This document shows positions 1 through 64,000 of a stretch of DNA of 64,000 bases, one piece after another (the stretch's first letter is position 1; each line of letters opens with the position of its first letter). Below the pieces are notes generated by a model. That model saw only the letters and a program-made list of their open reading frames with translations, did not search any database and was not told the DNA's origin. Origin of the DNA: Limnoperna fortunei (lineage: Eukaryota > Mollusca > Bivalvia > Mytilida > Modiolidae); contig OX104123.1 of NCBI GenBank assembly GCA_944474755.1, positions 17,736,275 to 17,800,274 on the forward strand. The letters run 5' to 3'. Position numbers and translations under genes: made by a program.

Positions 1-1456
1 TGCTTTCTTTATCAACTTGACTAACCATTTGGCTATAGCTATCTGAAGTGTCTACTTTTGGCTGGGTGAAACTACATTCATGTGCATCTTCATTTTCTAG
101 GATTTTGAATCTATTTGAAACTGAACATGCATATGACAAACTAAACTGATCAATTGATTCTTTGCAGTCATTAGCTTCCATTTTACAATCTTTTGCTATA
201 TTTTTACAAATTGTTACCATTTCTTTACATTCATTTGCATCATTTTTACAAACTGTTATTATATCTTTACATTCATTGGCAACATTTTTACATTTTGTTA
301 CCTCCCCTTTATATTCATCAATTTCTTTTTTACATCTAACTACATCATTTATTACATTTGATAATATTTCAACTGACTTATGAGTATGTTGTATTTTTTC
401 TGATATTTCTGTTGTAACCTCTTTTATCGCTTCAATCTTTTGAATCGATGGTTCACAGTTAATGATACTTTGGAGCTGAACTTCTTGGGAAGCTATAGTT
501 TGATTCCTGTTAGTTACTATCTCAAATAATTTATCTATTTTCTCTGAGTTTATTCTGACAAATGACATTAGTTCTTCTATTTTCCCTTCTTGTGCCTGTA
601 TTTGATTTTTGTTTGGCTCATCTACTTTAAGTTTATCTATATTTGCAACAATTGTTGATTCAAATCTTTGAACAACTTTATCAATAATCTCACTTTCTTT
701 GTTCTCATTGATTATGTTGACTTGTGTGGTTGCATCAGATTTCTCGGTCATGTTACATGAAGTTGTGGTTTGAATGTTTGTAGTACATGTAGTATTGTTG
801 GTGGACGGTTTCAGCAACTCGGTAAAATTCGTAGGAATATCAACACACTTTGAGCATGTATATTTTCTGTTTGTCTTACTTAAGGTGAAGATCATATATG
901 GTGGGAGATTTGAACAGTTATAGTGCACCCATCCTCTACACGACGCACATTGAATCATATTTGAATCTGGGTTTTTGCAGTGGATACATGACTTTAGAAC
1001 CTGGATTTCTGTGTCAACCCCTTTTATATTTGTTTCCTCTCTATCATTTAAAATAACAGTTTGTTCATGAACATCTTTCAATGTTGTATCAGGAGATGCA
1101 GCTGGGGTTGCATCGAAAAATTCATTCTCAGACATTTCGTCTACTTCAAGAGTATTTTCTAGTTCATCTTTAAACTCAGTTGTTTTGTTGTTTAGGTCAC
1201 ATAATTTGCAAGTATGGCCTAACTGTTGTGCATCTTGGGCTACCCCCTCTTCATCGTAGATTGGGACCGTTGCACATGTGAATGATGGGCTAAGAAAATC
1301 TATTGCTTCATCTAGGGTATTAAAGCCTTTGAAAACTTGACCTGGGAACTTATTTATGCTACCTTCACACAGATTCCATGATTTAAAAATTCCTGTCTGT
1401 CTGCCTTTAGCAACTGAATAAAAGTTTTTTCTAGCATTTCTAGGAGTATCTGTCAT
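1..1456 (-). CDS. Viroplasmin/RNase H1-N-like + PHD finger + coiled-coil protein, 3' end outside the window
   Basis: I translated this by hand. The frame from the ATG at 1456-1454 has no stop for 485 codons and leaves the left edge. Residues 11-55 (FYSVAKGRQTGIF, FPGQVFKGF, LDEAIDFL) match the caulimovirus-viroplasmin/RNase H1 N-terminal fold, which in RNase H1 binds RNA/DNA hybrid. Residues 157-204 form a C4HC3 PHD finger (C157, C160, C170, C173, H178, C181, C201, C204). From about 250 the protein is a Lys/Glu-rich coiled coil. Between 389 and 431 a cysteine stands at exactly every seventh residue, seven times. No enzyme domain is visible in this part. It could be ORF1 of a LINE whose ORF2 lies outside, or a host gene. 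The open frame argues for recent activity or selection. The domain calls are solid; the role is unknown. Confidence 0.8.
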   Translation of the reverse strand, partial: MTDTPRNARKNFYSVAKGRQTGIFKSWNLCEGSINKFPGQVFKGFNTLDEAIDFLSPSFTCATVPIYDEEGVAQDAQQLGHTCKLCDLNNKTTEFKDELENTLEVDEMSENEFFDATPAASPDTTLKDVHEQTVILNDREETNIKGVDTEIQVLKSCIHCKNPDSNMIQCASCRGWVHYNCSNLPPYMIFTLSKTNRKYTCSKCVDIPTNFTELLKPSTNNTTCTTNIQTTTSCNMTEKSDATTQVNIINENKESEIIDKVVQRFESTIVANIDKLKVDEPNKNQIQAQEGKIEELMSFVRINSEKIDKLFEIVTNRNQTIASQEVQLQSIINCEPSIQKIEAIKEVTTEISEKIQHTHKSVEILSNVINDVVRCKKEIDEYKGEVTKCKNVANECKDIITVCKNDANECKEMVTICKNIAKDCKMEANDCKESIDQFSLSYACSVSNRFKILENEDAHECSFTQPKVDTSDSYSQMVSQVDKES

Positions 1457-1924
1457 TTTGGGTATTCAGTTAGACCTTACTTTAATATTTGATAATTTCT
1501 GTGTTTTTTATCACTCGATGTTTCTAGGAGATAAACAGTTGTTTATAACATGTATATATGGTGTTCCTTGCTTATTTCAGATGTATATACAAAGAAACGA
1601 GTTTATGTATGCTCTAAATTTAAACAATTGGATACCATTGCATGAAAAGTCACGTGTGCCTGTTAAACTGAAAGCCATGCAATAACCAACCACAATTACA
1701 GTAAAACTCCACCTAAATTATGTCAAATTGTATTTTGATTTTCACTTCAAAACAATAGCAGGAGCCTCGAATAATAGCTTTGAATTAGATTAGACGATTA
1801 TCGGTCGCACCATAATAAGCATCACCCTCCTTATTCATCACCAAATATTAATGTGTGGTGATACTAGTGTTTCAAATACACTTTCTCAACTTGGAAGACT
1901 GTGCTATTAATATAACATCTTGAT
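1457..1924. other. No recognisable feature
   Basis: AT-rich sequence upstream of the minus-strand ATG at 1456. I see no coding pattern, repeat or clear promoter motif. Confidence 0.5.
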
Positions 1925-2232
1925 TGGTTGTATTGATAGAGCAGTATTTTAACTATATCCAGTACGAGAACAAGTTGATAAACAGTAAATCAGAAAGATG
2001 CTACATAAGGAGGGTCTTTATCTTGCAAGGAGCGTGGCATTCTCCAAACACGGTACACACTACGGTCTGCGGCCAGACTTTACCATATTATGACCTGCCA
2101 TACTGGGATGGTTCTAATTGCTCGAACCATATAGCAGCCCAGCGCATTCCAAGGTGGCAGATAAGGGAGACGCTCTCAATTAGATCAGGTGGTCACAATA
2201 CGGAAAGCCAGCATGTCAAAAATGTACTGTTT
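1925..2232. repeat. SINE-B remnant with an internal inversion
   Basis: 1925-2100 resembles the SINE-B element at 8944-9362, with a degraded tattg tail, the gcagtatttta core and a block like gcgtggcattctccaaacacg. 2130-2232 resembles the head of the same element in the opposite direction (cgctggg and ctttccgtattatgac read on the minus strand). Two halves therefore face each other. Confidence 0.55.
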
Positions 2233-2589
2233 TATCCCCATGGTGGGTCACTTTCTCGGTAAATAATTCCCAACTGATGACAATACTTTTTTCATTGATT
2301 TTGTTTTCTTTTTTTGAATGTGGCTACTTTCTAAAAATTTTCAGTTGTATTGTGCTGTCCAGTTGTTATTGACTGAGGAGATCTGTTGATCAGCATTATC
2401 CGTATTTAGTCTTTATTATGCAGCATTCATTAAACAATACTCACTTTGCTGACATCAAAAAGTTGATCAAAGATATATGTATATGTTGACAACGAAAAGA
2501 ATAGGAAATAGAGCCGGGTTGGTTGGTAAGCCGTACATATTGCAGCGACCTGGGCCGGAACCAACCCGTTATTCGTAACTCCAACCCGA

Positions 2590-3080
2590 AACTACCAGGT
2601 CTAGCTGAGATTGATGGTTGAAGTACTCGGTGGACATTACTGTGCTGACTTGAGGAGGTGACCTTACTGAGTGACGACGAGAACTCGGAGGATGTGACCA
2701 TACATCGTAACGACGAGGACAGTAGGACATGAACTTGCCGCGAAAAACAAGGACTGACGATTTGACCTTAATGAGTGACTACGAGGACTCTGAGGACGTG
2801 ACCTTACTGAGTAAAAACGAGCACTGAGGATTTGACCGTACTGAGTATAAACGAGCACTGACGTGACCTTACCGAGTAAAAACGAGGACTGAAGATTTGA
2901 CCTTACTGATTAAAAACGAAGACTAAGGATTTGACCTTACAGTGACGACGAGGACTCTGAGGACGTGACCTTACTGAGTAAAAACGAGGACTGAGGATTT
3001 GACCTTACTGAGTAAAAACGAGGATTGAGGATTTGACATTACTGAGTGACGAGGACTCCCAGGGACGTGACATTAATGAG
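2590..3080. repeat. Degenerate minisatellite, about 30-37 bp units
   Basis: Blocks such as gaggatttgaccttactga and gagtaaaaacgaggactga recur about a dozen times with changes in length. Short open frames on both strands here are by-products of the repeat. Confidence 0.85.
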
Positions 3081-3944
3081 TAAGTAGGACTCTGCTTTCA
3101 GAAAACAGAGAAATAGCACAATAGATCATGTAACATAGAGCAAAAAATGTGCATACAAACATTGTTAGTTTTTTGGAATATTGGACAATGATCAACAGTG
3201 GGACAAGGTTCGGTCCAAAGAAACTATTTTAACCTGGCACAATTATATGTACCTGTCCTTATCCAGGGTTTTTTGCAAAGTTTGTTTGTCCTTGTCCATA
3301 ATTTGTATTGAATTGTGCACATTAATTTTTACTAGTTGCAATTTTTAAAACAATGACTTGAGCTCTAATTTTAAAGCTTTCGGGTGTTTTTATAGCAGGT
3401 TTTTAAATTATTTTTTTCCTTTATGTATTAATCCATTAAAATTCATAAAAATCAGCAGTGGTTTTCACAAAGTCACAATACTTCAAAACATAGAACATCG
3501 ATACATATAAATATTGTTCCTTACACATACTGGCAACGGAGCATTTAAATTTACCCCCTGTACAAGGTGTCTCCCTCAAATCTTGTTTTTATCCAATATT
3601 CATAACCCATCTTTTGTTGCCATAAATATATTTTAAAAGGCTTTAAGACTGTAATGACATACCTGTTTAAAATGTAAGAAGAAAATGCTACGGACAGTCT
3701 CTTTTAAGACTAGAAGATTAAGATAAGGAAAAGATGACCATAATAATAACTAGGTTTTACCATTAATCTATGTGGTAGTTTTTTAAAGGTTAAAATATAT
3801 GGACAATTGAAACAAAAAACGATAAATAATGTAAGCACATGTTTAATGTGATTTCTTGCTCAATTATGCTAAACATTTTTAATTGTTCACAAGTATAAGG
3901 GAAAGTGAGCACCATTACATAGTAATCTTGCATAGTGTAATAAA
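3081..3944. other. No recognisable feature
   Basis: AT-rich. Both strands were read without finding protein similarity or repeat structure. Confidence 0.5.
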
Positions 3945-4153
3945 GATTGATTGATTGATTAATGGTGTTTAACGCCCGAGCAGCAATATTTCAGCTATAT
4001 TCAGGCGATGAACATGAAATGGATGATAAAATGAACATGAAATGATGATGAATGAAAATGGGATGGGACACAAGGAAAAATAGGGGTAAAGGATTTTAGA
4101 TTGCCACTGGCTAATGGGAGGATGGATAGGGTCGGGCAATTTAGCCTCCTGTA
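3945..4153 (-). mobile_element. SINE-C, 5'-truncated copy
   Basis: Starts at the left with attgattgattg (the element's 3' tail) and the cgcccgagcagcaatatttc core. It runs into the tccattt body and stops at about cctcctgtag, where the full copies at 14640-15141 and 38361-38868 continue. 5' truncation is usual for LINE-mobilised elements. Confidence 0.85.
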
Positions 4154-4212
4154 GCCTTAAGCAATGGTATGGGAGTTGGTGAAATTTTGACGATTTTGAA
4201 ATGTATATCAAT

Positions 4213-4657
4213 TTAATATGTATTTTGATAGCTAAATATGGAGATACCGGAGTCGATAGAAAACGAATCCTGACGTATTGGAGTCGTAAATGTCACCGAT
4301 TCCTCGGCTGTGCGTGTTCCAGTACTACTAGTACTGGCAGTAGCATGGATACTCGGGAAAGCATCGTCGTTTAGCTTAACGTTCTTAGGTTTTCTGCCCA
4401 TTTGTTCGACCTCGAAGCGAAGTATAAATGGAAAGCATTCTGCAGAAAAATGAAACGAGCGAAGAAATATCCGATGGACCTGGCCAATTTGCACGTTTCA
4501 CTTTCACTAAGTCTATCCTCTTACGTCGCAGACCTGGCTCCTTTGGGAAAGTATGCATCGAATGTCCGTCTGCATGCGCATTCCTACAGTTGGCAGCTAC
4601 ACATCTTATCCCCCCCAATTCAGAATTTCTTTTAATTTTAAAAATACATGTGGCCAA
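4213..4657 (-). pseudogene. THAP-domain gene fragment, frameshifted
   Basis: Read on the minus strand, one frame gives IRCVAANCRN, HTFPKEPGLRRKRI and VKVKRANWPGPS, the first half of a THAP zinc finger (C-x4-C and the conserved Trp). The second half lies in another frame as SFHFSAECF, then MGRKPKNVKLNDDAFPS, the expected HF and the C-terminal AVPTIF-like block. The third zinc ligand reads Arg (cgc) where Cys is usual. The frameshift within about 4440-4490 plus that substitution argue for a dead copy. THAP domains occur in P-element-type transposases and in host DNA-binding proteins; too little remains to choose. Confidence 0.7.
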
Positions 4658-4659
4658 TA

Positions 4660-5141
4660 GAACTTATTTTATTTTTTAATTTAATTATTTTAATTCAAAT
4701 TAAAAACAAAATTATTGCCTGCCAAAGTTCACAGGTACGCCTTTCTTGTCAGTTTCCGTCTGTCCCTGATCTTCTGTCTTATCTCACCCCTGTTGGTACA
4801 TTTGTTTCAATAGAAGCCCTGAAAAAGGATAATAAATCCTGTAATATTAACTTCATCTGCATGTTTACAGTGCTGTTCTGGCTTAAGCATTTACTTTGGC
4901 AGCAAATTGCAAGGTTGATAATTTTTCTCCAAAATTGTTGAGAATTCATGAATTCCTGAAGTACCTAGAAGTCTCAGGAATTACAGTCTTGAAAATTCTC
5001 ACGGAATTATTCCCAGACAATCTCAGGAAATATAAGGAATTTAGATGAAGAATAAAATCGTGAAAATCAGGAACATTGCTTCAATTTCTTTGTTCAGGAA
5101 AGTGCTGAGAATTCCTGAGAAGTCTTGTTCCAATACTCTCC
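4660..5141. other. Non-coding; degenerate tctcaggaattc-type repeats from about 4940
   Basis: 4660-4940 shows nothing recognisable. From 4940 words such as gagaattc, tctcaggaa and aattcctga recur irregularly. The same style resumes at 5560-5690, so the element at 5142-5530 looks inserted into this repeat. Confidence 0.45.
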
Positions 5142-5530
5142 CATTTTATGCCCCCGCGACGACTTGTCGGGGGGCATTAAGTTTTACTCATGTCCGTACG
5201 TACGTACTTACGTCCGAACGAATTTCCGTCAAGCTTTTCTCAGAAACCGTACATGAGAACAGTTTGAAATTTGGCAGGGTGGTTCAGTATCACAAGTTGA
5301 ACGTCATAAGCGACTTTCAGACCTGTCAGACAACTACTTCCTGTTTGGGACTTCATTTGTACGTAAATATGTCCGTCCGTATGTACGAATTTCCGTCAAG
5401 CTTTTCTCAGAAACCGTACATGAGAACAATTTGGCAGGGTGGTTCAGTATCACAAGTTGTACGTCCTAAGCAACTTTCAGACCTGTCGGACAACTACTTC
5501 CTGTTTGGGACTTCATTTAGCGGGGGCATC
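5142..5530 (+). mobile_element. Tandem-core repeat element (pearl-like organisation), complete short copy
   Basis: The left end atgcccccgcgacgacttgt can fold on itself. The right end is gcgggggcat, the inverted counterpart of the left terminus. Between them lie two copies of a core containing ccgtcaagcttttctcagaa and ctacttcctgtttgggact. The same core is repeated at 63439-64000. Flanking ends plus internal ~160-bp tandem cores is the organisation known from bivalve pearl-type repeats; family membership is my inference. The long plus-strand frame here (5045-5560) has no protein-like character. Confidence 0.6.
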
Positions 5531-5689
5531 CCATGGACACATTCTTTGATTTTTTCTTGAGACTTCCTAAAGTACAAAATGCGACATTTCAGGATGTCTC
5601 GAGCCAGAATCTTAAGAAGTTCCCGAGATTTTCTCCAGATATCTCAAGAATTCCTGGAACCATTTCGCAAGGGCAATCTTGAGACATTA

Positions 5690-6005
5690 GCAATGCAACT
5701 AGAAACCATATTTCACATATAAAATCATTCCTGAAGCCTTGGTAATGCCTTAAAAACAACAATATCTGACATATAAAATAACTCTGTACACCTAAGCGAT
5801 GCAATTAAAATCCATATTTAACATTTAAATCAATCTCGAGACTTGAGCAACGCAACTAGAAACCATATTTCACATAATATAAAATCATGCCTGAAGCATT
5901 GGTAATGCCATAAAAAACAATATCTCAGATATAAAATCACTCTGGAGACCTAAGCGATGCAATTAAAATTCAAATTTAACATATAAAATCAATCTGGAGA
6001 CTTCC
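5690..6005. repeat. ~150-bp satellite, first locus
   Basis: Recurring phrases gcaactagaaaccatattt, cctgaagccttggtaatgcc and cctaagcgatgcaattaaaa follow each other in the same order about two times. The same family reappears at 11373-12205. Confidence 0.75.
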
Positions 6006-6745
6006 CAAGTCAAAGTGAAAGGCAGTGTCTAAATAGTTTTTAAGCCTTGACAATTTTCAAAATTAGGCAGTTCTTAGACAGTTTTTACCACTTCAGAAAA
6101 TAGCCAGTTCAATTTGCAGTAAGTTTAAAAGAAGCAGTTTTGCTAAGCCTTCACAGTTCATAGGCAGTTCTTAAGTAGTTGTTAGGTAGTTCTTAGCCAG
6201 TTCGTAAGCAGTTATATTTACGAAACATTTAAATGAGGTATCTAAAATTGCATATTGCTTAATAAATAATCATAAATAACTGCCTAATGCCCCATGAATA
6301 TTTTTTAAAACTTAAAACTGCCTATAACCTAATGAATATTCATGATGAACTGCTAACAACTGTCTGTATTTAAATGAGTATATTATGAAATTAACTATTT
6401 AGGTGTTACATTAAATTTTTTCATAATGTAAACATATAACAAAGTCATATATATGCATTTAAAATTGTGAAGATTTATTTACATACTGCACATGTTAACA
6501 TAAACATACAATAAAGTCGAACCATTCTGTGAAAGAAGTACAGGAACATGCTTATGAATATCTTAACAGTGAATGATTATTATAAAGCAATTAATTGTTC
6601 ATGAATAAAAATAATATACCTAATTTAGCCACATACCAATTTCCATTATTTAATTAATATTTAATTTGTTTAAGGTATTGACATCTTTGAGAATGTATAT
6701 CCAATTGTATTCATATAATACAATGTACATATTTGCAAATAGGGT
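6006..6745. other. Non-coding; degenerate cagttctta repeats to about 6230
   Basis: Words like ggcagttctta, tagccagttc and gtagttgttag recur up to about 6230. The rest is featureless AT-rich DNA. Confidence 0.4.
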
Positions 6746-6930
6746 TCAGGCAGGGTGTACTCGACTCCAATCTTAATGAACAAGGATTGCCAGTTTTTCT
6801 GCCGCAGGTCGGGGGTTTTCTCCGGGTACTCCGGCTTCCTCCCCCAATAAAAACTGGACGCCATGATATAGCTGAAAAATTGCTGAAAGTGGCGTTAAAA
6901 CACCATTCAAACAAACAAACAAATAGGGCT
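6746..6930 (+). mobile_element. SINE-A, 5'-truncated copy
   Basis: Begins within the family at caggcagggtgtactcgac and runs through aataaaaactggacgccatg and tatagctgaaaaattgctg to a caaa-repeat tail. It lacks the tRNA-like head seen at 11726. The short opposite-strand open frames are shadows. Confidence 0.85.
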
Positions 6931-7438
6931 ACAGATACTTATTCAAACAGTCAATTGCCAAAAATAATATAACTAACATACAATTTGCTTCTTGGTAGTA
7001 AAATACATATATCATTATCGGATTTATGATTGAAAATGCCCAGAATGCAGCGGGTTAATTAATTAATCCAATTAATGTAAGATATAATTACATGTACAAC
7101 ATTTAATGATTTTAAAACAGAATTTGGTTCAACTTCACCCATGCAAAAAATGTATCCTTACCTTATAACCTGCAGTGATAATGATTATAAGCACCCACCC
7201 TATATTCCAGTGCACTAAATAATTCCACAGAATATATATGAACTTTTAAAATAATTGCAACACAATTACACATCATACTTAAAGTATAATTCAGAGACTT
7301 AATTATAATGGACACATTTTAAGGTCTAAATGTTTAAATAGTTTTCTGCGGCTGTTCTTCACTTTGTTACTATTCAATTAAATTCTGTCTTACTTGGTAT
7401 TGGCCACGATTTCTGGTTACAATGAAATACGATGTACT

Positions 7439-7530
7439 CTGAAAAAAACAATGGTATACAGCAAGATGATAAAAGTAATGACTGGCGTGCTGTATACTAT
7501 TGTTTTTTTCAGTCATTACTTTTATCATCT
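7439..7530. repeat. Interleaved inverted repeats (A-B-A'-B')
   Basis: A (7439-7463) is the reverse complement of 7488-7512 at 24 of 25 positions. B (7464-7483) is the perfect reverse complement of 7511-7530. The halves are crossed rather than nested. Confidence 0.85.
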
Positions 7531-7534
7531 TAAA

Positions 7535-8745
7535 TCCTTCTTTAAGGTTTTGTACAATAGTTTTCAAAGTGTATCATGATTTACTTGAATGTTTCCTAGC
7601 TATCATATAATTTGTTTTATCACTAACTTGGATAAGCTAGGATTTTTACATTTTTATTTTTAAATTAGTTTTCCAGGATATAATTGTTTTTAATATAATG
7701 CCAACCCCCCCCCCCCCAAAAAAAAAAAAAAAAAACCCTATAAACTTCAATGTTTTGTTAATTTTTAATTGCATAAACTTACCACGAATTGTCTCTACCC
7801 TGTAGGGTTGAGTGGTTGACCTACACTTCCATCCATTTTATTTTGTCTTAGTCCAAGTCCAGAGGAGGATCCAAGTTCTTCAATGCTGAAGACACATGAT
7901 AGAATCGCATTTAATTAGGAGATTGTTGGTTTTTTCGCAGCAGCAGCCTGCATTCTGACTATTCTTTCTGCGTCTTAGACACCAAAACCTCGTATTTTTC
8001 TGGCTTTAATGGATCCTTTATTAGAACTGCAAGCTGCAGTATAACAAAAATAACAAAATAATAACACTTAAATTTATTTGTTTAATTTACGAATTGTTGA
8101 ATTTTCAATATAAGACACCACACATACAGTTCTAAGAAATAAAGACGTTTTTAACCCCTTTACTGCCAGTATTTTTATAGAAAAAGCTTGCATGTATAAT
8201 GGCTTTTCATGGCATATTTTTTATTGATGGTATTATTTTAATTAATGTCAAACAATTTTTACAATAAGGGTGCCAAGGTTAGCACAAATAAACTTCTGAA
8301 ATTTTATCCAACATTGCAGAGAATTTCAGAAAATATATACCTGGATAATACAATGAATCTTGACAAGAAATCTTCATCAACAATCTCTTCAAGCGGTAAA
8401 ACATTTTTTGGACATGTTATATTAAATGTTTTAGAAGCCACAATGAAAAGAATGCGGTTCACCACCCTTGTCACCCACCCGCCACGGAGTGCCAACAGGG
8501 GCGATGCTTGGTCTCTGCGGACAACCAGCAGAAAGCATCATGTGTTCCAAGGGTGGTATACTCAAACAGACGAACTTCTCAATGAACGCATGCCTCGTGC
8601 CCGGGGTTACCTGGCGATACAACCGTTCGAAACTCGAACTTGATTGACCCATGAGTCACCACCTTCTTAACAGCCTGTTTAATACTGAACAATTTTGGAA
8701 GTAAGATTTACATGACATTAACAAGTAATAAGAAAAATGAAGACA
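7535..8745. other. Mostly non-coding; poly-C/poly-A run at 7706-7735; unexplained open frame at 8245-8643
   Basis: A run of about 13 C followed by about 19 A lies at 7706-7735. An open frame of 132 codons at 8245-8643 (plus) has no domain I recognise, and its GC-rich second half looks like repeat DNA. I do not call it a gene. Confidence 0.4.
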
Positions 8746-8749
8746 AGCT

Positions 8750-8943
8750 TGTTAAGGGCTCGGCGTGAGCAGGCGATTGACCGAACCGGGTCCATCCGGT
8801 CTCCAGTCTAGTTGAAGTCGGGGCCAAAGTGGCGTATTGAAAATCGAAACCCGCTGACCCGCACTAATGGATGCAGCAGAGAGTGATCTCTCAACCACCC
8901 GGATCCCTTCCTCCACCATCACGGGTTGCGACACACGGCAAAC
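8750..8943 (-). repeat. Possible tRNA-derived SINE head (repeat D)
   Basis: On the minus strand ccgggtggttgagagatc resembles a pol III A box, and a B-box-like gcgggtttcgat follows about 50 bp later. The segment ends at cgcaacacacggcaaa-type sequence, which recurs at about 9670-9690, followed by an attg-repeat. Boundaries are uncertain. Confidence 0.45.
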
Positions 8944-9362
8944 ATTGATTGATTGATTGATTAGATGTCTGCTTTACATCCAGCGAGCAGTATTTCAGCT
9001 ATACTAAGGACGGGAACAAGTTAAACAATAAATCAACGGAAAATGGAGTTGGGATTGGTCACAGGGAATACAATTTTGACTGCCACTGGAAAAGTATGGA
9101 GTTTTGGGTAGGGGCGGAAAATGTAGCCTTTTGTAGCGGCTACAATGAGCCTGCTCTTTTCGAAATCTACAAAAGGGTTCTTTATCGTGCAAAGAGCGTG
9201 GCACTCTCCAAACACGTTACCCACTACGGTCCGCGGTCAGGCTTTCCGTATTATGACCTGACAGCCCCCAACGAGAGGGTCTCCCCTATCCGCCACTTGG
9301 GGACGCGCTGGGCTGCTCTGTGCGTCGAGCACTGAGAACCCTCACAGTATTCTCCCAGAACA
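8944..9362 (-). mobile_element. SINE-B, longest copy
   Basis: Reads in reverse from a head near cactgagaaccctcac, through ggggacgcgctgggctgctc, the ctttccgtattatgacctg block and gtagcggctacaa, to the core gcgagcagtatttcagctat and an attgattg tail at 8944. The copy at 62110-62535 is the same element in the other direction. Confidence 0.85.
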
Positions 9363-9539
9363 TGTCGCCTCTATACAGCTGATTAAACTTTGCCCTTCAG
9401 CCACCGCCTTCTTTGCAAATCCTGTAAGGAAGCTGTCTATCAAATGGTACATCAAATGGTACATATGGTACATACATTTCATGGAACAGATTGAAGGAAA
9501 ATAATGTAATAGAGTAGCTTAAATGATAAGGATTCACAA

Positions 9540-10022
9540 AGGGCAAGACGTGACATGCCGATTCATCGAAGTCAGGGCTAACTCGATTTCCCGTCTAGAA
9601 AAAGTAAGGGTTCAGTAAGTTATCGGTACCGTTTACCCGGCCTACTGAAATCCCGTCCTGTAATCGACACGTGTCGCAACACACGGCAAGTGTTGCCTCT
9701 GTTAGCAGACTCTTACTGCAGGCTGAGGAAGCCGTGGGCCTATTCTCCTGTGCCCCGGGTCCCAAACTGGGTCGAAAACCAGGGAAAGCTTGGTGTTTTG
9801 AGATGCAAGTTCTTTTTTAAAACATGTAAGAAGTTCACATACTTGTATTGTGCTTTATCACAAAAGCCAATATAGGTAGAGGATTTATTGTAACTGCAAA
9901 GTAGTGAGCACATCAAAATCTACAAGAAATGGATCAGGGTCAAACTTGTTACAAAACTTACGTCCTGAATATTGCTGAAAAATTGCTCGCTGGACGTTAA
10001 GCAAACATTCAATAAATCAATG
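9540..10022. repeat. Repeat D-like segment and SINE-B tail fragment
   Basis: 9540-9700 shares its cgcaacacacggcaa end with 8925-8940. 9961-10022 is a plus-strand SINE-B tail (ctgaatattgctg, gctcgctggacgtta, then caataaatc). No coding signal lies between. Confidence 0.5.
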
Positions 10023-10341
10023 TTACACAACTCCTACTTTTATTTAAATGTTGAATGACTTTAATGGAGTCGTTCGCTAAAGCATCAATTGATGATTTTT
10101 GCAATTTTTGCTCAGTATCATGAAAACTATAGGAGCTAGTCAAAAATCTCTTATAAATAATTACAAATAGAGGTAATCATGATCTACAGATGAAAAAATG
10201 TAAGACAGTATAAGGACTAGTCAAGTTAGGCTAGCGATTCAGTCTCCCAAGGCCGTTTCTATCAATTCCAATTCGAAAACTTTGCAACATGATGCAAAAC
10301 AGTTTGATGTGAAATAAATATGTAATACAGTAGTACAAATA

Positions 10342-10483
10342 TATTGATTGATTGGATGACTGCTTTACGTCCAGCGAGCAGTATTTCAGCTATATTCAGG
10401 ACGGGAACAAGTTAACAAACAATAAATACGGGTACGCGCTTGGCTGCTCTGTGGGGCGAGCACTGGGAACCCTCCCAGTGTAA
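10342..10483 (-). mobile_element. SINE-B copy with internal deletion
   Basis: Tail gattgattggatgactgc and core gcgagcagtatttcagctat are joined, after only aacaataaata, to the head sequence gcgcttggctgctctgtg. The whole middle of the element is missing. Confidence 0.8.
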
Positions 10484-10819
10484 AAATATAAAATACGACA
10501 AGAAAAAACGGTATTAACAACGTATTTTATATTAATTTACACAGCTGTTCTGAGTTTTACGATTTTGAAATACGAGTAACAAATAAAGAGCTGGTTTTTT
10601 AAATAAAATAAATCTTAATATATAAATAATGTCTATTTTAGCCATTATAAAGAAGAAGTGGACATTCGTGACAGTTGCCATGATCAATGAAGTTTTAAGA
10701 GACATAATTAAGCCATCTAGGAATAAACAAAAAAGGACATCTAAACATTAAACACAGATATCCAAAATTCTTGTTTGCTTTTTTGACTGGTCTAATAGAA
10801 CCATTTCGTTTCTCCATCA

Positions 10820-11114
10820 TACCTCATTAGACTTGCCCGAGGTTTTCCATTTGCAAATTTCATGTGAATATTTCTTGAATTTAATTCAATACCATTTTTC
10901 ATGGAACTCCAATCCCTGGACAAATTTCCTTGCCATGGAGTATTGAAACATTAATTGTCCATGGAATCAACGGAGTATTAATTGGAACATAATTTCCATG
11001 GAATATCTAAATTTCTTTCCATATTTTTTTTCTTTTTTTCTATGAAAGACGGATATGTCCCAATACTGCATGGATTTACATCCATGGAAGATAACTACTA
11101 ATCCATGAAAACTT
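10820..11114. repeat. Cluster of tccatgga-type palindromes
   Basis: tccatggaa or one-base variants recur near 10899, 10938, 10960, 11013, 11082 and 11101, in degenerate AT-rich surroundings without a fixed period. Confidence 0.6.
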
Positions 11115-11372
11115 TAGGGATGGGATTTGTTTTTTTTATGGTGTTTCAACGCCACTTTCAGCAATTTTTCAGGTATATCATGGCGTCCAGTTTTAATTGG
11201 GGGAGGAAGCCGAAGAAAACCTACGACCTGCGGTAGGAAAACTGGCAATCCTTGTCAATTGAGATTGGAGTCGAGTACACGCTGCCTGCAGTGGGAATCG
11301 AACCCGCAATCTCAGTGTTGACAGACCACGTGATCAATAGTAGACGAACTCCTTCAACCTCTAGGGATGGGA
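11115..11372 (-). mobile_element. SINE-A copy with 11-bp target-site duplication
   Basis: tagggatggga stands at 11115-11125 and again at 11362-11372. Between them is SINE-A in reverse: tail tttttatggtgtttcaac, tatcatggcgtccagtttt body, then the tRNA-like part including cgaacccgcaatctcagtg (B box read on minus). The A-box end is missing, so it is slightly 5'-truncated. Confidence 0.9.
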
Positions 11373-12205
11373 AGCGATGCAATTAAAATCCATTATAAAA
11401 TCAAACTCGAGACTTCAGCAATGCAACTAGAAACCATATTTCACATATAAAATCATCCCTGAAGCCTTGGTTATGCCATACAAAACAATCTCACATATAA
11501 AATCACTATTTAGACCTAAGCGATGCAATTAAAATCCACATTTAACATATAAAATAAATCTCGAGACTTTAGCAATGCAACTAAATACCATATTTTACAT
11601 ATAAAATCATTCCTGAAGCCTTTGTAATGCCATAAAAAAACCAATAATTTACATATAAAATCACTCTGGAGACCTAAGCGATGCAATTAAAATCCATATT
11701 TAACGTATCAAGTCAACCTCAAGACGGGGCATCGGTGGCCGAGTGGTCTAGGTAGTTCGTCTACCATTGATCACGTGGTCTGTCAACACCGATTGCGGGT
11801 TCGATTCTCACTGCAGGCAGGGTGTACTCGACTCCAATTTTAATTGACAAGGATTGACAGTTTTCCTACCGCAGGTCGGGGTTCTCTCCGGCTTCCTCTC
11901 CCAATAAAAACTGGACGCCATGAAATAGCTGAAAAATTGCTGAAAGTGGCGTTAAAAACCATTCAAACAAATTAACAACCTCAAGACTTTAGCAATGCAA
12001 CTAGAAACCATATTTCACATAGAAAATCATTCCTGAAGCCTTGGTCATGGCATAAAAACAATGAATTAAATTAATCCCTAGACCAAAGTGATTCAATTAA
12101 AAACCAAATTTTATATTAAACCTTAATAGCGAGGCCTAAGCGATGTAACTAATCAAATATTGCATGTATAAACTCACTCTCAAGACCCCCGAGATGAATT
12201 TAAAA
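11373..12205. repeat. ~150-bp satellite, second locus
   Basis: Same phrases as 5690-6005 (gcgatgcaattaaaatcca, gcaactagaaaccatattt, cctgaagccttggt), in several decaying copies, interrupted by the SINE-A at 11726-11975. Confidence 0.8.
11714..11987 (+). mobile_element. SINE-A, full-length, with 12-bp target-site duplication
   Basis: caacctcaagac flanks the body (11726-11975) at 11714-11725 and 11976-11987. The head is tRNA-derived: A box tggccgagtgg (about 11736), B box ggttcgattct (about 11795). Spacing and the tggtctaggtag arm resemble a Ser/Leu-type tRNA. The body carries aataaaaactggacgcca, the tatagctgaaaaattgctg core and a caaa/caa tail. This is the reference copy for the family. Confidence 0.92.
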
Positions 12206-13080
12206 ACCACGGTACACACACTGGTATAGCAAAAATGTGGGTGTTACCATTGTAAATATAAGATATTTTACATTATTGTTAAGTAGTTGTGTACTTTAAT
12301 AAGGTTTAGTGGTTAAAATACAGAACTCTCATAGATTTTTAACCTTTTTTTATTATCACACATTTTGGATGTTGCAATGTACTTTCAATTGGATACATGT
12401 AGACTTAATTTATATTTTGAATGATTGCTAAGTTCAAGAGTAGTTTTTATTAATGTTATGATATCGAAGAATTGCTTGCTTGATTGATTGCTACCTATTT
12501 ATATAACAAAAATATGTCTCACTTTATTGGACTATACATTAATATTTAATTAAAGGAAACAACGGCGCAATAAGTAATATGTTTCCGAGCCGTAAGATTT
12601 AAAACATTTTTGTTCTCCGCAATGTTATCCAGAAACACGTAAATAGCAAACAATCAAATCTCCAATATAAAATTCTTTGATTATTAATTTGTATTATATT
12701 GATTGTTTTTGATAGTAGGATTTTAATAAACGACAAAGGATTTGATTTTTATCTTTCGTATACTTTTCGTTCCGACAACGCTCAGATAAAATCAATCGAC
12801 GTACGGTACAACAAGACGGTCTTTCGTAAGAAAATTGTTACAAAGCATTAAAAAGGTAAAAGTTAAAAGTGTTTGAGTGTCAGTCGAAAGGTTAGCAAGT
12901 TAACAAAGTGGACATAAATTTCCTTAATAAAAAATGTCCAGTGGACAAACTTGTCACGTGAAATTTTCATGCAAGGCCCCAATTGTACTTGTATAAACTT
13001 CTTTGGCATCATGTTCATGTGAACAACCCCAATTTGTCGAAAGCAGTGAATTTGAATGATTCCGGGTTACAAATACTCCT
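12206..13080. other. No recognisable feature
   Basis: AT-rich. I read both strands and found no domain and no clear repeat. Confidence 0.45.
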
Positions 13081-13082
13081 AA

Positions 13083-13720
13083 TCAAACTTTCTGATATGG
13101 ATGCAGGGCTGCTATGACACATAGCATGCATGCGGGATGCTGTGATTCGTCCACTGCGGAAAGTTTACATTCTGATTGCAATCTGGTTGCTGCCTCGACA
13201 CTTGCAGCTTCTTCCTGGCTAACAGATACATGGACGGATTTACAAAGTTCAAGAACTTGGCTGTAGCTAACACAGAGTAGGTCATTGTTTAGAAGGTCTG
13301 TCAAAACAGAAAAATGTGTTCATTACACGTTTTATTTGTAAGGTGTTCACAATTTTTTTGTACATAATTTCTGTATGTCTTGTGTACAATTTTTACAAAG
13401 ACTGAAGTAACAGGAAATTTTGATGAAGACAAACATTCTTTTTTAATGAGTACACACAATTACATAAATAAATAACAACATTTACATATAGTTTAGCAGT
13501 ACGTGTACATACCCTTGCTGAATGTAAACAAAGACCATTTATCTCCACTACTTTGACATCTCGCACCCATCCACTTATGAACTGGTTGTAGGCTTCGAGT
13601 CCTTTGTAAGATTCAAGTTCATCTAAGGTGTAAGAACTCGTTTAGTACGGTAAAAAGTTGGCAATGTCTGGATAAGTAACGCCAGCCCACTTCTCCATGT
13701 CAAAGGACCATCTCTGCTTC
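13083..13720 (-). pseudogene. SWIM/YqaJ-type gene remnant, two exons
   Basis: Upstream exon (about 13715-13513) reads MEKWAGVTYPDIANFLPY, a stop, then TLDELESYKGLEAYNQF and SGWVRDVKV. It ends at a good donor (agg, then gtatgt). Downstream exon starts after gttttgacag at 13297 and reads LELCKSVHVSV and EEAASVEAATRLQSECKL, the lead-in to a YqaJ-like exonuclease domain. It breaks off before the usual W and GRITAS region. These blocks are typical of an invertebrate multi-copy family combining a SWIM zinc finger with a YqaJ nuclease; the SWIM and catalytic parts are absent. An in-frame stop and the truncation make it a relic. A related relic lies at 59330-60850. Confidence 0.6.
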
Positions 13721-13827
13721 TCTACGCCTTGTTTACAAACAATTAATTAGGCCAGAAAAGTCACGTGATCGAAGCTATGTATTAAAGATTTTATACAGGG
13801 GCAAATCGTAGACGAAATACAACCCAG

Positions 13828-15790
13828 GTGGCTGGATCCTATTTTGGATTTCAAAATGATGAAATTACTGACAGCAGTAATTGGGAACAGCTGCGTATAG
13901 TGGCTCGATACGTTGAGCGCTTGTTATGTTTTATTCCTTGTGAAACAATCACTGGCGAAGCTATCTGCCAACACATATTTTCTTGTTTTCGTGCTGTTGG
14001 GTTTAGATCCAGCAATGTGTAGGGCAATGACAATGGACGGAGCACGAAACATGGCAGGTCGACTGCAGGGTTGTGCGGCATGTTTAAAAAAAAACTCCAC
14101 CCAAAAGCTGTTCACCACTACTGCTCCAGTCATGGTCTAAATTTAGCTCTCTGCAAAACCTGCAAAGTAAAAGAAATATACTTAATGACTAATAACATAA
14201 AACAGCTTGGCATTCCATTATTCACCCAAACGATGCCGGAGAACTGGAGAAAGCTGTGAATGATGTCTATGTAACTCGGGCAGCAGATAACGAAATATCG
14301 AAATTTAAATTTGGACTCTTCTGCAGACAAGGTGGACCGAAAACCACACGACGTTTTTTGATTTTGACCATATGTTTGAAGCTATTTTTTCAATGTTTGG
14401 AAACTATATCGACTTTAGAACCAACTTGGAATGCAAAAACAGTCGGAGAGGCCTATGGTCTAATGAAAAGGATTACTGATTCTACTTTCCTCGCTGCATT
14501 CAAAACTACATTATATTTCTTTGGCTCTACAATGGGTCTAAGTAAACAGCTTCATAGAACCACAGAAGATGTGCAATAATACTAAATGGTTCAGAACGCG
14601 AGACAAGCTTTACAAAATGTCAGGGAAGATTGATTGATTGATTAATGGTGTTTAACGCCCGAGCAGCAATATTTCAGCTATATTCAGGCGTTGAACATGA
14701 AATGGATGATAAAATGAACATGAAATGATGATAAATGAAAATGGGATGGGACACAAGGAAAAATAGGGGTAACGGATTTTAGATTGCCACTGGCAAATGG
14801 GAGGATGGATAGGGTCGGGCAATTTAACCTCCTGTAGCGGGATCGAAATCCCTACTCATAGCGAATACTACAGCAGCGTTCTTTAACGTACGAGGAACGT
14901 GGCATTTTTCCCAACACGGTGCACTAATACGGTTTGCGGTCAGGTTTTCCGTATTATGGCCTGACAACCCCAGCTTGCCAGGGGTACCCCATTCAACCAC
15001 CTGGGGCACACATCCCAGTCGGTCTTTAGGCAAACCGACCTGACACGCCGGTCAGGGTACTGGGCGCTATTTAGTCGCCTTTTACGACAAGCTAGCGCGA
15101 CTGCGGTCTATTCTTTTAGCCACCCGGATCCCGCACGGGGCTGTCAGGGAAGAAGACAAATGCAAATGGAAAATATGACCATGGTAGTTAGGTTAGCTAC
15201 TCTGGTACCACCAAGACGTTGTGGTCGCCAAACACAAAGATCTAACGTTCCCCCAGAATCTCCGGCAATATACTATAAACGAGCAGTTTTCTTTCCTTGT
15301 CTCGATTAATTGCTGCAACAATTTAATGACCGATTCAATCAGCTAACAACGTTTGCCATCAACGCATTCAAGTTCCTGCCATCGCATATACTCGGAACAT
15401 CTGAAGAAGAACTTATAGCAATCTTTAACTACTACCGAGACGACTTACCATCACCAGAGTCCATTCGACAGGAACTTGAGCTGTGGAAACAAATGTGGGA
15501 TAGCCAGGCCACAGATTGACCCAATACTCTGCAAGGGACTCTGGCTGATAGGAGAATGTGCCGCACTATGTTTCTGAACATTAGGAAAATTCTTTATCTA
15601 CTCTTGCTGACATCGGTCACGGGTTCAAGTGTAGAAAGGGCAAACTCTTCACTCCAATTTGTTAAGACACCATTCCGAAGTACAATGGGGAGCAATAGAT
15701 TCAATGCCCTAGTCTTCATGTTTGTTAATAAGGATATTGAACTGAGTTACAACGAACTAGCAGACATGTAAGCTTAAAGACATCCACGAC
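13828..15790 (+). pseudogene. hAT-family transposase (52-kDa-repressor/ZMYM1-like), split by a SINE
   Basis: Consecutive fragments in shifting frames follow the order of an hAT transposase: GLDPAMCRAMTMDGARNMAG (catalytic-core block), HYCSSHGLNLALCK, then FQCLETISTLEPTWNAKT, then after the SINE RRCGRQTQRSNV, SPAIYYKRAVFFPCLD and NDRFNQLTTFAINAFKFLP. The C-terminus has the hAT dimerisation block (SVERANSSLQFVKTPFRSTM, NRFNALVFMFVNKDIEL). There are several stops and frameshifts, and SINE-C lies at 14640-15141. The N-terminal zinc finger is not visible upstream. In life such enzymes cut and paste their own DNA; some relatives are host repressors. Dead here. Confidence 0.8.
14628..15153 (-). mobile_element. 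SINE-C, full-length, 12-bp target-site duplication, inside the hAT pseudogene
   Basis: tgtcagggaaga occurs at 14628-14639 and 15142-15153. The body has the attg tail and cgcccgagcagcaatatttc core at the left, and the head ccggatcccgcacggggc at the right. The minus-strand head (gtggctaaaagaatagac) is only weakly A-box-like and I see no convincing B box at the usual distance, so pol III origin is less sure than for SINE-A. It interrupts hAT coding sequence and is therefore younger. Confidence 0.9.
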
Positions 15791-16959
15791 GAATGCTGTT
15801 ACTTAATCCATTGTCATAGGGTCCTTCTGCTAGGCATTTTCTAAGTTTGACTTTTAATTATGCTCACTAGTTTGTGTTATGATATTTCATTAAAGAAAAA
15901 CATGTATGGTCATAGTTGAAAAATAAGCTAAAAGAAGGGGCAAAAGTAAAAAAACGAGTCTAGAAAACTTTGTCTGGATGGCCACGAAATGCTTAGATTC
16001 CCGGACCTTGAGCGACCCCAGACCCCTCGCTGAACTTGTACGCCTCCCTGAATTCGGGTCATAAGCGTTTTTTCGTGTCATCTCTGACACACCCAATTGT
16101 GTCACAGCCTCTAGAATCCATTTTATCGGCAATGTTATATACTGCTGGACAGCTCAAATCTTCTAGTTTTTAACTGTGTTTTTATCTTATTAATCGAACG
16201 TGTCCATTTAGTTGATTGTTGTCTAAACCTATTTGGTTAAGTTTACTAACTTGAGCTAAAATCCTGCCATTTTGAGGTATCGATAGGTCTGTAAAACAAC
16301 GCCGCGTACAATCAGGATTTTTTTTTATAAATCATGATAATTTTTAACTAGTATAAATAAAGAATTCAAACAAAAAGTTTCTGTCGATTTATTTTTTATA
16401 TTTACCTTACAACGCATTTTTCCTGAGCAGAGAAACCAGACATAACCCGAAAATTCGATTGAACAATGTCTGCATATCTCTTACGTGCTGCATTTTCCGA
16501 TTTTTAATCGTATACGCGCTTAAATAGGGAAAACAAAACATAAGACCTAAAAGTTAAGGACATATTCGTCATTTTGATATATATAATATAATTTTGTATT
16601 TTGTAATATTCAAACACATATTTTGTAAAATCGTGTAAATTAGCACTGTAATCTGTAGAAAATACGGAAAAACGTACCGATTCGAAGGGTGTGTTACATT
16701 GTTTCCGCATCTCAAAATGGAAACACCCATTAGAGACGTGCAAGAAGAGAATGATACCAGTAAGCCGTTATCAATGTAATTGGAGTTGTTAGATGCATAA
16801 TATTTAGATATTCATTTTACAATAATTATACACTTTCATATTAATCTATACAACATAAATTTACCCGAAAACAGGAAACAAAAGTTCTACATGAATGACC
16901 TTGACAGTTTCATTTCACTTATTTGCGTCAGGTTTTTCTGGGTACCGGGTTTTTCTAGT
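15791..16959. other. No confident gene; weak minus-strand open frame at 15890-16132
   Basis: The 80-codon minus frame (residues VTQLGVSEMTRKNAYD, then a basic stretch) might be an old exon but matches nothing I know. The rest is AT-rich. Confidence 0.35.
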
Positions 16960-18525
16960 TTCTGCTCACCATATCAAAATGTTAAAAAATAAATGCCTTA
17001 AAGCATTAAATATTTTAAAAGTGGTATCCAGTACCGACTGGGGAGCGGAGTGCGATGTTTTACTTAATCTATATAGATCGCTGGTTCGATCTAAATTGGA
17101 TTACGGTTGCTTTATTTATGGTTCTGCTCACAAGTCAAATGTCAAAATCCTTGATACTATACACCATCAAGGATTGCGACTATGCCTTGGAGCTTTCAGA
17201 ACCACACCTGTTGAGAGTTTATATGTAGAAGCAAACGAGCCTTCTTTGTATCAAAGAAGAATTAAGCTCGCTTTGCAATATGCAACCAAGTTAAAGGCGT
17301 ATCCTGGCAACCCGGCACACGACTGTGTTTTCAAACCTCTTTACGAAAATATTTTTGAAAAACATCCAAATAAAATTCAACCTTTTGGTATCAGAATAAA
17401 ACCTCATTTGAACAAACTCTGGTATAAATTTAGATGAAATTGCTGCTATTGAAATTCCACATAACCCACCATTGTTAAATCCAAAACCGGTATTTATTTA
17501 TTGGTCTTAGAAACCATAAAAAGTCTGACACAAACCCTTTAATTATTCAACAACACTTTGCAGAAATAAAATCTCACTATCCTGACCATTCTGCAATTTA
17601 TACAGATGGATCGAAGGACGGCGATAAAGTTGCATCGGCCGCTGTCTTTGGAGAGCGTGTCGAAACACGCCGTCTTCCTTCCGTTTCTTCTGTATTTAGT
17701 GCAGAAGCGCAAGCTATCCTTCTTGCACTAAAAATTATTGCTTCGTCAGATGAGAGTAAATTTATTATCTGCTCCGATTCTTTGTCATGTCTTCAGGCAA
17801 TTGAAAATTCTAAAATTAAAAATCCATTCATTTTAAAAATAATTCAAATTTATAAATCGCTGACAAGTTTAGGTAAAGAGGTTGTGTTCTTCTGGATTCC
17901 CAGCCATGTAGGAATCCATGGAAACACAGTCGTGGACAGAGAGGCTAAAGCTGCCTTAGAAAATGTTATTATTAATTGTAAAATTCCTTTTACTGATTTT
18001 AAATTATATATTTTTAAATACATTTCTAATCTATGGCAGCGTGGTTGGGATCTCGAAGTACATAATAAACTTCATGAGATCCAACCACTTCTGCACATAC
18101 ATAATTTAAAATCTTGTAGAGGTCGTAGAGACCAAATGGTTTTAACCAGGTGTCGTCTTGGGCATACCAGGAAGACACATAGATATATTTTAAACAATGA
18201 ACCAAGACCCGAGTGTGTGCCATGCAACTGTCCATATACCATCAAGCATGTCTTGATGGACTGTGTTGACGTGGCACACATTCGGAAACGTTTTTATTCT
18301 GTTAATTCTTATAATAATTTATTTACAACTGTCGCTTGCGACACAATTTTACAGTTCTTAAAGGAAATTGATTTATACAGAAAAATTTAATTGGATTTTA
18401 AATTGCGATATTGAATAGTTTTTATTGGTTTAGTTTTCTTTTTATCTGTATATATGCTCATATTATTGTACGAGACCTTGTTTTAGAAAGGACGGATATT
18501 CTTTAAATAAATGAATTAAAGTTCT
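16960..18525 (+). mobile_element. LINE with RNase H (I/Loa-like), 5'-truncated 3' half
   Basis: The element starts inside the reverse transcriptase thumb (HIKMLKNKCLKALNILKVV, SLVRSKLDYGCFIYGSA). One frameshift follows near 17440-17490, then an RNase H domain: YTDGSKDG (first Asp), SAEAQAILLAL (Glu), FIICSDSLSCLQAI (Asp), WIPSHVGIHGN and VVDREAKAA. The C-terminus has a Cys/His cluster (CVPCNCPYTIKHVLMDC) and stops at 18388-18390. About 130 bp of 3' UTR ends near aataaatgaattaaag. RNase H helps remove template RNA during target-primed reverse transcription. The domain is nearly intact although the copy cannot be active. Confidence 0.88.
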
Positions 18526-18531
18526 AATTCT

Positions 18532-18592
18532 CACGTCCTGAATATAGCTGAAATATTGCTTGCTGGACGTAAAACAACAATCAATCAATCAA
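18532..18592 (+). mobile_element. SINE-B tail fragment
   Basis: cgtcctgaatatagctgaaa, the gcttgctggacgtaaaac core and a caatcaatcaatc tail, directly behind the LINE 3' end. Confidence 0.8.
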
Positions 18593-18703
18593 TTACAATT
18601 ATATAATTTCTAATTTAAATTTATTTATTTCATGGTGAACTGGTATCTTTATCGTTTATATTAAAAAAGTTGAGGATATAATAACCAACTCGTGTTTTAT
18701 TAT

Positions 18704-18891
18704 AGTATTAACAAATGGGTGTTTTCATAATGGCCCTGTTATACATGTATGTTCAAGGTCTGCAATAATGGCCCTGAGGTTTTTGCAATAGCTGGTGGTA
18801 ACGCTGATGGCCATTACAGACTCCGAGGGCCATTATTGCAGACCAAGAACATATAACGGGGCCATTATGAAAACACCCATTTCTTAATACT
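18704..18891. mobile_element. Foldback/MITE-like inverted repeat
   Basis: Left arm 18704-18778 and right arm 18822-18891 are reverse complements with few mismatches (aaatgggtgttttcataatg against its complement at the right), separated by about 45 bp. No coding capacity. I could not fix a target-site duplication. Confidence 0.75.
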
Positions 18892-19084
18892 TTTATTAAC
18901 CAAATGACCATTAACTGAAATATACCAGGTACACCCACCAAAAACCATATATTCAGACCAAGAAGGGGCTATAACAAGTCAGAACCAGTGTGTATTTTAA
19001 AAGTCAGATCAATTTTCACAAAATTTTACATCTGATGTGTTTTGTATTTTTCATTATATTTCACATTATATTTTGTTATATAAG
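18892..19084. other. No recognisable feature
   Basis: Short AT-rich spacer before the LINE fragment. Confidence 0.4.
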
Positions 19085-20225
19085 CCTTGGAGAAAGTGAA
19101 AAGATTTATTGCTAAGAGACAGGGTGTTCAGGTAAAACTGAACACCTTTCTTTTGAATTTCAACACACCCACTGTCCCCGAATCCATCAAGATTGGTCTC
19201 TACAAAGCTAAAGTCTCCAACCCTGTGTGCTGCTTTATTGTCAAAAGTTCGGCCACGGAAAGGGACAATGCAGAGGTCACCTGATTTGTTTTAAGTGTGC
19301 AGAAGAAGGACATGAGGACTTCTTCTGCACTAAAACTCCAAAAGAGTGCTTATTGTGGTGAAGCCCACATGTCCTCATCCAAAGACTCTCAGCACTTTAA
19401 AAAGGAAAAAGAAATTCGAAAAATAAAAACTGAAAAAAAACATTTCTTACCCTAAGGCTCGTCGTCTGTATAATATAATACAACGAATAATCCCTCGTCT
19501 TCTGCATCAACGTCATACGCCAGTGTGGCCAAACGCGTTCTCATTTCAGTTGAAACGCAGACAATCATCACCTGGCCTTTTGACAAACAGGAACCTTCAA
19601 GAGTTACAACAGACAAAATCATTAAATCTTCATCTTCTCAAACTGCTACGTCTTCAGCACCCTCTCAATCCTCAACCAATTCTTCAAGCAGCCCCCCCCC
19701 CCATTAAGGTCCACAACAGGTTTGGAAGTCTAGATCATCTAGCCACTACTATCTGGGGCCATCCCATGGATACACTACCCCCAGATACTGGATCTAAAAG
19801 TAGATCTGGCAGCAGAAACCGGCGGAATAGCTCCCCAAAAACTGTCAACTATTCCCCTATTCGCAGACCATAATGGTAAAATAAAACAATGGAATTGTCG
19901 AGGTCTTAAGATTAATTTTCTTGAAATTACATGATTAGTTCAAGCCTTTCTTCCTGTTGCATTTTGACTCCAAGAATCCCACCAAAAACATATCTTTAAA
20001 AAAACTACTCTATATACAGCACATATGTAGACGAGAATGAAAGCTGCTGGCGGCTCTACCATTCTTGTTAAAGATCAAGTTATACATAGCCCTGTAGATC
20101 TCAACACTGGTCTTCAGGCGGTTGCTGTTAGAATATCTTTAGACAAAACAATTACTTTCTGCTCTGTGTATATCCTTCCGAATTATTCACTGAATTTAAC
20201 ATATGTTTATTTCATATTCTGATTT
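19085..20225 (+). mobile_element. LINE 5' piece: gag-like ORF1 end and start of endonuclease
   Basis: Frames shift often, but the order fits an I/Jockey-type element: a gag region (KLNTFLLNFNTPTVPESI), a zinc-knuckle remnant (FKCAEEGHEDFFC), then ISYPKARRLY-like and SYASVAKRVL motifs before a Ser/Thr-rich tail. ORF2 begins with an apurinic-endonuclease-like start (IKQWNCRGLKINFLEIT, later GGSTILVKDQVIHSPV and AVAVRISLDKTITFCSVYIL). It stops around 20222, so the endonuclease is cut and the polymerase absent. It may belong to the same family as 16960-18525, which holds exactly the missing 3' half. Confidence 0.75.
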
Positions 20226-20269
20226 GTTTGTAGGCTTCAGATATAATAAAAACATAAAAATCTGTACGA

Positions 20270-21172
20270 AGAGTACTTTCACTTTTCCTCTACAGCAAGG
20301 AAATCCCTAGCCGTCAAAATACTGGAAGCGTTATCTAGTCCAGAGGTATTGAATGCCATCATTCCCGCGCTTGCAGATAAAATTACTGAGTCATTATCTG
20401 CAAACATAGAAGAAGAGGTTCAAAAAAGGGTAGCCCAAAAACTAAAGCCCCTCAATGAACAAATAGAAACCCAGAACAAATAATTGACCAACAGGGCCAG
20501 AAAATTACTAGACAATATATTGATATAGCAGCATTTCAAAAATCAGCAGAGGGTCAAATACGAACAGTCAGACAACAGTCAAAACGATATAGATTATCTA
20601 AACAAGGACAAACGAACTAAAATTTCGAATTGAAAACCAGGAACAGTACTCACGACATACGAGTACCAGTTGATGGGAGAGGTAAGATCATCTACCCTGT
20701 AGACACCGACCAGCTGGTGCTTAATATCATCAACCAAAAACTCAACCGTAAAGACATCACCATCAATGATATCGGCCGATCCCATGTCATCGGGAAAGTT
20801 AAAGATGGAAAATAACAAATTATCGTCCATTCTTATCTGACCGCACCAGGCATCGTGTTTATTCGTCTAAGAAACAACTTAAAGGGGATGCTCATGGACA
20901 TTACATCACTGAAAACCTAACAAAATATATAACAACTTTGATATAACAACTCTCTAAACTCAAGTTCGACAAACAAATTGAATCCTACTGGACATTTGAC
21001 GGCCCATATTTGCCAAGAAAACTGAACGCAGTCGAAAAATGATCATCAAAGACAAATATGACATTGAAGACCTATTCAATTCCACAGAACAACCTAGACA
21101 AGAACTTGACTCATCCAATGCTACTGACTTGGCCGAAGCTATGGCTAGCAACATCGTTGGCTGAACAATCAT
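20270..21172 (+). pseudogene. LINE ORF1 protein, coiled coil + L1-ORF1/transposase_22-like RNA-binding domain
   Basis: The N-terminal half is a charged coiled coil (VKILEALSSPEVLNAIIPAL, IEEEVQKRVAQKLKPLNEQI). After frameshifts comes the RNA-binding domain: VDTDQLVLNIINQKLN, ITINDIGRSHVIGK, then in another frame IIVHSYLTAPGIVFIRL and a LTKYI block. This order (coiled coil, RRM-like, C-terminal domain) is that of L1-type ORF1 proteins, which coat LINE RNA as trimers. At least three frame changes. It precedes ORF2 in the same direction. Confidence 0.75.
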
Positions 21173-22334
21173 TTGTTGTTTAACTATGTAAATTCCTTAC
21201 TTCTGTTCACATAATGTTCTAATATAATGTTTAAAACAGAACTTAAATGTTTACAATAGTATTCAAAATAGTGTTATGATTTAATACAGTACGTCACTTT
21301 CCTTTAGTTATTTAAATTGTTAAACCTGTTTCCCCTGATCATGTTCAGTATTAAAACATGTGCCGTTTATTTAATTATTGAATTAACCTGTCATTTAACA
21401 AATCAAAAATCGAAATAATACATAATTCTTGAATATTTCATTGATACTGTTAATTATACAAAAAAACATCGAATCTCTTAATATTAAGTATCGCGGATGT
21501 CCAAAGTTGCATTGTTTGAAAATAAATACTATTACTTATCATTATTTCTTTTATTAGCTTCTCTTTAATGTCATTTTACAGGAAAGCCTATAAACAAGTA
21601 CATGTCTTATCTATATCTTTGAGCGGATTGCTGCTAGACTTGCTAAACTACAACACATGCTCGGATGTTGTAGTTTATCAGACCTATCAATCAACACAAA
21701 CATATATATGAACAAGAAAAAATTATATATTATGTATGAAGTATACAAGTATTTAACTATTTTATTATGATATTATATGTTATGTAACAAAAGAATATGC
21801 TCTGTAATGCCTACATAGCGTAATCATAGACGCACATTGTTTGTAACATTTATTGTTACCCAATACTTTTTCTCCATAGAATACCATACCAACATCCATA
21901 TATCTGTACATGTTCTTGTTCATAATTGAGAAAGTCCACCCTTTCTTATTTTTTATGCATATATTCTTGCCTTTTTGTTTGTCAGCTCTTAAAAGTGCTG
22001 ATTATATGATGTCCGTCCTACTACAGCTAATATTCCATGACCTGTGGCCCCCCGTATGCTCAGTGATCTCTATCTTTTTCCTCTTACCAGATGGATAGTG
22101 ATTTAATGCAATATCGGGTGGCCAATGGTCGATTTAATTTTGTAAAGATTAAGCAACATGGATGGTTTAAAAGCAAATATCAATCCTATTTTAAAATATT
22201 CCAGATAAACCTTAAATGTAGCTTACATGTATTGGCACTTACCGTTCTTCAGTCATCAGTTCCTAAAACGCTGTTTTTCTGCTGTTTGTACTTCACTTCA
22301 TTCTTATTATTGGAAATGTAGAGCAAAACCCATG
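21173..22334. other. Spacer between LINE ORF1 and ORF2
   Basis: AT-rich and unusually long for an inter-ORF gap. I see no domain. It may contain old insertions I cannot identify. Confidence 0.4.
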
Positions 22335-25300
22335 TCCTTCATTTCTTGAGGAAGACAATGAAAGGTATATATCCATATGTTATTTTAATATACGCAGTAT
22401 ACGGAAAAAAACTTGAATTCATTAATAATACATTTGATGAATTTGATGTTTTAGTTCTTACAGAAATACACTTAAGTCCCAATATTCCTAATGAAAAAAT
22501 CCTAATTGATAGTTTCTCAAAAAATATAATCCGTAAAAATCGTAACATTTACGGAGGACGCCTTATTACTTATAGCAAGGAAGATATATCACTTAACCGT
22601 TTACTGGAACTTGAAAATGACACCGATGAAACTATATGGGTAGAACTTCTCGGACGGGGAATAAAAATCCTTCTATGTGCGGCCTGTAAACCACCGCTGA
22701 CTGACTCGGAAATGTTTTTCACACGATTAAATCATGCGATCGGCTTAAGTTATCAACTAGGCGACAATCTCGTGGTGACGGGTGATCTGAATTGTGATCT
22801 ACTTCAAGCCAATAACAACAAACTGAAAGAGACGATAAACCTTTTTAACTTTTAAAATATTTTAAAACCAACCAGAGTTACCGACACATCCACAACTCTA
22901 CTTGATCCGATTATAATAAGTGAATCACTTTCCTTTTATTATGCCAATGTCCTAGATACACCAAGTGAGGTGTCCGACCACAAAGCATGTTTATGTTTTA
23001 TTAAATGTCCAAACAAGGTCAAATGTACCTTTAAGCGTGATGTTTGGATATATGCGCAAACGAATAAACACAGATTCGAAAATCTGATTGATGAAACTGA
23101 CTGGCATGAATTATTACCGGATGATGTGGATATTGATGAATCGTGTCAAGTGTTTACTGATAAACTCTTAAAAATTGCGAAAGAATGTATACCAACTAAA
23201 TCGGTTACCGTCCGCAAGGGAGATAAGCCTTGGTTTACAAATGAACTTATACGCGAAATGCGAAAAAGGGACCGGTATCGTAAATCTGCTCTACAATAAA
23301 AAAGTGATAGGGATGTTCTAAGGTACAAACAGCAGAGAAACAGGGTTAGTAATCTTAAGAAAGTAGCGAAAGAAAAGTTTGAGCAAAATTTAGATAACCT
23401 AATACTTGAAAATGCATCTACACCCAGAACGTATTGGAAACTTATGAAAATGCTTCTAAAATCCTATAAAGGATCGACGGATATTCCCCCGCTTAGGGAT
23501 ATAACACTCGGTACAGATACTGAAAATTATGTTTATAAAGAAACTGAAAAATGTGAAGTGCTGAATAAATATTTTTGATTCATTTCAAAGGTCGATGCCC
23601 AAAACCAACTTCCACCACCAGTCGATCAAAGAACAGAACATTTTATTAATAGTATTAAAATAGAACAAAGTGAAATTGTTGATATCTTAAAAATTTTAAA
23701 ACCAAATAAGGCATTGGATCTAGATATTATAAGCCATAGGATGCTAAAAATATGTCCTCAAAAAGTCTCGTTACTTCGGCAAATATTGTTTAACAAATCG
23801 CTTAGACAATGTAAGTTTCCATCTAATTGGAAAATTGCATCAGTGGTTCCAATCTTCAAGAAAGGTAATCAGTCTCTGCCATCTAATTATCGTCCTATAG
23901 ATGGAAAGGATTGTTTACAAACTTTTTTTTACAACCATTTTTTATAACAATCTTTTATATGAATATCAATCAGGTTTCCTTCCAAAATACTCTACGGTTC
24001 ATCAACTGCTTGAAATGTATAACTGTATACTTAACTCACTAGAGAAGAAAGAAATTAACTGTTTTGGGTTTTTTTGTGATTTTTCTAAAGCGTTTGATAA
24101 AGTCTGGCATGATGGTCTCTTGAAGAAACTTAAAGCATATGGAATAAAAAATAATCTCTATCTGTGGCTTGAAAGCTATCTAAAAGCAAGAAAACAAAAA
24201 GTTGGTATACACTCGTATGAGTCACCCTTAAATAATATAACAGCTGGTATACCACAAGGATCCGCCTTAGGACCCTTATTGATTATTATATATATTAATG
24301 ACATTGCACTTAGATTAAAATCTTTATGTAGGCTATTTGCTGATGACACATCGTTTAACTATTCCCATCATGACCGAGAACACATTAAAACGGTTATTGA
24401 TCATGATTTGCAAGAGTTAGATGATTGGTAAAAAAATGGCAAATGTCCTTTAACACAAACAAAACTGAAATTGTCATCTTTTCGAACTCGGATGTAACTG
24501 ATATAAATTTTAATCTAAATGATATTCCTATTCCTATATCCGATAGTCATAAACACCTGGGCGTAACATTTAGCATTGATGCTAAATGGAACACCCACGT
24601 TGAAAACATCGTAAAAAGTGTAAAATATCAGGTAAGTCGTAATTTGGAAAAGTTATATCTAGTATTTATAAGACCATTGTTGGAATATGCATCAGAAGTG
24701 TGGGATAATTGTGGTGCTGGCAATGCCTCAAAGTTGGAATAATTACAATTAGGAGGCAGCACGTATAGTAACAGGACTTCCTCTTTTTACAAAATTTGAA
24801 ACATTATATGGAGAAATTGGTTGAGAAACTCTGGCTAATAGACGACTTAAACGCCGGCTAAACATGTTTTATAACATCCAAAACCTTGATCCAAATTATC
24901 TTAATAGACTGGTACCTCCTAAGGTGCAAACACTGAGTGCATATCCACTAAGAAAAGGTGAAGATATAATACTTCCGTTTTGCAGACTGTCGATAACTTC
25001 GAACTCTTTTATTCCAAATACAATAAGGCAGTGGAATAATATTGATCTAAGTGTTCGGAAAGCACACTCTATTGGTGCCTTCAAGAATGCCTTGAAAGCA
25101 TCCGGTCTAACCAGTTTAGAAGTGCCAAAACATTTTTCATATGGTCCCCGAAAACTCAATATAATTTTAGCACAACTTAAATGCTCTGCCTCCTTTCTTA
25201 ATTATGATTTTTTTAGAGCAAATCTTGTTACTAACCCTACTTGCAGATGCGGTGACCCTATCGAAAACAAACAGCATTACGTTTTTGTCTGTCCTATATA

Positions 25301-25475
25301 TAACAATGACAGAATTCAACTGTTAAATAACCTAACTTGGCATCCGAATGGAATAAACATTGATATCAATACGCTTACCCAAGGAAGTAAAGATCTATCC
25401 TATGATGAAAATATTCTCATTTTTAGAAATGTTTTTGAGTTTATTAAACGATCCAAAAGATTTACAATTACCTAA
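22335..25475 (+). pseudogene. LINE ORF2: endonuclease + reverse transcriptase + C-terminal Cys/His motif
   Basis: Endonuclease: FDEFDVLVLTEIHLSPN, VVTGDLNCDLL (GDxN) and EVSDHKACLCF (SDH) near 22973. Reverse transcriptase: FFCDFSKAFDKVWHDGLLKK, GIPQGSALGPLLIIIYIND and CRLFADDTSF with the FADD catalytic pair at about 24338. C-terminus: CRCGDPIENKQHYVFVC, a CCHC-like motif common in Jockey/CR1 ORF2. Stops lie near 22853, 23297 and 23576, with frame changes near 23930, 24430 and 24750-24860. The enzyme would nick target DNA and prime cDNA synthesis there. Catalytic residues remain but the frame is broken. Confidence 0.88.
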
Positions 25476-25764
25476 TTTTTCCAAGTGGACAATCATCTCA
25501 TCACCACTTTGTCTTTTTCTCGCTCTTTTTCTTTTTGTGAAATTTCATTATTTTGTATACTTTTATTTTTGTTTTTATTTGTGTGTAGCTGGTAATTTTT
25601 TTTTCTATTTCGTTTAAAATGCACGATCTTGTACCTTATTATTATATATTTCACTGTAATGTCTATTATTGTATTGAGGAGAGGACTCTGTAAGTATTAA
25701 TTTACTTGTGTCCAATCCATTTTGTTCTATTAAAAATAAAATATGTTTAAACTAAACTAAACTT

Positions 25765-26184
25765 TCACTGTCAAATGGCCAGGAAATTGAAGGGCCCAAA
25801 TGTACGGTCAAGTTGTGGCGGGAAAAGACTGATTTGGAGATTCCAAATGATGAAGTGGAAGTCATCATTACAAACTGTTAAGTGATGGAGTTTAGAAGCA
25901 AAAACAGAATTAAACAGCACCCCATTGACAATTATCACGGTATACATACACATAATCAATGAATCAGTATTCTGAAGTTATTATTCTTCTCTTGTACTTA
26001 AAAAGAATTTGAACAAATCTCCGTTAACCAACCTCAAGAGGAAATTAAAATATATAAGACATGTGAACAACAAATTGCAAATCATAAAATGAACCACTGT
26101 TTGTTTTCAAGACCAAATTTTTTTCCAGATCGATGCACCAGGAAAGGTTGTGGAAACTGATGTCGAGGCTGCAATTTTTCACAG
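25765..26184 (+). pseudogene. OB-fold (RPA-like) exon pair, array copy 1
   Basis: Exon A (to 25939) reads NGQEIEGPKCTVKLWREKTD and LEIPNDEVEVIITNC, then a stop and a +1 shift lead to EAKTELNSTPLTII, the shape of an OB-fold from the RPA/ssDNA-binding group. It ends before gtatac (cac/g here instead of caag). Exon B (26129-26184) follows a good acceptor (ttttttccag) and reads IDAPGKVVETDVEAAIFHR. Its donor is mutated to gacaaa in this copy. The LINE sits immediately upstream, where the 5' part of exon A should be. The parent gene is not identified; the OB-fold call is by motif only. Confidence 0.5.
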
Positions 26185-26481
26185 GACAAATATGTTCCTA
26201 CAATGTAGATATGAAAATCAGTCTGGCATTTGTTTAGGTTAAACCGTTTTTCAACATGCTTACTTCATTCTCAAAAGGAAGGCAACTTCAGAGCAATAGA
26301 AAAAAGCCATATCCTAACTACAAAGGAGATATTTTGAAACTATTAAAATGTCAATATCCTCACATGTACCATTGTTATAATTTACTCAAACTTGGCATCA
26401 AATAAGGGGAAAGACATGTAGGTTGTCCAAATGAAAATCCATTTTGTTCTATTACAAATAAAATATGTTTAAACTAAACTT

Positions 26482-26901
26482 TCACTGTCAAATGGCCAGG
26501 AAATTGAAGGGCCCAAATGTACGGTCAAGTTGTGGCGGGAAAAGACTGATTTGGAGATTCCAAATGATGAAGTGGAAGTCATCATTACAAACTGTTAAGT
26601 GATGGAGTTTAGAAGCAAAAACAGAATTAAACAGCACCCCATTGACAATTATCAAGGTATACATACATATAATCAATGAATCAGTATTCTGAAGTTATTA
26701 TTCTTGTCTTGTACTTAAAAAGAATTTGAACAAATCTCTGTTAACCAACCTCAAGAGGAAATTAAAATATATAAGACATGTGAACAACAAATTGCAAATC
26801 ATAAAATGAACCACTGTTTGTTTTCAAGACCACATTTTTTTCCAGATCGATGCACCAAGAAAGGTTGTAGAAACTGATGTCGAGGCTGCAATTTTTCACA
26901 G
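26482..26901 (+). pseudogene. OB-fold (RPA-like) exon pair, array copy 2
   Basis: Same two exons as copy 1. Exon A ends at 26656 with the intact donor (atcaag, then gtatac). Exon B (26846-26901) keeps both acceptor (ttccag) and donor (cacag, then gtaaaa). It carries the same stop and frameshift inside exon A, so that damage precedes the triplication. Confidence 0.5.
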
Positions 26902-27198
26902 GTAAAATATGTTCCTACAATGTAGATATGAAAATCAGTCTGGCATTTGTTTAGGTTAAACCGTTTTTCAACATGCTTACTTCATTCTCAAAAGGAAGGC
27001 AACTTCAGAGCAATAGAAAAAAGCCATATCCTAACTACAAAGGAGATATTTTGAAACTATTAAAATGTCAATATCCTCACATGTACCATTGTTATAATTT
27101 ACTCAAACTTGGCATCAAATAAGGGGAAAGACATGTAGGTTGTCCAAATGAAAATCCATTTTGTTCTATTACAAATAAAATATGTTTAAACTAAACTT

Positions 27199-27618
27199 TC
27201 ACTGTCAAATGGCCAGGAAATTGAAGGGCCCAAATGTACGGTCAAGTTGTGGCGGGAAAAGACTGATTTGGAGATTCCAAATGATGAAGTGGAAGTCATC
27301 ATTACAAACTGTTAAGTGATGGAGTTTAGAAGCAAAAACAGAATTAAACAGCACCCCATTGACAATTATCAAGGTATACATACATATAATCAATGAATCA
27401 GTATTCTGAAGTTATTATTCTTGTCTTGTACTTAAAAAGAATTTGAACAAATCTCTGTTAACCAACCTCAAGAGGAAATTAAAATATATAAGACATGTGA
27501 ACAACAAATTGCAAATCATAAAATGAACCACTGTTTGTTTTCAAGACCACATTTTTTTCCACATCGATGCACCAAGAAAGGTTGTAGAAACTGATGTTGA
27601 GGCTGCAATTTTTCACAG
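27199..27618 (+). pseudogene. OB-fold (RPA-like) exon pair, array copy 3
   Basis: As copy 2, but the exon B acceptor is changed from ttccag to ttccac just before 27563. The exon B donor gtaaaa is intact. Confidence 0.5.
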
Positions 27619-27875
27619 GTAAAATATGTTCCTACAATGTAGATATGAAAATCAGTCTGGCATTTGTTTAGGTTAAACCGTTTTTCAACATGCTTACTTC
27701 ATTCTCAAAAGGAAGGCTACTTCAGAGCAATAGAAAAAAGCCATATCCTAACTACAAAGGAGATATTTTGAAACTATTAAAATGTCAATATCCTCACATG
27801 TATCATTGTTATAATTTACTCAAACTTGGCATCAAATAAGGGGAAAGACATGTAGGTTGTCCAAATGAAAATCCA

Positions 27876-29139
27876 CACCCTTTTGAAAGGATACACGCTA
27901 AATAAACCAGTTAAGTATTAAGTATAATATTTTCTATGACCTGGCATGGCATAGTGGGTCATGGGTCAAATTCATAATTTTCATTGCAAAATTGATGTTG
28001 TCCAAATATGTATTTTACCCATAACCATATAATCTTGTAGAAATGATATGTGTATTGTACTAAAGGATACCCCTTTGAAAATAACAGAAGAAGAAATGGT
28101 GAAAATATTTCCAAACATGATGTTTCAAGCGGGGCATTGTAATAACATGTACTCTGGAAGGTGGCATTGTTATTTCAGTGTAATTGTAATTGTAGTATAA
28201 AATAAGTTAGGCTTAGGCCACAAAAATAAATTTTAAGGTTCTCGGGCCAAATTTTTCTAAATTGGAAGGTGGGAGGCTTGTCTTTTTTATTCATTTAATT
28301 AGTCTAAAATCAGAGGAGGGAGGCATTTTTTATATTTTGATCTTGCACGAAATGTAACTGGTAAAGCTTAGGCTAGAAATAACGAACAATATTAATCTTA
28401 AAAAGTTGTACATGTATATGAAATGTATTTAAAGGTTAAATCCAATTAACCACTTTCCTATTGGGACTGTTTATTTTGGGTTCATGTGACGTGAGTTATA
28501 GTATAGTAGATTTGGGCGCACAGGGAAGAAAGGGAACCCTGTACCCTGTGTAGTCAACTCCTTACAGCTTGGAACCCTGATCTCTAAGTCTAAAACTTGA
28601 CAGAAAGATTGCACAAATATTGAATAAACAGAAATTTTCTGCACTTTTAAGCTATAATTTTGTGCAAATTTTAAAAAAGGGTGTACCAATTTTGTGTAAT
28701 CAACTCCAGCTCTAAACCAATATCACTGCAACTTTTTAAAGTTGTGCACCTGATCTTGTTCAATGAATGCTTTCCCATTTTTCTAGACATGGCCATGGGG
28801 ACATCTTTCAGCAAATTTTATTTTTAACACCAGCCCAAAACTAAGTTACAAATTGTAAACGATTCGCCGTTTAATAAGGCACTTGCTTTGCAAATTCGTC
28901 ATTTCAGACTTGTTACGTGATATTTTTTTTTACAATATGATCTATTCGCGTTCATTGTATAACGAATTGTCGTTGCAACTGATGATTTGCTGGTCGACAA
29001 TATCCGTTTTCTGGCTCCCCTTACGCGTCTTCATTCAAGTCAATTTTCGACAATCAAATCAGCAACTGAAGCCAGCAAATCTTGCAAGACAATACAGTTA
29101 CATCGTAAATAACAGCACTGCCAGTTTGTTTTATATTTA
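27876..29139. other. No recognisable feature
   Basis: AT-rich. An 85-codon plus frame at 28883-29140 and a 72-codon minus frame at 28471-28689 show no protein-like features. Confidence 0.4.
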
Positions 29140-29374
29140 GGGGTCATCAATAATTGTCAACATTTTTCACGAGTTTGCAAAGAGCACTACAGGGGGGAGG
29201 GGGTTTCAATTTCAATTCTTTTTTCGGTACTGACTTTTAACTTCTGGTAATGTGGATGTGCATGTGCAGACTTGCAAAAAATGTTGACGTGCTCTTTTGG
29301 AGGGAGGGAGGTGGTTTTCAAAAAGAGTGCTCTTTGCAAACTTGTGAAAAATGTTGACAATTATGGATGACCCC
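29140..29374. mobile_element. MITE with ~48-bp terminal inverted repeats and TTA duplication (PIF/Harbinger-like)
   Basis: ggggtcatcaataattgtc at 29140 is matched in reverse complement by gacaattatggatgacccc ending at 29374; arms extend inward to gcaaagagcact and agtgctctttgc. tta flanks both sides (29137-29139 and 29375-29377), the 3-bp TWA target of PIF/Harbinger elements. 235 bp, no coding capacity. Confidence 0.85.
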
Positions 29375-29377
29375 TTA

Positions 29378-29560
29378 ATTGATTAAGTGAATGTTTTTTA
29401 CGTCCAGTGAGCAGTATTTCAGCTATATTCAGAACAAGTTAACAAACAATTAATTTGGGACAAATTGTCAATGCCACTAGAAAAGTATGGGGTATGGATA
29501 GAGGCAGGAAATTTAGCCTTTTGTAACGGCTACGAGACCACTCTAAAACGAGTCCCTAAT
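29378..29560 (-). mobile_element. SINE-B, truncated copy
   Basis: attgattaagtg tail, gtgagcagtatttcagctat core and body to gtaacggctacgag. It abuts the MITE. Confidence 0.8.
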
Positions 29561-30280
29561 CTGTGGAAGGGCAGGTAAAAGGTTTTTTGGTATAGTTTTG
29601 CCCATGACTTTTGAACAGATAAACATATTTATTTAATTTAAACCGATTCTGAAAGATAAACATTTCGACGTTATTGATTTTAATTATTTAAAACTTGACC
29701 GGAACTGGAGACAATTTTTCAACTTTGGTACTAATTTTTATTCTTCAACCTATAGGTGTAACAGTAGTAAATAATAATAAAGTGCTGGTTACCAGATTGT
29801 GTAGATACCAGCCGAAAATTCCGTCGGACAATCAACTTTGACTTGGTACTTGTCCAATGGGACAAGTAAAAAAAATCTGCAAGGACTTCGAAATAAAAAT
29901 ATTCATAGGAAACCGCCTGGCCTTTCAATTTTTATTTCAAATTCAGGTTATGGTAGCAATAATCATCGGTAAACCTTACATGGATGTCAAAATTGTTTTA
30001 TTTTCGATTTCAATTTCGGGAGAAATATCTACCGGGAATTAATTTCACTGGTATATTCAAGTTTTGATCTGAATCGTGTAAAAGTTGCGTCAAGCGGAAT
30101 AAATATGAAGGTAATTGCGCGTTACAATCAACAGAGGACGGAGTTAATGCAAATTACGATTATGGATCTGACAAAATTCGGGTTCACATGTTCCAATACG
30201 GCCAAAAAGAAAAAAGAAAGATAATTTAGAGACCAAAGAGAGAAAAAATTAGTATGAAAGAGAGAGAGAGAGAACTTTCC
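29561..30280. other. No recognisable feature
   Basis: AT-rich; a short ga-repeat lies at about 30258-30274. Confidence 0.4.
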
Positions 30281-30512
30281 AATCTAACTGTATTAAAGAA
30301 TTTCCATGCGTTGTATATGAAGTCATTGAAGACCCCCCTCCTGACACAGCCACGGAAGAAACAAGTGAACCCAAAGCAGTTAAGTTTTGTAAAACATGTA
30401 GAGCTTTTTGTGAATTTGCAGACACTAAATGCTCAATGTTTCAAGGGCAAGTGCTTTTAGGGAGGTACAATTTAACAGGACACTGGAAAAGTAATTCACA
30501 CAGAAGATGTGA
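30281..30512 (+). CDS. Candidate exon with hAT/BED-like zinc finger
   Basis: The frame reads NCIKEFPCVVYEVIEDPPPD, then KFCKTCRAFCEF, FQGQVLLGRYNLTGHW and KSNSHRR. This gives C-x2-C followed by H and H with the G, R, L spacing of the N-terminal zinc finger found in hAT transposases and C17orf113-like proteins. It ends at a strong donor (agat, then gtgagt). No ATG in frame, so it would be internal. The following exon is not established; the segment at 36292-36526 has a compatible phase but that link is speculative. Confidence 0.4.
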
Positions 30513-31194
30513 GTAAAAGAAAAAATCTTAAATTAAGAATAAACTTTCAGCTGTTTAAACATGCAGTTCCTCGTGTGGAGCATTGGTTGATTGTGTTAAA
30601 CATATGGAAAGGGGTCTCCGGGAGATTATAAGATTAATTTACACTGCATATAAGATTAATTTACACTGCATATTTCATTATCAAACATGAAAACCATTTA
30701 TTGACTACCCTCGATTGATTGAGTTGCAAGAAGTTAAAGGTCTAGACATGGGAAATTTCTACAGAAGTGATGATGCCTGTAGAAGGTAGTTCATAAATCA
30801 GCATGTATAATATTTTAATAAATATCTTATCTATTAAATGTCCAAGAATTATGAATACTGGACTGCTTTGATAGTTTTCAGTAAATGTACATTTTAAACT
30901 TTTGTTAACCCTGGAAATGATGTCAGCCAGGCCTAGCAAAACTTATTGCCTTGATACGTTACTTAACTTTTACCCACATTCATTGAAAGTAAAACAAATG
31001 TTCATGAAATGGCAGGGTAATTTTTAAATGGGCTCAAACCTGTTGGCCGTAGCTGCTATTATCATGTCAACTATCACCTGTTTCTCTCTAGTAAACTGCA
31101 TTTAGTGGGACATTATTGAGCTATATACCCTGATATTTCCTACGAAGAACCAACTCTTATCGACATCTAAAATTGGGATTTTTTTTAAACATGC
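30513..31194. other. No recognisable feature
   Basis: AT-rich, with one exact short duplication of tataagattaatttacactgc near 30620-30672. Confidence 0.4.
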
Positions 31195-31365
31195 AAGGAT
31201 AGTGGCATTTTCCAGCTACCTTGCTCACTATTGTCCGCGGAAAGGTTTATTAAATTGTAACCTGGCTACTAGAGTGCATCCCATAACCGCCACCTGGGGA
31301 CGCGCTAGGCTACTCCATGGGTTGAGCAGTGAACCCTCAGAATTTCCCCAGTCCTTCTTGACAAT
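31195..31365 (-). mobile_element. SINE-B head half
   Basis: Contains cactattgtccgcgg, gccacctggggacgcgctag and gagcagtgaaccctcag as in the SINE-B head at 9180-9350. The tail half is missing; a tail fragment with the core lies at 31845-31895. Confidence 0.7.
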
Positions 31366-31844
31366 AAATGGTTTAATAAACAAACTGCGCTTTGAGAAAA
31401 ACTAAACATCTTGATATCGCTTGCAATAATTGCGCACATTTAAGATAAGGAAGAAAATCTTTTCTAGACGCGGCTTTATTTTGCATTGATAACATTTTTG
31501 CTTGCTTAAGTACAATCTCCGAAACAGATACGTCAAAATTACTTAGCGTAGTGTTACGGAGCGGATATGTCCTCGGCTCCGGAGATTGCCTCAAGTACCG
31601 TATGTACTGTGGAAATGCATTTTTTCTTGATATTTTTCATCTTTATAAAGCATTTCAATGGCGAAATTCTACAAACTTGGAATTAAAATACAATGATTTA
31701 CTTTAGCTTAACTCTATATATAAATAAGCTTTTCTCTACAGTTTTTTTTTAAAGTCTCCCGCGCATCGTCCAATTATTACCTTGGTATATTTAATGACAT
31801 TTTACTTAAAGTGTGTATGTATGATGCCTTGAATAGATGTTTAA

Positions 31845-32440
31845 CTAACGTTCCGCTAGTAATATTTCAGCTATATTCAGCACAGGAACAAATAAGTATA
31901 GATGAGCAGATCATTTTCAAATTCTGCTTTCACCTGAACAAACAGCATCAGATGGAACTTTGTAATCAGTCCGATATCTTCTGGCATTGTTGGCGAAAGG
32001 AGTATCGGCATTCTTTCAAGAAAAAACAAAAATTGACTTAGTTCAGTGCAATTTTGTAGGAGGTGAAATTTAGTGGCTTAAAAATAAACATGCTAACCGC
32101 ATGAACTGGTAAATGGGAATTTTTACTAAACTATTTCCAAGTGCAGACAATATAGTACGTAAGGTTGAGATACAAATTGTGCGCACTGGATACAGGAACA
32201 ATACAAGTGTCAACCAGACAATAACTGAACTTTTCTTTCGAGATCAGGATATAAATACATTCGCATCTTAGACATGTCTGACGGGGAATGTGCCGAGATT
32301 CGCCCAAGTAGTGTTAACTGTCTTATATTGACGCATTTCCCTCCCCTCTAGTACTAGCTAACCTAATCTGTGTTTTTTTTTTATTGGTTGATTGCTGTTT
32401 TACGTTCAGCAAGCAACATTTTTACTATACTCAGGACGTG
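31845..32440. repeat. Two SINE-B tail fragments
   Basis: 31845-31895 (gctagtaatatttcagctat) and 32388-32440 (ttgctgttttacgttcagca) are degraded cores. The sequence between them shows nothing I recognise. Confidence 0.55.
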
Positions 32441-32995
32441 AAAATTATTATAATTTCTTTATTAGAACATCCAGTCATTAGGATTAAAACGTGATCTCAG
32501 ACAATAATATGAGTATATACAGACAAAAAATGAAATTAAAAAAAATAAAAAATATGAAGCATCATAATTATCAGATACATTAAATTAAATTTTGCAAGCA
32601 ATTTCAGCTCTAGTCCAACGTTGCGCGACATTGCATTTAAGTTACAAATGTACAACTAAAAAATGTAGCTCAATCTACCAGTCTTTCCTATATATAAAGT
32701 CCATATTTCAGCGTAAGGACATGTTTGTTACAGTAGCATTTATTTCGAAAATAAAATATCCCACGTCAAGTATTCAATAATTTTTTAATAAAATTACGCA
32801 AATTCTAATCATAAATATTTATTAAGAATAACAATAAATAACTCAAATTGACTATCTATCTTTCTATCACTATAAATACTCCCATTTCGGGCATTACTAG
32901 CAGGTGCGCGTCAGTGCAAAAAATAAAAGATAAAAATGAAAGATGACTTGAGGACATCTGACATGTATGAACAGAAATTTTCGTAGTTTTATAGT
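32441..32995. other. No recognisable feature
   Basis: AT-rich, no domain found on either strand. Confidence 0.4.
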
Positions 32996-33019
32996 GTTAT
33001 TTCTTAAAAAGTCATTTTT

Positions 33020-33100
33020 ATCAATTAACGCGTCATTTGTATAAACTTTCGCGTTAATATTCAATAAAAACGCGTGATTTTTCAAAATTGACGCGTAATT
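33020..33100. promoter_or_regulatory. Cluster of acgcgt-type CpG palindromes
   Basis: acgcgtc, tcgcgtt, acgcgtg and acgcgta occur within 80 bp of very AT-rich DNA. A second cluster is at 40245-40370. The site type is palindromic, but a regulatory function is only a guess. Confidence 0.3.
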
Positions 33101-33141
33101 GATGTTCGACAAAATGGAAATCGGAGACAACAGACATATGA

Positions 33142-33245
33142 TAAAAGAGGAACCACCTACACTATAAACCTTGTGTGCCTGGATGGACCAAATTACGTGC
33201 AGATCAATCCAGGCATTGTCAGAAAAATGAATGAGAAAAGATTAG
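33142..33245 (+). other. Exon-like coding fragment, unidentified
   Basis: Open frame reading KRGTTYTINLVCLDGPNYVQ and then INPGIVRKMNEKRLDKLKS. Composition is protein-like and it lies just right of the acgcgt cluster, but I recognise no family and no clear splice sites. Confidence 0.3.
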
Positions 33246-33308
33246 ATAAATTGAAGAGTTTACACTTTTGTTACTTGAACATTACATTTTTTTGTCTGCT
33301 TGCATACA

Positions 33309-33675
33309 TTAGTCTTCACAAAGTTGTAAATAATGTACCTGACATTCTGTCAGGCCACACAGATCAATTTTCATGACTGAAAACAATATTTCTGACCAAA
33401 CTTTGTAATAAAGCAATACAAGTATGAAAAATTCAGTTACAAAGTCTGTGTTACAATTCATCCAGCATTTTTGAATCACTGCATTCTAATAATCAGATCA
33501 ACATTGAATATTTTATTTAGAATCTCAATATATAAATAACATTCGAGTTAAATTCCTATATGATAAGAAAGTAAATGTTTCAATTCGTGTTTTGCTAGTA
33601 TTTTTATGTTTAAATTTTAACACGAATAACAGAAAAAAAATTAAATGTCGATACATTTGTTCAAAGAACAAATGT
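33309..33675. repeat. Diverged direct duplicate, left copy
   Basis: Shares cttcacaaagttg, acctgacattctg and tatgaaaaattcagtta, in the same order, with 35265-35640. The right copy has diverged and carries a long ta-repeat. The two flank the tandem-core element at 33676-35240. Confidence 0.6.
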
Positions 33676-35240
33676 GAGGTCTTTCCCAGCATTTTGGTAG
33701 TGTTATGTCTCGGTATATGGTTGATAATGACTTTAAATCGAAGGGCTTGACATATCGGTCACAAAAAACTTATATATTTACTATATAATCTGCAACGATT
33801 TAAAAGTTATTGACAAATAACGCAGTTTACGATATGTTTTTGGCCACCATTTTGAAACCACTCAACCGAATATGTACTTCTTGGGATCAAATTGTAGGAA
33901 TTTTAATTCTCTTGCAAATGAACCATATGTTTCATTCATCATCTGTAACGTTTAAAATGTTATAAAGCAATAACCATTTTCAAAATATGAATCAAGGGCA
34001 ATAACTCAAAAAAAACAACAAGTTTTACGCTTTCATATATGAAACATTTTTTGTACATTTCGATGTGACGAACATTTTTCCCTTGTATTGTCTGCTTCAA
34101 TTTTGTACGGTTCAAGTGTCATTTTATAAAACTGTTTACGGTATCGGCCATTTTGAAAATGGCTGCCCGTAACCATTTGACTTTGGTCTTAAACTGAAGG
34201 GCTTGTTATGACGGTCATAAAACACCAATATGTTCACTATATTATCTCTGAAGGTTTAAAAGTTTTTAGCCAAAAACTGATTCGCCGAAACGTGTCAAGG
34301 GCCATAACTCGAAAACGGTTTGTCGCACAGTTTTCAATCCTTAAATCAAATGTAGATCTCAATGAGAGGAACATTTTTCTGATATATTGTCTGCTTCAAT
34401 TTTTTATGGTTTTTGTGTTATGTTGAAAACAAAATTTAGCCGAAACGTGTCAAGGGCCATAACCTCGAAAATGGTTTGTCGCACAGTTTTCGACACTGTA
34501 TATCAAATGTAGATCTCAATGAGAGGAACATTTTTCTGATATATTGTCTACTTCAATTTTTTATGGTTTTTGAGTTATATTGAAAACAAAATTTAGCCGA
34601 AACGTGTCAATGGCCATAACCTCTAAAACGGTTTGTCGCACAGTTTTCGACACTTTAAATCAAATGTAGATCTCAATGAGAGGAACATTTTTCTGATATA
34701 TTCTCTGCTTCAATTTTTTATGGTTTTTGAGTTATATTGAAAACAAAATTTCAATGGCGGCCATTTTGAAAATGGTGGACCGAAACATTTTTTTGATCCG
34801 ATACGTGTAATAAGGACCCTCATATCTACTTGGAAACCAAGTTTTGTGTAAATCCAACAACTTTGACGTTTTCGACAAACTTCGCGTCAAAATCGCGTAA
34901 ACAGGAAGTGGATCGAAGAATGTTTTTTTGCATGACAAATCATCGCCATAGAACCAGCGACATTTTGTACACTTCAGATTTTAAAAATCGGTTACGGTTT
35001 CTGAGTTTATCTGCTAACAAGGGTTTTCTTGTTGGGGCAGATAACTCTGTTACTAAAAATAAATTGGTCTAAAAGCATGAGCCATGTCATCTCCGGATAT
35101 GACCGATTAATGGTACCAAGTATCGAAATGATATGTCGAGCCACTTTTTGGCAAACCCCCGCGGAAGAAGAAAAATAATAATAATAATAATCATAAGAAA
35201 TACAAGAAGGTCTTTCCCTATGGAAAGGGGAAAGACCTTA
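33676..35240. mobile_element. Element ending in ggtctttccc hairpins, with three 155-157-bp core repeats
   Basis: aggtctttccc at the left (33678) is answered by ggtctttccctatggaaagg then ggaaagacctt at the right (to about 35238). Inside, units starting at 34284, 34439 and 34596 repeat gccgaaacgtgtcaa, ggccataac, gtttgtcgcacagttttc and gagaggaacatttttctg. Flanking ends plus internal tandem cores matches the other tandem-core elements in this window. Confidence 0.6.
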
Positions 35241-35264
35241 ATAATTGCAACATCGCAAATATCA

Positions 35265-35491
35265 CAGTCTTCACGAAAGTTGCAAATGAGGTGCCTGACA
35301 TTTGGTCCGGCGATCCAAGCCCATCTGCCTGATCGAACACAATTGTACCAGACCGAAATTTTAAATAAAACAATACAACTCGTATGAAAAATTCAGTTAT
35401 AAAATCGTTGTTTGAGATCACAAATTATTTTTAAAATCACTGCTTGATTTTATTTATTAGATACAGATAAAAGATTTTTTTTATCAAATTT

Positions 35492-35549
<58 letters not shown>

Positions 35550-35640
35550 TTGAGAATGTTGTTAGGCAAAAATATAAGAAAGTCTATTTTTCAATTCTGG
35601 GTTTCCTTCAAAATCCATTTTTACTTGTTATCAATTAAAA
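35265..35640. repeat. Diverged direct duplicate, right copy, with (TA)n at 35494-35546
   Basis: Counterpart of 33309-33675. The dinucleotide run is about 26 ta units. Confidence 0.6.
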
Positions 35641-36291
35641 TTGTTTACATAGAACACGGTTAAAAATAATGATTAAAACATAAGCAAGTATTTAGAATAA
35701 ATTTAATCAACCAATGTAAATACATTAGTTTCTGAGTAGGATGAGAATGTTAATCTTTACTATTTTCAAAATTCAAAAACTCATTTTGAAAATTAAAACA
35801 GCCTTCTTGATCTTCATTTTATTTGTAGATAAAAATTTGATTCCGGTCCTGATTTTATAGGACACCGGTTTATATATTAGAAAAGATACTTTGTCCAATC
35901 ACAATGCGTGATTATAATTAAAGGGAAATAACCATGGAATACCGGTGTCAAGTAAAATTTACACTAATTTTGTGGTACCTTTCGATTAAGTTATGTAAAT
36001 TAAGAAGAAATTAAGAAGAAAAAAGGCCAACTGATTGTCAGGCTCAAAACAAATAATAATCAGACCACGTCTCATGCGTAGGAATAATTAGTGAAAGCTG
36101 AATGCAAGGTTAAAATAAAGATCTACATCAGTCTATACATTGCAGATTTTATTCAAGCAAGTAACAAATATTGTCTTATTTGCACCATACTGACTAATCT
36201 ACTATTTTTGCCTTTTCTGTCCCAAAACGAAATCATGAAAAGGATCACTCCGAGTTAAATTTAGCCCATATGTATAATTCTCTTCATTTTG
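35641..36291. other. No recognisable feature
   Basis: AT-rich; ends at a plausible splice acceptor (ttttgttagttag) for the next entry. Confidence 0.4.
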
Positions 36292-36526
36292 TTAGTTAGG
36301 GAAAAGAACCAGAAGGGTTAGAAGATGTTGGACTTTTGATGAATTACAGAAAAAAATGCAGGAGGTTTATAATTTGCAATGCAGGTTTTCTTTCAAGAAA
36401 GCCATAAAAGATATTGGCATTATTTATAACCTAGAGACAATTACTAGTCAAGATATAAAAGCTGTGAAAACAGAATGTGGCAGATCAAAAATTTATGTCA
36501 TGCCTGATGTTAATAATACATTGTGG
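36292..36526 (+). CDS. Candidate internal exon, unidentified basic protein, cut by a SINE
   Basis: Open frame GKRTRRVRRCWTFDELQKKM then EVYNLQCRFSFKKAIKDIG and AVKTECGRSKIYVMPDVN. It follows a splice-acceptor-like tttgttagttag. The frame runs straight into the SINE-C insertion, where it stops. Composition is convincingly protein-like; I recognise no family. Confidence 0.4.
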
Positions 36527-36848
36527 ATTGATTGATTGATTACTGTTGTTTAACGCCTAAGCAGCAATATTTCAGCTATATTCAGGCGATGAACATGAAA
36601 TGGATGATAAAATGAACATGAAATGATGATGAATGAAAATGGGATGGGACACAAGGAAAAATAGGGGTAACGGATTTTAGATTGCCACTGGCAAATGGGA
36701 GGATGGATAGGGTCGGGCAATTTAGCCTCCTGTAGCGGGATCGAAATCCCTACTCATAGCGAATACTACAGCAGCGTTCTTTAACGTGCGAGGAACGTGA
36801 CATTTTTCCCAACACGGTGCACTAATATGGTTTGCGGTCGTATTGTGG
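36520..36848 (-). mobile_element. SINE-C, 5'-truncated, possible 7-bp target-site duplication
   Basis: attgtgg at 36520-36526 and 36842-36848 flanks a copy with tail and core at the left. It stops at the tttgcggtc block, short of the full head. Confidence 0.75.
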
Positions 36849-38346
36849 AACCAAACGGGCAAGACGAATGGTATCTAGTGGCAATCTTGAACTCTCCTCA
36901 AATGTCCGTTGAAAATTTTTTGCGTCCATTCAGTGGCTCAATGAATGCTGCCATGTTGAATTTCCAGTCAGTTGCAATTTGTAGGACAGTTTCTGAGAAG
37001 TTGTTTTATGTTTTTCTCATACATTACTAGTACTATGTTAAGTGATGTTCCATAGTGTCAGCAATCTTGTATTTTGGATCAAAACAAACGACTCAAATTA
37101 GTAAACCATCTGAGGTACATTTATACAATATTACAATTCCTTCTGCCTAGTGGTTTGTGAGGAATTACATTTAGAACATTTCATCCAATCTTAACAAATT
37201 TGCTATCTCTTGCAGCCATGCTGAATTTTCGATCGCCTCGCAAATACCAAAATAATCCGATTACTATTCAAACTTCATTTCTGCATAACTTGCCATAATT
37301 GTGTGGAACAGTTTGGTAGAAGACGCTATTTGTGTGTTTTTCCCACATGGTCCTATAAGCTGGGTTCCACGGTGGCGGCCATCTTGGATTTTGGCTTGAC
37401 ATAAAAAATTTGAACTTTGTAGAGGACCATCTAAGGTATATTTATGCAATATTTCAAATCAATCTGCCATGCGGTTTGTAAGAAGAAAATTTAGAAATTT
37501 CAGCCAATCAGAACACATTTGTGGCACTGGAAGCCATGTTGAATTTGGAAATAAACTAGTACATGAATTATTAGTCATGTTAGCAACTTGTTTAATAGAT
37601 CATATAGATCCTGAAATAGTATTGCTGCAATGAGCTCTTCCATAGTTCAAATCTTAGCTACTTGAAAAGTATGGGTCCAACATGAAAAAAAATCCTTTCC
37701 TCTATAGCAAACAGCGAATCTAGTTTATTTAACTGCGTTTCATTCATAATTTGACCCTAAATTAAACATATATACATGTCTGAAGATCTTCACAACAATG
37801 TCCAAACTGCTAATTATTTTTATGTTTCCTCAGCGTTGATTCAAAGTCATAATAAAACATCTATGGAAGGCAACACACCATAGACCAGCTATATAAAAAA
37901 TGGCTTATCTAACCGAGTGGTACCTCCTCGTCCGTGAAATATAATCTTAGGTTTTCGGGGGCGGTTACAGAATTTTCGAAAAAGGGGAGGGGGTGTAAAA
38001 ATAGGATATTGGAAAAGGTCCTCCTGCGCCAGAGGCTCATTTACGGCAGGGGGTCTGGGGCCGCCCCCAGAAGCTCTCGATAAAATGGTGCAAAATCCTG
38101 CATTCTGGCAAATTCCAAGCATCAAAATGAATTTATTTAACACGAGGTTTTTATGGTGTTCAGTCGGTAACCTTTATTTATTATTTATGGCAAGGACGAA
38201 TGGGGATTACATTTTTGCCTTTGGCGCTTGTTGTTACCCTCCCTGTTCTCTTTTTTCCCCTTTCATTTGTTTAAAGGGGGCGTAGGCCCCTTACGCTCGC
38301 CCCTGGTTTTAGAATAACATGGTAAGTCCAGTTGAGTTTTTTGCCG
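36849..38346. other. No confident gene; GC-rich patch at 37950-38080
   Basis: Mostly AT-rich. The patch with gggggtctggggccgccccc yields an 84-codon minus frame (Pro/Arg-rich) that looks like repeat-derived sequence rather than a gene. Confidence 0.4.
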
Positions 38347-38882
38347 GATTTCAAAAGTGATTGATTGATTAATGGTGTTTAACGCCCGAGCAGCAATATT
38401 TCAGCTATATTCAGGCGATGAACATGAAATGGATGATAAAATGAACATGAAATGATGATGAATGAAAATGGGATGGGACACAAGGAAAAATAGGGGTAAC
38501 GGATTTTAGATTGCCACTGGCAAATGGGAGGATGGATAGGGTCTGGCAATTTAGCCTCCTGTAGCGGGATCGAAATCCCTACTCATAGCGAATACTACAG
38601 CAGCGTTCTTTAACGTGCGAGGAACGTGGCATTTTTCCCAACACGGTGCACTAATATGTTTTGCGGTCAGGTTTTCCGTATTATGGCCTGACAACCCCAG
38701 CTTGCCAGGGTTACCCCATTCAACCACCTGGGGCACACATCCCAGTCGGTCTTTAGGCAAACCGACCTGACACGCCGGTCAGGGTACTGGGCGCTATTTA
38801 GTCGCCTTTTACGACAAGCTAGCGCGACTGCGGTCTATTCTTTTAGCCACCCGGATCCCGCACGGGGCGATTTCAAAAGTGA
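38347..38882 (-). mobile_element. SINE-C, full-length, 14-bp target-site duplication
   Basis: gatttcaaaagtga at 38347-38360 and 38869-38882 flanks a complete copy (tail left, cggatcccgcacggggc head right). Near-identical to the copy at 14640. Confidence 0.95.
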
Positions 38883-39184
38883 AAATCGGGTTATAGTATG
38901 GTGAAAGGCGGGCGAAGGCGGCAGGGAAAAAAAATCGCAATTGTTTTCTCGACAAATCCTTATCACAGTCACTGCCACTTGACTTTTTGGTATGCAGCAT
39001 CAGCAATTGGTCCCATATCTTCGGATTCGATTTCAGTTCTTTCGCTCACCTACCTTACTTTTTAAAAAAGTCGGTCCATTTTTTGTCTTTTATCCATTTT
39101 TTTTCTTTCGTCCATTAGAGTTCTGTAAATTATTGAAAACTTCTTAATTTTGTTCAGTTGTTGTCCGATTATTATAAAACTTAC

Positions 39185-40188
39185 TTTCGATGCTTTGTTT
39201 ATTTTCAATTTCATCTTGAGTATTTTCAACAGTTTCCAAAAAATTCTTTGCTTCATCATTTGATAACAAATCACCAACAGATCTTGCAATATCTCTCTGG
39301 AGACTGTTTAATCTGGAATATATGTATAAGGTAGGGATATGAGTTATATTATCGATTTGTTTACTTCTGTTTGTTTTTTAGAATAAAAAAATGTCAATGA
39401 TCCGTAGAATGGGGATACACAGGTCCCCGTACATGTATGGGCTGTTATAAATCCTTAAAAATTCTATGAATTAATGATAAAATTGTCAAAACACAGATCC
39501 GGGGGAGCGGGTGGTTTCTTCAGGGTGTACTTGGGGCACTACAGGTGTTAAAATCTCCATATCTACGAATATGAACGTATAGAACTTATAGTATACCCAG
39601 GAAGAAAGATTACATTCTTCATTGTTATTGATAATTATGGCAATGTTGAATTTTAAATGCTTACTGACAAGTATTAGCAATATAAAATTGATTGACTAAT
39701 CATGTCAATTATATGAACTTTTTATTTTTCTACCTCATCATCAGCTTTCAAGATGGAAAAAATTATACCTATTCCAGCGGCATGTAACAGAATATTGGTT
39801 TGGTTTAAATCTTGTTTAACGCCACTTTCAGCAATCCAAATGTTGTTTAACGTCACTTTCAGCAATACTTGTGTCAATTTAGATTGTAGTAGCGAGTCTC
39901 GAACTCGCAATCTCAGTGTTGACAGACCACCTGATCAACCTTAACCACACGAGGCCCCCCCCCCCCGCGGAAATAAGAGTAACCCCTCTGACCCGAATGG
40001 ATTTTATGATTACCTTGACGTATATCGTCAAAGATATCTTTCTGAAGAGTGTCAGTTGTTCCAATCCTATAACATTCATCGACCGTGTCTTTAATGTTTT
40101 GTAGAAATCTGTCTCTACCTCTGCTTCTATTGTAGTAGGCTGCTGTCGTATTTTCTTTTTGCACTCTGTTTAAGAACGCGATTTTCAT
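39185..40188 (-). CDS. Candidate small spliced gene, unidentified (two supported exons)
   Basis: Exon 1 (40188-40014) starts with ATG and reads MKIAFLNRVQKENTTAAYYN, RGRDRFLQNIKDTVDECYRI and LQKDIFDDIRQ, ending at gtcaag before gtaatc. A second exon (39312-39185) lies between a good acceptor (atattccag) and donor (gaaa, then gtaagt) and reads LNSLQRDIARSVGDLLSNDE, KNFLETVENTQDEIENKQSI. The phases (1 out, 2 in) do not join directly, so an exon is missing between them or the gene is broken. A SINE-A sits in the gap at 39807-39960. A cluster of acgcgt palindromes lies just upstream of the ATG. No family recognised. Confidence 0.4.
39807..39960 (-). mobile_element. SINE-A, short degraded copy
   Basis: Two tail copies (taacgccactttcagcaat and taacgtcactttcagcaat) stand before a tRNA-like head with gagtctcgaactcgcaatct (B box on minus). 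It ends in a poly-C run. Confidence 0.75.
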
Positions 40189-40244
40189 TGGGTACGTTTT
40201 GGAAGAAGCGTCATCCGCACAATTTTAATATATTCACGGGTATA

Positions 40245-40370
40245 TATGCGCGTATATTTTTAAGAATTACGCGTATATTGCAATATATATACGCGTATAT
40301 TGAAAACATACGCGTTTATATACGCGTATATCCGTTAATAGAATTAACGTGTATATGAACGCGTACATAA
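40245..40370. promoter_or_regulatory. Array of acgcgtata palindromes
   Basis: At least five gcgcgtat or acgcgtat/acgcgttt sites within 125 bp, several as tatacgcgtata, placed between the minus-strand ATG at 40188 and the plus-strand LINE ORF1 start near 40361. A promoter role is possible but unproven. Confidence 0.35.
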
Positions 40371-41915
40371 ATATGGATTTAAACTCAAATGAAGTAAGTC
40401 ATTTGTTTTCTAAATTTAATGGAGATTTCTCAGGCTTTTCTGAAAACGAATATGTAGAATATCTAAAAGATTGTGAACTGTACACAATTGATGACATTAC
40501 AGACAAAACTCTTTCATACGTTATAGAATTCTGTAAGGATTTTTTCTATCTTTGAAAACATTTTATTTTTTAACTATGAAAAAGAACTTTTTGAAGACAG
40601 AGGTAAAAATGGTTTAGTGCTTATTACAGAATGCAAAGGCTTCAAGACAGTGCTGCATTTATATAAATCAACAAATTCAGGGAAAGGGATGCATATTTTG
40701 GTTTAAATAAGTTTTTTGAGTACTTGGAAAGCAATTACACAATGAAATCAAACACCTTGATTCATGTGTAGATACATCTTCTAATATTACCCAGATGGCA
40801 CCACCTGCAGAGACTTTACAACTAGATGAATCTGAGACAGATCCTAAGTTTCTTATCAATGTAAATGATGTAATGACATCAACACCAATAAATAGTAATC
40901 ACCAGGGAAGTTACAATGTTAACTGTGGAAATGTATCAGTCCTTGAAGAATGAAGTCTTTTATTTGAAAGAAATGATAAATTCTCTTTTAGAAGTTAAAC
41001 ACACAAAAGAAATAAAACCAACAACAAGTATTCAAGGAACCCAAGGGAAAGATTTCCCCAAAAAATCAGTCGCCACACTGAAACAAATTCTACAAATAAA
41101 CAGTCCATTGCCACCCAAATTTACAGGAAATAATGATACTTCAACCCAGACAAATGAACAACCAACTTCTAGAAAAACACAACTTTCCATAGATGCGTAT
41201 ACTTCAATGGATGAAACCATCAACTCCTAAAACATCTGTTATATCACCGAGGTTTCGCTTACAAAAGATGGACAAAAAACAAAATCCAACAAAAACACTG
41301 ATTATTGGAAGCTCCTTAATTAAAGGTGTTTACACAAGAGGACATGGAAACACTCGTGTTTCCACAAATAGAGGGGCAACAATCACGAAATTAACCGATA
41401 TTGTATAGGATACTGATCTGTCAGTCTATAAAACAATAATTATAGTGGTAGGAGAAAATGACTTTCAAAATGGAAACTCCTTGTAGACAGTTAAAGATAA
41501 CTATATGAGTCTGTTGTTGCATTTAAGATCAATTTGTCTTGCAGAAACTACCTTGATAATCTCTGGTCTACCACCAAGACATGGACTTAATATGGTACCA
41601 CTGAACAATTTGCTAAATGAATAAATTTACAATTTATTGCCCAACATAACTCTTTCATAGATCACAATGAATATGTAACCTACAATCTTTTTATTTGTGA
41701 TGGTATACATTTATCAAAGAAGGGTACATCATATCTACTTCATAACATCGATTCTTATGTCAGTATTTTAAAACGTGAAAACAAGTTTGATTTTTGTAAT
41801 TTTTGTGGAGAGAAGGGTCACAATGCTAGAACATGTAGGCATGGACAGAAGGTAAAATGTTTCTGCTGTGGGGAACATGGTCATCAAGAGAAACATTGTC
41901 AATTTTATTATTAGG
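40361..41915 (+). pseudogene. LINE ORF1: SGNH hydrolase-like domain + two CCHC zinc knuckles
   Basis: The N-terminus (HLFSKFNGDFSGFSENEYVE) is followed by a degraded linker. The SGNH fold shows three blocks: KTLIIGSSLIKG (nucleophile Ser, about 41301), IIIVVGENDFQNG (the GxND block, about 41448) and CDGIHLSKKG (Asp-x-x-His, about 41695). Two perfect C-x2-C-x4-H-x4-C knuckles follow: CNFCGEKGHNARTC (41795) and CFCCGEHGHQEKHC (41859). Esterase-type ORF1s are known in CR1/L2-group LINEs, where RNA binding is probably by the knuckles; the substrate is unknown. Several stops and frame changes. Confidence 0.8.
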
Positions 41916-42330
41916 ATTTTGGCAAAGAAGATAAAGCCTTACTTTCAAGTATTCCTAAATCTGATATAGAAACCCCAAATTATTACAATATTGTGAATTA
42001 TATATGCCAAAAACTGTAATGAAAATAAGTGTATTTGTTTTAACAAACATGCAGAACAGTTTTGTGATAAAGAACAAATTACATGTTTATCTAAGACTGA
42101 TAAGTCAAATACATGTATACAAACATTAAGTTCTTTACAACAATACACATGTAGTCTACCACAGCATGAGTCCCCAGTAGCATCCATCACAGATAATCCA
42201 CTATCTATATTTTTCTCTTATCTACTTTCATTTTACTTTATATTAATGAATTAAGTAAACAAGTTCATACTTATCATTATATTCAAGCTAATGCAAATGT
42301 ATACAACTTTAATGAAACAAATGGTTTATT

Positions 42331-44550
42331 ATGTGTTCTCATAATATAAACAGAATATCTAATAAGTTTGATGAAATTAAGCATAATCTTTTAGATTCTA
42401 AAAATCCACCCCACATTATAGGGTTTTGTGAAACTTTTCTTGATAATTCAACAACTGACAATGAGATTGAAATTCAAAATTACTCATTAATTAGGAAAGA
42501 TAGGGTCACACATGGTGGAGTGTTATTAATATATTTTTCAAATACATTAAACTGTAGGAGATTACAAGAATTGGAATCAGATCTTGAAACTGTATGGTTA
42601 GAGGTGAAACCAGATCACAGAAAATCTTTTCTCGTTTGTTTTGTGTATGCCCTCCCCCCCCCCCCCAAATCATTAACGGAATGGTTTGATAAATTTGAAT
42701 ATGAATTGTTAAATGCTATGAAAATTAATACTGATATAATTCTTATGGGAGATTTTAATCTTGGTTTTTTAACTCCAAATAAAATATCTCCAAAATGGAT
42801 TAGTATCTTAGAAACACTTGATTTTCATCAAATTATCCAAGAACAAACTAGAATAACAGAAAATTCTAAAACTTTCATAGACCATATATATGTTAGAAAC
42901 AGAGATATAATAGAACAAATAAATGTCCTAAAATACAGCCTAAGTGATCACTACCCTGTAAGTATTATTAGAAATGATAAAATTACTACAAGAAAACATT
43001 CACACACCACTTGTTACATTTTGAAATTTTAGAAAATTTGATGAATATTCTTTCTTAAATTGTATAACTACTGCACCCTTCTTATGAAGTTGAAATGGAG
43101 TGTGATCCAGAGAAATGTATTGAAATATGTTATACTATTTTCAACACTATTATAAATAAACATGCCCCACTAATTACTGAGAGAGTAAAAAGAGAAAATC
43201 AACCTTAATGGTATAATGAAGAAATTAGTAATGCTAGAAAAATGAGGGAAAAATATCATGCTCTTAGGTCCTGGTCAAATTATAGATTTTGGAGAAACAA
43301 AACAATTCAACTCACAAATGATCCAAGAATCTTGTGGAGCTGCATTCAAAGTCTTACTCCTACATCAAATATAACACCATACAAATTAAAAATTGGAGAT
43401 GACAAACATGTTACTGACACAAAAGAAATTGTTACCATATTTAACATTTTTTTACTACATGTGTAGACAAATTGAGAGAAACTGACTCTTGATTCCTCAT
43501 GCACTGAATTTATCAAGCTAAGAGAATTTGTAACGGATAAATTAGCACAACCATTTTCAATTCCCTACATACAGGTACCTGATTTACTACTGAGTATAAA
43601 TAAACTTAATGTAAACAAATCAGCAGGATCTGATTGCATTGGTCCAAAGTTACTCAAACTAAGGGCACCATTTATTTTGTCTTCTTTAACTTGTATATTT
43701 AATAAAATGATTGAAAAGGGTATTTTTCCTGACATTTAAAAAAATGCTAAAGTATCACCAATATATAAATCAGGAGATAAAGATTTAACTTCAAACTATA
43801 AGCCAATTTCAGTTCTCCCCACTTTAACAAAACTTATTGAACACCATGTTCAAAAACATTTCTACAGTTATTTGTCAAATTTAAATTTACTTCATCCAGC
43901 ACAATCAGGATTTAGACCTAATCATTCATGCCAAACCGCTCTAACTAATATTATTGATCATTTTCTTGAACAAAGGGAACATAAACGTTGCAATCCTTCT
44001 GGACCTAAGAAAAGCTTTTGATGTGAATGACCATGATATATTATGCAAAAAAATTAAATATAAATGGGTGCAATACAAAAACAGTTGAACTTTTCAGGTC
44101 ATATTTGAACAATCGAACACAGAAAGTCCAAATAGGAAATATTAAATCAGATCCAATGAAGATCAAGTATGGTGTCCCCCAAGGTTCAATACTTCGATCT
44201 CTTCTCTTTATATTATATATTAATGATTTTCCCCTTCATGTTAAAACATTACCTTACTGATCTATATGCAGATGACTCAACAATTCATTTATCTGGTACA
44301 AATGTAGATGATCTGGAAGCCAAAATTCAAGAAGACATACTTGAAAGTTTATAAATTGTAGTAAAACAAAGTGTATGGTTATTGGCAAAAGCTTGTTACA
44401 AAAAATAAGAATTTCAATCTCTGTCTAAAATCAATACCATTGGAGATTTCAAATTGTGAAAAAATTTTAAGAATTAAAATTGACTCAAATCTACACTGGA
44501 CTGAACAAGATGACAGTGTATGTTTAAAAATTTCAAGTTGAATCTATTGA
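42331..44550 (+). pseudogene. LINE ORF2: endonuclease and reverse transcriptase
   Basis: The first 233 codons are intact: NKFDEIKHNLLDSKNPPHII, ILMGDFNLGF (GDFN), FIDHIYVRN and LKYSLSDHYPVSIIRN (SDH). Then come frame changes, the linker (MREKYHALRSWSNYRFWRNK), and reverse transcriptase blocks: [53 protein letters not shown] and DLYADDSTIHL with the YADD pair at about 44264. The thumb decays and ends near 44550. No RNase H. The internal poly-C run at 42654-42666 encodes a Pro stretch and may be an expansion. Confidence 0.85.
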
Positions 44551-44625
44551 TTGAAATTTGTCGTCGTTTTTATTCAGTTTATAATTAGAATTACTACATT
44601 TGTACGCGAAGCTTATCCACCATGA

Positions 44626-44813
44626 TACTGTACAGTTGTCAGTTGTATAAACCGTGATATTCATGAATTTATTATTTATTTATATTTAGAATATTATTTA
44701 CATTATTTATTTTTTAACAATAAATATTATTCTAAGTATAAACAAATAATAAATTCATTAATATCAAGAAGTTTAACATTAGATGGTTTATATAAACTGA
44801 TAACTGTACAGTA
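44626..44813. repeat. Imperfect inverted repeat next to the MULE target site
   Basis: 44626-44699 (tactgtacagttgtcagttg) pairs with 44730-44813 in reverse (gataactgtacagta), with one arm carrying about 15 extra bases and a ~30-bp loop. It ends five bases before the 9-bp duplication at 44819. Confidence 0.75.
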
Positions 44814-44827
44814 CTCCCTTTTGTAAC

Positions 44828-44964
44828 CAGAATAGCTATTTTGCGGGCCTGTGGGCATGCGGGTTGCGGGTTTGCAGGCTGCGGGCATGAAGTGGGTATG
44901 CGGGTTGCGGGTTTGCAGGCTGCGGGTATGTGGGTTGCGGGTTTGCAGGCTGCGGGCATGAAGT
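44828..44964. repeat. Left terminal inverted repeat of the MULE with minisatellite
   Basis: Outer 21 bp, then repeats built of gcgggttgcgggtttgcagg and tgcgggcatgaa, ending gcgggcatgaagtgtatatt. The right end, read inward, ends gcgggcatgaacgttatatt. Minus-strand open frames here (His/Thr/Pro-rich) are repeat artefacts. Confidence 0.85.
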
Positions 44965-47364
44965 GTATATTTAAATATAATCTCATGTTGATTAATAACC
45001 ATTAGAATTTTTATTTCTAATAATAGAATGCTCACTAAGTTTTTATCAGCAATAATCAACTAACTTATGTTACACACATTATTTTGAACATGTGGCAACA
45101 AAAACTTATTACAAGAAAAACTCTTATCTTCATATCAATGGTTTTATTTCCTTGGTTATGCAAATTTTAATCTTCTTCATATCATTGGTTTTATTTCCTT
45201 GGTTGTGCAAATTTTAATCTTTCACCAGCTTCTCTTTATAAAATAATTTATTAATGGTGCTTTTTTTGCTATTTATTTCTATAAGCATTGGCATCATATT
45301 TAGGGTCGATTTTTGTGCCTGTCCCAAGTCAGGAACTTCTAGCCTTTGCTTGTCTTGTCTATTTTTTAATATTTTGGTTTTTAATGTTTAATGGGTTAGG
45401 TCTAGCGTCCATTCGCTGAACTCGTATACACTTTTTATGGGGCCAACTGCAGCTCGCCTCTAGGTGTGGTGTATTTCCACCGTTCATTGAAGATCATTCT
45501 GTGACATTGGGTGGTTTTACACAAATTCCGGGTTGTTGTCTCTTAGACATTTACCCGATTTCCACTTTAATTTATATCATTTATGAATTCAATAATTAAG
45601 TAATATTATATTCTTTCTAAAACCTCTGCAAATAACAAACAAAAATCAAAGAGGCAGTATGTATCTATGTTAAGAAGAGATGAAATAATGCAAGTTGCAT
45701 TATTTTGCAAATCTGATGAATCTGTTCTGTCAGATAAATTTTTTTATTAATTTAAAATTTTCATATTTTTTGGAATAAAACTATTTAACCAAGACAAAGT
45801 CTAGTTTGGGTGTGTATTATTTCTTTTAAGTCATTCTTTAGATTTCAATGTCTAGTTTTGTCGTTATTTGTTGTAGTTGTTTGCAGGATGTTAGTATGGT
45901 TTTTTTAAAATTTCAAAATGTAATTTGCACTTCGTAGTAGAATTATGGTAGTCATTGACTCTTTGACCTATTATATATTGTACCCATTTTAATGACCAGG
46001 ATTCTACTGAAAATTCATTTTATGAATGAATGTCGGAAAACATAATTCTTGATTGGTGTGCTCATTTTTTAGTTCCAAGGGTTTTTTCTTGTTTATACAT
46101 TTTATATGTAGATATGTGTTTAATTGTTAGATAAAGTCTGTTGAATCTATTTCATTTTCTGTCATTACATCTTTTGTAATGCCTCAAGAACATTATGATA
46201 AATGTATATATTTAAAAAGGAACTGAGGAATGTGTCAAATAGACAAGACTCCTCCAGGAAGAACAAACCAAAACAAGACCATCCACAAGTCTTCAGTGAA
46301 GACGGTTGACTCATGATATCTATTATGTATAAATTATTATCCCTCATTTGTTTCAATTAAAACTTTAATTGAACTTCACCACAAAGCCATAAAAGATGCC
46401 TCACATAATAAACTGAAACAGAAATGCTCGTAAAATTGTAAACTATGTATACCAAATTTCGGTCTCTATCTCTAAACACTGGTAATAAATGAAACTAACT
46501 TCTAATTGGAGAAACCAACAAATAGAAACCAGTATGGCCCTTTTCCCTATAACTTTGTCTAAAAAAGGACATGAAGATATCCCAATATTAAAGGAAGCAA
46601 ATCACAATTTTAATATATTTTATTGAATTGTACACATGTACGTGTTTTGACATTTGAATAAAAGTAGTAAGTTCCACACAGTTCTTAGCAAGATATCAAT
46701 TATATTCCTTATCACCAAAGTCACATTAATTTCATTCATCATGATATATACATGTACTGGTATGCTATAGACAAAACATCTGTTTATGCCTTTAGTAAAG
46801 TAATTAGCAAAAAAAAAGCCAATATTTATGTATTAAATTATAATATTTGTTTATATATTAAGTTCACTTATTTCAAATTATTTTTTTTTGTTAACAAGGT
46901 ACCCAAGTGCTCTTTTCAACAAGTCTTCATAAATGGTACCCTATAAAACTAAAGTATTTACAATAAAAATTACTCAAAAAATAAAATCTTATTTATAAAA
47001 AGTGTTAAAAAACTGAGAAATCAGTTTATACAATGTATTTTTAATATTTTGGCTTAACACTAGTGTGTGATTATTGTATCTGAATTAATTATCAATAAAA
47101 AAGAAAAAAAATTTTAAAATGTCACAAAACATTCATTTTGCAGACAAGTCTAAATCTTGAAATATGATCTTAGTCATATTCAACTACAAAAATGCACAAT
47201 AATAAAAAAATGTTTTTTGCAATTTTTAAAGTACAAGAAAATACCCTTATATTATCAAGTTGTAGAAAGGCAACATGACTAAGGGAACAATTTTTGTTCA
47301 CAAATGAGAGCAAATAATAAACCTTTTCCAAGTCTGTTATAGATAAAAAAAAATATTATCTGAA
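44965..47364. other. Internal non-coding part of the MULE (3' of its gene)
   Basis: Holds a ~50-bp tandem duplication (45140-45225, ggttttatttccttggtt twice). 45310-45570 (gtgcctgtcccaagtcagga to tgttgtctcttagacattta) and 46200-46320 (gaatgtgtcaaatagacaag) both resemble interspersed repeats common in bivalves. No second gene seen. Confidence 0.45.
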
Positions 47365-50300
47365 TCAATATTCAATACCAGATCGCCTTAAAACGTCTTT
47401 GTGTTCAGAGGAAAGACTGGCTTGGAGATGAACTGGAATTATGATACTGTTAATATCAAAATCTGGATGAATATTTTTCACACATTGTTCATTTATATGA
47501 TAATAAGCATTTGACTTGTCTTTTCCCTGGTACCATGACTTGGAATGCTTGTCATATTTTGGCCTTAATTCCTTTGTGCTTTATTACCAAATCATAAGGC
47601 ACCCTCCTATCATCTTCTGAAAAGTTTCTATCACAACCATAACACTTTTTGATAAGACCAATAAGATAGGTGATTTCATATTGATCATCTGAGGTTGCAA
47701 AGGCAGACAATGACTTTAACTCATTGTAAGATTTTTTATCCGAAGAAGATGCCGCATTTGTTTTACTTGTATAGATCCCGACCCTCTCTATTATTTGTCG
47801 GATTTCTTTCTGTGTATAGCTATACTGTCGAAGAATGTCATCATCTCTATGAAATCCTATTTTTAACAAGAGGAATAACCTGTGTTGACAAGGAGCTTTT
47901 CCAGATAATGCTACATCTTGTAACAATGAAAAACCGCAAGTGCACCGTGTGTGTTGGTCAAAGTTTACAACAAATAACTCATTCCTGGATTTAAGTTCAA
48001 TCTGGCATTGTGTAGGAGACTGAAGAACTATATCACATATGTCAAAAGTATCTTGCTTGTCAATGGCTTTCTGGAGGCAACTTGTGAAGGTAGTACTGCT
48101 GGTGTTTCTTTTGCGACCAATTGGACGAGTGTTTTCTTCCTTTGGTCCCTTGTCTGCACGGTGGGATGCTCTTTTCTCCGCATGAAATGCCCCCATTACT
48201 GGTACTGTTGGTGCTTTTCCACCACAATATTGATCTTCCAATTCATTCATCAATTCTGTCAAATTTCTTGATGTTTTTTCTGATTCTTTAGCAGCTTTTG
48301 TCATTTGTGTTGGCCCTGATCCTGGCTTAACTGTTCCAATGCCATAACCTTTTACCTGCTGTTCAAATTTAAATGACTCTGAAACATCAAAGATAGCTGC
48401 TTCGGCCATATTTAAGTTTGTACCTCCTGAAAGTGACATGGAAGCATGACAAGCTTCAGCTAAATTTGTGTTTGGACAGGATTTAGAAGGGCGAAAGGCG
48501 TCACTTATATGGCTTCTTCTTGTGTCCCACCATGTCAACCATTTCATCAAGTTTGGTTTGTTTATTGTTCAAAACTTTCATTATATTGGTTAACTGTGGC
48601 AGCATTTACCAGCATATTTACATACCTTTTTAATTGTTTGATTTTCGCATCTGCTTTTTCTCCAATATGAGCTGACTTTATGTGCCTGGAAGCACATGTT
48701 GCGTAATGCAAACGACAGGTAACCACATTGTCATCACAATATTGCTTTCCATAACGCTCTTGTAGTGCTGCATGTAGAGCCCCACCTTCATCCAACATCC
48801 AACCTGCTGCTGGTTTAAAAGATGTGACTTTCTCCTGTGAGTGGTCTTTCAACATCATGTCAATTACATTAAGTAGTTTTGTGACTGCTTCCGAGGATTC
48901 CTTCTCACAATCCATTCTGACAAGCCATACTACTTTTTTTAAAAGTGGGTGGTATATACTAATACCAAGGGTCTTAAGGTTTTTTCCTTTCACTTTTACT
49001 CTGTTCATTTTAAAATCCATAAATATATACTCTTCTCCAAGAAAGCTGTCAGGTTTCATTGATTCCAAAAGTGTATTTAACCTTAGTTTTGACGATTTGA
49101 TGATGTAAGTTTCATGATCATCAGGTCTGTCTGATGCTGTCTCTTTTCTTTCGATCGAGTCCTGTTTTACTGTGGAATTAATTACATATGTAACATTTTG
49201 TCTGTTTTCTTTTATTTGGTATTGGTAAAGCATGTACCCATCTTTAAAATTATTTAGACATTTAATCTGCAGTTCTTTCAATTTCTCATTGATTGGTTCC
49301 TTTTGTATTATGTGCTGCTTAATGTTTCGGATTTGTCGTCCATCCGAAAGATTGTAGGCTAACTCTTCTATCTCGGCTCTGTTGTTACTTTCATATACTT
49401 TCTGCATTAATAACCTGTTTGTTGTTTGGACTGGTTTTTGGCTTGGATTGAGTTTAAAAGCATCCTGAAGTTCTTTTTTGGGTGGATCTGGTTTCTTAGT
49501 AGGCAGACAGCTATGGATACCATTGTGGAATATCTGAACAGCGTTTGAATTCTTTTGAAATTCCCATACTTTAGTAGCGCTACATTTGATATGTTTTAGT
49601 GGAGTATTACACTCTTGGCAATTTAAATTGTCTATTTTAATGGTATGTTTTGAATTTGGAAAGCCATAGAATTTTAGAAAAGGACATTCTTGATTTGAGC
49701 ATTGATGCGAGCCTTTGCAACTTGATTTTAAACGTAACCCGCAGTCTTTTCGAAAACTCGATGTAAAGGATTTGTTGTATCTTCCCCAATTTCTACCATC
49801 TGTGGAGCTTCGCATTCTGTTCCCCTTAGTCTTGTCATATTCTAATTCAAATGCGCAGTCCCCGTCAATGTCAAATGGTAGTTTGTTTACTTTATGTATC
49901 ACTACAGCTTCAGATTTTTCACTTTTAGAGGATGTTATCTCAGTGTTGCTTTCAATTTCTTCAACATTTATTACATTGCACTGAATTTCGATTGGATCAG
50001 ACGAATGACCTGGTGAAAGTGATGGTAAAGAATCTGAGTCGTTGTATTCAGTTTTAATCAAGGGGGTTCTTTCATCACTTGAGGAAGATGTGCTACTATC
50101 ACTAACTATAATGATAACCTGATCTCTACATTCAGTAATTTTGTCAATTTTCTTGGCCTGTGAAATTCGTCTTCTTTTGATTGTTATTTCTGGTAGGCTC
50201 TCTTGGTCTTCTGGAACTTCCCTTTTCTGTATTCTTGGACTTCCCATTTTTCGTACATTGATCATGTCATCATCACTGTCTTTAATTTCAATATAACAAT

Positions 50301-50869
50301 CCTCCTGACATGAATCTGAAAGAAAAGTCAGAATCTCAGAATTCAGTGGTTGATATTTACATGCATAATGACATAGATCAAACACAATTACAAACAAGAG
50401 GCCCAAGGTTGGTTATGGTTGGGGCTGTACTCACCATGAATTTCGTCACTTGGTGTCTGTCGTCTTCTTAAATAATTTAGAAAATTTTTTTTCTACAGTT
50501 ATATGCCAAGAAATCTTTATTATTACTAGTAACCTTTTTAAAGGGATAACTCATATCTCTTGAAACTTTTTGTCACATTTGGAATTGATGCTTTAGAATT
50601 GTTCTATCTTTTTTATATACACTTTAAAACAAATAAAACATCAAAACACAATTTTTGTACATTCTAAGGAATAACCATGCCAACTTTCACTTCATTCTTT
50701 TCTGTGGTTTCAGAGAAGAGGATGTTTGAAAAAGTTAACAGACATTGACGATGGACCCCTTGTGATAACAAAAGCTCACATGAACCTTATCAACAAGCCC
50801 AACTGGATGACATTCACTTTTAGGTGTTTGACTCGGCACTTAAAAATTGATTAAATATAAACAAGAAAA

Positions 50870-51415
50870 TGTGTCTAACGGACACAGTGCCCCACCTTTA
50901 TATTCATTAAACTAACTTCAAACTGTAGGTAAACCTAAGTATAACACCCCACCTTTTCGTGTGATCAATCACCCCCCCCCCTTTTGTGTGATCAATCAGC
51001 CATGATGTGATGAGAAGGGCACAGTTTTATGGTGATATTTGTTAGATCATAATCTGATGTATATGTGAATAAAGTTTCATGATAAAACGCTTTTTTAATG
51101 GAAAACTAACTTCAACCTGTAGATAAACCAAAGTATAACACCACTTTTTGGTGTGATCAATCAGCCATGACGTTGATGAGACAGGAAAAATTTTATGATG
51201 ATATTTATGAGATCATATCATGATGTATATGTGTAAAAAGTTTATCATAATACAACACTTCTTTCTTGGAAAACTAACTTGTAAAACCTGTAGGTAAACC
51301 TGACATGCCTGATTTGGACATACAGACCGCAGGACGGACCGAAGAAAGGATGGACGAACAGACCCGAACATTATATGCCCCTCTACTCTCGTAGGTGGGG
51401 CATAAAAAATATATA
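50870..51415. mobile_element. Tandem-core element, second type, in MULE intron 3
   Basis: Starts near gtgtctaacggacacagtgc and ends near cgtaggtggggcataaa. Three core copies begin with aaactaacttcaaactgtag, aaactaacttcaacctgtag and aaactaacttgtaaaacctg, each followed (first two fully) by gtgtgatcaatcagccatga. Same architecture as the elements at 5142 and 33676. Confidence 0.6.
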
Positions 51416-51945
51416 AAATAAAGAGAGAATGTGTCCATAGGACACAGATGCCCCAGCAAATATCAAAGTATCGGCAAACAGGAAGTAGCTACCCAAGCCA
51501 TCTGAAAATTGCTTAGAACATACAGTACATCATGGTGCGTCACCCTACCAAATATCAAACCAATCTGACGTGTCGTCGCGGGGGCATAAAAATAAAACAA
51601 GAGCTGTCTCAGAAGCGACAAATGTCCCCAAGGATGTCTGGACATAGGAAAGTTAGGATATTAATTTGGTGGTCAAGACATTGTCGTTTGCTAGAAGGAC
51701 CCTGGCTTTGCCAATTCTTGCACCAATTTCTAAGTTTCAGCCCAGACAGGCCCAGCACAATGGATATAGCAATCCCTCAAAGCGATACAAAGTTATTGTC
51801 TGGACACAAAAAACGCTAGTCCTAAAGGTGTGACATTGGTGAAGTCAAAATATGGAGCCACCTTCACTACAATGAATTATGCTATCCCATGTAGATAGAT
51901 GAGTTCACTAAATCATTTTTGGTAATATATGTAATAAAAATTTAC
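51416..51945. repeat. Degraded repeats in MULE intron 3
   Basis: 51470-51595 is a diverged reverse copy of the 167-bp core (aaacaggaagtagctaccca) ending gtcgtcgcgggggcataaa. 51600-51780 (gagctgtctcagaagcgaca) looks like another interspersed repeat. Confidence 0.5.
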
Positions 51946-52645
51946 CTTCAAAATTGTCTTCATCATCAGAAGATTTGCAGTCATAATCATTGGTCTCAGT
52001 AACATAATTTTTCTTTGAGGGTGTGAGGTTTCTAGGCAGTTCCTCATCAACTACACATTCATCTGTCTCATTTGAACTATCGTCAAAAATCCCCTTTAAA
52101 TGGAAAACAAATTACATTCATTTTTTTCCAAAATTCAATTGTGCGCAACGACAACAAAGTCAAAAAATTACACTGGGATCAGAAAAGTTGGAAATTTCTA
52201 ACTAACTGAAACAAGGGGTCAATATTGCTCACCTAAAACTTCACAAGATATAACTCGTTACAAAAATACATCTGACAACTTCAGTCTATGGGGACTTTTG
52301 TATAGTTTAATACAAGTAAGCTGTTAAACACTTCAGTTATTCCCTTCTACTACCTGTATCTTTTCCAAGCTAAAGGCCCCAAAAAGGCAAAAGTCAACAA
52401 AAGAATGCTTCCTTTTTATTCTACCATTCTCTTGTCAAAGGTCAGTAACTTCATAAATCAATATTTAAGACTTTTCATAAGAGATAGCTATTTGTCATAA
52501 CTCAATTATCTGATAATTTCAGCATCAAACATTTTTTCTCTATCATGAAACATTTTTCAAGTAATAGAACCAATCCTGAAAATGCCCAAACTGTGATCTT
52601 CCAAGGACGATTATCCTATAAGGATTTATTTAGTTACCTGGAGGG

Positions 52646-52895
52646 GGCCGCAGTGCCCGAGTGGTCTAGGTAGTACTACCTGTACAGATCGATACTGTAG
52701 CCTGTCATCTCTCAAGTGTGCATTTGCAAAAATGACTTGGTGTGTTCAACTAGCACTCAAATGTAAAAGAGTTTGTCAGTCACTAACCTACCCCAAGTCA
52801 ATGGTTTCCTTCGGGTACTTTCCAGCTTTCCCCACCATCCGTCGCGATATAGCTGAAATATTGCTGAAAGTGACGTAAAGCCCTAACATACAAAA
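52646..52895 (+). mobile_element. SINE-A variant in MULE intron 2
   Basis: A-box-like gtgcccgagtggtctagg at 52654, a diverged middle, then gatatagctgaaatattgct and gaaagtgacgtaaagccc with a short a-rich tail. The rest of 52896-53449 (acac repeat at 52970-52990, a gggaacctccagcctctg repeat) is intronic repeat sequence. Confidence 0.75.
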
Positions 52896-54691
52896 AAACT
52901 AAAGAAATAGTTCCCTGATATTTATGGTGGTGGAGGGTTTAGTACTCAAAACCCCATGGTCAACCCCACCCCCCCCCCACACACACACAAGGTTTGGCCC
53001 CTGTCTCTCGCCGGGAACCTCCAGCCTCTGTGTTTTTATGATTTTCTAAATTTTCATTGCTCTGTACTAGTTTACATGTTGTTGGGCCCAATATAGGTAT
53101 TCCCTAGAGTGTGAGTGCTACTCACTTTTCATTGAAGAATTATATGGGTTTTTTATGTTGATATGTTCTCAAACCAAGACGCCACATTCCCCATTTGCAT
53201 TCTATTTTATATGATGATTTCTTAGAACCAGCAAATATCATTAAAATGTTTATAAAAGCAACAGAAAACTGCATGCAGTTATTTGTATAACTTCATTGAG
53301 TCACTTGGTGATTTAAAAAATAATTAAGAAACAAAATTTTAAAAAGAATTCTTAATTTAATTAACTATCAGAATTTTTTTTTCTTTTTGCCCTCATATTG
53401 ACTAAAATATATAGGACTGTATAAATTGGAAAATGAGCAAAATATTTACCTCCCAGCCAGCATCCACACCTTCTTGTAAATTCTTCTCAAGTCGCCCAAC
53501 AATTAACCTATAATTAAAGTTGTAGACATTATAGTTTTCTAGAATTTGGTAAAAAAAAAAGTTCGAACAATATCAAGGGTACTCTCTAAACTAACATAAA
53601 ATATAGAAGTGATATTAATTTTAATGTGACATTGATTAAGGGTGCAAATTTTAAAATAACATCATATTGGTGTTAAGTTTTGTTTAAATTTAAAAGTTCT
53701 AACTGCTTTTGAAAAAAAGATCACTTCTGTAAAATTGATTGTGATGTTTTCGTACTACATATGTTTGTCATTACTCCGTTGCTTTTAGTTAGATATCCTG
53801 CTGATTTTTTGTATAGCACATTATACGGTTATTTAAATGTATATTGAGCACATCATCAAAATTCTCATAAAAAACAAAAATGAAACCACCTTTTAGCTAA
53901 TATCTATTCAATTGTTGTCTGAGAACTTTAAGCCTATTGTCTTTATAAAATTAATTAACATTATTGAAGAAACTTTAAGTGAACCTACAATACAATTTAC
54001 ATACAATAGTAGTACATGTATATATTGCACTAACCTTCTATGAAAGAGTTCTCTTTTTCCTTTATCTAACTCTTCCATGTAGTTGACGGACAGGGGGTTT
54101 TTATGTCGGACAAATTTATTTGAACATTATAAAGTTATTGGGTATATGAAATCCCTATACTAGCCAATATTCCCTCCTCTTAATGGACTTATCTTGGAAC
54201 CAAACCCTTTCTGATATATATTGTTTGAATTTTCTATGTTGACAATTAAGTGCTGGCAATAAAATTTTGAACAATTAAAAAGTCAAAGAAACATACATTC
54301 TTGTCACAAAAAGTAAAATATTGTAACATTGTGGAGATATTCAAAGTGATAAGGGTTTCTTTCTCAGCATATACAGTTCCTGAGAATAGCCTGTGGTGGG
54401 TTTTTCTTTTTCATGATTATGGTTTTCTTGATGTAAAAGATGTTTTGATGACTCAACAGATCTTTATTTTCACATGATTTTATTGTCAAAACTGGCATTT
54501 ATGACCAACTTTAAAATAAAAGAAGATAGATCCTTCAATAGGGTCAAGAACTGAAAGGGGAATATATCAAAGATTTTAAAAAGAATTTATTTAAAATACA
54601 TATGGTCCAATTTATGATTATGTGTGCAAGTGAGACATAGTTAAAACAATTTTAATAAAATATTTGTCTGTATAGAATATGTAAACGAGAC

Positions 54692-54836
54692 AAATATAAC
54701 GTTCATGCCCGCAGCCCGCATTCTTCATGCCCGCATCCCGCAACCTGCCCACAACCCGCATGCCCGCAACCTGCATGCCCGCATGCCCGTAACCCGCAAG
54801 CCCGCAGACCTGATTGCCCGCAAATTAGTCGCTTTG
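54692..54836. repeat. Right terminal inverted repeat of the MULE with minisatellite
   Basis: Units of cccgcatgcccgcaacctgc type, ending outward in gcccgcaaattagtcgcttt(g) at 54816-54836. It lies about 615 bp upstream of the transposase ATG, so it may carry the promoter. Confidence 0.85.
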
Positions 54837-54845
54837 TTTTGTAAC

Positions 54846-55369
54846 AACTAATAGCTGTGATCCGAGAAAGTTCAAGATCAATAAAATCAGACCCGATAAC
54901 GTCACCACCAGATGCTGATGGACTCATCATTTATTGGTAGATGGATATTGACACTGAAGAAGGCCATCAGTTGGTCGAATATTTTATCGTATTTATTATT
55001 AATATATTTATTTTATAGCAGAAAAATTTCTATATTTGTATCTTTGCATAATCCTCTAGACTTATATTTAACAATGCAAGTTCCATATTTGCATTACGAA
55101 ATCGTTAACAGATTGGTCGAAAAAAAAATAGCATTCATACTAGTACTGTCCTACTAACTTTCTCACTCTTACCATCCGGCACCGTCATCATCTTTCATCA
55201 CATTTCCAGACACACATGCCGTTAAATGAACTTTAGTAAACAAACATGCACGTAAAACTTAACTGCATGTCAAAAGGAACTAAAACAGCTGAGGTCATAA
55301 ATAATGTTGTCAATCGACTAGACACTGATACAACTCATAAAGATAATGATGATAAACAAGGGAATTAAC
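54846..55369. other. Sequence right of the MULE insertion; no feature
   Basis: AT-rich. An 81-codon plus frame at 54912-55157 has no protein-like character. Confidence 0.4.
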
Positions 55370-57908
55370 CATTTCAAGTTGCTGATTAAGGCTGCAAGCA
55401 GGCTTCTTGCTCTGTATGTTGGCTTGTATGCATTGCGCTTGGAGACATACTTTAAGATACGGTTTTGGCAATTCTCCAACTAGGATGTTGTCCTAAATAA
55501 TGTAAAAAATTGTTCAGCCCTGTCATCATTGTTATAGTAAAAAATCAAGATTACAAACACATTAGATTTTCACAAGTGCAGGCTGTATTAAAATAATGAG
55601 GAAAATCAATACAATGTTCAAAGCTTTGTAAAATTATACTGCAGAGAAGTTAAATGCATACTAAAATATTCAAACTTGATATAAATTGTAATGATATATT
55701 ACATATAGTTAGAAAATTACATCAGACGAGGCCATTGAGGCTCAGTGCATCCCCTCGCCTTGCAACAAGTATTTTGCAAAACTATTTGATTAAGCAAGAA
55801 ATCAACTAACCTGCAATTAAGGTAATATGGAATCTCCTGAATAAGCCTTTTGTTCATCACTATTTCCCGCAATGCCACATATGGTGGAAACCCTGCTTGC
55901 TTTAGCCAACCTTTATCGTTGGTGTTAATAAAGGACCATGTCGACATTCATTAGCACCAGAATCTTTGTAGGACAGGATCCAACTATGTTCATTGGTAAC
56001 ATGTACCATGCCGAAACAAATACCATGTAATAACAACTATGTCACATGTATGGTATACCATAGAAATATATATATACATTTATAAATATATCAGTTCTCG
56101 ATAATTTAATCTAAAAGTACATGCTCCAAAGTACATAGCAGAGTCCTTAGGTCCTTTATATGCATAATAAACAACTTTTTTTCTGTAGTTATTTATTATT
56201 TTCACAAAGCATTTAAGAAGTGAGCCAGTCCGCGCAAGGAAATACTGTGATAGAGTTGTCCCCGGAAGACTAGATATGAATTATCTTCCAATAAGTCATC
56301 TACATCAGCATCATTTTTAATTCGTTTTAATCCGGGTCCAAGTGGTATTTATGGAAGGTCGGCAATGTTGGTGTCTTCATCAGTGTCTTCTTCCGCATCA
56401 ATTTCAACATTAAAGCCATGATCCTCTCTATGAAAGACATAAGAATATTTAGTAAATATGACACATACTTTTGATAAGAATCTGAGTCTTTGAAATATAA
56501 AGGAGGCAAACAATAGTGACCAGGATGATTAGAATAAAATAATTTTTTTAAATGTCACATGTGCTTTTGTGCAACTCAGAATTTGATTCATGTTTAGTTT
56601 TCAAGTTTAAATTAAACTATTGTAAATGGAGAGAAGGATGGAAATTTCTTTTCAAGTTTGGGTATAATATTCTTACCTCAATGGTTAATCAAAGCTTGGT
56701 TCATAGTTTGTATCAGAAGAATCATCGCTTTCTTCCTAGTTTTTTTTCAGACTTTGTTATTGTTAAGCTAAAGTTAAAATGAATGTTATTGTTAAGCTAA
56801 AGTTAAAATGAACAATTAAGGTTAATTGTGCGCTTTAAGTCGACAAAATGCATTTCATATTATGGCCTGCATATACAAACTTAAGACAGCCCAAAGAGCA
56901 GTGTTCATACAACAACGAACCATTGATAGAATAATTTTAAGTGCAATTATTACCCAAAAACTTCTATGCATTACTTCCTTCCATGCACATATACCCAGAT
57001 ATACTAGTATGTTTCTAACAAATTAACATTTACTGCAAAAGGCAAATTCAGTAAGATTTTCTTCTTTTACAGTTGGAAATTGCTTTGTTTTATGCGACTC
57101 TAGATCTCGTGCACTCAAAATGTTTTTGTAAACATTATCAAAATCTAAATGTTTGGGGGTACTTCAATAAAAATAAAAGATTAACCATAAGTACATGTAT
57201 AATTTTTCTCTTTAACAACAGTCACCGAGAATGTAAAGCGACATCTCTTAAAGAATTTGTTTGTGTACAATTATTATAACGGCAACACAGTTAATATTTT
57301 CTTGTACATACCTTAGTGTTCGTGTCTTTGGTGCAGCTTCGTATGGCTTAAGGTAATTTTAAAAGTTAGCTGGTTCTCTAGCACTTTAAATGACGATGCA
57401 AGAATTTGTTTCACGTTGACGTTACCGGAAGCTGCGTTAGTTAATGTAGTTTATGTTTTACAGAATGCTCCACAAGTCAACGAAATTCGACTAAATACAA
57501 AACATTTAAGATTTTTTATTTATTATTTAACCATGGGAATGTCTGTTGTCGGTAGATTGCAATGCGATCGTCAAATAAATTAATATAAACTTGCCTTAAC
57601 CTACTCGCGTTTACACTAGAACTACAACTCAACTCCGTTGCACCTAAAAATATGTCCTATATGAATAAACTTTAAAATGAAAGAAAGTGTATTAATATCA
57701 AATAAAAAAGTCTGAACAATAATCCCCCGCCTGTTATAATTTTAACATTGAAAATTCAATTATTGATGGTCCAACGATCATACTGGCCGCCCAAATACAC
57801 CCAGTTTTAGTTTAATCTTAAATTTGAGTCTCTCTTTCTTCGTTTTCTATCAGAATCAGTCAATTTTCTCTTTGGACCGCGCTTCGCAACTTTCTCTAAC
57901 TCCGACAT
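55370..57908 (-). pseudogene. HTH-like + DDE-type transposon gene, broken, about five exons
   Basis: Exon 1 (ATG 57908) reads MSELEKVAKRGPKRKLTDSD and DRKRRKRDSN, a stop, then WVYLGGQYDRW, the basic N-terminus of a large invertebrate gene family. A short exon ends at 57312 (PYEAAPKTRTLR, donor gtatgt). It joins in phase to the exon starting at 56427 (EDHGFNVEIDAEEDTDEDTN, a stop, LLEDNSYLVFRGQL). An exon ending at 55811 reads GWLKQAGFPPYVALREIVMN and KRLIQEIPYYLNC; it joins in phase to 55492 (LENCQNRILKYVSKRNAYK, TYRARSLLAAL, one stop). The later part resembles the DDE-like C-terminal half of that family. Three or more stops: dead. Family assignment is from memory of motif layout. Confidence 0.55.
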
Positions 57909-58206
57909 CTTGTCAAGAACGTGCCTTTTGCGCGTGCGTCGGTAAACTCCGCAACGAGGTCACATGCATACGGAAATCTTCGACGAAATTATTTGCTTCC
58001 CAGCAAGTAATTTTTCGGAGATAAATTTCTTTGAATTTCGATGAAATTGACTTGCAAAACGGGAAATATTTATTATTACTTGCTAAATATTGTAATTTAT
58101 TGTCAAAATATGCATTTAAAACACAAAAGCAAAAAATTAACAAATATGCAGCTTTTATTGCTTTAACTGTATAATTATATACTCATACTATTGTATTAGG
58201 ATATAG

Positions 58207-58382
58207 TTTTATCTGATGTTTAACGTCCAGCAAGCAATATTGCAGCTATATGCAGGACGTTAATTTTATCTGAAGAAGGATCACATTTGATATTTGCGTT
58301 GAAAGAATGTTAAATTTGATTACTTCCTGAATATAGCTGAAATATTGCTTGCTGGACGTTAGACACCAACCAATCAATCAAT
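58207..58382. repeat. Pair of SINE-B tails in inverted orientation
   Basis: gtttaacgtccagcaagcaa (forward) and gcttgctggacgttagacac (reverse) stand about 65 bp apart and could pair. The second has the caatcaatcaatc tail. Confidence 0.75.
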
Positions 58383-58726
58383 CTTTAATATGTGGTCAAA
58401 AAAAGGAAAAGGTGGGGGTCACCATGGTCACAGTTCAATATAGGTAAAGGAATTCCATAACAGATTTTGTGTAATAATTTTAAAACATAATAATAACAGG
58501 CTACAATCTTCTGCAGGGAAAAAAGTTCAGAAAGCAAACTTAAACTTTATGGTGTTTAAAGAAAATCCCGTTTGTTTATCAAAGGTGTAGGTCACACAAG
58601 CATTGTGTGCTGCTTTATGTGAATCAAGGCTATAGAACTCAACTTTCTTGTTTCCATTGCTGGCTTAAATTTTGAATACTATAGACTATTGTGAAACCGA
58701 AACACTGAGGGTAAGGGCTAAATATA
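58383..58726. other. No recognisable feature
   Basis: AT-rich spacer before the SINE-C copy. Confidence 0.4.
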
Positions 58727-59138
58727 AGCCAGGTTCGCCTAAAGACCGACTGGGATGTGTGCCCCAGGTGGTTGAATGGGGTACCCCTGGCAAGCTGGGG
58801 TTTTCAGGCCATAATACGGAAAACCTGACCGCAAACCATATTAGTGCACCGTGTTGGGAAAAATGCCACGTTCCTCGCACGTTAAAGAACGCTGCTGTAG
58901 TATTCGCTATGAGTAGGGATTTCGATCCCGCTACAGGAGGCTAAATTGCCCGACCCTTTCCATCCTCCCATTTGCCAGTGGCAATCTAAATCCGTTACCC
59001 CTATTTTTCCTTGTGTCCCATCCCATTTTCATTCATCATCATTTCATGTTCATTTTATCATCCATTTCATGTTCATCGCCTGAATATAGCTGAAATATTG
59101 CTGCTCGGGCATTAAACACCATTAATCAATCAATCATT
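58727..59138 (+). mobile_element. SINE-C, 5'-truncated, plus strand
   Basis: Begins at ggttcgcctaaagaccgac (about 100 bp short of the full head) and runs to cgggcattaaacaccattaa and the caatcaatcatt tail. The 90-codon plus frame inside is a by-product. Confidence 0.9.
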
Positions 59139-59329
59139 TCTCATATAAAAATTTATCATGTATGCAATGACTTCTTTAACGTTGTTACAACAAGATGCAA
59201 ATTTTACCTTTTGATAAAAAATGAACATGTTACAAAAATTCATATATAAGTTGACCCAATTGCTTTCTACTTATTATAAATTACAATTTTAATTTTAGAA
59301 TTTACACTTATTAATATATATATTCTTAC

Positions 59330-60850
59330 CCGTTTTTGAACGATTTGATTTTTTTCATGTTCATTGAAGCTAGGGTAGATGGCTCCAGCTTCTTCACTCC
59401 ATTTACATGGTGTAGATGTACATGAAGCTACCCCATATCTATCGGCTGCCTCAACCCGAAACAGTAAAGCAGCAACATGGTGACATGATTGTCCTAGTCT
59501 GAAATTACAGTTTTAGTCGTAAAGTAACTTGAGAAAGTGGATTTTGAACTGCAAAAATGGGTGTTTAATGAAACATATTCAATAATCATTAAAACATTTT
59601 TGTTTAGGTACATTTACTAGTATAATTTTGTCCTGTCAATATGTTATACTTGTATTAATTACACAATTATACAAACAGTATAAATAAATATAAGTTTATG
59701 AAAGGGCAAAGATGTGAAAGACCGTTGAAACTCTCCACTTCTATACTTGTGTCGTCCAATCAATGTACAGTGTATATGTGTACATTGTATTTAAGTATTT
59801 GTTTATAAACCAACAAAATTTGATTCCTCATAGAGGTTTATTTTTAAAATTCATTTGTAACAGAAGATAATTAATTCCCCTTTTGCTGTTAACAATTTAC
59901 TCAAGATACCGCTTAAGCTTGAATATCCCTGTAATTAGTTATTAAACAACTAGCGAGGTTGCCTAGTAAGTAAACTCGTTTATTAAATAACTTTGTTAGT
60001 GTAAAAACTAATGAACAAATTGAAACATTTACATATTACAATAATATACAAAGTACAGAATTTATACTATATGTATCACAAGTCCGATTGCGTTTTAAAA
60101 TTCACCGAAATAGTGTTCTAGATATGTGAAAGAGCTTTGCTCCTCTCCATTTGTTTGTCATTTATGTGTGCTTATGTTTTACGCGGGGAATGCGTGTATC
60201 TATAGCCACGTCAATTTTTTAGCATAACCTTAACAAGATTAATGTTAAATTCTTCCCATTAATTCAATTGCAGTCTTACCCTGCAATGCAACTACAATAT
60301 GCAACCTTCACTTAACCATCTAATTTGACTAGACATACCCAAACATTATGCATATCCTCTTTAGTCTGTGACGAACAACACTTTTCTCAAACGAACAGGT
60401 GAAGTCTCAAATATCTGGTGAAAAAACACTTATTTCAGCCAACCACTTACAAAATGAGCTTTCCCGACTATGTAGTCTTTCAAAATTTGGTCAACATTTG
60501 GCACACAAAAAACTTGTAATATCTGATAGAAAAGAAGGGGGCCATGAAGCAAGGCCAGCCTTCTCAGCCTGCCACCCTTCACAAGTCTTCTATTCCATTT
60601 TTTTTCGAGTATGTCCCTGTAACACTTGAAGTTTTCCTGTATAACCTGTTTCGTAGATGGAATAATAGGAAGATTAAGCTTGTTGGCCGAAAAACAAAGG
60701 GCAAGTAACTCGTTCGTATTTCCATCTGAACCAAGCCCTCTTTTAGATAACAAAAACTCTTCAAAATTTCAGTTTTCCATGATAAAAATTCTTCCAAAGA
60801 GGTAGACTGTTCAACGGTATTTATGGTAAATTTATTATAAATAGTATTAA
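59330..60850 (-). pseudogene. SAP + SWIM (YqaJ-family) gene remnant
   Basis: The N-terminal part (about 60850-60390) carries a SAP-like helix pair: TSLEEFLSWKTEILK, then one frame over EFLLSKRGLGSDGNTNELLA and FSANKLNLPIIPS. A third frame holds GWQAEKAGLASWPPSFLSD, a block usual in this family. Frameshifts and a stop break it. About 0.9 kb on, an intact exon (59498-59330) with good splice sites (gtaatttcag; cgg, then gtaaga) reads LGQSCHHVAALLFRVEAADR and STPCKWSEEAG: the second half of a SWIM finger (C-x-H) and its usual follow-on. The YqaJ nuclease exons expected next are absent; a SINE-C occupies 58727-59138. Stretch 59509-60389 shows nothing else. Confidence 0.6.
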
Positions 60851-60859
60851 AAGTCAGCA

Positions 60860-62105
60860 ATAAATCTCTGTAATTGATAACTTGTTGCAATGTCGTAAGT
60901 TATGGGCCGCTTGAGTTCGAATTCTTAGTTTGACCTTTGACAAGGGTCGCTTATGTTCACGATTTTACAATTTTAGAAACAGGCAATCGGTCTATTGCCA
61001 GGTTTTATAACACCTTGACTGATGGGGTTTAGAAACATTCAATATTAGACAAATTCCAAAATTAATGAGAGACGTTTACAACTACCACCACTAAAATATT
61101 TTTCTTATATCACATGAGCTAATTTTTTTCCACATAGAGGAGTGTGCAGATTGATAGATTTCTTGATAACTGCTTACAGTTAATGATATTTAGTCAATTG
61201 CTGGCTAAATTCAGACATTTAATAAAATTTGGGTTAAAGGCATGCCAAAATTTTCGCATCAATTACTGTAGAGACGTAACGCCTAGCAGGCAATTTGCGA
61301 GTTAGCACTAAAACAAAGTACTATAATATAGTTTATTCAACAAGGTAAAATATAGAATAAGAAATACAAGTAAAAACTGAATTAAACGGGATTGTGACTT
61401 AAAGTATAGGAATTTACGACTTTCCAATTAAAACGCATCTAGTGTTCACTTCCGGAACTACAAACTGGTGGGCAGCTCTTTGAAAACATTTTAAGTCGAC
61501 AAGTGTCTTTGATATCATTCCACGCTTCAGGTGAATGACAAGTGTTAATATCTGGAATGAGGATGATTTTAAAACCTCTTGCTATGTAAGCACAGCAAAG
61601 AGAAAATATATGTTAACATTTTGCATACGGGTGAAACACGTTGAGAAGAATGTCTTAAGTGAGTTAGTGGACAAATAAGTGTCAAAAAGGAATGTACAAC
61701 ACTGATTTATTACAATCATAACCATGTGCATGCACAGACATCAATAACAGTGGCGGCGGTTACAAAATTAATTGTTTGTGTAATGACATTTCACATTCAC
61801 TGTAATTAGAACTGTATAGATTTATTTATATGACCGATACTTGCTACTTTCGTCTCATGGTGAAAGTTATAATTTATATATGCTTTACAGCTACCAAGAA
61901 CAACCGGAGTTCTAATATTATGACGAAGCAGGATCTTGTATCCCGATTACAGACTGCAATACAGCTATAAAACGTATTTTAATCATGTCATTGTTAAGCA
62001 GTTCTTTCCCGATGTTGAAGGGTTGTCTGCCCTACTTCTATGCACAGGGACCTGTACAAATCGACTTTACATGCGCAGTTGATAGCAGTTAAATATTCGG
62101 TCTAA
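60860..62105. other. No recognisable feature
   Basis: AT-rich with no domain or clear repeat. It lies upstream of the SAP remnant. Confidence 0.4.
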
Positions 62106-62109
62106 CAAG

Positions 62110-62535
62110 AAATCCAAATTTTCAAAATTTACACTGGGAGGTTTCCCAGTGCTCGACCTACAGAGCAGTCTAGCGCGTCCCCGGGTGGCGAATAGGGAGA
62201 CCCTCTAATTGGGGGGTTGTCATCTCATTACACGGAAAGCCTGACCGATGACCGTAGTAGGTAACGTGTTTGGAGAGTGCCACGCACCTGGCACGATAAA
62301 GACCCATTCTGTAGATTTCGAAAAAGAGTAGGCTCATTGTAGCCGCTACAAAAGGCTAAATTTTCCGCCTCTACCCATAACTCCATACTTTTCCAGTGGC
62401 AGTCAAAATTGTATTCCCTGTGACCCATCCCACCCCCATTTTCCGTTGATTTATTGGTTGTTAACTTGTTCCCGTACTGAATATAGCTGAAATACTGCTC
62501 GCTGGACGTAAAGCAGACATCCAATCAATCAATAA
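62110..62535 (+). mobile_element. SINE-B, plus strand, near full-length
   Basis: Head at cccagtgctcgacctacaga and gtccccgggtggcg, then ggaaagcctgaccgatgacc, gtagccgctacaaaaggc, core ctgaatatagctgaaatact and gctcgctggacgtaaagc, tail caatcaatcaataaatc. Part of it is duplicated just downstream. Confidence 0.88.
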
Positions 62536-62919
62536 ATCAAACTTTACTTCTCCGAATGAAAACATCGTCGATTTCCTTCATGCAACAGTGTAAGCAAAAT
62601 AATAAGCAACTGACAAGTGTACTTAAAATTGTAGCCGCTACAAAAGGCTAAATTTTCCGATACTACCCATAACTCCATACTTTTCCAGTGGCAGTCAAAA
62701 TTGTATTCCCTGTGACCCATCCCACCCCCATTTTCCGTTGATTTATTGGTTGTTAACTTGTTCCCGTCCTGAATATAGCTGAAATACTGCTCGCTGGACG
62801 TAAAGCAGACATCCAATCAATCAATAAATCAAACTTTACTTCTCCGAATGAAAACATCGTCGATTTCCTTCATGCAACAGTGTAAGCAAAATAATAAGCA
62901 ACTGACAAGTGTACTTAAA
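62336..62919. repeat. Tandem duplication, 292-bp unit, including the SINE-B 3' half
   Basis: 62336-62627 and 62628-62919 are almost identical, differing in a few bases (for example ccgcctcta against ccgatacta). They include about 90 bp of flanking sequence (actttacttctccgaatgaa to gacaagtgtacttaaaa). A recent event. Confidence 0.95.
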
Positions 62920-63370
62920 AATATCTTGCAGTTATATCTCTAAACAAATAATTCCGCAATATAAAGATGTTTCAACCAAATCATCGTCCGATCAAGTTGA
63001 TGAATCGATGTCCGAGTAGTTTTACAGCTATTGTTGTCAAGCTCATTCAAACGTTTTCTTGATGACGAGTAAGATTTGAACTGGTACCTTCGCAGCCAGT
63101 TATTATGACTATGCATACCTGTTTTCAAACGTGTGCAAAGGGAGTTGCAAAATGAATTCTGGAAAACTAATTGACCACATTTTCGAGAAATTAAACTTAC
63201 AATTTTTATGATCTTTCCGTACAAGTGACTTCTGCGTTGTCCTTGTCAGACAAGAAGTGGTGTTCTTATGATCGATAAAAGTCTAAAATCGGTCGGTTGG
63301 CCGTCTAGATGTGATAAATCGATTGGGATTTTTAGAAACCAACTATCTGTCAGAATTATATGTTCTATTT
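62920..63370. other. No recognisable feature; 94-codon minus frame at 62940-63224
   Basis: The minus frame (MYGKIIKIVSLISRKCGQLV...) is Ser/Lys/Arg-rich and matches nothing I know. Left uncalled. Confidence 0.35.
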
Positions 63371-63375
63371 TTAGG

Positions 63376-64000
63376 CCCCCGCGACGACATGTCGGGGGGT
63401 ATTAAGTTTTACTCGTGTCTGTACGTCCGTACGAATTTTCGTCAAGCTTTTCTCAGAAACCGTACATCAGAACAATTTGAAATTTGGCAGGGTGGTTCAG
63501 TATCACAAGTTGTACGTCCTAAGCGACTTTCAGACCTGTCGGACAACTACTTCCTGTTTGGGACTGGGCCGATATGAAAATGTGTTAACATGAGTATGAA
63601 AATTTCCGTCAAGCTTTTCTCAGAAACCGTACATCAGAACAATTTGAAATTTGGCAGGGTGGTTCAGTATCACAAGTTGTACGTCCTAAGCGACTTTCAG
63701 ACCTGTCGGACAACTACTTCCTGTTTGTGACTGGGCCGATATGAAAATGTGTTAACATGAGTATGAAAATTTCCGTCAAGCTTTTCTCAGAAACCGTACA
63801 TGAGAACAATTTGAAATTTGGCAGGGTGGTTCAGTATCACAAGTTGTACGTCCTAAGCAACTTTCAGACCTGTCGGACAACTACTTCCTGTTTGTGACTG
63901 GGCCGATATGAAAATGTGTTAACATGAGTATGAAAATTTCCGTCAAGCTTTTCTCAGAAACCGTACATGAGAACAATTTGAAATTTGGCAGGGTGGTTCA
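63376..64000 (+). mobile_element. Tandem-core repeat element, 167-bp cores, open at the right edge
   Basis: Left end cccccgcgacgacatgtcgg as at 5149. Cores (cgtcaagcttttctcagaaa) start at 63440, 63607, 63774 and 63941, exactly 167 bp apart. The last runs off the window. Cores differ by a few bases only, so the array is homogenised or young. Confidence 0.85.

What the first reader, a model, noticed from the sequence alone, without database searches (positions are those of the whole stretch)
44819..54845. A whole ~10-kb Mutator-like transposon with minisatellite inverted ends and a perfect 9-bp target duplication
Seen directly: ttttgtaac at both borders; 21-bp ends aligning ungapped at 15/21; oppositely oriented G/C-rich minisatellites just inside each end; one large transposase gene between them in the right place. 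Established: MULEs make about 9-bp duplications, and FB/NOF of Drosophila has tandem repeats inside its inverted ends. Inference: this is a mollusc MULE family of FB/NOF-like build with a GCM-SWIM transposase, possibly undescribed.
Basis: partly seen in the sequence, partly recalled or inferred. Interest (0 to 1): 0.88.

Follow-up and report, generated by a model that had tools for sequence, protein, structure and literature searches.

The report
Transposon ends mirror GCM-factor binding sites
A 10-kb jumping gene, probably from a mollusc, has two mirror-image ends built from repeats of the core of the DNA word bound by GCM gene switches, and its own transposase (broken in this copy) has a predicted GCM-type DNA-binding domain that would likely grip those ends, which suggests how such repeat-ended transposons may recognise themselves.

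Summary
A perfect 9-bp repeat (ttttgtaac, 44819-44827 and 54837-54845) brackets a 10,009-bp element with 145-bp composite inverted arms. A spliced minus-strand gene, interrupted twice in this copy, encodes a Mutator-type (MULE) transposase: DDE triad, CxxH, SWIM-like finger, core fold nearest the ISCth4 transposase. 6 of 6 ATGCGGG(T/C) and 19 of 24 (A/T/C)TGCGGG in the 64-kb window lie in the arms, all reading inward. I infer that the transposase binds its own minisatellite ends through the GCM finger. GCM-bearing MULEs (MuDRF) and tandem-repeat ends (Tm1, Muta5) are each in print; my searches found no paper linking them. Other copies, empty sites and the host could not be tested: the genome search did not complete.

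The parts
44819..44827 (.). left copy of the 9-bp target-site duplication (ttttgtaac)
   Evidence: read directly; for chance
54837..54845 (.). right copy of the 9-bp target-site duplication
44828..44972 (+). left composite inverted arm, 145 bp: 14-bp outer end, then 9 TGCGGG cores (first at bp 15-20, last at 124-129) among further degenerate units, then an inner motif shared with the right arm
54692..54836 (-). right composite inverted arm, 145 bp: 10 TGCGGG cores (first at bp 15-20, last at 124-129) among further degenerate units
54035..54078 (-). predicted exon 1 of the transposase gene (starts MEELDKGKRELF)
   Evidence: splice signals and phase
53450..53507 (-). predicted exon 2
51946..52093 (-). 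predicted exon 3
48565..50315 (-). main exon, first stretch: acidic N-terminal region, GCM domain, first two catalytic residues
49438..49899 (-). predicted GCM-type zinc-finger domain (ORF residues 172-325; conserved positions C232 C238 C243 C265 C268 C277 H300 C302)
49015..49017 (-). first catalytic Asp (ORF residue 466)
48790..48792 (-). second catalytic Asp (ORF residue 541)
47552..48568 (-). main exon, second stretch in another frame: catalytic Glu, SWIM-like finger (47858-47971), start of the C-terminal Cys/His region
48455..48457 (-). catalytic Glu (NLAE motif)
47374..47571 (-). C-terminal end of the transposase, in a third frame
   Evidence: tblastn with P0001

Best explanation
This is a 10-kb DNA transposon bracketed by a perfect 9-bp direct repeat, and its Mutator-type transposase is predicted to recognise its own ends through a GCM-type zinc finger that would bind the tandem TGCGGG words making up both inverted arms. 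Shown by sequence: the direct repeat, the two arms, the array of TGCGGG cores whose first and last copies lie at matched distances from both termini, the conserved D, D, CxxH and E residues, and eight conserved Cys/His positions in the finger. Predicted: the fold of the catalytic core and of the GCM domain, and the exon structure. Inferred, untested: several transposase molecules load on the array; the core that starts 15 bp from each terminus sets the cut; the two ends are paired; the excised DNA is inserted with a 9-bp stagger. The array may have grown by repeat slippage because more sites give tighter or more specific binding, as argued for VANC proteins and VANDAL elements. This copy is probably immobile by itself, but its ends look usable by an intact relative.
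Confidence: 0.55

Rival explanations
1. A MULE with slippage-grown G+C-rich minisatellite arms, as in other foldback-like elements; the likeness of the unit to the Gcm site is chance, and the transposase binds something else, for example only the outer 21 bp.
For: Tandem repeats in MULE ends are common: Tm1 has a 13-15-bp unit with a different consensus; 10 of 12 long-TIR mosquito families have 9-15-bp repeats. The outer 21 bp match at 15 of 21. About 10 of 29 units deviate inside the core.
Against: The unit carries the exact core of the site bound by the domain class predicted in the transposase, in one orientation, with first and last copies at the same distance from both termini; chance about 0.001 for one named word.
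Confidence: 0.3
2. The arms are binding sites for the host's own Gcm transcription factor, giving the transposase gene a cell-type-specific promoter or silencer, rather than sites for the transposase.
For: The right arm lies about 0.6 kb upstream of the predicted first exon, and Gcm sites are functional regulatory elements in animals.
Against: The left arm has the same kind of array and I found no gene reading from it; matched spacing from both termini fits end recognition better.
Confidence: 0.1
3. The 9-bp repeats and inverted arms are unrelated features; there is no single 10-kb insertion.
For: No empty site or second copy was seen; TTTTGTAAC itself is over-represented in the window (8 against 2.2 expected).
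Against: The repeats abut the arm termini exactly, and the interior encodes a transposase of the superfamily known for about 9-bp duplications.
Confidence: 0.03

Closest known systems
MuDRF (MuDR superfamily branch of basidiomycete fungi and Naegleria, in the Puccinia striiformis genome paper PMC3164196; passages read)
   Same: GCM DNA-binding domain plus DDE transposase in one protein; 9-bp duplications
   Different: Host group; the passages I saw say nothing of tandem repeats or Gcm-type words in the ends; no MuDRF sequence was at hand for a tree
Muta5/Muta1 of Aedes aegypti (PMC5225508; passages read)
   Same: Muta5 TIR of 151 bp with 9 copies of a 15-bp subterminal repeat and a short terminal motif; 8-9-bp duplications; DDE
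   Different: FLYWCH finger; transposases of 416-554 aa across the families; repeat sequence not seen
Tm1 of root-knot nematodes (PMC3169594; passages read)
   Same: Composite inverted ends with unequal outer motifs and 13-15-bp tandem repeats; 9-bp duplications; MULE transposase
   Different: FLYWCH/Phantom-type transposase; different repeat unit
Foldback FB/NOF of Drosophila (build recalled; FB4 duplications and TIR length from passages of PMC8277862)
   Same: Repeat-built inverted ends, 9-10-bp duplications
   Different: No NOF sequence compared; arms about 700 bp in FB4
VANDAL elements with VANC proteins (PMC5735166; passages read)
   Same: A MULE-encoded protein that binds a short motif accumulated as tandem repeats in the element's own DNA
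   Different: VANC is an anti-silencing protein, not the transposase; repeats in introns and upstream regions, not inverted ends
OTU-bearing MULEs such as MuDR-6_HM (group 14, Cnidaria, of PMC6446971; table seen)
   Same: Relatives P0008-P0014 and P0016-P0018 share the finger and core region; P0014 has a Pfam OTU domain
   Different: The window's N-terminus has no recognisable OTU; membership of P0014 in group 14 is a guess

Membership tests
Mutator-like (MULE) superfamily | DDE catalytic triad with CxxH between second Asp and Glu | tested here: met
   9 of 9 rows for D, D, E and H, 8 of 9 for C
Mutator-like (MULE) superfamily | IS256-like catalytic fold (that ISCth4 is of the IS256 family is recalled) | tested here: met
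Mutator-like (MULE) superfamily | 8-11-bp target-site duplication | tested here: met
   9 bp, one copy only
Mutator-like (MULE) superfamily | match to the Pfam MULE model | tested here: inconclusive
   none at E up to 1 or up to 0.1; the family is divergent
GCM-type MULE (MuDRF-like) | GCM domain with its two Cys/His metal sites | tested here: met
   as a prediction; no Pfam GCM hit
GCM-type MULE (MuDRF-like) | common clade with fungal MuDRF | not testable with these tools
   no MuDRF sequence at hand
Foldback (FB/NOF) | inverted ends built of tandem repeats | tested here: met
Foldback (FB/NOF) | transposase related to NOF | not tested
   no NOF sequence at hand
Rehavkus | PHD finger in the transposase | tested here: inconclusive
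   no PHD hit in Pfam at E up to 1, but Pfam also misses the GCM and MULE parts of this family
Rehavkus | mini-satellite prior to the 3' TIR, 9-bp duplication (as described in PMC6446971) | tested here: inconclusive
   9 bp met; here repeats make up both arms; no Rehavkus sequence compared
Phantom (Tm1, most Muta families) | FLYWCH finger | tested here: inconclusive
   no FLYWCH hit in Pfam at E up to 1 or, for finger pieces, up to 10; the finger's fold is nearer GCM, but Pfam misses GCM too

The most novel reading that the evidence does not exclude
A transposase and its transposon ends are matched as GCM finger and array of GCM octamers: the DNA word read by the animal developmental factors Gcm/GCM1/GCM2 is the end-recognition word of a living lineage of GCM-type Mutator transposons, so the factor's specificity was inherited from a transposase together with its finger.
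Probability: 0.35. Interest if true: 0.88.

Novelty: new variant of a known kind. Interest (0 to 1): 0.62.

Why it matters
Many MULE and foldback elements have minisatellite ends whose purpose is unclear. Here the repeat word and the predicted class of the transposase's finger point at each other, which makes a cheap binding test possible. If it holds, it supplies a reason for the repeats and a concrete case for the view that GCM/WRKY-type transcription factors and their target words come from transposases.

Tried and rejected
Other copies and empty sites: the genome search on the window's own assembly did not complete (21 calls). Related loci: genome contigs and viral contigs gave pattern matches but no relative, or no match at all; one DNA pattern of the arms each found nothing in viral contigs and genome contigs. 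So no DNA of a second family member was read. Sub-threshold or chance matches in Pfam, NCBIfam and PDB were set aside, except SWIM. Rehavkus and Phantom: not filed there; the tests are inconclusive. The N-terminal exons do not resemble the N-termini of P0001 or P0002 (no tblastn hit). 1odh is absent from the 50 rows printed by Foldseek for either model and by the second look at P0001's model; it appears only in the second look at the window's model. Of the P0008 search, nine new proteins were scanned against Pfam; P0017 was aligned but not scanned. Alignment A7 uses 16 rows: the window ORF plus 15 of 18 proteins; P0005 and P0007 were left out as lacking the finger, P0015 for a fused kinase. 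P0015-P0017 were never printed. Searches are limited to relatives sharing exact words, and 101 scored only the 7992 candidates sharing most words.

Papers. Seen of PMC6446971: abstract, outline, section 8, part 1 of section 6, passages. Seen as passages only: PMC3169594, PMC8277862, PMC10294476, PMC4701085, PMC8859918, PMC10027918, PMC5575656, PMC4350883, PMC13359780, PMC4079207, PMC5735166, PMC3164196, PMC5225508. PMC5209662 was opened and held none of the terms asked for. Babu et al. 2006 (WRKY-GCM1) and Cohen et al. 2003 (GCM structure) are not held; what I say of them is recalled or second-hand. That I found no print linking GCM-type MULEs with Gcm-type words in their ends rests on the ten searches of an open-licence library, several with cut listings, and on those passages; it is not proof of absence.

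Full report
Observation. The sequence shows ttttgtaac at 44819-44827 and 54837-54845, directly outside two inverted ends. Between them lie 10,009 bp. The outer 21 bp agree at 15 positions. Going inward, the agreement does not stop: a local alignment of the two arms runs from bp 9 to bp 145 (44828-44972; 54692-54836 on the other strand) and ends in a shared inner motif, with score 91 against a highest 27 in 300 shuffles. Both arms are 62-64% G+C in a 35% G+C region. A 9-bp match exactly at both borders has a chance of about 8.5e-6.

The arms. They are arrays of TGCGGG, 9 exact cores on the left and 10 on the right, with spacings of 7-8 and 15-19 bp. In both arms the first core starts at bp 15 and the last at bp 124, though the spacings between differ. 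All cores read inward. Of 24 (A/T/C)TGCGGG words in the 64-kb window, 19 are in the arms; of 7 ATGCGGG, 6; of 6 ATGCGGG(T/C), 6. Thirteen of the 19 cores have T or C, not A, at nucleotide 1, and about 10 of the 29 units listed (TGCAGG, TGTGGG and the like) deviate inside the core. No TGCGGG occurs in the 26 other tandem arrays examined.

The gene. On the minus strand four exons with consistent splice signals and phases lead into a long reading frame. The frame is broken near 48565 and near 47571; the relatives that cover these places read on. This copy is therefore probably not autonomous. A search with residues 180-616 found 5 relatives, an alignment search 8 (3 of them new), and a search with the most distant of these 11 (10 of them new), 18 proteins in all. 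The nearest named ones are a Mytilus galloprovincialis protein and one from a 3.7-kb contig binned in a Candidatus Thiodiazotropha MAG. That bacterial genus is, from memory, a symbiont of lucinid clams, so the contig is likely host DNA. A mollusc host for the window is likely but not shown.

Putting them together. Published work gives ATGCGGG as the word enriched at loci bound by Drosophila Gcm, with sites changed at nucleotides 2, 3, 6 and/or 7 not bound, and ATGCGGGT as the optimum for GCM1 and GCM2. The 19 exact cores keep those four nucleotides and vary at nucleotide 1. Eight of the 157 distinct 7-mers in the arms occur six times or more; a word named beforehand would be one of these, on either strand, with chance about 0.001; 0 of 2000 dinucleotide shuffles reach six copies. 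I noticed the likeness after seeing both parts and scanned no other factors' motifs, so this is a strong lead, not a proof. The simplest reading is that the finger binds the arrays and the catalytic core cuts at a fixed distance from the first core.

Known relatives. GCM plus DDE in one protein with 9-bp duplications is known from fungi as MuDRF. Inverted ends with 13-15-bp tandem repeats are known from Tm1 and, at almost the same length (151 bp, nine 15-bp repeats), from Muta5. A MULE-encoded protein whose short target motif spreads as tandem repeats is known from VANC/VANDAL. New here, as far as the searches listed under Tried and rejected go, is the match between the two halves, in a probable animal member. 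At least one relative carries an OTU protease domain by Pfam (P0014), a feature listed for a cnidarian group, MuDR-6_HM.

Limits. One copy only; no second locus; no binding data; no tree against named MULE families, because none of their sequences was at hand. The verdict is a new variant of a known kind with a testable mechanism.

Noticed in passing
44626-44813: Palindromic MITE-like element (ends CTGTACAGTT..., flanked by TA) that stops 5 bp before the left 9-bp repeat of the transposon.
   Followed up: partly
22322-25475 and 42316-44021: Non-LTR retrotransposon remains: endonuclease and reverse-transcriptase reading frames in pieces; an RNase H frame at 17479-18390.
   Followed up: partly
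5218-5518, 34284-34751, 63434-64000: Tandem arrays of 157-167-bp units; a stretch of the transposon's predicted intron (about 51426-51600) resembles the ones near 5.5 kb and 63.4-63.9 kb.
   Followed up: partly
4008, 14692, 36589, 38418, 59024: The same 21-23-bp tandem motif (ATGAACATGAAATGATGATAA or its complement) recurs at five places, as if inside a dispersed repeat family.
   Followed up: no
52647-52880: Looks by eye like a tRNA-derived SINE inside a transposase intron; ARAGORN and Rfam report nothing there.
   Followed up: partly
P0008-P0018 (proteins): A wide family of proteins joining the GCM-like finger to a MULE-type core, with an N-terminal OTU domain recognised by Pfam in P0014 (by eye also in P0008 and P0009) and, in P0015, a kinase domain (perhaps a gene-prediction fusion).
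   Followed up: partly
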